Shown here: piece by piece, positions 1-36,528 of the stretch | How the letters are laid out: the number at the start of each line of letters is the position of its first letter | How positions within the stretch are numbered: the first letter of the stretch is position 1 | The notes under the pieces: model-generated | Told to the model about the DNA's origin: nothing | Database searches by the model: none | The model's input: the letters and a program-made list of their open reading frames with translations, nothing else | Position numbers and translations under genes: made by a program | NCBI GenBank assembly: GCA_022574415.1 | Contig: JACZSC010000004.1 | Span: 1 to 36,528 of the forward strand | Source of the DNA: Nitrososphaerota archaeon | GTDB lineage: Archaea; Thermoproteota; Nitrososphaeria; Nitrososphaerales; Nitrosopumilaceae | Direction: 5' to 3' | Length of the DNA: 36,528 bases

Positions 1-114
1 CTTTTTCTCTTTATACTCAAATGAATACACTCTTAGAGGATATTCTCTAAAAGCACAAACAAGTCTTGCAAAATCTAAAAAACTAGCAGTTTGAACAAAA
101 TATTGATCTACCAT
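1..114 (-). CDS. Hypothetical protein, N-terminal part only (runs off the left edge)
   Basis: An open frame on the minus strand starts with ATG (complement of 112-114) and stays open for 38 codons to the window edge. The visible protein begins MVDQYFVQTASFLDFARLV and continues with a mix of aromatic and charged residues ending in a Lys/Glu-rich stretch. I do not recognise a family. The frame has ordinary codon use, but with only 38 codons visible the call rests on the open frame alone. Confidence 0.45.
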   Translation of the reverse strand, partial: MVDQYFVQTASFLDFARLVCAFREYPLRVYSFEYKEKK

Positions 115-228
115 TATTAAGAAAATAACTAATGTTGGATTAATTTCTTAAGGTTCTTAGGATGCAATGGTGAAGGAATTAAGTGATTTTTTAGAAGACA
201 TAGGAAAACAAGGTAATCATTGGATGGA

Positions 229-372
229 TTAGCCTTTTCCTATTCTGTACATTTTGGTACTACAGGTAGGACAGGTACCTTTTGTTGCAGGCCTACCATT
301 TTTCATGGTGACAGATTTTGGATTCTTTATCTCTCTTTTTGCTCTGCATTTTACACAGTATCCTGTTGTCAT
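229..372 (-). CDS. DUF5679-type zinc-ribbon mini-protein (47 aa)
   Basis: The minus-strand frame encodes 47 residues. It opens MTTGYCVKCRAKREIKNPK and has a second pair, CPTCSTKM, near the C-terminus. The two CxxC pairs about 25 residues apart make a compact zinc ribbon, and the spacing with the basic, NGRPA-containing middle matches the DUF5679 family found in many archaea and bacteria, whose function is unknown. Length is normal for that family. It is too short for most gene callers' cut-offs. The stop codon lies at 229-231. Confidence 0.85.
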   Translation of the reverse strand: MTTGYCVKCRAKREIKNPKSVTMKNGRPATKGTCPTCSTKMYRIGKG

Positions 373-433
373 AACAACTAATCCTAAACTTGATCCTATT
401 TAGAAAGATGCTGTAAATTTTGTTTAACAATAA

Positions 434-571
434 ACAGCTCTAAAATACAAAGCGTATTCCCTTTACTTCTTAGAAAGATTTGAAGAGGCTAGAACTTGTT
501 ACAAACAAGCAAAGAAACTGAAGGATAAGGAATCTGATCTAGGACATAACAAGAATGAATGGGGAACATGA
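434..571 (+). pseudogene. Remnant of a TPR (tetratricopeptide repeat) protein, 3' end only
   Basis: The frame from 434 to the TGA at 569-571 has no plausible start codon and is preceded in frame by TAA stops, yet its translation has a clear TPR pattern: a helix containing ALKYKAYSLYFLERFEEA followed by a second helix with CYKQAKKLK. Further upstream in the same frame (about 376-433), broken by three stops, there is TPR-like NPKLD. I read this as the decayed tail of a TPR gene whose front has gone or degenerated. TPR proteins mediate protein-protein contacts; no function is expected from this fragment. Confidence 0.5.
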
Positions 572-630
572 TACTATTATCAGATTTGATAATTACAATT
601 CAATCTTAAATTTTATAATTTCCTACCACT

Positions 631-720
631 ATGGTGCTTTACTGCAAAAAACATCATTGGCATTATGAGGATTCTTGTACTTTTTGTAACTATGAGGCAA
701 GTCGTAAAAAAAGATCATAA
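631..720 (+). CDS. Cys/His-rich mini-protein (29 aa), possible zinc knuckle
   Basis: ATG at 631 to TAA at 718-720 gives 29 residues with the pattern C-x3-HHxH-x5-C-x2-C (MVLYCKKHHWHY at the start, then CTFCNYEASRKKRS). Three Cys and three His in a 29-residue chain with a basic tail suggest a single zinc site and perhaps nucleic-acid contact. There is no SD in front, so it would have to be leaderless. I know no named family. The case rests on the Cys/His pattern and on several similar mini-genes nearby. Confidence 0.45.
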   Translation: MVLYCKKHHWHYEDSCTFCNYEASRKKRS

Positions 721-1049
721 AGATATTCCCCCAGCAAAATTTGTAAAAATGGCTAAAGTGCATAAATGGAAATTGGGGGGGAGGTAAAAGATTTCAAAGG
801 TAGGGTGAAGGTGACCAGGGTTTAGAACAGTTTGTATGCTCTATCAATCATGGAACAGTAAGTATGGCAACTGAACCAAATTGGATTAAGGCCACCTTCT
901 ACATATTATTCAATATAAGATACTTAAGTCTTGCATAGATTTATGAAATCAAATTGATTAACATTTGATACTAACTGTTAATGATCAATTATTTCGGATT
1001 GTGACGTAATTTAGAAAAATAGTTATTTTCGTTCTACAATATCATTATT
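721..1049. other. Intergenic stretch, no supported gene
   Basis: About 330 nt. It contains a run of seven G (775-781), unusual in this AT-rich DNA, and a short open stretch ending with TAG at 936-938 that has no convincing start. It also contains the first copy of the 24-bp motif (958-981). I see no RNA gene signature. It may be decayed coding sequence. Confidence 0.4.
958..981 (+). repeat. 24-bp dispersed motif, copy 1
   Basis: This copy matches the shared core TTTGATACGAACTGTTAA with one change (CTAAC for CGAAC). It has perfect arms TTAACA (958-963) and TGTTAA (976-981) separated by 12 bp, which resembles an operator for a dimeric regulator. It lies 68 nt before the ATG of the DUF1059 gene at 1050. 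Confidence 0.75.
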
Positions 1050-1217
1050 ATGGCAAAATTCACCTGCCGAGATTATGGTTTTGATTGTGATTTTATTGCC
1101 GAAGGAGACAATATTGCAAAGGTAATAGAGGAATATGGAAAACATTCCTGTGATGAACATGGAATAGAATATTCCAAAGAGGCCTTGATGCAGTTTATTT
1201 TGAGGAAGCATGGATAA
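1050..1217 (+). CDS. DUF1059 domain protein (55 aa)
   Basis: ATG at 1050 to TAA at 1215-1217. The protein starts MAKFTCRDYGFDCDFIAEG, the hallmark opening of DUF1059 small proteins. It continues with a helix (AKVIEEYGKH) and a CDEHG segment before a C-terminal helix. The family is widespread in archaea and bacteria and its function is unknown; the Cys and His residues suggest metal binding. The length is typical. The gene is preceded by copy 1 of the 24-bp motif. A leaderless or near-leaderless start is likely because no SD is visible. Confidence 0.85.
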   Translation: MAKFTCRDYGFDCDFIAEGDNIAKVIEEYGKHSCDEHGIEYSKEALMQFILRKHG

Positions 1218-1242
1218 AACTAATACTGAAAATTAGGAGGGA

Positions 1243-1350
1243 TTATTTTCTCAAGTCACTTTTGACTAACCACTTTCTACACTTGTCACATTTTGTTAAC
1301 TCTTCATTCAAGCTAATAAACAAATTGCCGCAGGAAGAACATTAGCTCAT
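1243..1350 (-). pseudogene. Zinc-ribbon mini-gene with a stop at codon 3
   Basis: Read on the minus strand from ATG (complement of 1348-1350) the frame is Met-Ser-stop, then 32 further codons: CSSCGNLFISLNEELTK, then CDKCRKWLVKS and a basic end, closing with TAA (complement of 1243-1245). The two CxxC pairs 15 residues apart form a convincing mini zinc ribbon. The third codon is TAA, one base from AAA (Lys), GAA (Glu) or CAA (Gln). Either the gene was inactivated recently, or it starts downstream at a TTG and loses the first CxxC. Confidence 0.5.
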
Positions 1351-1449
1351 TTTTCGGTGTAAGAAATACCTGGTTCTCATGATAAAATTTTCACCAAAAT
1401 ATACTATAACTGTTGTGAAAAATGAGACGGTGTTTTTACAACAGGTGGT

Positions 1450-1632
1450 ATGACACTTTTCTCAAAACTGATAATCAACAATGGGTTATATTGTGTCAAA
1501 AGTTTAGAAAGCACGTTGTCTGAGAACCAAGAGACAGAAATTGGTTGTATGTATACAAAGTGTAACTGTAAGACAATTGTTCCACTCGTAGTTTCAATTT
1601 GTGACCATTGCCTCAAAGGCCACCACTCATAA
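1450..1632 (+). CDS. Small Cys-rich protein with C-terminal ICxHCxxGxH motif (60 aa)
   Basis: ATG at 1450 to TAA at 1630-1632. The first half is plain; the second half holds CMYTKCNCKTI, then ICDHCLKGHHS at the end. The final block has the same spacing as the 35-aa protein at 3165-3272 (CxC, 10-11 residues, ICxHCxxGxH), so both belong to one small family likely to bind a metal ion, probably zinc, through Cys and His. No SD is seen before the start, so the exact N-terminus is uncertain. I do not know a name for this family. Confidence 0.55.
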   Translation: MTLFSKLIINNGLYCVKSLESTLSENQETEIGCMYTKCNCKTIVPLVVSICDHCLKGHHS

Positions 1633-1653
1633 AATTGAATAAACTCTCCTGAC

Positions 1654-1791
1654 ATGAAAAGAACACCAGCAATGAAAAACAATGAAAAAATCTGGAAGTT
1701 AGAATATTGGGAATCTGTCTCTCATCAAGAACCTGATGAACAAAATAAAGTAAAAGAAGACGATGAAAATTATTCTGGTAAGACACAATAA
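1654..1791 (+). CDS. Small acidic hypothetical protein (45 aa)
   Basis: ATG at 1654 to TAA at 1789-1791. The front is basic and the rest strongly acidic (stretches such as EPDEQNK and KEDDENY). No motif is recognised and it may be disordered. It lies between the Cys-rich gene ending at 1632 and the membrane protein starting near 1809, on the same strand with short gaps, so it could be co-transcribed. Evidence is only the open frame and position. Confidence 0.3.
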   Translation: MKRTPAMKNNEKIWKLEYWESVSHQEPDEQNKVKEDDENYSGKTQ

Positions 1792-1808
1792 CAAGTTTGA
1801 AACTACAA

Positions 1809-2228
1809 ATGATGGCTATGAAAAAATTGGATGTTTTTACCAATTTTAAATTCGTGTTTATTCCCGCCATAGCAATAGTCTCATTTTCTCATTTTATGGT
1901 AGTGCTGTTTGGTCAAACCATTCCTAATATTGTCTGGTCGTTTTTCAAAGAGGTGGGCTTTGTCATAGTTTTAGCAGCGGCTCTTATCTTTGCAATCACG
2001 TGGTTCTGGAGAACAATTCCCCACAACAGGCCAAAAAATTATTCCATATTCAGTTTTGATGTTTTTGGACAAGAATCAAAAATTGATGGATTGCGTACAG
2101 AGTTTAAGACTCATGACGTAGCATGGAGTTTTATGAAGCAGTACAAAAAATCCTATCCTTTGCATCATTTTGCATTGATACCAGACATATCCAAAACAGA
2201 GAAAAAAACCATCATAAGATATCTTTAG
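1809..2228 (+). CDS. Small membrane protein, two helices (about 139 aa)
   Basis: I place the start at the ATG at 1809; a TTG in frame at 1797 and an ATG at 1818 are alternatives. Two hydrophobic segments follow closely, one around residues 13-33 (FIPAIAIVSFSHFMVVLF) and one around 42-63 (VGFVIVLAAALIFAITWFW). A soluble C-terminal half follows, with segments such as FDVFGQESKIDGLRTEF. No family is recognised. The second helix and the polar tail suggest an inner-membrane protein with a cytoplasmic domain, but this is inference. Confidence 0.65.
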   Translation: MMAMKKLDVFTNFKFVFIPAIAIVSFSHFMVVLFGQTIPNIVWSFFKEVGFVIVLAAALIFAITWFWRTIPHNRPKNYSIFSFDVFGQESKIDGLRTEFKTHDVAWSFMKQYKKSYPLHHFALIPDISKTEKKTIIRYL

Positions 2229-2261
2229 AAAAACTCTAGATTAATTCAATTTTCAAACATG

Positions 2262-2285
2262 AAAAGATTTGATCCGAACTGTTAA
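2262..2285 (+). repeat. 24-bp dispersed motif, copy 2
   Basis: Here the core reads GATTTGATCCGAACTGTTAA, with the left arm degenerate (AAAAGA) and the right arm intact (TGTTAA). It lies 33 nt after the stop at 2228 and 74 nt before the RAM-domain gene at 2360. Confidence 0.65.
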
Positions 2286-2359
2286 ACGAAATACCAAAGA
2301 ATTTACAAATCCAAGTTTCATTAAAGAGGCTTGAAATACGATAATTGTGTAGTTATACC

Positions 2360-2599
2360 ATGACAATAGCGTATGTGTTAATTAATTGTGATTTAGGTTA
2401 TGAGGAACAAATCATTGAAGAGCTGAAGCATCTTTCAGATGTTAAAGAGACGCATGGAACTTTTGGCGCCTATGACATTCTTGCAAAGGTTGAGTCAGCT
2501 AATGTAGAAACTCTAAGAGAAACAATAATGTGGAAAATTCGAAAAATGGGTCGTGTGAGGTCTACCCTAACGCTGATGGGGATAGAAGGTCAGGAATAA
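2360..2599 (+). CDS. Standalone Lrp/AsnC effector-domain (RAM) protein (79 aa)
   Basis: The start is the ATG at 2360; a TTG in frame at 2345 is less likely because the paralogue at 3996 aligns from this Met. The protein is a lone RAM domain, the small-molecule-binding and oligomerising part of Lrp/AsnC regulators, without the DNA-binding helix-turn-helix. The beta strand IAYVLINCDLG, the helix ending LKHLSDVKETHG, and GAYDILAKV are the usual landmarks. Such proteins form dimers or octamers and bind amino acids or partner regulators; the ligand here is unknown. It is one of three paralogues within 1.9 kb and is closest to 3996-4229, including matching DNA just upstream. Confidence 0.85.
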   Translation: MTIAYVLINCDLGYEEQIIEELKHLSDVKETHGTFGAYDILAKVESANVETLRETIMWKIRKMGRVRSTLTLMGIEGQE

Positions 2600-2666
2600 G
2601 AATAAGCAATAGATGCAAGGGACTTGGAAATATTGAAAATCTAGCTGACCTTGGAATTATAAAATC

Positions 2667-2783
2667 ATGAACATTAAACTCTCTATTAAGGAAAACAAGG
2701 CTGCTAGCATTCTTATAATACTGGTATTTTCACTTGTGATAATAAAATTATTTTTTGCCGAGTCATTTTTTTCTGGTAGGTAA
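2667..2783 (+). CDS. Single-helix membrane micro-protein (38 aa)
   Basis: ATG at 2667 to TAA at 2781-2783. A basic front (KLSIKENK) is followed by one hydrophobic span of about 20 residues containing SILIILVFSLVIIKLFF, then a short polar end. The positive-inside pattern predicts the N-terminus in the cytoplasm. It sits between two RAM-domain genes on the same strand (35 nt before the second), so it may be co-transcribed. No family is recognised. Confidence 0.45.
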   Translation: MNIKLSIKENKAASILIILVFSLVIIKLFFAESFFSGR

Positions 2784-2817
2784 AATGTGCCCATATCTGA
2801 AAACGGTTTTTTAGAAA

Positions 2818-3054
2818 ATGGCGATGGCATTCGTGTTAATCAACTGTGAATTAGGGGCAAAGGAGTTCGTTATTTCAGAACTCAAAGAAATCGAAACTGT
2901 AAAGGAGGTTAGGGGAGTTCTTGGTACCTACGATATTATAGTCAAACTAGAAGCTGGGCCGTTAGATGAAATAAGCAAAACAGTAACTTTGAAAATTCGT
3001 AAGTTGGACAAAATTCGTTTTACAATGACTTTGAATGTCATCAAAGGTCAGTAA
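2818..3054 (+). CDS. Standalone Lrp/AsnC effector-domain (RAM) protein (78 aa)
   Basis: ATG at 2818 to TAA at 3052-3054. The fold is the same lone RAM domain as the neighbours: MAMAFVLINCELG, then VRGVLGTYDIIVKLE, and a C-terminal IRFTMTL strand. It is the most divergent of the three copies, with a different helix 1 and C-terminal half, and its upstream DNA does not match the other two. It lacks a DNA-binding domain, so it would act as a ligand sensor or as a mixed-oligomer partner of a full-length Lrp protein. That is inferred from the family. Confidence 0.85.
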   Translation: MAMAFVLINCELGAKEFVISELKEIETVKEVRGVLGTYDIIVKLEAGPLDEISKTVTLKIRKLDKIRFTMTLNVIKGQ

Positions 3055-3164
3055 CAAAAGAGACTAGAGGGGACACAATCATCATAGGATTTACCATACG
3101 TGTGGTTCCTCTCTAATTTTGAAACGATATAAAAAGCAGAGATCACTATCTTCTGATTAGAATT

Positions 3165-3272
3165 TTGCAATATAAGAAATGTCCATGCAAATGTGGTTGC
3201 ACTAAAACAATATCAAATGTGTTTTATGATATTTGCATTCACTGTACACTTGGAACACATAAAAAACCTTAA
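3165..3272 (+). CDS. Cys-rich mini-protein with ICxHCxxGxH motif (35 aa, TTG start)
   Basis: The frame has no ATG; TTG at 3165 is the best start after an in-frame TGA at 3120. The protein contains KCPCKCGCTKTI, then ICIHCTLGTHKKP at the end, so six Cys and two His in 35 residues. The C-terminal block matches the end of the protein at 1450-1632, which supports this frame over the ATG-started one nearby. A likely zinc or other metal site; function unknown. Confidence 0.5.
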   Translation: MQYKKCPCKCGCTKTISNVFYDICIHCTLGTHKKP

Positions 3273-3342
3273 TAAAATGAATTGTGAACCATTTGTTCGA
3301 AATACCCTTATACTGAATTCTCTAGGTTTTATTTGAAGTAAA

Positions 3343-3423
3343 ATGACAATCATTTTTGTTCCAATCAGACCAAGTAGAAGAAACGAAGAATTAGATGAAT
3401 TAGAAGAGACAGAAGAACAATAA
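3343..3423 (+). CDS. Possible 26-aa micro-protein with acidic tail
   Basis: ATG at 3343 to TAA at 3421-3423 encodes a hydrophobic start (MTIIFVPIRPSRR) and a Glu-rich end. A TATA-like stretch at about 3307-3312 would place transcription start close to the ATG, as in leaderless archaeal genes. Copy 3 of the 24-bp motif follows 35 nt after the stop. There is no homology evidence, so this is tentative. Confidence 0.3.
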   Translation: MTIIFVPIRPSRRNEELDELEETEEQ

Positions 3424-3458
3424 ATTTCTGAAAGAATTTGTCCCAAAAACTTGTTTAA

Positions 3459-3482
3459 TTTACATTTGATACGAACTGTTAA
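3459..3482 (+). repeat. 24-bp dispersed motif, copy 3
   Basis: The core TTTGATACGAACTGTTAA is exact. The arms are TTTACA and TGTTAA, one mismatch from a perfect inverted repeat. It lies between the micro-ORF ending at 3423 and the 3' end of the convergent gene at 3502, so it is not in front of any visible start. Confidence 0.75.
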
Positions 3483-3501
3483 CCGAACTCGCAAAGTGTG
3501 G

Positions 3502-3819
3502 TTATTCCTTGTAAAAGAAAAAATGATCTAGAACGCTGTCCTTAATTTCGTCCAGATAAGATTCCAAAATTTTTCTTATTTCGATCAGTTCGCCAGATGA
3601 TGGAAATCTTTCGTATGTATTCATGTAATCACCAATGATTAAACCAATTAGGAAACCTGCCTTGTGACCATACTTGAAATCATCATCATACTGATATCCC
3701 CAAACCTTCTGTTTTAATTCGGGACTAGAGATCTCGTTTGATTTCAGAGTTTTATGAATAAGGGATGTGATTTTATCATGAAATTTTTCTTCCAGAACCA
3801 CAATTCTACTTTGATCCAC
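3502..3819 (-). CDS. Hypothetical protein (105 aa, GTG start)
   Basis: The start is GTG (complement of 3817-3819) and the stop is at 3502. The protein is mostly helical and charged. Its middle (GYQYDDDFKYGHKAGFLIGL) includes a short glycine/hydrophobic stretch that could pack as a helix but is too short for a confident membrane span. I recognise no family. It is transcribed toward the accessory zone, opposite to the surrounding RAM genes. Confidence 0.6.
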   Translation of the reverse strand: MDQSRIVVLEEKFHDKITSLIHKTLKSNEISSPELKQKVWGYQYDDDFKYGHKAGFLIGLIIGDYMNTYERFPSSGELIEIRKILESYLDEIKDSVLDHFFFYKE

Positions 3820-3877
3820 ATCTAATAAAAAGAGAAACCTGAGCGCTTTTTATGTTTGAAATGGCAATGGAACAATG

Positions 3878-3952
3878 CGGAAGCTAACAAATACTATTAT
3901 GAGATTTACTTGTTCCTGTACCGCTATTGGAACACCCCTCCGTTGGCTTCCG
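3878..3952. repeat. Inverted repeat, 11-bp arms with 53-nt spacer
   Basis: CGGAAGCTAAC (3878-3888) pairs with GTTGGCTTCCG (3942-3952), leaving one G-T wobble if transcribed from the plus strand. It lies in the gap between divergent genes (GTG at 3819 on minus, ATG at 3996 on plus). It could be a structured leader or a small RNA, or chance. Confidence 0.4.
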
Positions 3953-3995
3953 TTTTCTTTCAAGACTTGAAATATGATGTTTGCGTAATTGTGTT

Positions 3996-4229
3996 ATGGA
4001 AATAGCTTATGTTTTGATTAATTGTGATTTGGGATGTGAGAAAGCAATAATTGATAAGCTAAAACATCTTGATAATGTCAAAGAAGTCCACGGAGTTTTT
4101 GGTGTATATGATATCCTTACAAAGGTAGAGTCAGATAGTGCAGAAAATCTAAGGGATACAATTACCTGGAAAATTAGAAAATTAAACAGGGTAAGGTCAA
4201 CGCTTACGCTGATGGTAACAGAGGGCTAG
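3996..4229 (+). CDS. Standalone Lrp/AsnC effector-domain (RAM) protein (77 aa)
   Basis: The start is the ATG at 3996 (a TTG in frame at 3981 is rejected by alignment with the paralogue). It begins MEIAYVLINCDLGCEK and is very similar along its whole length to the protein at 2360-2599. The DNA upstream is also alike: CTTGAAATAYGAT about 30-34 nt before each ATG. The two therefore look like a duplication that included the promoter. The family is an amino-acid or effector-binding dimer without DNA-binding domain. Confidence 0.85.
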   Translation: MEIAYVLINCDLGCEKAIIDKLKHLDNVKEVHGVFGVYDILTKVESDSAENLRDTITWKIRKLNRVRSTLTLMVTEG

Positions 4230-4421
4230 GACATACATTCTACACCCTAGAAAATTACCAAAGGGCAGTAGTTTACAAGAAGCAACATCCTGAAAGTAAG
4301 CGATGGTTTCTTACAACTAATCCTGACGATATGAATGAAAATAATCTAGGTTTCCTTTCTACCTGTTATTAGATAATTAATTTAATCACCAAGTTTAAGA
4401 CCTCACACACTTGAATGAGAC

Positions 4422-5327
4422 ATGATTAAACTAATTCCTAACATCAAACAAAGTTGTTCAAGATGTGGGAAGAAGGAACTAATCACAGATACCGAAACAG
4501 GTGAGATTTTTTGTGGTGGTTGTGGTTATGTATCATCTGAACGTGTAGAAAGTACTGGTCCTGAGAGGCGCTCATTTCCTGATGACAGAATCAATAGAGA
4601 AAGGACGGGAGTTGGTACATCTTTAGCAATACATGATCAGGGTCTGTCAACAGTAATCAACCCAACAAACAGAGATTCCACAGGAAAACCTCTTTCTTAT
4701 TCTATGAAAAAGACTCTCAAGCGTCTAAGAATATGGGATAGTAGAACTCAAAATGAACGAATGGATAGGAACTTTAGACAAGCTTTTAGTGAATTATATA
4801 GATTAAAGGACAAACTTGCAATTTCAGACGCAGTAATTGAAAAAGCTGCATACATCTACAGAAAGGCTCTTGAAAAAAAACTGGTGAGAGGCAGATCAAT
4901 TCCTGCTATGATTGGTGCAGCGTTATATGCAGCATGTCGTGACACAGAGACCCCAAGAACTTTGAACGATATTACAGCAGCAATTAACATTAAAAGAAAA
5001 GACCTAACTCTCTGCTACAGGATTTTGGTAAAGGAATTAGGTCTTAAGATGCCAGTGGTAGATTCAGTACAGTGTGTTGCCAGAATTGCCAGCAAGGCGG
5101 GACTTTCTGAAAAAACAAAACGCTATGCAGTAAAGATTCTCAAAAAAGCCAAAGAAAATAACATTTCAGCAGGAAAAGATCCAATGGGACTGGCAGCATC
5201 TGCTCTATACATTTCAAACACTAGGATGGGAATGAAATGCTCGCAGAAGATTATAGCTCAGGCAGCTGATATAACTGAGGTAACGGTCCGAAACAGGTGT
5301 CACGGTCTGAAGTTACTAGACATCTAG
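4422..5327 (+). CDS. tfb: Transcription initiation factor B (TFB), archaeal TFIIB homologue (301 aa)
   Basis: TFB recruits RNA polymerase to TBP-bound promoters. The N-terminal zinc ribbon uses CSRCGKK (about residues 12-18) and CGGCGYVSSE (about 31-40). A B-reader/linker with PERRSFPDD follows, then two cyclin folds (about 110-200 and 205-300), with RGRSIPAMIGAALYAACRD in the first and DPMGLAASALYISN in the second. Length is normal. A TATA-like TTTAAG at about 4394 lies 28 nt before the ATG, suggesting a leaderless start. Thaumarchaea usually carry several TFBs; this one, inside the accessory zone, may be a specialised copy. Motif copy 4 starts 3 nt after its stop. Confidence 0.95.
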   Translation: MIKLIPNIKQSCSRCGKKELITDTETGEIFCGGCGYVSSERVESTGPERRSFPDDRINRERTGVGTSLAIHDQGLSTVINPTNRDSTGKPLSYSMKKTLKRLRIWDSRTQNERMDRNFRQAFSELYRLKDKLAISDAVIEKAAYIYRKALEKKLVRGRSIPAMIGAALYAACRDTETPRTLNDITAAINIKRKDLTLCYRILVKELGLKMPVVDSVQCVARIASKAGLSEKTKRYAVKILKKAKENNISAGKDPMGLAASALYISNTRMGMKCSQKIIAQAADITEVTVRNRCHGLKLLDI

Positions 5328-5330
5328 GCA

Positions 5331-5357
5331 TTAACATTTGATACGAATCTGTTGTTA
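5331..5357 (+). repeat. 24-bp dispersed motif, copy 4
   Basis: The left part TTAACATTTGATACGAA is perfect. One extra T follows, and the right arm reads CTGTTGTTA instead of CTGTTAA. It lies 3 nt after the TFB stop and about 40 nt before the micro-protein start at 5396. Confidence 0.7.
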
Positions 5358-5395
5358 GTTCTTTTTGTATCTGATTAACGTAATAATAGTTCAAA

Positions 5396-5494
5396 ATGCT
5401 GATAAAATGGATTATAAGAATTGGTTTTATTTTGGTAATTTTAGGAGTTATTTATTTTGGAATTAGTAGTTATCTAAATTCTGCTGGGTCTTAA
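5396..5494 (+). CDS. Single-helix membrane micro-protein (32 aa)
   Basis: ATG at 5396 to TAA at 5492-5494. A short basic front (MLIKWIIR) leads into one hydrophobic span with IGFILVILGVIYFGI, and the protein ends with a few polar residues. It is the second such micro-protein in this zone after 2667-2783, but I see no sequence similarity between the two. It lies about 40 nt after motif copy 4. Function unknown. Confidence 0.45.
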   Translation: MLIKWIIRIGFILVILGVIYFGISSYLNSAGS

Positions 5495-5520
5495 TAGTTC
5501 CATTAACAGTTTGCAAATAT

Positions 5521-5676
5521 TCATTCAATTCCAGCCCCACCTGTAGTATTTTTCTTAAACTCTTCCATCTTATGAGAGCATGTAAGTAATTCTTCGGGAG
5601 AATGTTTATTTTTTGGTCTTCTACACATGGGACAGATTTCATCCCCTTCTTTTGGTTTACGAGGTTCAGTCACCAT
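5521..5676 (-). CDS. Small Cys/His protein (51 aa)
   Basis: ATG (complement of 5674-5676) to TGA (complement of 5521-5523). The sequence has CPMCRRPKNKHS in the first third and CSHKMEEFKKN later, giving C-x2-C, then H, then C-x-H as candidate metal ligands. It is basic at the front and ends in a Gly-rich tail. The pattern suggests a zinc-binding mini-protein; no family name is recognised. It is transcribed opposite to the genes on either side. Confidence 0.55.
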   Translation of the reverse strand: MVTEPRKPKEGDEICPMCRRPKNKHSPEELLTCSHKMEEFKKNTTGGAGIE

Positions 5677-5717
5677 ATTATCAATACATGAAAATCACTT
5701 TTAACAATTCAGAAGTT

Positions 5718-5741
5718 TTTTTATTTGATACGAACTGTAAA
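5718..5741 (+). repeat. 24-bp dispersed motif, copy 5
   Basis: The core TTTGATACGAACTGTAAA is preserved with one T lost at the right arm, and the left arm is a T-run. It lies 28 nt before the ATG of the secreted protein at 5770. Confidence 0.65.
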
Positions 5742-5769
5742 TTCAAAATACTTATCTCACCAACACTAA

Positions 5770-6189
5770 ATGATTACATTGAATAGTTATCTTCTTACTC
5801 TCCTTCCGATATTCCTCCTACTAAATAATGCAGCATTTGCTGTAGTCTATGATGATACCACCATACAAAATGCACAGCTTGTTTCCCAAGATGAAGGCAA
5901 GATAACTGTAGATAAACAAGTAATGATAATGGCTGACCTCTCAAATGGTCAAGACCAAGATCAAAAATTTGCTTACATTGTACAAATTCGAGATGAAAAT
6001 GGCGTGGTGACGTCACTTTCTTGGATTACAGGCAGCCTCACTCCAGGTCAGAGCTTTTCTCCAGCCCTTTCATGGACTCCAATCTCTGCTGGTACATATG
6101 CGATTCAGATTTTTGTTTGGGAAAGTGTGAATAATCCTGATGCACTTTCTGTGCCACTTTTACTTTCAGTAGATGTGGTTGACATTTGA
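5770..6189 (+). CDS. Secreted beta-sandwich protein (139 aa)
   Basis: ATG at 5770; the stop TGA (6187-6189) lies inside motif copy 6. A signal peptide of about 24 residues with the core LLTLLPIFLLL ends near AAFA. The rest is one beta-rich domain with SLTPGQSFSPALSWTP and GTYAIQIFVWES, the loop and strand pattern of a CARDB/fibronectin-like fold often seen in archaeal surface proteins. Such domains usually mediate adhesion or assembly. No enzyme motif is visible. It would be exported and either released or bound to the S-layer. Confidence 0.75.
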   Translation: MITLNSYLLTLLPIFLLLNNAAFAVVYDDTTIQNAQLVSQDEGKITVDKQVMIMADLSNGQDQDQKFAYIVQIRDENGVVTSLSWITGSLTPGQSFSPALSWTPISAGTYAIQIFVWESVNNPDALSVPLLLSVDVVDI

Positions 6190-6202
6190 TACGAACTGTT
6201 AA
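6179..6202 (+). repeat. 24-bp dispersed motif, copy 6
   Basis: The core TTTGATACGAACTGTTAA is exact and the left arm is TTGACA. The TGA inside TTTGAT is the stop codon of the 5770 gene, so the motif overlaps coding sequence. No plus-strand start follows closely. Confidence 0.75.
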
Positions 6203-6310
6203 TGGGTCCAAAATAAGACCAAATAACGTACCTAGTCACTCTAAATCCAGATCTAAAATAAAAGAAAAAAATTGAGACAATATTTTCTGACTTCATTTTT
6301 TAAAATTTTC

Positions 6311-6337
6311 TTTTTAAAAAAATAATTTTTTTAAAAA
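6311..6337. repeat. Perfect 27-bp A/T-only palindrome
   Basis: The left arm TTTTTAAAAAAAT (6311-6323) and right arm ATTTTTTTAAAAA (6325-6337) pair perfectly around a single A. The region between 6190 and 6483 has no gene. The palindrome could extrude as a hairpin, mark a DNA-unwinding site, or end transcripts from both sides. It may also reflect low complexity. Confidence 0.6.
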
Positions 6338-6374
6338 ATAAAATCATAAATTAGAGCTTGTCGTAACACTACTA

Positions 6375-6412
6375 TGGATTCATTTTTCCTAAATTCATAC
6401 GTGATGAATCCA
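6375..6412. repeat. Inverted repeat, 9-bp arms with 20-nt loop
   Basis: TGGATTCAT (6375-6383) pairs exactly with ATGAATCCA (6404-6412). It lies in the gap between a secreted-protein gene and the minus-strand Cys protein, 70-100 nt past its stop. It could be an operator, a 3' hairpin or a small RNA. No promoter is obvious next to it. Confidence 0.45.
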
Positions 6413-6483
6413 CATCAAACATCCACAACAAAAGATATCCCTCTAGACCCGCATGAAAATTTTGTTTGAATTTTTAATTTGGA

Positions 6484-6645
6484 TTAGTGATTACATTTAC
6501 AAGGAATTAGTTTAGTGTCAAAAGTACAGTCGTGAGGTCCATCTGACCTCATATCTACTGGAATTTCTTTCATACAATCTTCATGTCTTCCCTTTTGGCA
6601 GAACCAACAAATTTCTGAATGATTTGTTGAGCCAGATTCCATCAT
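6484..6645 (-). CDS. Small Cys/His-rich protein (53 aa)
   Basis: ATG (complement of 6643-6645; a second ATG follows directly) to TAA (complement of 6484-6486). It contains ICWFCQKGRHEDC in the first half and CKCNH at the very end, so C-x2-C-x4-H-x2-C plus C-x-C-x-H, consistent with one or two zinc sites. It lies 8 nt after the stop of ilvE (6654) on the same strand, so it may be its trailing operon partner. No family is recognised. Confidence 0.6.
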   Translation of the reverse strand: MMESGSTNHSEICWFCQKGRHEDCMKEIPVDMRSDGPHDCTFDTKLIPCKCNH

Positions 6646-6653
6646 CTTTCACT

Positions 6654-7568
6654 TTATACATACGTCAACCATGAAAGAAACCTATTATCATTTCCCATGG
6701 AAACATCCTTGAAGGATTTTTGCAGTGCTTGAGTAATATTCCCAGGTTTGCCATTACCTATCCTTTTTTTATCAATTTGAGTTACAGATTTTACCTCCGC
6801 TGCGGTACCTGTCATAAAGACTTCTTCTGCAGAAAATAGATCTTTTTTTTCTAAATCTGTTTCAACTACACATCCTCCATTTTCTTTGATAATCTGAATA
6901 ATACTATCACGCGTTATCCCTGCTAGAACACCTGATTCTAGCGGTGGCGTCTTAATTTGAGCATCTCTTACAATGAAAATGTTCTCTGCACTACCTTCTG
7001 CAATTTTACCTTCATAATTCAACATAATAGCTTCATCATATCCACTCTTCAATGCATCAACTCTTGCTAATGCAGCATTGGAATAATTTGCTGCCGCTTT
7101 TGATTCCATTGGCTGTGATCTAGAATCAATTCTAATCCACTTTGAAATCTTACATTTTGCCCCTGAGACTTTTCCAGCCTTTGATTCGCCCATTTTCCAT
7201 TCCCAACATGCGATAGCTACATCAATGTTATTGAGAGGTGGAGTTAATCCAACTGCACCAACACCACAATAAGCAATTGGTCTAATATAACATTCTTTGA
7301 GGCCACTTAACTTTACTGTTTTGATTATTGCGTCTGAGATCTTTTTTTTAGAGTATTTCATCTTCATTGAATACAATTTAGCTGAATTGAAAAATCTATC
7401 AACATGTTCCTGTAATCGAAAAATAGCAGAGCCATTAGAGGTGTTATAACACCTAATTCCTTCAAATACTGCAGTCGAATAATGTAATGCATGTGTTAAG
7501 ACATGCACATTGGCATTCTTGAAAGGAACAAGCTTTCCGTTCATCCAAACTTTCTTACCATACTTCAT
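6654..7568 (-). CDS. ilvE: Branched-chain amino-acid aminotransferase (304 aa)
   Basis: A PLP enzyme of fold type IV that transfers the amino group between glutamate and the 2-oxo acids of valine, leucine and isoleucine. The start MKYGKKVWMNGKLVPF and the HYSTAVFEGIRCY motif are typical. The PLP lysine is in ESKAAANYSNA and the phosphate-site region is EGSAENIFIV. The length matches IlvE. A related 4-amino-4-deoxychorismate lyase or D-amino-acid transaminase is less likely given the FEGIRCY motif and length. A TATA box at 7591-7598 puts transcription start a few bases before the ATG, so it is leaderless or nearly so. Confidence 0.93.
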   Translation of the reverse strand: MKYGKKVWMNGKLVPFKNANVHVLTHALHYSTAVFEGIRCYNTSNGSAIFRLQEHVDRFFNSAKLYSMKMKYSKKKISDAIIKTVKLSGLKECYIRPIAYCGVGAVGLTPPLNNIDVAIACWEWKMGESKAGKVSGAKCKISKWIRIDSRSQPMESKAAANYSNAALARVDALKSGYDEAIMLNYEGKIAEGSAENIFIVRDAQIKTPPLESGVLAGITRDSIIQIIKENGGCVVETDLEKKDLFSAEEVFMTGTAAEVKSVTQIDKKRIGNGKPGNITQALQKSFKDVSMGNDNRFLSWLTYV

Positions 7569-7590
7569 AGTTGAATTGAAAAATTATAGC

Positions 7591-7598
7591 AATTTAAA
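7591..7598 (-). promoter_or_regulatory. TATA box of ilvE
   Basis: On the minus strand this reads TTTAAATT and lies 23 nt upstream of the ATG, the usual distance for a leaderless or short-leader archaeal gene. It lies in the gap shared with the divergent gene at 7663. Confidence 0.5.
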
Positions 7599-7662
7599 GA
7601 ATAGCATAATAATGCCCTCAGTGATCTGCAAACTAAATATTATCTGAAAAAAAGTTATAATC

Positions 7663-7875
7663 ATGAATTGGATTTTAGGCGGAATTGCTATTGCATTATT
7701 AATTATGGGACTTGTTGGGCAAGCTTTTGAAATGAGAAAAATTCGTATTTCTACTTATAGAGACGAAGAGCTAGCCTCATCAAAAATTTTCATGAATAAA
7801 AAAAATTTCAAATGGTATGTAATGATTGGCGGAGGAATTGTAATTTGGTATCTCGCTGGGCGCACTCCTCAATAA
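7663..7875 (+). CDS. Small membrane protein, two helices (70 aa)
   Basis: ATG at 7663 to TAA at 7873-7875. The first helix (WILGGIAIALLIMGLVGQ) is near the N-terminus and the second (WYVMIGGGIVIWYLAG) near the C-terminus. A charged loop between them holds MRKIRISTYRDEE and several Lys. Both ends are then likely on the same side. It is divergent from ilvE, sharing a 94-nt upstream region with it. No family is recognised. Confidence 0.65.
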   Translation: MNWILGGIAIALLIMGLVGQAFEMRKIRISTYRDEELASSKIFMNKKNFKWYVMIGGGIVIWYLAGRTPQ

Positions 7876-7928
7876 ACTATATAGATCAACTCTAAATACT
7901 AGAAAATCATAGTATCATTAAGCGTGTT

Positions 7929-8015
7929 TTGGGTAACGCCGGACTGAATCTAGATAAAGGTCCAAGAAAAAACCCACCTTGGCACTACTGGTTTAATACC
8001 TGTAGCGCCATGTGA
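7929..8015 (+). CDS. Possible Trp-rich micro-protein (about 28 aa, TTG start)
   Basis: Between a plus gene ending at 7875 and the convergent aspartokinase end at 8034, this frame stays open from 7894 to the TGA at 8013-8015. From the TTG at 7929 it reads with GNAGLNLDKGPRKNPPWHYWFNTC near the middle (written here only as GPRKNPPWHYW for the core), followed by Cys-Ser-Ala-Met. The aromatic and Pro-rich core is unlike random AT-rich translation. No ATG exists and no family is known, so this is speculative. Confidence 0.25.
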   Translation: MGNAGLNLDKGPRKNPPWHYWFNTCSAM

Positions 8016-8033
8016 AATATTTTAAAAAATTTT

Positions 8034-9449
8034 TTAAACGAATTTAATTTCTGATCTTTCTGAATGTATTACGCTAATTGCTTTTTCTATATTATTTGAT
8101 GAATCTTCTAAAACAATTATTATTCTAGATGTTTCTTCTTGCGCATCCATATTTAGAATGTTTAAACCAGCTTCACCAATTTTTGCACTAGTTTTAGATG
8201 CAACCTGTTGAACCCTCCACATTTCATCGCCAATCAATGTTACTACTCCACGATTATACCTAATTGTAGCAAGAGAATCAAATCCAAGTAGGTATTTTTC
8301 ATTTCTTTTAACATAATCCCCATCTAAGAACAAAATCCTAGTAAATTCAATTCCATCCTTTGTATACGGTGAGAGTATTATGAATTCACTGTATCTTTTA
8401 TCATTTTCAAGGGAATCTAGTAATCTTTCTGCTGATTTAGTTTCAATCCTAAAAATCGCGCAATTTTTCTTTCCAGTTACTATTTTCAAAGGATGACCAT
8501 TTTTAGAATCTGCTACTCGTTTAATTGTAGTAGTTTTTTCGGGGTTTTTCATATTTGTGATAATAATCGGCATATCTGCACCATGTTCCAAAATCTCTTT
8601 GATAGCTATTGGATCAAGGATCTTCATTCCAAACATACCAGCTAACCTTGCCTCGTTGTATGATAGCTGTTCTATTTGACTTAGCCCATCTCCAACTATT
8701 TTTGGATCTGCTGAAACAACAGAGCTATCCTTTTCAAAATCAATTGTGGTGTCATATTTTTTATAAAAAAGAATTCCTAAATCAGCAGCTGTTCGATCAG
8801 ATCCCCCTCGCTCATATGTAGTAATTACTCCATCCGACGTTTTTCCAATAAAACCGCCTATAGAGACAACTTCATTTTCTTCAAGCATTTTTTGAAGTGG
8901 TTGGATTTTCTCTAATGATTCAGTTACAAGGAAATTAGTGGATTCAATGTTGTTGTCTGTAATGATAGGCCAATTATCCAAACCAATTGCTTCGGACTTG
9001 ATTCCTTGTCCTTTCAGGATAAAATTCATCATTTGAGACATGAGTATTTCTCCAGAATATGCTAATGCTTTTGAACGAATTTCATCAGCAAACTCCCCTT
9101 TTTGCTTTGCATCATCTAATGCTTTTTTTGCATTTTCCAAATGATTCTGGATAACTTTGGAACAATCTTCTTGATACTCAGAACTTACCAATTCTAAAAT
9201 TTTATCATAAGCGTGTTTTACCTCAACAAGATTAGGTTCCTCTCCATTTTCAGCTTTTCTTCCTAAATCCAAAACAATATCAGTTAGTGATCGAGCTTTC
9301 CCATTTTGAATTGTAAGAGGTGCAGAAAAAACTGTAATTACCTTCGCATTTTTTTTTAATTCGTTTACTCTTTGAATGATAATGGGAATCGATAGACCGT
9401 CTGCACCAATTGCGCTACCACCAAATTTTGCTATTATTAGATTTGTCAT
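8034..9449 (-). CDS. lysC: Aspartate kinase (about 471 aa)
   Basis: Phosphorylates aspartate with ATP, the first step toward threonine, methionine and lysine. The start is set at the ATG giving MTNLIIAKFGGSAIG; an in-frame ATG 24 nt upstream is possible but the kinase motif normally lies near residue 6-8. KFGGSA is the nucleotide-binding signature, and GGFIGKTSDGVITTYERGGSD the active-site loop region (core: TTYERGGSDRTAADLG). The C-terminal quarter holds two ACT regulatory domains, with VVTLIGDEMWRVQQVASK starting the second. The ACT pair indicates allosteric feedback by an end-product amino acid. A related bifunctional enzyme is excluded because no homoserine dehydrogenase domain is present. 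Confidence 0.92.
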   Translation of the reverse strand: MTNLIIAKFGGSAIGADGLSIPIIIQRVNELKKNAKVITVFSAPLTIQNGKARSLTDIVLDLGRKAENGEEPNLVEVKHAYDKILELVSSEYQEDCSKVIQNHLENAKKALDDAKQKGEFADEIRSKALAYSGEILMSQMMNFILKGQGIKSEAIGLDNWPIITDNNIESTNFLVTESLEKIQPLQKMLEENEVVSIGGFIGKTSDGVITTYERGGSDRTAADLGILFYKKYDTTIDFEKDSSVVSADPKIVGDGLSQIEQLSYNEARLAGMFGMKILDPIAIKEILEHGADMPIIITNMKNPEKTTTIKRVADSKNGHPLKIVTGKKNCAIFRIETKSAERLLDSLENDKRYSEFIILSPYTKDGIEFTRILFLDGDYVKRNEKYLLGFDSLATIRYNRGVVTLIGDEMWRVQQVASKTSAKIGEAGLNILNMDAQEETSRIIIVLEDSSNNIEKAISVIHSERSEIKFV

Positions 9450-9547
9450 GACGTATGAAAAGTTCAAAGTCATCTATTAAGCATTGGTTTTAACCATGAT
9501 GTTTTTCTATATGGATAAAGATTTTTTTGATTTTTTTTCTCTTAAAG

Positions 9548-9555
9548 TTTAAATG
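9548..9555 (+). promoter_or_regulatory. TATA box (box A) of tRNA-Val
   Basis: TTTAAATG lies 22 nt before the first base of the tRNA, the normal distance for an archaeal promoter. T-rich DNA is further upstream. A short T-run after the tRNA (9653-9657) may end the transcript. Confidence 0.6.
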
Positions 9556-9577
9556 GATTTTAGCAAAGTAGTTTGCT

Positions 9578-9652
9578 GGGCCCATAGTCCAGATCGGTTA
9601 TGACGTCGCCCTTACACGGCGAAGATCCGGGGTTCAAATCCCCGTGGGCCCA
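9578..9652 (+). tRNA. tRNA-Val(TAC)
   Basis: The acceptor arms GGGCCCA (9578-9584) and TGGGCCC (9645-9651) pair perfectly and are followed by discriminator A. The anticodon stem TCGCC/GGCGA encloses the loop CTTACAC, giving anticodon TAC, which reads GTA. The T-arm GGGGTTCAAATCCCC is standard. It is 75 nt long, has no intron, and the CCA end is not encoded. Confidence 0.97.
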
Positions 9653-9708
9653 TTTTTAGGCTCAAAAATTTTAAGTCTAATTAAATATTTGGAATATTAA
9701 AACAAATT

Positions 9709-10701
9709 ATGCTAAACCAAATTGCAGCAAAAAAATCTCTAATTGTATCTATATTTGTACTATTTTCATTAATTTTTGTTGGTGGTGTGTTTGCCGCAAC
9801 AAATGAAATTGCAGTTGGCGCAGGTCAAGAACTGTCATATCCCTCTTGGTTAATCATCGCATATCTTGCTGGACTCTCAATGATTATTCTTCCATGTACA
9901 CTACCACTAGTTTTCATAATAATTCCACTTAGCATGGGAAAAGGCGGTAAGAAAGGTCTTTCAATGGCATTGCTTTTTGGCGCTGGTTTAACAATTACAA
10001 TTGCCTCTTATGGAATGGCAGTTGCGACAATAGGAAAAACTGCATCTTTAGATCAAATATCAACAATAATGTTTTTGATTGCAGGAATTGCCGCATTTGT
10101 TTTTGGCTTGTCACAACTAAAACTGATTTCTCTAAAGATGCCCTCATATTCTGGAACACCAAAATTCATACAAAATCGTGGAGATTACACAAAGTCTTTC
10201 TTTATGGGGCTTCTTTTGGGAAATGCTGGGGTTGGATGTCCAAATCCATTATTCTATTGGTTGTTAATCTACATTGCAGGAACTGGAAGTATTGAGGTGG
10301 GCGCTTCACTAGGATTGGTACATGGGGTTGGGAGAGCAATACCGCTTATTCTAATGTCAGCACTAGCTATTATTGGAATTAACGCAACAAAGACTTTGAC
10401 ACAAAAGAGAGTTTCAATAGAGAAAGTAACAGGCTGGATGCTGATTGTTATCGGTGCGTTTCTAATAATTAATGGTCTTCCACAAGGACATGAGTGGTAT
10501 GAGGAAACATTTGTTCATGAGGGATGGAATCGGCTGGTTGAACTAACACCCATTCCGGCAGAGTTTGAGATGGATGCACATGGACATGAACGAGATGAGG
10601 TGAAATCTTTAAAAAATTACATTCCTATAGTGCTAATTAGTTTGATAGTGATTCCAATCCTTTTCTATTTTGCTCGTAAAAAGTTAGAGGTATCAGCATG
10701 A
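9709..10701 (+). CDS. CcdA/DsbD-type membrane thiol-disulfide protein (330 aa)
   Basis: A polytopic membrane protein of the cytochrome c biogenesis (CcdA/DsbD) family, which moves electrons across the membrane to extracytoplasmic thiol proteins. The first hydrophobic segment (IVSIFVLFSLIFVGGVFAA) could be a signal peptide. Then come SMIILPCTLPLVFI and, much later, GNAGVGCPNPLFYWLL: the two intramembrane Cys of CcdA-type cores are in these Pro-flanked motifs. About six further helices are seen. A His/Glu-rich loop (about residues 263-298, including EMDAHGHERDE) is unusual and may bind metal. It overlaps the next gene by 4 nt (ATGA), so the three genes form an operon. Confidence 0.87.
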   Translation: MLNQIAAKKSLIVSIFVLFSLIFVGGVFAATNEIAVGAGQELSYPSWLIIAYLAGLSMIILPCTLPLVFIIIPLSMGKGGKKGLSMALLFGAGLTITIASYGMAVATIGKTASLDQISTIMFLIAGIAAFVFGLSQLKLISLKMPSYSGTPKFIQNRGDYTKSFFMGLLLGNAGVGCPNPLFYWLLIYIAGTGSIEVGASLGLVHGVGRAIPLILMSALAIIGINATKTLTQKRVSIEKVTGWMLIVIGAFLIINGLPQGHEWYEETFVHEGWNRLVELTPIPAEFEMDAHGHERDEVKSLKNYIPIVLISLIVIPILFYFARKKLEVSA

Positions 10702-10838
10702 AGGATCCAGTATGTGGTATGGAAATTAGCAATAAAGGAGAATCCATTACTCACAATGGTAAAGAATACAGATTTTGCTGTGCTAGTTGCAGATGGGCAT
10801 TTGAAAAGAATCCAGAACAATTTATTAAAAATGACTAA
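10698..10838 (+). CDS. YHS-domain protein (46 aa)
   Basis: ATG at 10698, overlapping the upstream stop, to TAA at 10836-10838. It starts MKDPVCGMEI and has EYRFCCASCRWAFEKNPEQF: the classic YHS domain, about 45 residues, found in metal-transport and oxygenase partner proteins, where C-x-M and CCxxC-type residues bind metal. It is missed if a longer frame-shifted reading from the GTG at 10714 is taken. It sits between CcdA and a thioredoxin-like gene, which suggests delivery or reduction of a metal site, perhaps copper, outside the membrane. The metal is not shown by the sequence. Confidence 0.9.
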   Translation: MKDPVCGMEISNKGESITHNGKEYRFCCASCRWAFEKNPEQFIKND

Positions 10839-11055
10839 AGTTGAAATTCTAACAACTCCTGGCTGTACAAATTGCAGTATAGTTGAGAAGATATTAGATG
10901 AGATGAAGATTCCATATCAAGTCATTGACGTAACTGAAAAACCTGAATATCTTAAAAAATTTCCAATATTTACTGCTCCAGGACTTGTAATTAATGATAA
11001 ACTTGAATTTACCGGCATTCCAAAAAAAGAAGAGCTTGTTGCTAAACTCATGTAA
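10831..11055 (+). CDS. Thioredoxin-like redox protein (thioredoxin_3 / redox-active disulfide family, 74 aa)
   Basis: The start is ATG at 10831, overlapping the YHS gene by 8 nt; a longer reading from GTG 10714 is rejected because it covers the YHS gene in another frame. The protein begins MTKVEILTTPGCTNCSIVE, with the active pair C-T-N-C near residue 12-15, and the cis-Pro is in FTAPGLVIN. The size and KLEFTGIPKKEELV end match small archaeal redox-active disulfide proteins. It likely supplies or receives electrons from the CcdA protein of the same operon, on the cytoplasmic side since no signal peptide exists. Confidence 0.87.
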   Translation: MTKVEILTTPGCTNCSIVEKILDEMKIPYQVIDVTEKPEYLKKFPIFTAPGLVINDKLEFTGIPKKEELVAKLM

Positions 11056-11093
11056 TGCTTTTTGTGTAGACTAGAATTATTCAGTTTAGATTT

Positions 11094-11978
11094 CTAAAAT
11101 CCTCTTAACCCTTTTGGCCTAACTACTTCTGGATGCCGTCTCATCCATGCAATTTTTTTGAGCATTGCTTGTTTGTCTTGTGGAAAAGTTCCTTTGATTG
11201 TATATGCATTAGAACCATGGTTTACTCTAAACACAATCTCTTCTTTGACATCGATTTGATCAATCAGATCTTCCAATTCATCTAGTGCTTCAGGATCAGA
11301 TATTGGAATAAATGGCTCTTCAAATTTTGTTAAAAATTCATCTTTAATTCCATTTTCCAAGTATAATGTCAGTGCACCTAAAAAATGGGGGGGTGATCTG
11401 TTGATTAGTCTTGCAGTGCCTTTAATGTGTTCTTTAGAGTGAGTTTTTCCACCAAGGCCCAAAATAATCATGCAAGACAAAATGTATCCGGCATCCTTTG
11501 CCTTGTTGCAAGCTTTTACTATTGTATCTGCAACAGCACCTTTAGTGACTTTTTTCAAAATTAGATCAGAACCGCTTTCAATTCCAAGATATAACATGTC
11601 TAGTCCGGCATCATGCATTTTCTTCAATTCTTCAGGAGTTTTCTTTAGTAGATTCATTGGCATTGCATAACATGAAATTCTTTCCAAGTTTGGAAAGCTT
11701 TTGTAAAGATACTCGACAATTTTTATCATATAATCAGTTTCTAAATTCAAGGCATCCCCATCTGCCAAAAAAATCCTACGTGTATCTGGTAACTGTTTTA
11801 CCATCATGTCCATTTCTAACTTTACTTCATCCCATGGCTTTTCAGAATATTCCTTAGATCTATACATATCACAAAATGAACATTCGTTAAATGAGCATCC
11901 TACCGTTACCTGAAAAATTAAGGAATTAGCTTCGGAGGGCGGTCTATACAATGGATACTCATAGTTTAATGCCATCAT
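11094..11978 (-). CDS. Radical SAM protein (294 aa)
   Basis: The [4Fe-4S] cluster ligands are in GCSFNECSFCDMY near residues 27-39: a Cys triad with 4 and 2 residues between, rather than the usual 3 and 2. The opening with YPLYRPPSEANSLIF and the motif EKPWDEV are typical of a radical SAM subfamily in archaea and bacteria of unknown role, often loosely labelled coproporphyrinogen-oxidase-like. ADGDALNLETDYM and LGIESGSDLILKKVTKG are SAM-binding loops. I cannot assign a substrate. Start: the first of two adjacent ATG codons. Confidence 0.85.
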   Translation of the reverse strand: MMALNYEYPLYRPPSEANSLIFQVTVGCSFNECSFCDMYRSKEYSEKPWDEVKLEMDMMVKQLPDTRRIFLADGDALNLETDYMIKIVEYLYKSFPNLERISCYAMPMNLLKKTPEELKKMHDAGLDMLYLGIESGSDLILKKVTKGAVADTIVKACNKAKDAGYILSCMIILGLGGKTHSKEHIKGTARLINRSPPHFLGALTLYLENGIKDEFLTKFEEPFIPISDPEALDELEDLIDQIDVKEEIVFRVNHGSNAYTIKGTFPQDKQAMLKKIAWMRRHPEVVRPKGLRGF

Positions 11979-12101
11979 GTTGATTCACACTTTATCAGTA
12001 GTTTTTTACTTTTTTACCTTTCTGAATTGAAAAAAACAATTTGCGAGTAAATTTTGTATAATGGCTAAAGTACACAATAAAACTAGAAAGCTTGTTTAGA
12101 T

Positions 12102-12404
12102 ATGGTAAATGATCCACATGCAAGAAGACTTTTGTGGTTTGTTTTTGCTGGTTCACGAGGAGGATTAAATCGACTTAGAATTATCACTGTTCTAAAAGAA
12201 AAACCACAAAATACAAACCAGCTTGCGAATGAGTTGGATTTGGATTACAAAGCTATTCAACATCATATCAATGTCCTTAAAAAAAATAATCTTATCTCAA
12301 AGGAAGGAGAAAAATATGGAATCACTTTTTTCATTTCAACATTTTTAGAAGTCAATATGGAGACATTTAATGAAATTGCTAACAAATTGGAAAAAAGTAA
12401 ATAA
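12102..12404 (+). CDS. Winged-helix (ArsR-like) transcription regulator (100 aa)
   Basis: The DNA-binding domain spans about residues 18-80: LNRLRIITVLKEKPQNTNQLA, recognition helix YKAIQHHINVLKKNNLIS, and a wing at KEGEKYGITFFIS. Family members are dimeric repressors or activators. No Cys cluster for metal sensing is seen, so the signal is unknown. It is followed 25 nt later by a three-helix membrane protein with a clear SD, a pairing of HTH regulator and small membrane protein that is common in archaea and may couple membrane state to transcription. Confidence 0.85.
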   Translation: MVNDPHARRLLWFVFAGSRGGLNRLRIITVLKEKPQNTNQLANELDLDYKAIQHHINVLKKNNLISKEGEKYGITFFISTFLEVNMETFNEIANKLEKSK

Positions 12405-12429
12405 ACAGAGTAAAGGTGGAGTCAACTAA

Positions 12430-12714
12430 ATGGAACCAACGTCAGCAATTCTATCTGCTGTTTCGATTGCAAACATTGTAGTTTTAGGCATATTGATATG
12501 TACATTTGGAAAAATGTATTCCAAAACAAAAGCACAATTGCCAATAGGAATGATTCTTGTTTCTTCAATGTTACTTCTTCATAACGTAATTGGTGCATTT
12601 GCTTACTTTTCTATGGACCAATTATTTTCACATGAGATATTCCCATACATGCTTGGAGTTGGAATTGCTGAACTTGCTGGACTATTGATCTTTCTAAAGA
12701 TTACATTGGATTAG
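12430..12714 (+). CDS. Three-helix membrane protein paired with an HTH regulator (94 aa)
   Basis: ATG at 12430 preceded by GGTGGAG (12415-12421), an SD at normal distance. Hydrophobic spans are at about residues 10-27 (SIANIVVLGILICTFG), 38-58 (IGMILVSSMLLLHNVIGAF) and 72-91 (YMLGVGIAELAGLLIFL). The SD and the 25-nt gap indicate translation in an operon with the upstream winged-helix gene. A role as membrane sensor or partner of that regulator is inference. Confidence 0.8.
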   Translation: MEPTSAILSAVSIANIVVLGILICTFGKMYSKTKAQLPIGMILVSSMLLLHNVIGAFAYFSMDQLFSHEIFPYMLGVGIAELAGLLIFLKITLD

Positions 12715-12759
12715 ATTTAGTTTATTTGTAAGAATACACAACAATACGAGAAAGAAAAA

Positions 12760-13116
12760 ATGGTAAAGAGCATTTATGTTGATGGTTCAGGTGGAAGTGA
12801 TCCTGGTTACGGTTTTTTTGTAAAAGAAACTGGCGAATCATTTTATGAAAAGAAACCTAATATCACGAATAACCAAGCAGAATACTTGGCAATCATTGCT
12901 GCTCTAAAAAAATTTATTGATTCCAATGAAGAGGTAATAATTTTCAGTGATTCAAAAAATACTGTCTCCCAGCTCAATCATGACTTTGCAATCAATAAAG
13001 AAGAATTACGTATGCTGGCACGTGAAGCATGGTCACTAATTGCAAAATTCTCCAAACTAAAATTACAGTGGATACCAAGAAGTGAGAACTTTGCTGGCAA
13101 GATGCTTGGTAGCTAG
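12760..13116 (+). CDS. RNase H-fold protein, type 1 RNase HI-like (118 aa)
   Basis: RNase HI cleaves the RNA of RNA-DNA hybrids using four acidic residues. Visible are the first Asp in YVDGSGG, the Glu in NNQAEYLAIIAAL, and the Asp in IFSDSKNTVSQL. The usual last acidic residue in the C-terminal N-x-AD motif is replaced: the end reads PRSENFAGKMLGS, Gly where Asp is expected. It is short, as in the archaeal RNase HI-like group, and lacks a hybrid-binding domain. Activity may be low or specialised; the family assignment is firm. The start is ATG at 12760. Confidence 0.87.
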   Translation: MVKSIYVDGSGGSDPGYGFFVKETGESFYEKKPNITNNQAEYLAIIAALKKFIDSNEEVIIFSDSKNTVSQLNHDFAINKEELRMLAREAWSLIAKFSKLKLQWIPRSENFAGKMLGS

Positions 13117-13139
13117 AGATCTGTAATTTTCATGAATAC

Positions 13140-13148
13140 TTTATTATA
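13140..13148 (+). promoter_or_regulatory. TATA box of the 4-hydroxybutyryl-CoA synthetase gene
   Basis: TTTATTATA lies about 28 nt before the ATG at 13177, giving a leader of a few bases. It lies right after the stop of the RNase H-like gene, so the synthetase has its own promoter. Confidence 0.5.
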
Positions 13149-13176
13149 CAAATTCATTTGATCAAAATTCGTTAAA

Positions 13177-15273
13177 ATGGCAGAGTCAGTTTTTCTTTCT
13201 CCTAAATCAATTGCAATAATTGGCGCATCTGACAAAAGAGGTAGTGTTGGACGTACCATCACATCAAACATTATGAATGGTTTCAAGGGCACAGTTTTTC
13301 CAATTAGTCCCACTAGATCCACAGTATTCTACAAAAAAGCATACAAGAGTGTCTTGGACGTTCCATCACCAATTGATCTGGCAGTGATTATTATCAAAAA
13401 TACCATAGTTCCATTGGTTCTAGAAGAATGTGGAAAGAAAAAGATCAAAGGGGCAATTGTAATCACCGCTGGATTCAAAGAAGTCGATGAAGAAGGGAAG
13501 AAATTAGAACAAAAACTCAAGGACATCGCCAAAAAATATAATCTTAGAATCATCGGACCTAATTGTTTGGGGGTCATGAATCTAGACCCAAAGACAATGA
13601 TGAATTCTACTTTTCTTAAAATTACACCAAAATCTGGAGAAATTGCACTTGTGTCACAGAGCGGTGCGATCTGTGCTGCACTCTGTGAGGATGCAAGTGC
13701 ACAAGGAATAGGGTTTTCAGCAGTAATTAGCATGGGAAACAAAGCAGACACTAATGAAATTGATGTATTAAAGATCTTAGCAAATCACAAACAAACCAAA
13801 GTTATTGTGATGTACCTTGAAGATATGGGAGACGGACAAGAGTTTCTAAAAGTTTGTAAAAATATAACACGAAAACTAAAAAAACCAATCTTTGTTTTAA
13901 AGTCAGGACGTAGCGAAGCTGGAGCAAAAGCTGCAATGTCACATACTGGGGCTCTTATGGGCTCTGAAAAAATTTATGACGCCTTACTAAAACAATCAGG
14001 TGCAATTAGGGTAGATACCATGGAAGAATTATTTGATTATGCTACTGCATTTTCAAAACAACCACTTCCACTAAATGGAGACTTTGTAATAGTGTCTAAT
14101 GCAGGTGGACCAGCTATTATCACAACCGACGCATGTGAAAAATATGGAATTAAAATGGCAGACATCACTAGTATAAGACCAAAAATTGATGCGGTAATTC
14201 CACCATGGGGAAGTTCTAGGAATCCTGTTGACATTGTTGGCGATGCTGACTTTAATCGCTTTGATAATGTATTGTCTGAAGTTCTACAGCACAAAAATGT
14301 CGGATCAGTAATTACTATGTGTACTCCTTCAGGAACTCTTGATTATGATAAACTTGCTGAAGTTGTCGTAAAAAACTCAAAAAAGTACAAAAAAACAATG
14401 CTTGCAAGCTTGATGGGACTAGATGAAGGCATACAAAATAGAAAGATCCTGTCAGAGGGAGGGGTTCCATTCTATACCTATGCAGAAGGGGCCATCAGAA
14501 CTCTTAACGCAATGCTTAGATTCGCAAATTGGATTCAATCTACACCAGGAAAAATTGCAAAACTAAAAGTGGACAAAGCAAAAGCCAAGAGAGTTTTTGA
14601 TAAAGTAAAAAGAGACGGAAGACCAAACCTTCTTGAAGAAGAAGGACAAGAAATTCTTAGGGCATATGGGTTTCCACTCCCAAAAAGTTCCTTAGCTGAA
14701 AATGAAAATGAAGCTGCAAAGATTGCAAAAAAGATTGGTTATCCTGTTGTAATGAAAATTGCTTCACCACAAATTATTCACAAATCTGATGCTGGTGGAG
14801 TTAAAGTCAATCTAACTAATGATAACGAAGTAAAAACTGCCTTTAAAGAAATTGTAAAAAACGCCAAAAAATACAACAAGAAAGCTGTAATCAAAGGAGT
14901 CTTAGTTGTTGAAATGGTTAAGGGGGGAAAAGAAATGATCATTGGTTCTAAACTCGAGCCAGGATTTGGATCAGTAATTATGCTTGGAATGGGAGGTATC
15001 TATGTTGAAGTTTTGAAAGATGTAACATTCCGATTAGCTCCTGTGACGGACCGTGAAGCATATGACATGATCTCATCAATCAAAACTAAAAAACTACTTG
15101 AAGGTGTAAGAGGCGAAAAACCATCTGATCTTAACAAGTTAGTGGAATGTATTCAAAGACTTTCACAACTTATAACTGACTTTAAAGAAATTAAAGAACT
15201 TGATATGAATCCAGTTCTGGTGATGGAAAAAGGGAAAGGATGCAAAATCCTTGATGTTAGGATTGGTCTCTAA
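13177..15273 (+). CDS. ADP-forming acyl-CoA synthetase, probably 4-hydroxybutyryl-CoA synthetase (698 aa)
   Basis: A fusion of the alpha and beta parts of ADP-forming acyl-CoA synthetases (NDP-forming). The first half has the CoA-binding fold (SIAIIGASDKRGSVGRTI), RIIGPNCLGVMN and the phosphohistidine site in AAMSHTGALMGS. The last third is an ATP-grasp domain (VVMKIASPQIIHKSDAGGV). It makes acyl-CoA from acid, ATP and CoA, giving ADP. The next gene is 4-hydroxybutyryl-CoA dehydratase, and the pair matches the arrangement in Nitrosopumilus (Nmar_0206/0207), so the substrate is probably 4-hydroxybutyrate. 3-Hydroxypropionate is the alternative substrate. Role: 3-hydroxypropionate/4-hydroxybutyrate CO2 fixation. 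Confidence 0.9.
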   Translation: MAESVFLSPKSIAIIGASDKRGSVGRTITSNIMNGFKGTVFPISPTRSTVFYKKAYKSVLDVPSPIDLAVIIIKNTIVPLVLEECGKKKIKGAIVITAGFKEVDEEGKKLEQKLKDIAKKYNLRIIGPNCLGVMNLDPKTMMNSTFLKITPKSGEIALVSQSGAICAALCEDASAQGIGFSAVISMGNKADTNEIDVLKILANHKQTKVIVMYLEDMGDGQEFLKVCKNITRKLKKPIFVLKSGRSEAGAKAAMSHTGALMGSEKIYDALLKQSGAIRVDTMEELFDYATAFSKQPLPLNGDFVIVSNAGGPAIITTDACEKYGIKMADITSIRPKIDAVIPPWGSSRNPVDIVGDADFNRFDNVLSEVLQHKNVGSVITMCTPSGTLDYDKLAEVVVKNSKKYKKTMLASLMGLDEGIQNRKILSEGGVPFYTYAEGAIRTLNAMLRFANWIQSTPGKIAKLKVDKAKAKRVFDKVKRDGRPNLLEEEGQEILRAYGFPLPKSSLAENENEAAKIAKKIGYPVVMKIASPQIIHKSDAGGVKVNLTNDNEVKTAFKEIVKNAKKYNKKAVIKGVLVVEMVKGGKEMIIGSKLEPGFGSVIMLGMGGIYVEVLKDVTFRLAPVTDREAYDMISSIKTKKLLEGVRGEKPSDLNKLVECIQRLSQLITDFKEIKELDMNPVLVMEKGKGCKILDVRIGL

Positions 15274-15301
15274 TATTAATTCCCTACTGGATATAATTTA
15301 G

Positions 15302-15311
15302 AATATTTATA
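15302..15311 (+). promoter_or_regulatory. TATA box of the dehydratase gene
   Basis: AATATTTATA lies 21 nt before the ATG at 15333 (15 nt before the in-frame GTG at 15327). The spacing suggests a leaderless transcript starting near 15333, which supports that Met as the start. Confidence 0.55.
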
Positions 15312-15332
15312 CAACTTCGATGGACTGTGCGT

Positions 15333-16844
15333 ATGGGTATTAGAACAGGGGAAGAGTACATACAAAGTCTTCGTGGTAGAAAAATGAAGGTCTACCTGTT
15401 TGGCGAAATAGTTGAAGAACCCGTAGATCATCCTCTGATTCGTCCATCCATTAATGCAGTAGCTGAAACCTATGATATTGCTATTAGAGAAGAAGAACTT
15501 GCTACTGCTCAATCCTCAATAACCGGTCAACGTGTAAACCGATTTTTACATATCGCTGAGAATGTACAAGACGTAGTTTTACAAAATAAAATGCAGAGGA
15601 AATTGGGCCAAAACACGGGAACGTGTTTTCAACGCTGTGTGGGAATGGATGCATTGAACTCACTCCATTCAACTACTTTTGAAATGGATGAGAAACACGG
15701 AACCAATTATCATAAGAGATTGTTAGATTTTATCAAAATGTTGCAAATAGAGAACTTTGTCATTGGTGGTGCAATGACTGATCCAAAGGGCGACCGAAGT
15801 AAAGGACCTGCTGAACAAGTTGATCCTGACATGTTTGTACACGTTGCTAAAAAAGACGATAAGGGTATTTACATAACAGGTGCAAAGGCTCATCAAACAG
15901 GATGTATTAATTCGCACTGGATTATAATTATGCCAACCATGCGATTAACTGAAAATGATAAAGAATATGCTATTGTAGGTGCCATTCCAGCTGACGCCGA
16001 AGGTATTACCTACATCTATGGCAGACAATCATGTGATACTAGAAGTATGGAAGAAGGTGATATTGATACAGGAAACTCACAATATTCTGGCCAAGAAGCA
16101 ATGATTGTCTTAGATAACGTCTTCATTCCATGGGACAAAGTTTTCATGAACGGTGAATACGAATTTGCAGCAATGTTAGTTGAAAGATTCACTTGTTATC
16201 ACAGAAGAAGTTATGTGTGTAAGACTGGACTTGGTGATGTATTAATTGGTGCAGCTGCAACAATTGCAGACTATAACGGAATTCCAAATGTTTCTCATAT
16301 TAAAGATAAATTGATTGAAATGACTCATCTCAACGAATCAATTTTCGCCGCTGGAATTGCCTCATCTTATCAATCACACAAGATGAAATCAGGAGTTTGG
16401 ATGAATGAGGAAATGTTAGCAAATGTGTGTAAACACAACGTTACTAGATTTCCATATGAGATTGCTCGATTAGCTCAAGATATTGCAGGCGGTCTTATGG
16501 TAACAATGCCTTCAGAAAAAGATTTTAAAAATCCAGAAACCGGCCCTATGCTTCGAAAATACTTGGCAGGAAGAAAGGGCGTTGATGTAGAAAACAGAAT
16601 GAGAATTTTGAGATTGATTGAAAACATGACTATGGGTAGAAATGCTGTAGGATATTTGACAGAGTCTATGCATGGTGCAGGTTCGCCACAAGCCCAAAGA
16701 ATTCAGATCGCGCGACAAATGCAGTTAGGTTACAAGATGAACTTGGCAAAGAATCTTGCAAAAGTTAAAGATGACTTCATAGAACCCGTAGAACCATCTG
16801 ACTACTTTAAACGAGTTTTCAAAATTAGTAACAAAGAAGAATAA
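15333..16844 (+). CDS. 4-Hydroxybutyryl-CoA dehydratase (503 aa)
   Basis: A flavin and [4Fe-4S] enzyme that turns 4-hydroxybutyryl-CoA into crotonyl-CoA, a key step of the 3-hydroxypropionate/4-hydroxybutyrate cycle. It opens with MGIRTGEEYIQSLRGRKMKV and is full length. Cluster ligands: Cys98 and Cys102 in TCFQRCVGMD, then His and Cys in CYHRRSYVCKTG. In the clostridial enzyme the last two are His292 and Cys299; here they are one residue closer. GAKAHQTGCINSH and MHGAGSPQAQRIQIARQ are conserved motifs. The ATG at 15333 is preferred over GTG 15327 by TATA spacing. It follows the synthetase gene, which makes its substrate. Confidence 0.95.
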   Translation: MGIRTGEEYIQSLRGRKMKVYLFGEIVEEPVDHPLIRPSINAVAETYDIAIREEELATAQSSITGQRVNRFLHIAENVQDVVLQNKMQRKLGQNTGTCFQRCVGMDALNSLHSTTFEMDEKHGTNYHKRLLDFIKMLQIENFVIGGAMTDPKGDRSKGPAEQVDPDMFVHVAKKDDKGIYITGAKAHQTGCINSHWIIIMPTMRLTENDKEYAIVGAIPADAEGITYIYGRQSCDTRSMEEGDIDTGNSQYSGQEAMIVLDNVFIPWDKVFMNGEYEFAAMLVERFTCYHRRSYVCKTGLGDVLIGAAATIADYNGIPNVSHIKDKLIEMTHLNESIFAAGIASSYQSHKMKSGVWMNEEMLANVCKHNVTRFPYEIARLAQDIAGGLMVTMPSEKDFKNPETGPMLRKYLAGRKGVDVENRMRILRLIENMTMGRNAVGYLTESMHGAGSPQAQRIQIARQMQLGYKMNLAKNLAKVKDDFIEPVEPSDYFKRVFKISNKEE

Positions 16845-16846
16845 AC

Positions 16847-17557
16847 CTAATCTTTTTTTTCAGTATAGTCTGAGTTATCTTTTGAATCAGTCTTTAACTC
16901 GGTGTCGCCTTGATCATGTTTGTCTTGAATTTCTTTACTTTCAGAACTCGTATAGGCATCATCTTTTGGAATTTCGGCTAGTTCATCCAATTTAATTGAG
17001 GATTGTTTCACGGTACCATTGTCCAAACCTAATTCATCAAGACGAAAAACTTTCTCTTTCTTGCTTTTTAAAATTTGTTTGACAATCATGACTCCGACAA
17101 TTATTGCAATTACGATATAGTTTATGGGCGGACTTAGAATTCTTGTGATATACCCAACTTGTGGAATCACATATTCAACTTGTCCGATGTATTCTTCCTC
17201 AGTTATAGGGAAATCTGTTCCAGGAATCGAGGCTGGGTTTGCATCTCCTTTTGTCCTTAGAGTTAAGGGATCCTCATCAATAATTGCAACAACTCTATGA
17301 ACTATTACTCTATCATGTCCAGACGGACGATCAAAAACAATGATGTCACCAACCTTTACCTCTTCAAAAGGCGTGTTTCCTTGAACTATTAATACATCAA
17401 ATACTTCTAATTCTGGAACCATACTTCCGCTTGAAACAACAAAAAATGGATTTTGTGTTCCAAAAATTATTTGCAAACCAATCCAAATTATTAATACACC
17501 TACAACAACAATTATGATATCTTTGACTATTCCTTTTGAAATTTTACCAACTGTCAA
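16847..17557 (-). CDS. Signal peptidase I, archaeal/ER type (236 aa)
   Basis: Cleaves signal peptides from exported proteins. An N-terminal helix (DIIIVVVGVLIIWIGLQIIFG) is followed by the catalytic serine in VVSSGSMVPELE, and the general base is a His in VIVHRVVAI, as in the eukaryote-like Sec11 type, not the Lys of the bacterial type. A second membrane helix (YIVIAIIVGVMIVKQIL) is near the C-terminus, and a long charged Asp/Lys tail follows. The tail is cytoplasmic if the helices cross twice. It is separated by 2 nt from the dehydratase stop on the opposite strand. Confidence 0.93.
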   Translation of the reverse strand: MTVGKISKGIVKDIIIVVVGVLIIWIGLQIIFGTQNPFFVVSSGSMVPELEVFDVLIVQGNTPFEEVKVGDIIVFDRPSGHDRVIVHRVVAIIDEDPLTLRTKGDANPASIPGTDFPITEEEYIGQVEYVIPQVGYITRILSPPINYIVIAIIVGVMIVKQILKSKKEKVFRLDELGLDNGTVKQSSIKLDELAEIPKDDAYTSSESKEIQDKHDQGDTELKTDSKDNSDYTEKKD

Positions 17558-17605
17558 ACTACTTTCATCCTTATCTTATACGTTAACCTGCTTGAATTTC
17601 ACACT

Positions 17606-18313
17606 CTAAAGAGTTGTTCCACACTGCTCACAGAATTTTGAACCAGTCTTATTTACAAAATCACAGCTAGAACACTGTCCAGATTGAGAAGCTGTTCCTG
17701 CTGAAGTTCCTAGTAAGACAATTTCTCCCACTTTACCAATCTTATCCCAAGGAATAGTTACATCATTTCCTTCATTATTTGTAATAACTAGTACTATCTT
17801 CTGAGATGAATCTACACCTACCTGTTTCGCAGTACCAATTCTTTTTGCGTTTTCATCATACACTGCCATCCCAGAAATAGCACTAAATGTTGTGTCAATA
17901 GGTTGAGTTTGACTAGAAACAGGAGTTTCAGTCCCTATTTGAGAAAAATCTGGCATTGTAATGGGGACCTCGCCAGTTGGTGGTGGAAGTAAAGTGTCTT
18001 GATCTGTGGATATGGGTTTAGCGCTACCAATACCACGTTGTTCATCCGGCTTTTGAAATTCTCTGTATTCTGCTAAAACTGAACTACACGTAGTGCAAAT
18101 GTACTGTCCTTTTTCAACTAAAGTTAGATTCTCTGATACCACTTCATTTGGATTCTCATATTCTATTTTAGGACTAGATTCATATTCTTTTTCACAAGTG
18201 TTGCAAAAATATTTGGAAATTTTTTCGGAATCTAACCTACCAATTGAAGCTAAAAAGAGATCAGGACCACCTAAATTACCTTTCTGTTGTTGTTCATCAG
18301 TTACATTGGCCAT
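17606..18313 (-). CDS. PRC-barrel protein with zinc ribbon (235 aa)
   Basis: The start is the ATG giving MANVTDEQQQKGN, because a strong SD (GGAGGTT) lies just upstream at 18319-18326; an in-frame ATG 51 nt upstream is rejected. First part: two CxxC pairs (YFCNTCEKEYE and YICTTCSSVLAEY). Middle: Pro/Thr-rich linker. Then a PRC-like barrel (GMAVYDENAKRIGTAKQVG, IVLVITNNEGNDVTIPWDKI). End: a zinc ribbon with CSSCDFVNKTGSKFCEQCG. PRC domains often bind RNA-processing or membrane partners. The function here is unknown. It is one of three zinc-ribbon-tailed proteins in 2.2 kb. Confidence 0.78.
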   Translation of the reverse strand: MANVTDEQQQKGNLGGPDLFLASIGRLDSEKISKYFCNTCEKEYESSPKIEYENPNEVVSENLTLVEKGQYICTTCSSVLAEYREFQKPDEQRGIGSAKPISTDQDTLLPPPTGEVPITMPDFSQIGTETPVSSQTQPIDTTFSAISGMAVYDENAKRIGTAKQVGVDSSQKIVLVITNNEGNDVTIPWDKIGKVGEIVLLGTSAGTASQSGQCSSCDFVNKTGSKFCEQCGTTL

Positions 18314-18318
18314 AATGT

Positions 18319-18326
18319 AACCTCCC
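18319..18326 (-). promoter_or_regulatory. Shine-Dalgarno sequence deciding the start of the PRC-barrel gene
   Basis: On the minus strand this reads GGGAGGTT, placed 5 nt before the ATG at 18313. It rules out the in-frame ATG further upstream (18364) as the main start. Confidence 0.75.
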
Positions 18327-18504
18327 GAACCGCGTAACTTCTTTAGTCTAAGCTCAGAACTCATAACTCAGATTCATCCAAAGGTCATTTAAGTATATTT
18401 CAGTTACTTCTGATCATCAAATTTTAGGTTGAAAAAGAAATGAAATATTTGGATATAATTATGGTCAACATTTTTAGGGATGTTCCAAGAAATAACCAAC
18501 AGAA

Positions 18505-18837
18505 ATGGCAGTAACTAAAATCTCAGACGCAAAATCATGGGAAATTGATGTAATGAACTCCGATCTCCCAGTATTTGTTGACTTTTGGGCAGAGTGGTGT
18601 GGTCCATGTAGAATGGTTTCACCAGTTGTTGAAGAACTTGCCAACGACTATGATGGCAAAATTAAATTCGTCAAAGTCAATGTAGATGAGGCAAACGAAT
18701 TAGCATCAAAATACAATGTTTTTAGCATTCCAACCTTGGCAATATTCAACAAAGGCCAGTTAGTTGGTCAACAAGTTGGCGCTGCATCAAAAGAATCATA
18801 CAAAAATATGATTGATAAGGCACTACAAACCGCGTAA
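18505..18837 (+). CDS. trxA: Thioredoxin (110 aa)
   Basis: General protein disulfide reductase. The active site is WAEWCGPCRMV (about residues 28-38) and the cis-Pro is in FSIPTLAIF. Typical length. An in-frame ATG at 18505 is consistent with the family start (MAVTKISDAKSWEIDVM). It lies between zinc-ribbon-tailed proteins on both strands; it may reduce disulfides in them, but this is only suggested by position. An inverted repeat AACAT/ATGTT is present near 18468-18485, upstream of the start. Confidence 0.96.
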   Translation: MAVTKISDAKSWEIDVMNSDLPVFVDFWAEWCGPCRMVSPVVEELANDYDGKIKFVKVNVDEANELASKYNVFSIPTLAIFNKGQLVGQQVGAASKESYKNMIDKALQTA

Positions 18838-18901
18838 ACACATCCTTCGTTTTTCATTTTTTGATCTAAAGTAATTAATATTACGTGGAGGAAATCAGCC
18901 C

Positions 18902-19441
18902 ATGTCATTCGGCGAAGTAGACACACTCAATCTTCTTTATGAAAAACTAAATAATTTATTTGATGAATCTCAGGGATACTACGAAACATTTCTTGATACT
19001 AACAAGATGTATAAATCTGGAAAAATTGCTGACAAAGAATTTTTTGAAAAGTTAGGTGATTATGTTGTTGCATATTCCGCATTAGAATTTCTTGCAATCA
19101 AAGTTATTTTTGAAATGAAAAAATCAATGGATAAATTGGCTGGTGGAATGGCAACAGGTACAACACAATCTCCTGGTCTAATGCCTGGAATGGGTTCACC
19201 TGGAATGACGGGAGGAGGAATGGGAATCCCACAAGCTGCAAGAGCAGGAACTGCAGAAAATCCTGTTGGACAACCACCATCCATTGTATCTGCGCAAGAA
19301 ACATTTAGTCAGGCTGGGAACTTACCATCTCCAGATCCCGCATTAATTCCTAGATCATCCAGTGGAAAATCTTGTTCATCATGTGGATCAGAATTACGTC
19401 CTAATGCAAAGTTTTGCACAAAATGTGGAAATAAAGTTTAG
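18902..19441 (+). CDS. Helical protein with C-terminal zinc ribbon (179 aa)
   Basis: ATG at 18902 has a GGAGG SD 10 nt upstream. Residues 1-75 are helical and acidic (SFGEVDTLNLLYEKLN). Residues 80-150 are Gly/Met/Pro-rich with repeats such as GMPGMGS-like segments, probably unstructured. The end has CSSCGSELRPNAKFCTKCG, a double-CxxC ribbon nearly identical in pattern to those of the genes at 17606 and 19456. Likely a scaffold or nucleic-acid/protein-binding factor; no family name is known to me. Confidence 0.75.
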   Translation: MSFGEVDTLNLLYEKLNNLFDESQGYYETFLDTNKMYKSGKIADKEFFEKLGDYVVAYSALEFLAIKVIFEMKKSMDKLAGGMATGTTQSPGLMPGMGSPGMTGGGMGIPQAARAGTAENPVGQPPSIVSAQETFSQAGNLPSPDPALIPRSSSGKSCSSCGSELRPNAKFCTKCGNKV

Positions 19442-19455
19442 AAAAATTACAAAAA

Positions 19456-19818
19456 CTAATCTTGAGTTGAGCCACACTCAGTACAGAATTTAGCAGCCGT
19501 TGATATTTTACTCCCACATTCCGAACAAAATTTTGTATCTGAACCCGTTATACTATCTTGATTACCATACATTCCAGAAACTCTTACAGCTCCTGATGGT
19601 TCATATTTGTCATCATCAATGATTTGAACCGGCTCAAAGTCTTTTTCTTCAACAAATTTGTAAAGTCTTGGCATAGATTTTTCTTTGTCTTCAGGATCTG
19701 GAACCATATCTCCTAACCAAAATGAATATCGCATTAATGTTAATTCAGGAGTTGAAAATGCAAGTGTATGAGTTGACATATAATCCTCTGCTGCTTGTTT
19801 TCCGGTGAAAACTTTCAT
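19456..19818 (-). CDS. Hypothetical protein with C-terminal zinc ribbon (120 aa)
   Basis: ATG (complement of 19816-19818) to stop at 19456. Residues 1-90 have helices and an acidic middle (DMVPDPEDKEKSMPRLYKF). The end, FCSECGSKISTAAKFCTECG, is a double-CxxC ribbon. The body is unrelated in sequence to the other two ribbon proteins. It converges on the gene at 18902 with a 14-nt gap. Unknown function. Confidence 0.72.
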   Translation of the reverse strand: MKVFTGKQAAEDYMSTHTLAFSTPELTLMRYSFWLGDMVPDPEDKEKSMPRLYKFVEEKDFEPVQIIDDDKYEPSGAVRVSGMYGNQDSITGSDTKFCSECGSKISTAAKFCTECGSTQD

Positions 19819-19861
19819 GCAATCTCATAATTCTAGTTTATGTATAATAGTTTCTAGGTAG

Positions 19862-19933
19862 TGGACCGAGAGGGAATTGAACCCTCGACATCCGCGTTGC
19901 GAACGCGGCATTATACCACTAAACCATCGGCCC
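19862..19933 (-). tRNA. tRNA-Ala(CGC)
   Basis: The acceptor arms GGGCCGA/TCGGTCC contain a G3-U70 wobble pair, the alanine identity element. The anticodon stem CCGCG/CGCGG encloses TTCGCAA, giving anticodon CGC, which reads GCG. The T-arm GAGGGTTCAATTCCCTC is standard, the discriminator is A, and CCA is not encoded. Length 72 nt with no intron. Confidence 0.96.
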
Positions 19934-20007
19934 TTCCCTTACACAATCGATTCAGTTTTTATTCATTTACTCAACGCATAATAGCCCACTAGACATGAAA
20001 CCTCTTG

Positions 20008-21408
20008 ATGACATATGACGTATTGATAACTAACTCTCATGTCATATTGCCTCAAGGAATTCTTAACAAAAATATCATTGTTGACGATGGTAAAGTTATT
20101 GGTTTTACAAATGACACTCCATCATGTGATACAAAAATTAATGGTCAAGGCCTAGTATCAATTCCTGGACCAATAGATACCCACGTTCATTATGGAGTAT
20201 ACTCACCAATTGATAAAGCCGCAACGACTGAATCCCATGCCGCAGCAATTGGTGGAATAACAACAATGATGAGGATGCTAAGATTAGGTGATTCTTATAA
20301 AAAATCTTTAGACTCGCAACTTTTGGCAAGCTCAAACTCTCACTATATAGATTATGCAATTCACGCATCCATATTTACAAAACAACAAGCAGATGAGATG
20401 CAATTTTGTGTTGAAAAAGGAATTACCTCTTTCAAGTTATACATGAATTTGGGTTCTGATGTTGGACATGTCTACATGGACATGGATCCAGGGAAATCAA
20501 TATTGAAAGAGGTTAAGGTTGAGGTTAATGAAGAAATTGTTCGAAACGTTGTAGAAAATGCTGCCAAGCTTGGCTGTCCTGTTCTAGTTCACGCAGAAGA
20601 TTATGAATCATGTTCTTGTGGAATTAAAACTGCAAAAGAAAAGAAAAAGGATGGTCTTTCTGCATGGTCCCAGAGCAGATCTCCAGACTCTGAAGTAAAG
20701 GCAATACAAACAGTTTCAAAAATTGCAAGAGATTACAACTGTACACTATATTTTGCTCATATTGGTTCTGCTATTGCACTAGAACAGATCAAACAAGAGA
20801 GGCAAAATGGGACTAAAATCTTCGTGGAAACCTGCCCTCATTATTTGACATTATCATATGAAAAGCAAGAAGGATATCTGGCAAAGGTTATGCCTCCAAT
20901 TCGAACATTAGCTGATATTTCTTCTGTTTGGCAGGCAGTAAAGGCAAATCAAGTGGATACTATTGGTACTGATCACGTTGCAAATCAACTTGAGTTGAAA
21001 CTTGGAGGAGATGATGTTTGGGGCGCTCTAGCAGGGTTTCCAGGAATTGGAACTAGTTTGCCTATTCTGTTGAGCGAAGGAGTCAATAAAGACAGAATTA
21101 CATTATTTCAATTAATTCGACTCACAAGCATGAATGCTGCTAAAATTTTTGGCATGTATCCCAAAAAAGGCACTCTCGAGAAAGGATCAGATGCCGATAT
21201 CACTTTAATTGATTTGAAAAAAGAAAAGAAAGTTACAACTGATCTTTTTGGTGGCTATTCAGATTATGTTGTGTATGATGGCTGGAATCTGAAAGGTTGG
21301 CCAGTTAAAACAATTGTACGTGGTAAATTAGTATCAGATGATTTTGAGGTGGTTGGTAAGCTTGGATATGGAAAATTGGCTGAGCGAATATCAAGTTTTA
21401 AAACTTAA
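20008..21408 (+). CDS. Dihydroorotase-family amidohydrolase (466 aa)
   Basis: A metal-dependent cyclic amidohydrolase. The two-metal centre is visible: HxH in DTHVHYGV, the carboxylated Lys in SFKLYMNLG, His in LVHAEDYES, His in YFAHIGSA, and Asp in TIGTDHVAN. It could act as dihydroorotase (pyrimidine synthesis), hydantoinase or allantoinase; the 466-residue length and the segment with YMDMDPGK lean to the dihydropyrimidinase/hydantoinase side. A TTG just upstream (20005) is less likely than the ATG at 20008. Uncertain substrate. Confidence 0.82.
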   Translation: MTYDVLITNSHVILPQGILNKNIIVDDGKVIGFTNDTPSCDTKINGQGLVSIPGPIDTHVHYGVYSPIDKAATTESHAAAIGGITTMMRMLRLGDSYKKSLDSQLLASSNSHYIDYAIHASIFTKQQADEMQFCVEKGITSFKLYMNLGSDVGHVYMDMDPGKSILKEVKVEVNEEIVRNVVENAAKLGCPVLVHAEDYESCSCGIKTAKEKKKDGLSAWSQSRSPDSEVKAIQTVSKIARDYNCTLYFAHIGSAIALEQIKQERQNGTKIFVETCPHYLTLSYEKQEGYLAKVMPPIRTLADISSVWQAVKANQVDTIGTDHVANQLELKLGGDDVWGALAGFPGIGTSLPILLSEGVNKDRITLFQLIRLTSMNAAKIFGMYPKKGTLEKGSDADITLIDLKKEKKVTTDLFGGYSDYVVYDGWNLKGWPVKTIVRGKLVSDDFEVVGKLGYGKLAERISSFKT

Positions 21409-21443
21409 AAATAATCCAACCACTTTTACAATAAAACTTCCAA

Positions 21444-22121
21444 CTAAGTTATAATCTCAAACTTGCCGTTTGTTTTTGCCTTGTAAATAACGTCAGGCTT
21501 TCGAGTAAAAATTCCAACCTCCATCACCCCTGGTATTTGTATAATTTTTTGTGCGAGTGTTTTTGGCGATTTTATGATTCCAAAATCACAATCTAAAATG
21601 ACATTTCCATTTTCTGTATGGAACGGATAGCCCCTATCTAGCGTACGCAACTTTGGTTTTCCTTTGAGCATTTTGATTGACCTGATAACAGTATTTCTTG
21701 CAAGAGGATGTACCTCTACAGGAACTGGTCTGTTGAAATATTTTACAAATTTAGATTTGTCAGCCATGATTACAACCTTTTTTGCCGAGTTTATCAGAAT
21801 GTTTTCTCGAAGTAGTGCACCACCACCTCCTTTAATCAAATTTTTTTGTGAATCAATTTGGTCTGCGCCATCAAATACTACATCGATGTGATCAACTTGA
21901 TCAGCACCAAGCAATGGAATTCTGCATTCTTCTGCAACCAGTTTTATTTGAAGTGATGTGGGCACACCTTTAATCTGAATTTTTTTTGATTTGATAAACG
22001 ATGAAAGTGATTTTACAAATGCAGTTGCTGCTCTTCCACTACCAAGACCCAAAACATATCCATCTTTTACATACTTTAATGCGTCAGTTGACAATGCCGA
22101 TATGGCATTATCAAATGACAA
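21444..22121 (-). CDS. rpiA: Ribose-5-phosphate isomerase A (225 aa, TTG start)
   Basis: Interconverts ribose 5-phosphate and ribulose 5-phosphate. Motifs: GLGSGRAATAFVKSL (phosphate loop), DVVFDGADQID (catalytic acids) and KGGGGALLRENI. The length is normal. The start is a TTG directly abutting the stop of the gene before it (22122), with GAGGTGGAG just upstream as SD, so the two are translationally coupled. The co-transcribed set is LSm, L37e, coiled-coil protein, RpiA. Confidence 0.92.
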   Translation of the reverse strand: MSFDNAISALSTDALKYVKDGYVLGLGSGRAATAFVKSLSSFIKSKKIQIKGVPTSLQIKLVAEECRIPLLGADQVDHIDVVFDGADQIDSQKNLIKGGGGALLRENILINSAKKVVIMADKSKFVKYFNRPVPVEVHPLARNTVIRSIKMLKGKPKLRTLDRGYPFHTENGNVILDCDFGIIKSPKTLAQKIIQIPGVMEVGIFTRKPDVIYKAKTNGKFEIIT

Positions 22122-23018
22122 TCACTCCACCTCAGCTTGTTCTAATCTGGAGAGAGCCTTCGTTATCTCTGCTTTAATTTTAATAAGATCATCTTCGTCT
22201 TCAATTTTTTCTTCATCAGGTAACTCTACCACTAGTTTTGGCGCACTTTCTTGTGGTGTAGGTGATGTGAACACTGGAATAACTTGTTGACTAGGTGTTT
22301 CTGACTTCATTTCAGGGATGGATGAAGTTGTTTGAATAATTTCAATTTTTTCTGGAACTTTTTGTTCTGGCTTTGAAACCTCTTCAACAATCTCAGTTTT
22401 TGGTTGAGTTGGTTTTGATTCAAAGAATGGGAATTGTGGTGTTTTTGCTGATATTTCAGTAAGTGTTATTAATTCTACAGGGTTTGCCGGAGGGATCTGG
22501 ACTGTTGGAACAATGATTTGCGGTCTTGGTTTTTCTGGAGCCTTTTCTTCAATTGCAACTTTTTCTTTACTTTCTTGCTTTGGTTTGGGCGGTTCTTTTT
22601 CTGGAATTTGTGAATTAGCAATTGTAATCTTTGATGATAGTTCATACAAACTCTTGTCAAGCTGTGACAATTTTTGATCCATTAGTGTGATCAACCCTTC
22701 TCCTACAGGACCAAGGTCAGGGTGTTTGCTTGCAGCTTCCAGCTTATCGATTTTGGCCAGAATTATCCCCAGTTGATATTGATATCTTGATAGTAATTTA
22801 TCTCGCTGAATTTTACCAAGGCCAGTATCATTTTGATAAAGACGGGTTATTGTTTTTGTAAGAACCTCTCTTTCAATTTGTAAGGAATTAATTTGATTTT
22901 TGATGCTGGAATTTGCACCTAGGCTTGCAAGTTGTGGCTTATTTCTAGGAAATTTTTTAATTGCTGCTGCTGTACACACACCTGCAATCGAGCTAAGAAA
23001 AAGTACAATTTCTTGCAT
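22122..23018 (-). CDS. Membrane-anchored coiled-coil protein with Pro-rich tail (298 aa)
   Basis: ATG at 23018 immediately follows the L37e stop (TAAATG). A short hydrophobic N-terminal segment (IVLFLSSIAGVCTAAAI) is a membrane anchor or signal. Residues 35-140 are a charged helical region (QINSLQIEREVLTKTITRL) likely to be a coiled coil, followed by a long Pro/Glu/Lys/Thr linker with EKEPPKPKQESKEK and an acidic end (DEEKIEDEDDLIK). No enzyme motif. In several thaumarchaeal genomes a similar gene follows L37e, but I recall no name. Confidence 0.7.
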   Translation of the reverse strand: MQEIVLFLSSIAGVCTAAAIKKFPRNKPQLASLGANSSIKNQINSLQIEREVLTKTITRLYQNDTGLGKIQRDKLLSRYQYQLGIILAKIDKLEAASKHPDLGPVGEGLITLMDQKLSQLDKSLYELSSKITIANSQIPEKEPPKPKQESKEKVAIEEKAPEKPRPQIIVPTVQIPPANPVELITLTEISAKTPQFPFFESKPTQPKTEIVEEVSKPEQKVPEKIEIIQTTSSIPEMKSETPSQQVIPVFTSPTPQESAPKLVVELPDEEKIEDEDDLIKIKAEITKALSRLEQAEVE

Positions 23019-23186
23019 TTAGGTATACCATTTGATCCATGAGTACTTTCTAATTTTAGCCTCGGGAAAACCACAACTTGCACATCGATGATGACGCTTG
23101 TGAAAAGAGTTTTTCCCACATCTTCTACATCTGATGTGAACACTTTTCCTTGTAAAACCACCCATCGAAGTTGTTCCTTTCACCAT
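23019..23186 (-). CDS. rpl37e: Ribosomal protein L37e (55 aa)
   Basis: The minus-strand frame starts [20 protein letters not shown], contains [20 protein letters not shown] and ends with a basic YSWIKWYT. The C-x2-C pair repeated after 14 residues is the L37e zinc ribbon. It is 55 residues, slightly short. It follows the LSm gene by 10 nt in the usual archaeal LSm-L37e arrangement, and its stop abuts the next start. Confidence 0.95.
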
Positions 23187-23196
23187 GTCTAATCAC

Positions 23197-23430
23197 TCAC
23201 TTTGGTGGTGGTGGTGATATCATCACCACATTATCTCCTCGTACAACAATGGTGCCAAGACTTTTTGAATCGCCCTCAGAAGGGATCTCTTCTGATTGAT
23301 CGAGTAGCAGGTTCATGTGCTGGTCAAAACCCAGCAATTTTCCTCTAATTGTCTTGTTACCTTTGAGCTTGATCAAGACAACTTCGTTAATGCTCTCATC
23401 CAATACTTTTACTGCCATATCTACGGACAT
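23197..23430 (-). CDS. Sm-like archaeal protein (SmAP/LSm, 77 aa)
   Basis: A ring-forming RNA-binding protein. The Sm1 motif is in [20 protein letters not shown] with the N-x-LL of QHMNLLLDQ, and the Sm2 motif is in [15 protein letters not shown]. The C-terminal PPPPK is short. It forms hexamers or heptamers that bind U-rich RNA, in RNA processing and tRNA maturation. Genomic partner: L37e downstream, as in most archaea. The start is the first ATG (MSVDMAVKV); the internal ATG at residue 5 is possible. Confidence 0.95.
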
Positions 23431-23475
23431 TTACTTCACTTATTAGCGTGAGTAATAGGGGATTATATTAAAATT

Positions 23476-24210
23476 TTATTGGTGTAAATTAGGATTTTTA
23501 GTAGTAAGGCAAGTTTGACACTTTTTTGCAAGGTTATTCACGATTTCTGATAACATTTTTTCACCTTGTCTTTTCGTTGATTTTCTAGGATCACCCCATA
23601 CACCATTTTTTGTAGCAGCAGGAAAGGATTTTGTGGCTAATTTTTTTAGTTTAGAAATTTCTTTTTCATTTAATCCCTTAGTCACGAGCCCTTTTTTTGC
23701 AAACCTCATTTTTGCCTTATTTGACACAGCAAGCATTAGACTAGTTTCTGATAATCCTGCATGATCAAAACGACTTTTCATAAAATTCCAATATGAGAGA
23801 ACAAACACACGTATTTTTCCCTTTGAAACCTTCTTTACTTTCTTACCAAGATTAATGAGAGCCTTTTGATTCCCATAATGACCATTTATAATAAAAACCG
23901 TTTTAATTCCATTACTAGATAGTGACACGCACATGTCAATTAGCAATTTTTGTAACGTTGATGACTTGATACTTACATTAAAGAAAGGAACATGTTCAAA
24001 AGAGACCCCATAGTCTATTGTGGGAAATAGCAAAAAATTCTTTTTCTCTGTTAGCCTCAATGCAATCTCAGTAACTAGGTCCGAGTCGGTAGATACCGGA
24101 AGGTGGGGACCATGCTGCTCAAGTGAGCCTATGGGAATTACTGCTACCTGTTTTTTATTTTTGATAATTTTTCTGAGATTGGGATCTAATTGATCTTTAA
24201 CTACTACCAT
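23476..24210 (-). CDS. Creatininase-family amidohydrolase (244 aa), possibly the F420/riboflavin ArfB deformylase
   Basis: The metal-binding motifs are in VIPIGSLEQHGPHLPVSTD (Glu, His, Asp), INGHYGNQ (His) and AGLSETSLML (Glu). In this family are creatinine amidohydrolase, the mycofactocin enzyme MftE and the archaeal FAPy deformylase ArfB of flavin and F420 synthesis. Because thaumarchaea make F420 and riboflavin, ArfB is plausible, but the substrate is not shown by sequence alone. It ends 4 nt after the PurU gene begins its 3' end, on the same strand. Confidence 0.82.
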   Translation of the reverse strand: MVVVKDQLDPNLRKIIKNKKQVAVIPIGSLEQHGPHLPVSTDSDLVTEIALRLTEKKNFLLFPTIDYGVSFEHVPFFNVSIKSSTLQKLLIDMCVSLSSNGIKTVFIINGHYGNQKALINLGKKVKKVSKGKIRVFVLSYWNFMKSRFDHAGLSETSLMLAVSNKAKMRFAKKGLVTKGLNEKEISKLKKLATKSFPAATKNGVWGDPRKSTKRQGEKMLSEIVNNLAKKCQTCLTTKNPNLHQ

Positions 24211-24214
24211 GATT

Positions 24215-25057
24215 TCACTTGGATTTTAGGTGAACTTTTCTCCAGCGAACATCCAACTTATTCTCAAGATGCATCTTTACTGCCTTTAACAAAGTTTGAG
24301 CTTCGAGCTTTTGACCACATCTCCCAATGTCATCAATTGTATCGTTAGGATCAACTTTGAATGAATCTTGGAAAATTATTGGTCCTTGATCAAGATTTTC
24401 GGTAACATAATGAGCCGTTACACCAATAATTTTAGTTCCTCTTTCATATGCTTGTGCATAAGCTAGTGCCCCAGGAAATGCCGGGAGAAGAGAAGGATGA
24501 ATGTTGATGATTCTTTCTGGGTAGCGCCAAACAAAGTTAGGGGTAAGAATCCTCATGTATCGTGCAAGAACAATTAGGTCAATATCATATTTTTTGCAAA
24601 TTTTGATGAGACTTTTTTCAGCTTTATCCTGATTCTGTTCCCGTACTAGAACAAAAGGAATTTTTGCTTTTTTTGTAGTAGTTGAAAGCGTTTTTTCAGT
24701 GCCTACAATGACAGAGATTTTTCCTTTTAATGATTTTTTTGATTTTAGAATTGTTTCAAGACAATGAGCCTCTTTTGTTACAAATATGGCGATATTTTTT
24801 TGAGCACTAAACTCGTGATGTATGCTAACCTCCATTCGTTGTTTCTTTGCTATCTTTTGTAAATCACTATCAAATTTTTTTACATTGATACTTTTTGTAA
24901 ATGAAACTTCAAGATACATTCCGAAAAGTCCTTTCATAACATTTTGATTTACTTTTTCAATGTTAGCTCCATTTTGAAATACAAAATTTGTAAAAGTGGC
25001 AACTATTCCTTCTCTATCTTTTCCAACTATAGTGATTCCAACGATTGTCTTTTTCAC
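24215..25057 (-). CDS. purU: Formyltetrahydrofolate deformylase-like (280 aa)
   Basis: Hydrolyses 10-formyl-tetrahydrofolate to formate and tetrahydrofolate. The N-terminal ACT domain (ITIVGKDREGIVATFTNF is its first strand-helix, residues 8-27) is followed by a formyltransferase fold with INIHPSLLPAFPG (His) and YVTENLDQGPII (Asp). The length matches PurU (280). Related phosphoribosylglycinamide formyltransferase lacks an ACT domain, so PurU is preferred. The start is ATG at 25057. Confidence 0.88.
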   Translation of the reverse strand: MKKTIVGITIVGKDREGIVATFTNFVFQNGANIEKVNQNVMKGLFGMYLEVSFTKSINVKKFDSDLQKIAKKQRMEVSIHHEFSAQKNIAIFVTKEAHCLETILKSKKSLKGKISVIVGTEKTLSTTTKKAKIPFVLVREQNQDKAEKSLIKICKKYDIDLIVLARYMRILTPNFVWRYPERIINIHPSLLPAFPGALAYAQAYERGTKIIGVTAHYVTENLDQGPIIFQDSFKVDPNDTIDDIGRCGQKLEAQTLLKAVKMHLENKLDVRWRKVHLKSK

Positions 25058-25122
25058 GACGGTTTTTGATGATCATACCTTATTAATGCTTAAAATATTC
25101 TGTAGAAAATTTCATGGGGTTA

Positions 25123-25207
25123 TGCGGAAGGTGGGATTCGAACCCACGAACCCCTAAGAGACAGGGTCCTAAGCCCTGCGCCTTTGACCAGGCTTGGCAA
25201 CTTCCGC
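25123..25207 (-). tRNA. tRNA-Leu(TAG)
   Basis: The acceptor arms GCGGAAG/CTTCCGC pair perfectly, with discriminator A. The anticodon stem CAGGG/CCCTG encloses CTTAGGA, giving anticodon TAG, which reads CTA. The long variable arm of a class II tRNA is present (TCTCTTAGGGGT region). T-arm GTGGGTTCGAATCCCAC. Length 85 nt with no intron and no encoded CCA. Its 5' side shares a 47-nt gap with the divergent phosphohexomutase gene. Confidence 0.96.
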
Positions 25208-25254
25208 AACGCAACTGCCATTAAACACAAATTTATCTATTGTTGATAGACATC

Positions 25255-26604
25255 ATGGCAAAACTATTTGGAACAAATGGAATTCGTGGAGTTTTTGGCG
25301 ATGATTTAACTTTAGATTTTATTCATGACATTACTTTGTCTATTGCAACATTTTTCAAACAAGGACCAATCATTGTAGGATATGATGGTCGTCATTCTAG
25401 TCATACAATTGCCAAAGTTGTTTGTTCTGCATTGAATTATTATGGATTAGATTGTAAAAATGCTGGACTTGTTCCAACACCATGTTTAGAATTCGCAGCA
25501 AAAAGTCTTGGTTACAAAGGAGGAATTATGATCACTGCATCACATAATCCACCAGAATATAATGGCATCAAACCTGTTGCAAGTAATGGTGTTGAGATCT
25601 CTCATGAGGATGAATTACTAGTTGAAGACATTTATTTTAACAAAAAATGGCAAAATTCAACTCAAAAGTTTGGTACTACTACAATTGAAGATAAGGCCCT
25701 CGAAATCTACCTGAATGGAGTTAAATCTCAAGTTGATGTTGATAGAATAATTTCAAAAAAATTCAAAATTGTCTTGGATTTAGGAAACGGAGCGCAGGTA
25801 GATGTCGCACCAAAATTTTGTCAAGAATTAGGCTGTGATGTGGAAACCATTAATGAAAAAATTGATGGCAATTTTTCTGGCCGTGGTTCTGAACCAACCC
25901 CTGAGAATCTAGGAGAGTTATCCAAAGCTGTTTTGAATAATCACGCAGATCTTGGTATAGCTTTTGATGGAGATGGCGATCGAAGTTTGTTTTGTGATAA
26001 CAACGGACAAATTTTGACAGGTGACAAATCTGCATCACTTTTATCAAATTATATTTTGGGAAAAAACCCTGGTTCAACCATTGTTACTTGTCTGAATTCT
26101 AGTTCTAACATTGAGAGTCTGGCTGAAAAAAACAATGGCAAAGTTATCAGAACCAAAGTGGGTAGTGTTGAAGTTTCTAAAAAGATGATTTCGATTGACG
26201 CTTTGATTGGTTTTGAGGAAAATGGGGGTTTCATGTATGGAAGACATAATCAAGTTAGGGATGGTATAATGACTTTGGCCTTGATTTTTGACTTGTTGGC
26301 TACAACTGGAAAAACAATGTCAGAAGAAGTTGAATCACTTCCTCCATCATTTACAACAAAAGATAAAATTTCGTGTTCGGTGGATGAAGCAAAAAAAATT
26401 ATTGACACTCTAAAACAACAATATCCAAACGCTGATACTTTTGATGGAATCAAAATTACATTTGACGAAAAAAATTGGGTTATGATCAGACCTAGTGGAA
26501 CAGAACCAATTGTAAGAATTTATGCTGAAGCTAATTCACAAAAAAGACTTGATGAGCTCATGTCAGAATACATTCAAAAAATAAAATTAATTATTTCCAG
26601 ATAA
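25255..26604 (+). CDS. glmM: Phosphohexomutase, phosphoglucosamine mutase type (449 aa)
   Basis: Interconverts hexose 1- and 6-phosphates. The phosphoserine is in MITASHNPPEYNG, metal binding in FDGDGDRSL, sugar binding in FEENGGFMYG, phosphate binding in RPSGTEPIV. The opening FGTNGIRGVFG is typical of GlmM. The substrate could be glucosamine-, glucose- or mannose-phosphate; the GlmM type is preferred from the opening motif. The start is ATG 25255 (MAKLFGTNGIRG); the TTG at 25240 is in frame but upstream of a TATA-compatible start (ATTTATCT at about 25231). Confidence 0.88.
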   Translation: MAKLFGTNGIRGVFGDDLTLDFIHDITLSIATFFKQGPIIVGYDGRHSSHTIAKVVCSALNYYGLDCKNAGLVPTPCLEFAAKSLGYKGGIMITASHNPPEYNGIKPVASNGVEISHEDELLVEDIYFNKKWQNSTQKFGTTTIEDKALEIYLNGVKSQVDVDRIISKKFKIVLDLGNGAQVDVAPKFCQELGCDVETINEKIDGNFSGRGSEPTPENLGELSKAVLNNHADLGIAFDGDGDRSLFCDNNGQILTGDKSASLLSNYILGKNPGSTIVTCLNSSSNIESLAEKNNGKVIRTKVGSVEVSKKMISIDALIGFEENGGFMYGRHNQVRDGIMTLALIFDLLATTGKTMSEEVESLPPSFTTKDKISCSVDEAKKIIDTLKQQYPNADTFDGIKITFDEKNWVMIRPSGTEPIVRIYAEANSQKRLDELMSEYIQKIKLIISR

Positions 26605-26652
26605 CATATTTAAGACCAATTGGAAGCATGGAAGGAATGAGGATAATCCCAC

Positions 26653-27051
26653 ATGGTGATGAAAATGGCTAAGCCTTACTATGTAAAATTCCAAACTCCA
26701 GAGGAACTTGTAAGCCCAATTTATGAGGCTCTTAGAGTTGCAACACAAAGTGGTAAGGTTCGAAAGGGAACAAATGAAGCTACAAAAGCCATTGAACGTG
26801 GTACAAGCAAACTAATTGTTATTGCTGAAGATGTTGAACCACCGGAGGTCGTTGCCCATCTTCCAATTCTGTGTGACGAACAAAATACAGCTTACGTATT
26901 TGTTCCAAGCAAACAAGAACTTGGAAAAGCCTTAGGTATTGATATTACATCTGCAGCTGCTGCAATTTTGGATTCTGGCGATGCACAGCATATTGTTGAT
27001 CAAGTTATATCATCTATCTCTAAAATCAAAGGTGGCAAGTCTGATCAATGA
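26653..27051 (+). CDS. rpl7ae: Ribosomal protein L7Ae / box C/D RNA-binding protein (132 aa)
   Basis: A ribosomal and sRNA kink-turn binding protein, also part of RNase P and box C/D complexes. RNA-binding motif [14 protein letters not shown] is near residues 38-51, and [16 protein letters not shown] near 57-72. The ATG at 26653 has GAGG 10 nt upstream; a second ATG at 26665 (MAKPYYV) has GGTGAT in front and is an equal candidate. It overlaps the S28e gene by 4 nt (ATGA). Confidence 0.95.
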
Positions 27052-27260
27052 GCACCAAAACTGCAACAGTGACCAAAGCTGAGGTAATACAAATAGTTGG
27101 TAGAACTGGCATTGCTGGTGAAGTAATTCAGGTTAGAGTAAAAATTCTAGAAGGAAACGACAAAGGACGAATTCTTACACGAAATGTTAAAGGCTCAATT
27201 CGAATGAATGACATCCTCATGCTTAGAGAAACAGAACGAGAAGCCAAGAAGATAAGGTGA
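27048..27260 (+). CDS. rps28e: Ribosomal protein S28e (70 aa)
   Basis: A small-subunit protein with an S1-like barrel: [19 protein letters not shown] and [17 protein letters not shown]. The family signature RETEREAKK closes it. ATG at 27048 overlaps the L7Ae stop; its own stop (TGA, 27258-27260) abuts the next start. Order L7Ae-S28e-L24e-Ndk-aIF5B is conserved in archaea. Confidence 0.97.
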
Positions 27261-27467
27261 TTGAGTATGAGTCTTTTAGTAAAACCGTGCAGTTTTTGTG
27301 ATAGGCCAGTTTCCAAAGGTTCTGGTTCCATGCTTGTGAAAAATGATGGTACAGTTTTCTGGTTTTGTTCATCAAAATGTAAAAAAAATATGCTTGTACT
27401 CAAACGAGACCCTAGGAAATTAAAGTGGACAAAAAAATATGTCAAAGGCGGAATTAGAAAGAAATAG
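27261..27467 (+). CDS. rpl24e: Ribosomal protein L24e (68 aa, TTG start)
   Basis: Zinc-binding large-subunit protein: CSFCDRPVSKGSG and FWFCSSKCKKN provide four Cys. The start could be the TTG at 27261, which abuts the S28e stop, or the ATG at 27267; the family usually begins about 5-8 residues before the first Cys pair, allowing either. The basic end KWTKKYVKGGIRKK is typical. Confidence 0.96.
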   Translation: MSMSLLVKPCSFCDRPVSKGSGSMLVKNDGTVFWFCSSKCKKNMLVLKRDPRKLKWTKKYVKGGIRKK

Positions 27468-27469
27468 CC

Positions 27470-27871
27470 TTGCCAGAACAAACATTGATAGTATTAAAAC
27501 CAGATGCAGTAGAACGAAATCTCATCGGTGAAATTTTATCACGATTTGAAAAATTAAATTTGTCAATTGTTAAACTACAAAAGCTGAATTATTCTAAAGA
27601 GATGGCCGAATCATTTTATTCTGTCCACAAAGAAAAACCCTTTTTTAGTGAACTTGTATCCTATATCTCCTCAGGTCCAGTTATCGTTGCAGTACTTGAG
27701 GGAGAAAATGTCATAGAAAAAATTCGTGAAATTAACGGTGCTACAGATCCAGAAAAAGCCGCAAAAGCTTCAATTCGTGGAGATTTTGGAGTTAGCATTA
27801 CAAAAAATACTGTTCACGCGTCAGACTCTCCGCAAAGTTTTGAAAAGGAAGTGAAAGTAGTATTTCCGTGA
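27470..27871 (+). CDS. ndk: Nucleoside diphosphate kinase (133 aa, TTG start)
   Basis: Transfers the terminal phosphate of NTPs to NDPs. The phospho-His is in NTVHASDSPQSFEKE, and TLIVLKPDAVERNLIGEI is the ATP-binding start. The TTG at 27470 is the likely start, 2 nt after the L24e stop. Slightly short for Ndk but complete. Confidence 0.95.
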   Translation: MPEQTLIVLKPDAVERNLIGEILSRFEKLNLSIVKLQKLNYSKEMAESFYSVHKEKPFFSELVSYISSGPVIVAVLEGENVIEKIREINGATDPEKAAKASIRGDFGVSITKNTVHASDSPQSFEKEVKVVFP

Positions 27872-27874
27872 TCA

Positions 27875-29659
27875 GTGTTGAAAATAAGACAACCAATTGT
27901 GGTAGTACTTGGCCACGTAGATTCTGGAAAAACATCAATTCTTGATAAAATTAGAGGAACTGGAGTTCAAGAAAGAGAAGCAGGTGGAATAACACAACAC
28001 ATTGGTGCAAGTTTTCTTCCAATCGAAACTTTGAAGAAAATATGTGGACCACTTTACAAAAAATTAGAAGAATCCGAACATCATATTCCTGGCATCTTGG
28101 TAATTGATACTCCAGGACATGAGATATTTACCAATCTGCGAGCTAGAGGAGGTTCTGCTGCCGACATTGCAATTTTAGTAGTTGATGTTAATCGTGGGTT
28201 TCAACCACAAACAAACGAAAGTCTAAAGATTTTGGAAAGTCGTAAAGTTCCCTTTATGGTTGCACTTAACAAGACTGATCAGATTTCTGGATGGAGACCA
28301 ACTGAAACTAATTTTATTTCCCAAGCCATCAAAGAACAAGACCAGTTTATTCAAACAACTCTTGATGAGCAAATATACAATGTGGTTGGAACTCTGTCTG
28401 TTCTGGGATATCAATCTGAGGCCTTTTGGAGAGTAAAAAATTACAAAAAGGAGATTGCCATAGTTCCAGTTTCTGCCAGAACTGGAGTTGGAATTCCTGA
28501 ACTTCTTACCGTTCTAGTTGGACTAGCCCAACAATACCTGCAGAAAAAACTGACTCAGGAACAAAAACCTTCACGCGGAATAGTTCTAGAGGTAAATGAT
28601 GAGGTTGGATTAGGCCCAACAGCTAACATCATCCTAGTTGATGGCTCACTAAACAAGGATAACACAATTCTTGTTGCAAAAAGAGATGGTGTCATTGTAA
28701 CAAAGCCAAAGGTAATCCTTCTTCCAAAACCACTAGATGAGATGCGAGACCCTAGAGACAAATTCAAACCAGTGGAAGAGGTTCATGCTGCAGCAGGAGT
28801 CAAAATTGCATCACCAGATCTTGAGGGCGTATTACCAGGAAGTACAGTTTATGTCGCATCTAATGAATCAGAAATTGCACAATTTAAAAAAGAAATTGAG
28901 GCAGAGATGGCTTCTGTCTTTATAGATCAGGAAACTTCTGGTATTACCTTAAAGTGTGATACCATTGGTTCCCTTGAAGCAATAACCGAGATGTTAAAGC
29001 GTGAGCAAATTCCAGTTGCAAAGGCAGACATTGGCCCTGTGAATCGTAGGGATGTTGTTGGGGCAAAAGTAATCAAAGAAAAAGACAGACATCTTGGTGT
29101 GATTTTGTCATTTAATGTAAAGATACTGCCTGATGCAAGAGATGAAGCTGATACCAATCACATTAGAATTTTTGATGAAAATGTGATCTATAATCTGATT
29201 GATAATTATACAAAATGGGTCACAGAAGATACTACTCATGAAGAAGATGCAATTTTTGTAGAATTTACTCCTATTGTCAAGTTTACCTTTCTCAAAGGGT
29301 ATGTGTTTAGGAACAATGATCCTGCTGTTTTTGGAATTAGAGTTGATGTTGGAACACTACGACAAAAGGTTCGGTTTATGAGAATGGATGGCAAAGAAAT
29401 TGGTAAGATCCACCAGCTTCAAGAATCTGGAAAGACAGTTGAATCAGCTGAAACTGGCAAGGAGGTTGCTTGTTCTGTGAAAGGAGTTACCATTGGAAGA
29501 CAAATCTCTGAAGAGGATGTCTTTTACACACTTCCAACATCAAATGAGGTAAAATATCTTCTCAAAAAATACTCACACAAGCTAAGTTCTGAACAATTCA
29601 ATCTACTCAATGAGATAGTTGAGATTCAGCGAAAAAAAGATCCTGCATATGGATATTGA
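27875..29659 (+). CDS. infB: Translation initiation factor IF-2, archaeal aIF5B (594 aa)
   Basis: A GTPase that promotes subunit joining. G1 is GHVDSGKTSILD, G3 is DTPGHEIF, G4 is NKTDQ. Switch-region motif GGITQHIGA follows the P-loop, and domains II-IV continue to the C-terminal region with KGVTIGRQIS. It lacks a long N-terminal extension, as usual in archaea. The start is GTG 27875, 3 nt after the Ndk stop. Alternative: TTG 27878. Confidence 0.97.
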   Translation: MLKIRQPIVVVLGHVDSGKTSILDKIRGTGVQEREAGGITQHIGASFLPIETLKKICGPLYKKLEESEHHIPGILVIDTPGHEIFTNLRARGGSAADIAILVVDVNRGFQPQTNESLKILESRKVPFMVALNKTDQISGWRPTETNFISQAIKEQDQFIQTTLDEQIYNVVGTLSVLGYQSEAFWRVKNYKKEIAIVPVSARTGVGIPELLTVLVGLAQQYLQKKLTQEQKPSRGIVLEVNDEVGLGPTANIILVDGSLNKDNTILVAKRDGVIVTKPKVILLPKPLDEMRDPRDKFKPVEEVHAAAGVKIASPDLEGVLPGSTVYVASNESEIAQFKKEIEAEMASVFIDQETSGITLKCDTIGSLEAITEMLKREQIPVAKADIGPVNRRDVVGAKVIKEKDRHLGVILSFNVKILPDARDEADTNHIRIFDENVIYNLIDNYTKWVTEDTTHEEDAIFVEFTPIVKFTFLKGYVFRNNDPAVFGIRVDVGTLRQKVRFMRMDGKEIGKIHQLQESGKTVESAETGKEVACSVKGVTIGRQISEEDVFYTLPTSNEVKYLLKKYSHKLSSEQFNLLNEIVEIQRKKDPAYGY

Positions 29660-29700
29660 TCTTGGTGAAATTTTTCAAGGATAAATTTGAGAAACAAGCT

Positions 29701-29706
29701 AGGAGA
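29701..29706 (+). promoter_or_regulatory. Shine-Dalgarno sequence deciding the start of the 713-codon surface-protein frame
   Basis: AGGAGA ends 4 nt before the ATG at 29711, so this ATG is chosen over an in-frame TTG at 29687. Confidence 0.6.
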
Positions 29707-29710
29707 ACAT

Positions 29711-31828
29711 ATGGATAGATTACTCCTGTGTTTTTTTTTATCTGTCTTTTTGACGTCTGCTTTAATTCTTAGTTTTAATTTTGACCTAGTTTTTGCTGAA
29801 GATAAAGAAATTTCTACAAAAATTTTTTCTTTTGAAAACACAACAATTATTCAATTTACAAACCAAGGTACTGAAGATCTTAAATCATTTAAGATCTGGT
29901 TAACAGATTTTTCAGTCAAATCATTCAAATCTGAAACTGGCTGGTCAGCCCAAAAAACACCTGAGCAGGTCCTTATTTTCACTGCTATTGAGACACTCAA
30001 GTCAGGCGAAAAAGTAAAGTTTGGAATTAAAACTGATAAACCAAAACCAGATATCAACTGGAAGGGAATAGATCAAGAGGGAAACCCAATTATCGGTGGC
30101 AAAGCATTGCCAGAACCACAAATACCTACAAATGTTGAAGAACCAATTTCAACTACTCTTTCATCAGGAATTCTTCCTGAATCCAATTTTAGAATAATTC
30201 CAGAAAAACCAAGTGTTGGATCAACAATACGTGTTACTGGTGATAGTTTTGTACCGAATTCGAATCTTGAATTATTTTTAAATGAAAATAAACTCAAATC
30301 TTTCCAAACTGATGAAAACGGACATTTTATGTTAACAACAAAAATCTCACAAAATCAAAACCCTGAACGAATAAATTTCATTGTTAAAGATCAGCAAGGA
30401 AAAGACAAAACATTAAGCCTTCAATTAAATGAATCAAAAGAAAAAATTTCAATTTTGGAAATCTCTCATCTAACAGCTTCACTAATTTCTGATCAATTTT
30501 ATAGAGACGAAAAACTTGAAATTTCTGGAACTGCTAAACCTGATAGTACAATTATCTTAAGTATAAAGAATTTAGTAGGTGAATTTTTCTTAACTGATAC
30601 CACAAATGTAGATTCTAAAGGAAATTGGCATTATTCCCTAATTATTCCACTTGATATGTCACTTGGTGAATACACAATAGAAATTAATGATGGAATTGAC
30701 ACAATCAAAAAAAACTGGAGTGTAGATTTTGCAAAAAAGATCCAGATTTTTCCATCTAAAAAGAAATTCACATTTGGCGAGGTAATAAAATTCAACGCAA
30801 CAGCTAATCTAAATGAAAATATTAGAATTAGTTTAGAGGATCCTCAGGGACGCACTGTTTTATCAGATAATTTTAAGGTATTAGATTCCGATCATTTTGA
30901 AATAAAATATCAAACTCAATCTACAAGTATTGCTGGAACCTATACTTTATTTGCATTTCAAAGTAATGAAGTAGAAATTGTCACTGTAGGTTTGGGTGAA
31001 TTTCCAAAAAATAAACTTTCTGCAAAAATGGATAAAGTAAATTATGAAATAGGAGAATCAGCATTGATTGCTCTAACTGGACAACCTTCAGAAACTTTAG
31101 AATTTTTAATTGAAGATCAAGCCAGATTTGAACAGTTTAAGGAAACTATAACGCTTGGATCTGATGGAAAGAAAAATTATCACTTAAACTTAGAATTTCC
31201 CCCAGGAATTTATAATGCCGTAATTTCTATGAATGGCCATCAAACAATAGAAGTATTTACAGTTGGATTACAACCAAGCTTTCTTGAAGTTGATTTAGAA
31301 ATAGCAAAAAAAGTTTACAGTCCCGGTCAATCCATATTATTCCTGGGAAAATCTGTACCAAATTCAGTAGTTGATTTGTTCTTATTTGATCCTGAAGGTA
31401 ATTTAATAAAAAAGAATGAATCATTCACAAATTCACAGGGTAACTTGTTTTTGGAAAATATTTGGATCCCATTTGATGCCCCATCTGGTAGATGGATTTT
31501 GCGAGCTGAAAGTGGTCCTTATTCTACAAATATTGAATTTCAAATTACTCTAGAACAAGAAGAAATTTGGGTTAGCGTAGCTGACATCTATTTTACACCA
31601 ACTGGAAAATTTGTGAGCATAGAGGGTGTTGGGAATACTGAACATTCCTTCCAAATCATTGTTAGTGACCCAGAAGGACAAAATATTTGGAAATCACAAA
31701 TTATCACAACAAAAGATGGAGAGTTTAGGCTGTTATGGGAAATTCCAAAAGACGCTGTATCTGGAATTTACTCTGTAACAGTTGACGACTTACATGGCAA
31801 GACAGCAAGTACTTCATTTGCTTTGTAA
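29711..31828 (+). CDS. Large secreted surface protein with repeated Ig-like domains (705 aa)
   Basis: From the ATG at 29711 the protein opens with a signal peptide (LLLCFFLSVFLTSALIL) ending near VFAED. The rest is beta-rich, and a pattern of DENGHFM-, DSKGNWHYSL- and DPEGNLIKK-like turns recurs about every 90 residues, suggesting six or more beta-sandwich domains, like those in archaeal S-layer or adhesion proteins. No transmembrane C-terminus or PEFG sorting motif is seen. It probably acts outside the cell, in attachment or envelope structure. It starts 51 nt after aIF5B and may be co-transcribed. Confidence 0.77.
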   Translation: MDRLLLCFFLSVFLTSALILSFNFDLVFAEDKEISTKIFSFENTTIIQFTNQGTEDLKSFKIWLTDFSVKSFKSETGWSAQKTPEQVLIFTAIETLKSGEKVKFGIKTDKPKPDINWKGIDQEGNPIIGGKALPEPQIPTNVEEPISTTLSSGILPESNFRIIPEKPSVGSTIRVTGDSFVPNSNLELFLNENKLKSFQTDENGHFMLTTKISQNQNPERINFIVKDQQGKDKTLSLQLNESKEKISILEISHLTASLISDQFYRDEKLEISGTAKPDSTIILSIKNLVGEFFLTDTTNVDSKGNWHYSLIIPLDMSLGEYTIEINDGIDTIKKNWSVDFAKKIQIFPSKKKFTFGEVIKFNATANLNENIRISLEDPQGRTVLSDNFKVLDSDHFEIKYQTQSTSIAGTYTLFAFQSNEVEIVTVGLGEFPKNKLSAKMDKVNYEIGESALIALTGQPSETLEFLIEDQARFEQFKETITLGSDGKKNYHLNLEFPPGIYNAVISMNGHQTIEVFTVGLQPSFLEVDLEIAKKVYSPGQSILFLGKSVPNSVVDLFLFDPEGNLIKKNESFTNSQGNLFLENIWIPFDAPSGRWILRAESGPYSTNIEFQITLEQEEIWVSVADIYFTPTGKFVSIEGVGNTEHSFQIIVSDPEGQNIWKSQIITTKDGEFRLLWEIPKDAVSGIYSVTVDDLHGKTASTSFAL

Positions 31829-32017
31829 TTTTTTAAATATTTTAGAATTTTCAAGTATTAATTTTGTAAATACAGATCTTGATTGTGATTTTTTACTATA
31901 TAATTATATTTAATAGAAATTATTAACACACTTCAAATTTTAGTACTTAGTCAAAGCTCATTTTACGCTGGTTTTTATTTGGAGCTATAACGATAAAAAT
32001 TTCAAAGAATTACAGAA

Positions 32018-32179
32018 ATGAATAATCTAAAAAGTAAGATGATTAAAAAATTTAAGAGACAAACCATCAATCAAGGTGTTCGAATATGTATTGATTGTGG
32101 TAGCATTCTGACTTTGGTGGATAATACTAAACTAAAATGCAAAGAATGTGGTGCGACTAAAAAAATTAATAAACAATAG
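32018..32179 (+). CDS. Zinc-ribbon mini-protein (53 aa)
   Basis: ATG at 32018 to TAG at 32177-32179. The front is strongly basic (MIKKFKRQTINQG), then RICIDCGSILTLVDN and LKCKECGATKKINK: two CxxC pairs 15 residues apart, a typical single zinc ribbon. A basic, zinc-binding protein of this size may bind nucleic acid. No named family is recognised. The upstream stretch 31829-32017 is AT-rich with no gene. Confidence 0.7.
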   Translation: MNNLKSKMIKKFKRQTINQGVRICIDCGSILTLVDNTKLKCKECGATKKINKQ

Positions 32180-32225
32180 ATTACAATTAGTACAAATTTT
32201 TTATAAAATATAGGTAACGAAATAA

Positions 32226-32423
32226 TTAATAATTTTGACGAACAAATACTGAATCTAATTCGCGATTAATCATTTCGTCTGCTTTTAGGGATTTAAAAAG
32301 AAGCGAATTAACAACAGCCGAAATACTAATCTGTTTGTTCTTGTCTAACATCATCTCTGTTTGCCTATTTCTAAGCATCCAAATTAGTTTCTCATCAAGC
32401 GATATTGTCATTCTCTTCTTCAT
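32226..32423 (-). CDS. Ribbon-helix-helix (CopG-like) regulator (65 aa)
   Basis: The start is the ATG giving MKKRMTISLDEKLIWML, chosen because GGAGGAGA lies 7 nt upstream (32431-32438). The beta strand MTISLD and following helices (LIWMLRNRQTEMM and QISISAVVNSLLFKSL) form a ribbon-helix-helix fold that binds DNA as a dimer. The segment SAVVNSLL is the usual second helix. Targets are unknown; nearby genes are a cupredoxin and a zinc-ribbon protein. Confidence 0.75.
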   Translation of the reverse strand: MKKRMTISLDEKLIWMLRNRQTEMMLDKNKQISISAVVNSLLFKSLKADEMINRELDSVFVRQNY

Positions 32424-32430
32424 CTTCTGA

Positions 32431-32438
32431 TCTCCTCC
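32431..32438 (-). promoter_or_regulatory. Shine-Dalgarno sequence of the ribbon-helix-helix gene
   Basis: On the minus strand GGAGGAGA, 7 nt before the ATG at 32423. It fixes the start against an upstream in-frame start at 32477. Confidence 0.7.
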
Positions 32439-32593
32439 ATGGTCTGATAGGCACATACATTCTAGTTCGACTCCCAATCATACCCATATTATCTAGGAAA
32501 AGACCATAAGTAGGTTGGAATTTTTTGTAATAAATCAGTTCCAAAATGGAAAAATACGAAAAAATTATTGTTTTGATTGTTGATTTTCTTTAT

Positions 32594-33184
32594 CTATGAA
32601 ACTTGAACAATTCCATTCATCCAAGGATGAACCATACAAAAGTACTCGTATTCACCAATTTCATCAAATGTATTGGAAAAGGTTGCTCCAGACATGAAAA
32701 TACTGCTATCAAATTTTCCGTCTGCTCCATCTGCAGGATTTCCACTTGTAACTGTATGAGCTGCAGTATCAACATTGTTCCAAATTACTTGCCCTCCAAC
32801 CGCAATTACAATCTCATATGGAATAAAACATTCATTTGTTTCCTCACAACCTGGAACCCCCGATCCTTCAGGTATGTTCACCTCAATTATTTCAGGTAAT
32901 GTTTCTGATTCCATTGAAACCTCATCCAAAGACTGTTGACTTTCAACAATCGAAACTTGTTCTTTTAATTCCAAAGTAAATTCTTGTTGTTCAGTTTCTG
33001 GTTCTTGTATAATCACTTCAGGAACATTTTTCTCAGGTTCTGGAGTAGGTGTAATTGATTTTATCACGGGTTTAGATTCTAATGATCGTGGTTGTGGAAC
33101 AGCATCTGGTGAAATTGCAATTAAGGCTAACACACTAACTGCTAAAAATGCTGTAATCCCAATAATGGGATACACAATTTTCAT
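32594..33184 (-). CDS. Membrane-anchored plastocyanin-like blue-copper protein (196 aa)
   Basis: A type 1 copper electron carrier. The start is placed at ATG 33184, because a TATA-like box sits about 25-30 nt before it; an in-frame TTG at 33205 lies upstream of the inferred transcript start. An N-terminal helix (IVYPIIGITAFLAVSVLALIA) anchors the protein. A Pro/Glu/Val linker leads to the cupredoxin fold with copper ligands His in TAAHTVTSG, Cys in YEYFCMVHPW, then His and Met in VHPWMNG. An extra Cys pair (GCEETNEC) is present. Ammonia oxidisers use such proteins in the electron path, often many copies. Confidence 0.9.
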   Translation of the reverse strand: MKIVYPIIGITAFLAVSVLALIAISPDAVPQPRSLESKPVIKSITPTPEPEKNVPEVIIQEPETEQQEFTLELKEQVSIVESQQSLDEVSMESETLPEIIEVNIPEGSGVPGCEETNECFIPYEIVIAVGGQVIWNNVDTAAHTVTSGNPADGADGKFDSSIFMSGATFSNTFDEIGEYEYFCMVHPWMNGIVQVS

Positions 33185-33310
33185 AATTCTTGGTTCAACT
33201 GCCAATATTTTAAGATAAAAAAAGATCGAAACTAGCTGATGGACGTCGTGATAATTAAGACATCATAATCTACGTTAATATATTACACCAAGTAATCCCA
33301 CACCAGTAAC

Positions 33311-33502
33311 ATGGAACAAGGCACCGTAAAATGGTACAACCGCACTAAGGGCTATGGTTTTATCGAACGAGAATCTGGTGATGATCTGTTTGTACACAAA
33401 TCAAACATCGATGGATTTTTGCGAGATGGCGATAAAGTCGAGTTTGAAATTGGTGAAGGCCAGAAAGGACCAAATGCTGTAAATGTAAAAAAGGTAGAAT
33501 AA
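33311..33502 (+). CDS. Cold-shock-domain protein (63 aa)
   Basis: A single OB fold that binds single-stranded RNA or DNA. RNP1 is KGYGFIER and RNP2 is DLFVHKSNI; the rest matches bacterial CspA in length and order. Cold-shock proteins are common in bacteria but irregular in archaea; they are known in thaumarchaea. A TATA-like TTAATATATT at about 33275-33284 is about 27 nt before the ATG, suggesting a leaderless or short-leader start. Probably acquired from bacteria long ago, by inference. Confidence 0.94.
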
Positions 33503-33585
33503 ACATTCTCAGGATTCTAGATTTAAGATCACTTTGTTTTTCTTAAACTATAACCACTTTTTTTAAATACAGTTTGTACTATTTT

Positions 33586-34092
33586 CTAGTTTGCATTTGT
33601 AGTGATCATGCTAGCCAAGGATTTGTCAATTTCATTAATTGCTAGCTTATCTCTTCCAATAAGATCAAACTTTTGTAGGATGGTTTCGAATATTTTCTCT
33701 TCTTCTATTTGTTCATTAATGAACCATTGAATAAATCCAAAAGTACTGTGATCCTTTTGTTTTTGTGCAAGCTCGGCCATTTTGTTTATAGCTGCAGTGA
33801 TAGCCTGTTCATTTTTTAATGCAGTTTTACAGACTGATTCAAGAGATTTGAAAGTTTTTGGTGGGGCTTTGACTAGAGGGATTACAGCTGGAATTCCCAC
33901 TCCATTTAGATAATGAACAATCTTCATCATGTGTAACCTTTCTTCATCCACATGCTGATAGAAGAAATTTGCTGCTCCTTCATAACCAGTAATCTCACAC
34001 CACGAACCCATCGCCAAATAGTAATTAGAGGCAAAGGCTTCCATTGCTATTTGATCATTCAAGGCCTTTATCATACTGCTTGATATCTTCAT
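33586..34092 (-). CDS. ftn: Ferritin (168 aa)
   Basis: An iron-storage protein with a di-iron ferroxidase centre. Ligands include Glu in MEAFASNYYLAM, Glu and His in DEERLHMMKI (ExxH), and Glu in NEQIEEEKIFE. It matches FtnA-type ferritins in length (168). The start is set at ATG 34092 because a TATA box at 34118-34127 points to transcription starting next to it; a TTG at 34113 is upstream. It stores iron, and its regulation by iron cannot be read here. Confidence 0.93.
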   Translation of the reverse strand: MKISSSMIKALNDQIAMEAFASNYYLAMGSWCEITGYEGAANFFYQHVDEERLHMMKIVHYLNGVGIPAVIPLVKAPPKTFKSLESVCKTALKNEQAITAAINKMAELAQKQKDHSTFGFIQWFINEQIEEEKIFETILQKFDLIGRDKLAINEIDKSLASMITTNAN

Positions 34093-34117
34093 TCTTGAAT
34101 GACTTGCATTCAACCTG

Positions 34118-34127
34118 ATTAAATATT
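34118..34127 (-). promoter_or_regulatory. TATA box of the ferritin gene
   Basis: On the minus strand AATATTTAAT, 25 nt before the ATG at 34092. An upstream TTG start would be too close to this box, so ATG 34092 is supported. Confidence 0.5.
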
Positions 34128-34236
34128 CTTCTTATCTGATACTGATAATTTCTAATAATGAAATGTTATTTCAATAATCTGCGAACAGTATCAATGTTCC
34201 TAATATTCTTTCTTCTGTAATTTGACTCATTTTACA

Positions 34237-34437
34237 TTATACTGTTAACAATGCTTTTTTGAACTCATCCACACTTCTTTGAAAACCACAGTGTCTGCAG
34301 GAATGCCAACATCGTGTTTTTAAAACTTGTAAGGGCTCATGATATCCTAGAAGAATCATTCTACCTCCACATCTAGAACAATTCAACGGAAGTTGGATTT
34401 CCTTATTTATTTGAGAGTCAATTCTTCTTTGCATCAT
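34237..34437 (-). CDS. Zinc-ribbon protein (66 aa)
   Basis: The start is one of two adjacent ATG codons (34437 or 34434). CSRCGGRMILLGYHE and CWHSCRHCGFQRS provide two CxxC pairs about 24 residues apart, with an additional Cys. A typical double-knuckle zinc ribbon with a helical basic tail (DEFKKALL). Family unknown. It is transcribed opposite to the secreted protein at 34567. Confidence 0.7.
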   Translation of the reverse strand: MMQRRIDSQINKEIQLPLNCSRCGGRMILLGYHEPLQVLKTRCWHSCRHCGFQRSVDEFKKALLTV

Positions 34438-34566
34438 GATAGCATATGCAGCTGTTTTTGATATATTGGCTATGAAAATTACTCTGTTTTCATGATTCCA
34501 TTTTGGTAAATTATGCTTAAATGAATAAATGCATAACCAATGACTCCTATCTAGCGGTAAAATACA

Positions 34567-35619
34567 TTGAATAGTATTATAATCATTATTGGATTTGTCC
34601 TTGGGATTTTTCTTTTAACACCAATATCTGCAACTACCTTTTCTGTTGATAAATCAACCTATGAAAATGGTGACATTATAGTTCTTAGTGGTTTTGTTGC
34701 TCCAGTTGAAGCAGGCCAGTTTGTCTCTGTTCAAATTTTGAATCCTTCTCAATCTGATTTAGTTCAGATTGATACATTTACTCCCAATTCTGATGGTTCT
34801 TTTTCGCGAAACTACAAAGCTGAAGGACCAAGATGGAATATGGATGGATTTTATATTTTAAAGATTTTCTACAATGGAGAAAGTTTTCAAACTACATTTG
34901 AATTTAATATGAATCCACCTTCTCAACCTGAACCAGAACCTGAACCAGAACCTGAACCAGAACCAGAACTTAAACTAGGACAAATGGGAACCACTTCAGA
35001 ATTAGAGTCTGAACCAGAAACCAAATCAGAACCAATTTCTAGTATAGTTAAACAAGAATCAAAAACTCACATTCCTAGCTTCCCAGCTTTAGAAAAAGCC
35101 CCACAATATTATTTTGATAGATATAACAACGAACTAAATTACAAAGACTGGTTTGACTCTCAGTTTCCAAATAAATCTATACAGAATGTAGTTGGTTATA
35201 CAAAAACTCACCTAGAATGGTTCCCGGATAATTCTAAATCTCCACAATATTATATCAACAGATACAACGATGAACTAAATTACAAAGACTGGTTTGACTC
35301 TCAGTTTCCAAATAAATCAATTTACCAAGTTTTAGGGTTTCCTGATCCCATCTCTATTCCAAATTGGATCAAAAATAATGCACAATGGTGGTCATCTGGT
35401 AAAATTTCAGATGAGGAGTTTGTCTCAGGAATTCAATTCATGATTGAAAATAATATTATTACAATTCCTAATTTACCAGAGTCTCAAGTCTATGAAGAAA
35501 AGATAGTTCCCAATTGGGTTCGAAATAATGCTAACTGGTGGGCTCTCGATAAAATTTCTGAAGACGAATTTGTTAACGCGATAAAATATCTTGTAAAGCA
35601 AGGAATAATTCTTGTTTAA
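34567..35619 (+). CDS. Secreted repeat protein with Ig-like domain, PEPEP linker and WxxNNAxWW repeats (350 aa, TTG start)
   Basis: From TTG 34567 a signal peptide core (IIIIGFVLGIFLLT) is followed by one beta-sandwich domain (about residues 25-117, STYENGDIIVLSGFVAP). A linker of alternating Pro-Glu (about 120-135) comes next. Then two 47-residue units each with a DRYNNELNYKDWFDSQFP-like core, and two units of the WxxNNAxWW type (WIKNNAQWWSSGKISDEEF and WVRNNANWWALDKISEDEF). The last repeat is a known abundant module in thaumarchaeal exported proteins. No enzyme site is seen. Function unknown; likely extracellular binding or envelope assembly. Confidence 0.82.
   Translation: MNSIIIIIGFVLGIFLLTPISATTFSVDKSTYENGDIIVLSGFVAPVEAGQFVSVQILNPSQSDLVQIDTFTPNSDGSFSRNYKAEGPRWNMDGFYILKIFYNGESFQTTFEFNMNPPSQPEPEPEPEPEPEPELKLGQMGTTSELESEPETKSEPISSIVKQESKTHIPSFPALEKAPQYYFDRYNNELNYKDWFDSQFPNKSIQNVVGYTKTHLEWFPDNSKSPQYYINRYNDELNYKDWFDSQFPNKSIYQVLGFPDPISIPNWIKNNAQWWSSGKISDEEFVSGIQFMIENNIITIPNLPESQVYEEKIVPNWVRNNANWWALDKISEDEFVNAIKYLVKQGIILV
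35101..35318 (+). repeat. Tandem 141-bp coding repeat within the surface gene
   Basis: The DNA of 35101-35177 and 35242-35318 is nearly identical (offset 141 bp). For example, a 47-bp block around 35131-35177 recurs at 35272-35318 with identical bases at nearly all positions. The identity at DNA level, including third positions, indicates a recent duplication. Confidence 0.8.
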
Positions 35620-35667
35620 TGATTTTATCTTTTCAATTTATAGAATAGATAACGTAGGTGTAAAAAA

Positions 35668-36528
35668 TTGAAAAAAATTAATCCACTTCAATTATTTTTG
35701 TGGACCTTTCGTAGAAATGAAAAAGATGTAGTAAATCTCTATAATGCCCTCTCAGATGTAATGAGATTGGCTACTACTGGTGATATGCTTAATTTTGGAT
35801 ACTGGAATGAAGAAATCAAAAATCCTATTGACGCCCAAATTAAACTTTGTAAAATTTTTGGAAGATTGGCAGAATTAGAAACTGCCAAAAAAATAGTAGA
35901 TGTAGGAAGTGGCTTTTCTGCACCAGCAATTCAATGGAAATCACAATTTAGTTCTCTAGAAATTGCTTGCTTAAACATAAACTTCGATCAATTAAAACAA
36001 TCGTCCCAAATAATCAAAAAAATACTTGGTAACACAAACCATGATTCCCTTTATGGAATATATCTCATAAATGCAACTTCAAACTCTCTTCCATTTGCAG
36101 ATGAGTCATTTGATAGGATTTTGGTGTTAGAATCTGCTCAACACATAAAACCATTTGATATTTTTATTGCTGAATCAAACAGAATTTTAAAAAATAATGG
36201 GATTTTGGTTTTATCAGTACCTGTTGTTAATGGAAGAATAGCTACGAAAATAAAACTTGGAATATTAGCTATGACCTGGCCTTCAGAACATTATACTTTT
36301 GATTTCATAAAATCATCTATTACTGATTGTGGGTTAAGAATTCTTGAAATACAAAAAATTGGCTCTAATGTATATGGACCACTAGTTAACTACTACATAG
36401 AAAACCGAGATTCTTTAAAAAAAAGGATTTTATCTAAATATCCTTCTTATGTAGAGAAAGTTCTTTTCAAATCTTTATTGAAAATGAAGCAAGTCTCAGA
36501 AACAAATGTCATTGATTATATTTTGATA
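35668..36528 (+). CDS. SAM-dependent methyltransferase (287 codons, cut by the window end)
   Basis: The frame starts with TTG at 35668, with TAGGTG just upstream as SD (7 nt), and is open to the window end. Motif I is KIVDVGSGFSAPAIQW (about residues 73-88), motif III-like FDRILVLESAQHIKP and post-motif RILKNNGILVLSVPVV. The GDMLNFGYWNEE segment near residue 42 is seen in class I methyltransferases acting on small lipophilic acceptors such as prenylquinones or terpenoids. The acceptor is unknown. The gene is the fragment nearest the right edge and probably continues for some residues. Confidence 0.85.
   Translation, partial: MKKINPLQLFLWTFRRNEKDVVNLYNALSDVMRLATTGDMLNFGYWNEEIKNPIDAQIKLCKIFGRLAELETAKKIVDVGSGFSAPAIQWKSQFSSLEIACLNINFDQLKQSSQIIKKILGNTNHDSLYGIYLINATSNSLPFADESFDRILVLESAQHIKPFDIFIAESNRILKNNGILVLSVPVVNGRIATKIKLGILAMTWPSEHYTFDFIKSSITDCGLRILEIQKIGSNVYGPLVNYYIENRDSLKKRILSKYPSYVEKVLFKSLLKMKQVSETNVIDYILI

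Follow-up and report, generated by a model that had tools for sequence, protein, structure and literature searches.

What could a CcdA-type membrane protein, a tiny YHS protein and a thioredoxin-like protein be doing together in an archaeon, and does copper have a part in it? The question is raised by three overlapping genes in the window, by which we mean the whole stretch of 36,528 nt that was analysed. The window belongs to an assembly of 1.34 Mb in 149 contigs that is 88.9% complete (G000, here called the window genome), and because this genome encodes an archaeal AmoA its owner is taken to be an ammonia-oxidising archaeon (AOA).

A conserved three-gene module

The genes follow one another on the forward strand. 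A tRNA-Val (TAC) gene at 9577–9653 (+; ARAGORN, Rfam RF00005) lies outside the operon, 55 nt upstream, and is the sole RNA element that Rfam found near it; the AT-rich gap of 55 nt (9654–9708, +) holds the stretch TTAAATATT, which by eye reads as TATA-like. The first gene (9709–10701, +) encodes a CcdA/DsbD-type protein of 330 aa, the second (10698–10838, +) a YHS/TRASH protein of 46 aa and the third (10831–11055, +) a Thioredoxin_3-type protein of 74 aa with a CTNC motif (Cys12/Cys15). The overlaps of 4 nt (ATGA, CcdA/YHS) and 8 nt (YHS/thioredoxin-like) given in the original prediction are exact in the sequence. It had also called a longer frame, from a GTG at 10714 to 11055 (+) and spanning both small genes, a false one that hides the YHS gene. 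The open reading frame list, Pfam and the frames of relatives agree that it is spurious: of 64 loci, 40 have the thioredoxin frame closed within the YHS gene, and the long GTG frame is accordingly rejected as a gene.

To place the operon among its relatives, a contig scan gave 47 loci and order- and phylum-wide searches added others; 140 were collected, and the 124 with a CcdA match above 100 bits reduced to 86 unique loci. Duplicates were removed only by identity over a 300-nt stretch, so some near-copies are still included, such as L022 and L134, the latter with zero branch length in the tree. Downstream genes were counted by similarity on the same strand within 2.5 kb of the ccdA start, with 6 of the 86 loci dropped for having less than 700 nt downstream. 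Among the 68 close loci (at least 57% identity, at least 700 nt of sequence downstream), ccdA is followed by both YHS and thioredoxin genes in 64, by YHS alone in three (L043, L045 and L116) and by neither in one (L041). The 12 divergent loci (47–55% identity) have both in three cases, YHS only in two, thioredoxin only in one and neither in six. As judged by eye, L109 has the order YHS–CcdA, and the thioredoxin gene of L102 lies further on; the automated count also assigned a YHS to L101, L103 and L104, which is unconfirmed, as neither their gene layouts nor a motif scan showed one. The ccdA genes of L101 and L102 overlap a gene whose N-terminal part is cupredoxin-like and whose second part is longer; no YHS is seen nearby, and the thioredoxin gene lies further downstream.

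CcdA and YHS genes overlap by 4 nt in 64 of 67 loci, and across 64 loci the YHS/thioredoxin spacing is -4 in 36, -11 in 18, -8 in four and another value in six. The YHS frame is under strong purifying selection: over 1750 pairs from 60 sequences its pN/pS is 0.18, while the other two frames give 1.69 and 1.38. Loss of the YHS frame in relatives, or separation of the three genes there, had been named beforehand as findings that would count against the idea, and neither was seen: the frame is kept and selected, and the arrangement supports the view that the three genes are one conserved module.

The module is nevertheless patchy and sometimes duplicated. Of 300 genomes searched in the order, 57 have a CcdA ortholog (E <=1e-20) and 190 have AmoA; 56 of the CcdA-bearing genomes belong to the 132 Nitrosopumilaceae sampled. 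A tight tie to ammonia oxidation was considered and rejected; as just 53 of the 190 AmoA-bearing genomes also carry the ortholog, the module is not needed for that process and is not general to nitrifiers.

Some further observations concern the surroundings of the module. The thaumarchaeal operon, or part of it, also appears on four contigs (L013, L017, L040 and L050) whose records name MAGs of Planctomycetota, Amylibacter, Saprospiraceae and Shewanella; these contigs are likely mis-binned. Downstream of the thioredoxin gene, L006 and other core loci encode a conserved protein of 83 aa (37 cluster members), and 25 loci a secreted-type protein of 150 aa with an HPH motif after the signal; neither has a Pfam match.

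The membrane protein and its two small partners

The first protein matches DsbD_TM (PF02683) with 39 bits against a gathering threshold of 27.1 (E 6.9e-10). Eight transmembrane helices are predicted from its structural model (pLDDT 77.5), and from a count of positive charges we infer a CcdA topology in which both termini are cytosolic and residues 257–300 (10477–10608, +) form a loop outside. Two cysteines predicted to be intramembrane form a conserved pair: Cys63 in LPCTLP (9895–9897, +) is kept in 66 of 67 close relatives and Cys177 in GVGCPNP (10237–10239, +) in 71 of 71, and each in 13 of 13 divergent ones. They lie on the two helices that carry the redox pair in CcdA and DsbD. The His/Glu-rich loop noticed in the original prediction is real, with H261 present in 71/71 close relatives and E265, H270, H291 and H293 each in 70/70, while the residues flanking the HxH vary. 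In divergent homologs H270 is retained (12/12), H261 (7/12) and H293 (3/9) less often, so that the HxH is often lost, and in the loop of L107 a Met-rich stretch replaces it.

Structural and profile searches add little to this picture. A PDB search with the CcdA model gave no confident match, a profile of the 38-sequence CcdA alignment found no solved relative, the proteins of the operon reach no NCBIfam family above its cut-off, and plasmid records yielded two weak matches to CcdA. The CcdA homologs of L105 and L106 (464–469 aa) have a long extra extracytoplasmic domain, and their genes immediately follow that of a copper-type P-type ATPase carrying GMTCAGC repeats.

The DsbD_TM match would also suit the canonical role of CcdA in cytochrome c maturation, where it serves haem ligation. 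We consider this highly improbable here, given that the canonical GWTPCxGP motif is absent and GVGCPNP stands instead, that the same genome has a separate canonical CcdA of 249 aa with GWTPCVGP and with a secreted-type thioredoxin (contig C85), and that relatives of the operon lie in a copper context, described below.

The two small proteins are clearer members of their families. The YHS protein matches PF04945 with 53.1 bits (gathering 30.3, E 3.1e-14), and its Cys6, Cys27, Cys28 and Cys31 (C-X20-CC-X2-C) are invariant in 22 aligned sequences. Its model (pLDDT 87.5) resembles the YHS domains of diiron monooxygenases and L24e-like ribosomal proteins and, weakly, the TRASH domain; YHS and TRASH domains can bind metals other than copper. 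The thioredoxin-like protein matches PF13192 with 53.2 bits (gathering 24.8, E 3.2e-14), has 1fo5 as its nearest solved structure and keeps its CxxC in 68 of 69 relatives, and falls below the curated cut-offs of both MJ0307 (TIGR00411, 44 against 92.75) and MTH895/ArsE (TIGR00412, 32.2 against 62).

Both small proteins are predicted to be cytosolic, because their sequences contain no signal peptide and because a fused YHS follows the positively charged C-terminus of CcdA. Such in-frame C-terminal fusions occur in L107 and L108, both CcdA homologs of one genome (G311), and they put YHS on an end of CcdA that is predicted to lie in the cytosol. Each fusion adjoins a divergent P-type ATPase that itself begins with YHS; Pfam confirms both L107 proteins, and the L107 ATPase is of the copper type (TIGR01511, 1e-177, NCBIfam). 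In plasmid records, relatives of YHS are found in haloarchaeal permease genes and in heavy-metal P-type ATPase genes, in record H3 near the end of the permease gene. YHS and thioredoxin also share a single frame in one MAG (L010), which may be a sequencing error. The original prediction had set the chemistry of the operon outside the membrane; that picture suits the CcdA loop and possible DsbA-like or cupredoxin partners outside, but not the YHS and thioredoxin-like proteins, which are predicted to face the cytosol.

Copper neighbours and a CopR-like operator

Co-occurrence with copper proteins was found in relatives, where CopR, cupredoxins, DsbA-like proteins, Met-rich proteins and Cu-ATPases are encoded beside the operon. 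Within 3 kb of the 86 unique loci, a CopR-type gene (HTH_AsnC plus Arc_trans_TRASH) is near 25, being divergent and adjacent in nine, and Met-rich, cupredoxin, DsbA-like and HtrA genes are near 15, 14, 13 and 10 respectively. The neighbouring regulator scores 47.6 bits for HTH_AsnC and 32.5 for Arc_trans_TRASH, both above gathering, and in several loci a DsbA-like gene lies 67–102 bp upstream of the operon. CopR-type regulators are rare (15 found in 24 complete genomes); one stands beside ccdA in G045 and G355, at 83–84 bp, and about 0.7 kb from a Cu-ATPase in G053, G293 and G299. Core-context copies, that of the window included, have instead a radical SAM gene and housekeeping genes around them.

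A Cu-ATPase as obligate partner was rejected, as the two show no association (Fisher p 0.72; 0.06, weakly negative, for close orthologs). Copper ATPases as such are common in the order: TIGR01511 is matched above cut-off in 168 of 300 genomes, and in 50 of the 132 Nitrosopumilaceae sampled, 44 of them strongly. These matches temper the blanket statement, published in PMC9723733, that AOA lack genes for Cu efflux proteins.

The palindrome TTTACAWWTGTAAA lies upstream of ccdA in many relatives, mostly 52–64 nt before the start. It was first noticed by eye and then counted at 83 of the 86 loci, those with less than 120 nt upstream being dropped, with up to two mismatches allowed; these counts, which are not independent of the discovery on the same loci, give the palindrome in 25/25 CopR-linked loci against 12/58 others, and in 5/38 core loci lacking CopR; the reversed palindrome, at the same tolerance, was found in 1/83 loci. 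Independent of the by-eye discovery are a genome scan, a reversed control on island stretches (below) and a published consensus. The genome scan gave 74 exact sites in 10 genomes with CopR and 14 in 14 genomes without (Mann–Whitney p 8e-5); genome handles and per-genome site counts behind the association figures were transcribed by hand from earlier scans. The consensus, whose form was partly known before the comparison was made, is that of Pyrococcus furiosus, whose CopR binds TTNNCAWWWTGNNAA directly upstream of the BRE according to the accessible part of PMC7830388; its half-sites are those of TTTACAWWTGTAAA, and it is one base wider. On the tree, operator and CopR linkage agree in three independent pairs and disagree in none (p 0.25; median, random pairings), too few pairs to decide the matter.

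Exact operator sites are concentrated in islands of 10–30 kb. Ten such islands (151 kb, six genomes) hold 51 exact sites, 45 of them no more than 200 bp upstream of a gene start, and none for the reversed control. Sites with at most one mismatch precede genes for cupredoxins, DsbA-like and Met-rich proteins, CopR itself and CcdA-YHS-Trx, and further for HtrA, a YHS-headed Cu-ATPase, a multicopper oxidase and a ZnuA-like protein. The operator-studded islands themselves (L167–L176) carry cupredoxins, multicopper oxidase, Met-rich proteins, DsbA-like paralogs, HtrA and ZnuA-like proteins, and apparently represent a wider CopR-like regulon in Nitrosopumilaceae. By its upstream operator, the operon of CopR-linked relatives belongs to this putative regulon, and the link of these regulated copies to copper through their context is well supported.

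The copy in the window is different. Operator-bearing promoters are of the type TTTACAWTTGTAAA, whereas the window-type promoter has no operator: no TTTACAWWTGTAAA lies upstream of the operon within two mismatches, the best within 180 nt having four, which is chance level. The whole window contains three matches at two mismatches where 3.39 are expected by chance, one of them just downstream of the operon (11085–11098), and it shows no enrichment of a loose CopR-like 14-mer, TTNNCAWWTGNNAA, with 3 occurrences against 1.44 expected. A search for CopR in the window assembly gave no hit. With neither operator nor CopR in the assembly, the copper role of the window copy rests on orthology. The tree joins it to three near-identical records (support 100), and the resulting group is sister (86) to 26 sequences, the root not being inferred; as 24 of the 26 have the operator, the topology suggests that the window copy lost it. 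A second copy in the window genome, on contig C21, is cut by the contig end, lies behind a DsbA-like gene and has an imperfect operator (two mismatches). An exact operator is also present on contig C105 of this genome (L183, 400–413), an assembly where no CopR-type gene was found, and precedes a small secreted-type gene and a DsbA-like gene. The original proposal of a copper route is thus upheld in part: the context, the shared operator and the YHS-bearing Cu-ATPases beside CcdA-YHS fusions point to copper, but the window copy itself does not have the CopR-type operator.

Proposed function and known systems

We give about an even chance to the reading that the operon encodes a thiol relay across the membrane, linked to copper, in which YHS is the cytosolic metal-thiol partner. 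The cytosolic thioredoxin-like protein would pass electrons through its CTNC motif to the CcdA-type protein, whose Cys63 and Cys177 would carry them across the membrane; outside, their destination may be DsbA-like and cupredoxin-type copper proteins, or else copper sitting at the conserved His/Glu positions of the loop, with the outcome that thiols and copper are kept reduced and transferable. YHS, at the inner mouth of CcdA, would act as a cytosolic thiol-metal binder, most likely of Cu(I), that buffers copper or hands it over. The window copy, being unregulated, would presumably do the same job constitutively. That copper is the bound metal, the direction in which electrons and metal flow and the role of YHS are all read here from sequence and gene context.

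The same parts could serve general extracytoplasmic thiol reduction, in which CcdA and the thioredoxin-like protein reduce DsbA-like proteins, YHS binds zinc or iron or is structural, and the copper genes are hitch-hikers in the islands. The closely placed upstream DsbA-like genes and the many core-context copies without CopR and operator (33 of 38 lack the operator) fit this, but the genome already has its canonical CcdA with a secreted-type thioredoxin, and the operator, the adjacency of CopR in relatives and the YHS-headed Cu-ATPases beside the fusions would be left aside; we regard it as rather unlikely.

Another alternative makes CcdA a metal carrier, moving Cu(I) between the outer HxH/His/Glu (or Met-rich) site and YHS by way of the paired cysteines, with the thioredoxin-like protein only resetting thiols. 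The fusion of YHS to the cytosolic end of CcdA, like that of YHS relatives in the haloarchaeal permease and P-type ATPase genes, speaks for it, as do the invariant outer His/Glu site and its Met-rich counterpart in L107; the DsbD_TM family moreover includes a named efflux permease, ArsG, although against that model (NF040495) the operon's CcdA scores just 27.9 bits with a cut-off of 200. We judge such a carrier to be unlikely, since the conserved CxxC of the thioredoxin-like protein and the DsbA-like neighbours fit electron transfer, and import would be odd under a regulator that, in the accessible part of PMC7830388, activates copper-detoxification genes in Pyrococcus. That CcdA-YHS represents a copper transporter of a new type in AOA, within the CopR-like regulon and made up of an outer His/Glu (or Met-rich) copper site, a two-cysteine gate in the membrane and a cytosolic YHS acceptor reduced by its own thioredoxin, is in our estimate distinctly unlikely. 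If true, it would help to fill a gap, as no copper uptake or detoxification genes are known in Nitrosopumilus maritimus. A conserved module with a defined operator in a CopR-like regulon supplies specific genes, and a promoter element, for experiments.

Each part of the operon belongs to a known family. The literature searched yielded no description of the coupled trio, of the fusions or of their setting within a CopR-like regulon of marine AOA, an absence that weighs little as subscription papers lay mostly outside it; the accessible part of PMC13003922 has no mention of CopA, TRASH or thioredoxin.

Set beside known systems, the operon shares with the CcdA/DsbD transmembrane domain (PF02683, PF13386) a common fold family, two intramembrane cysteines and a partner thioredoxin, and differs in an added N-terminal helix, a C-terminal His/Glu loop with an extra transmembrane helix, the GVGCPNP motif and a YHS partner or fusion. 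ArsEFG (NCBIfam names) likewise joins a DsbD_TM-type protein, the permease ArsG, to a small thioredoxin-like protein, ArsE; the operon's proteins score far below the ArsG and ArsE (MTH895) cut-offs, and the operon adds YHS and a copper context. Scs (suppressor of copper sensitivity), with its DsbD-like ScsB, is what the operon is proposed to be, a membrane thiol-electron relay linked to copper, and to our knowledge has no YHS. The archaeal cop system of Sulfolobus and Pyrococcus (an HTH-TRASH regulator CopR, a TRASH/HMA chaperone and CopA) has in common with it a CopR-type regulator, a small TRASH/YHS protein and operator half-sites TTNNCA/TGNNAA upstream of the promoter, but the regulated unit here is CcdA-YHS-Trx, often without CopA, and the centre of the operator is WW rather than WWW.
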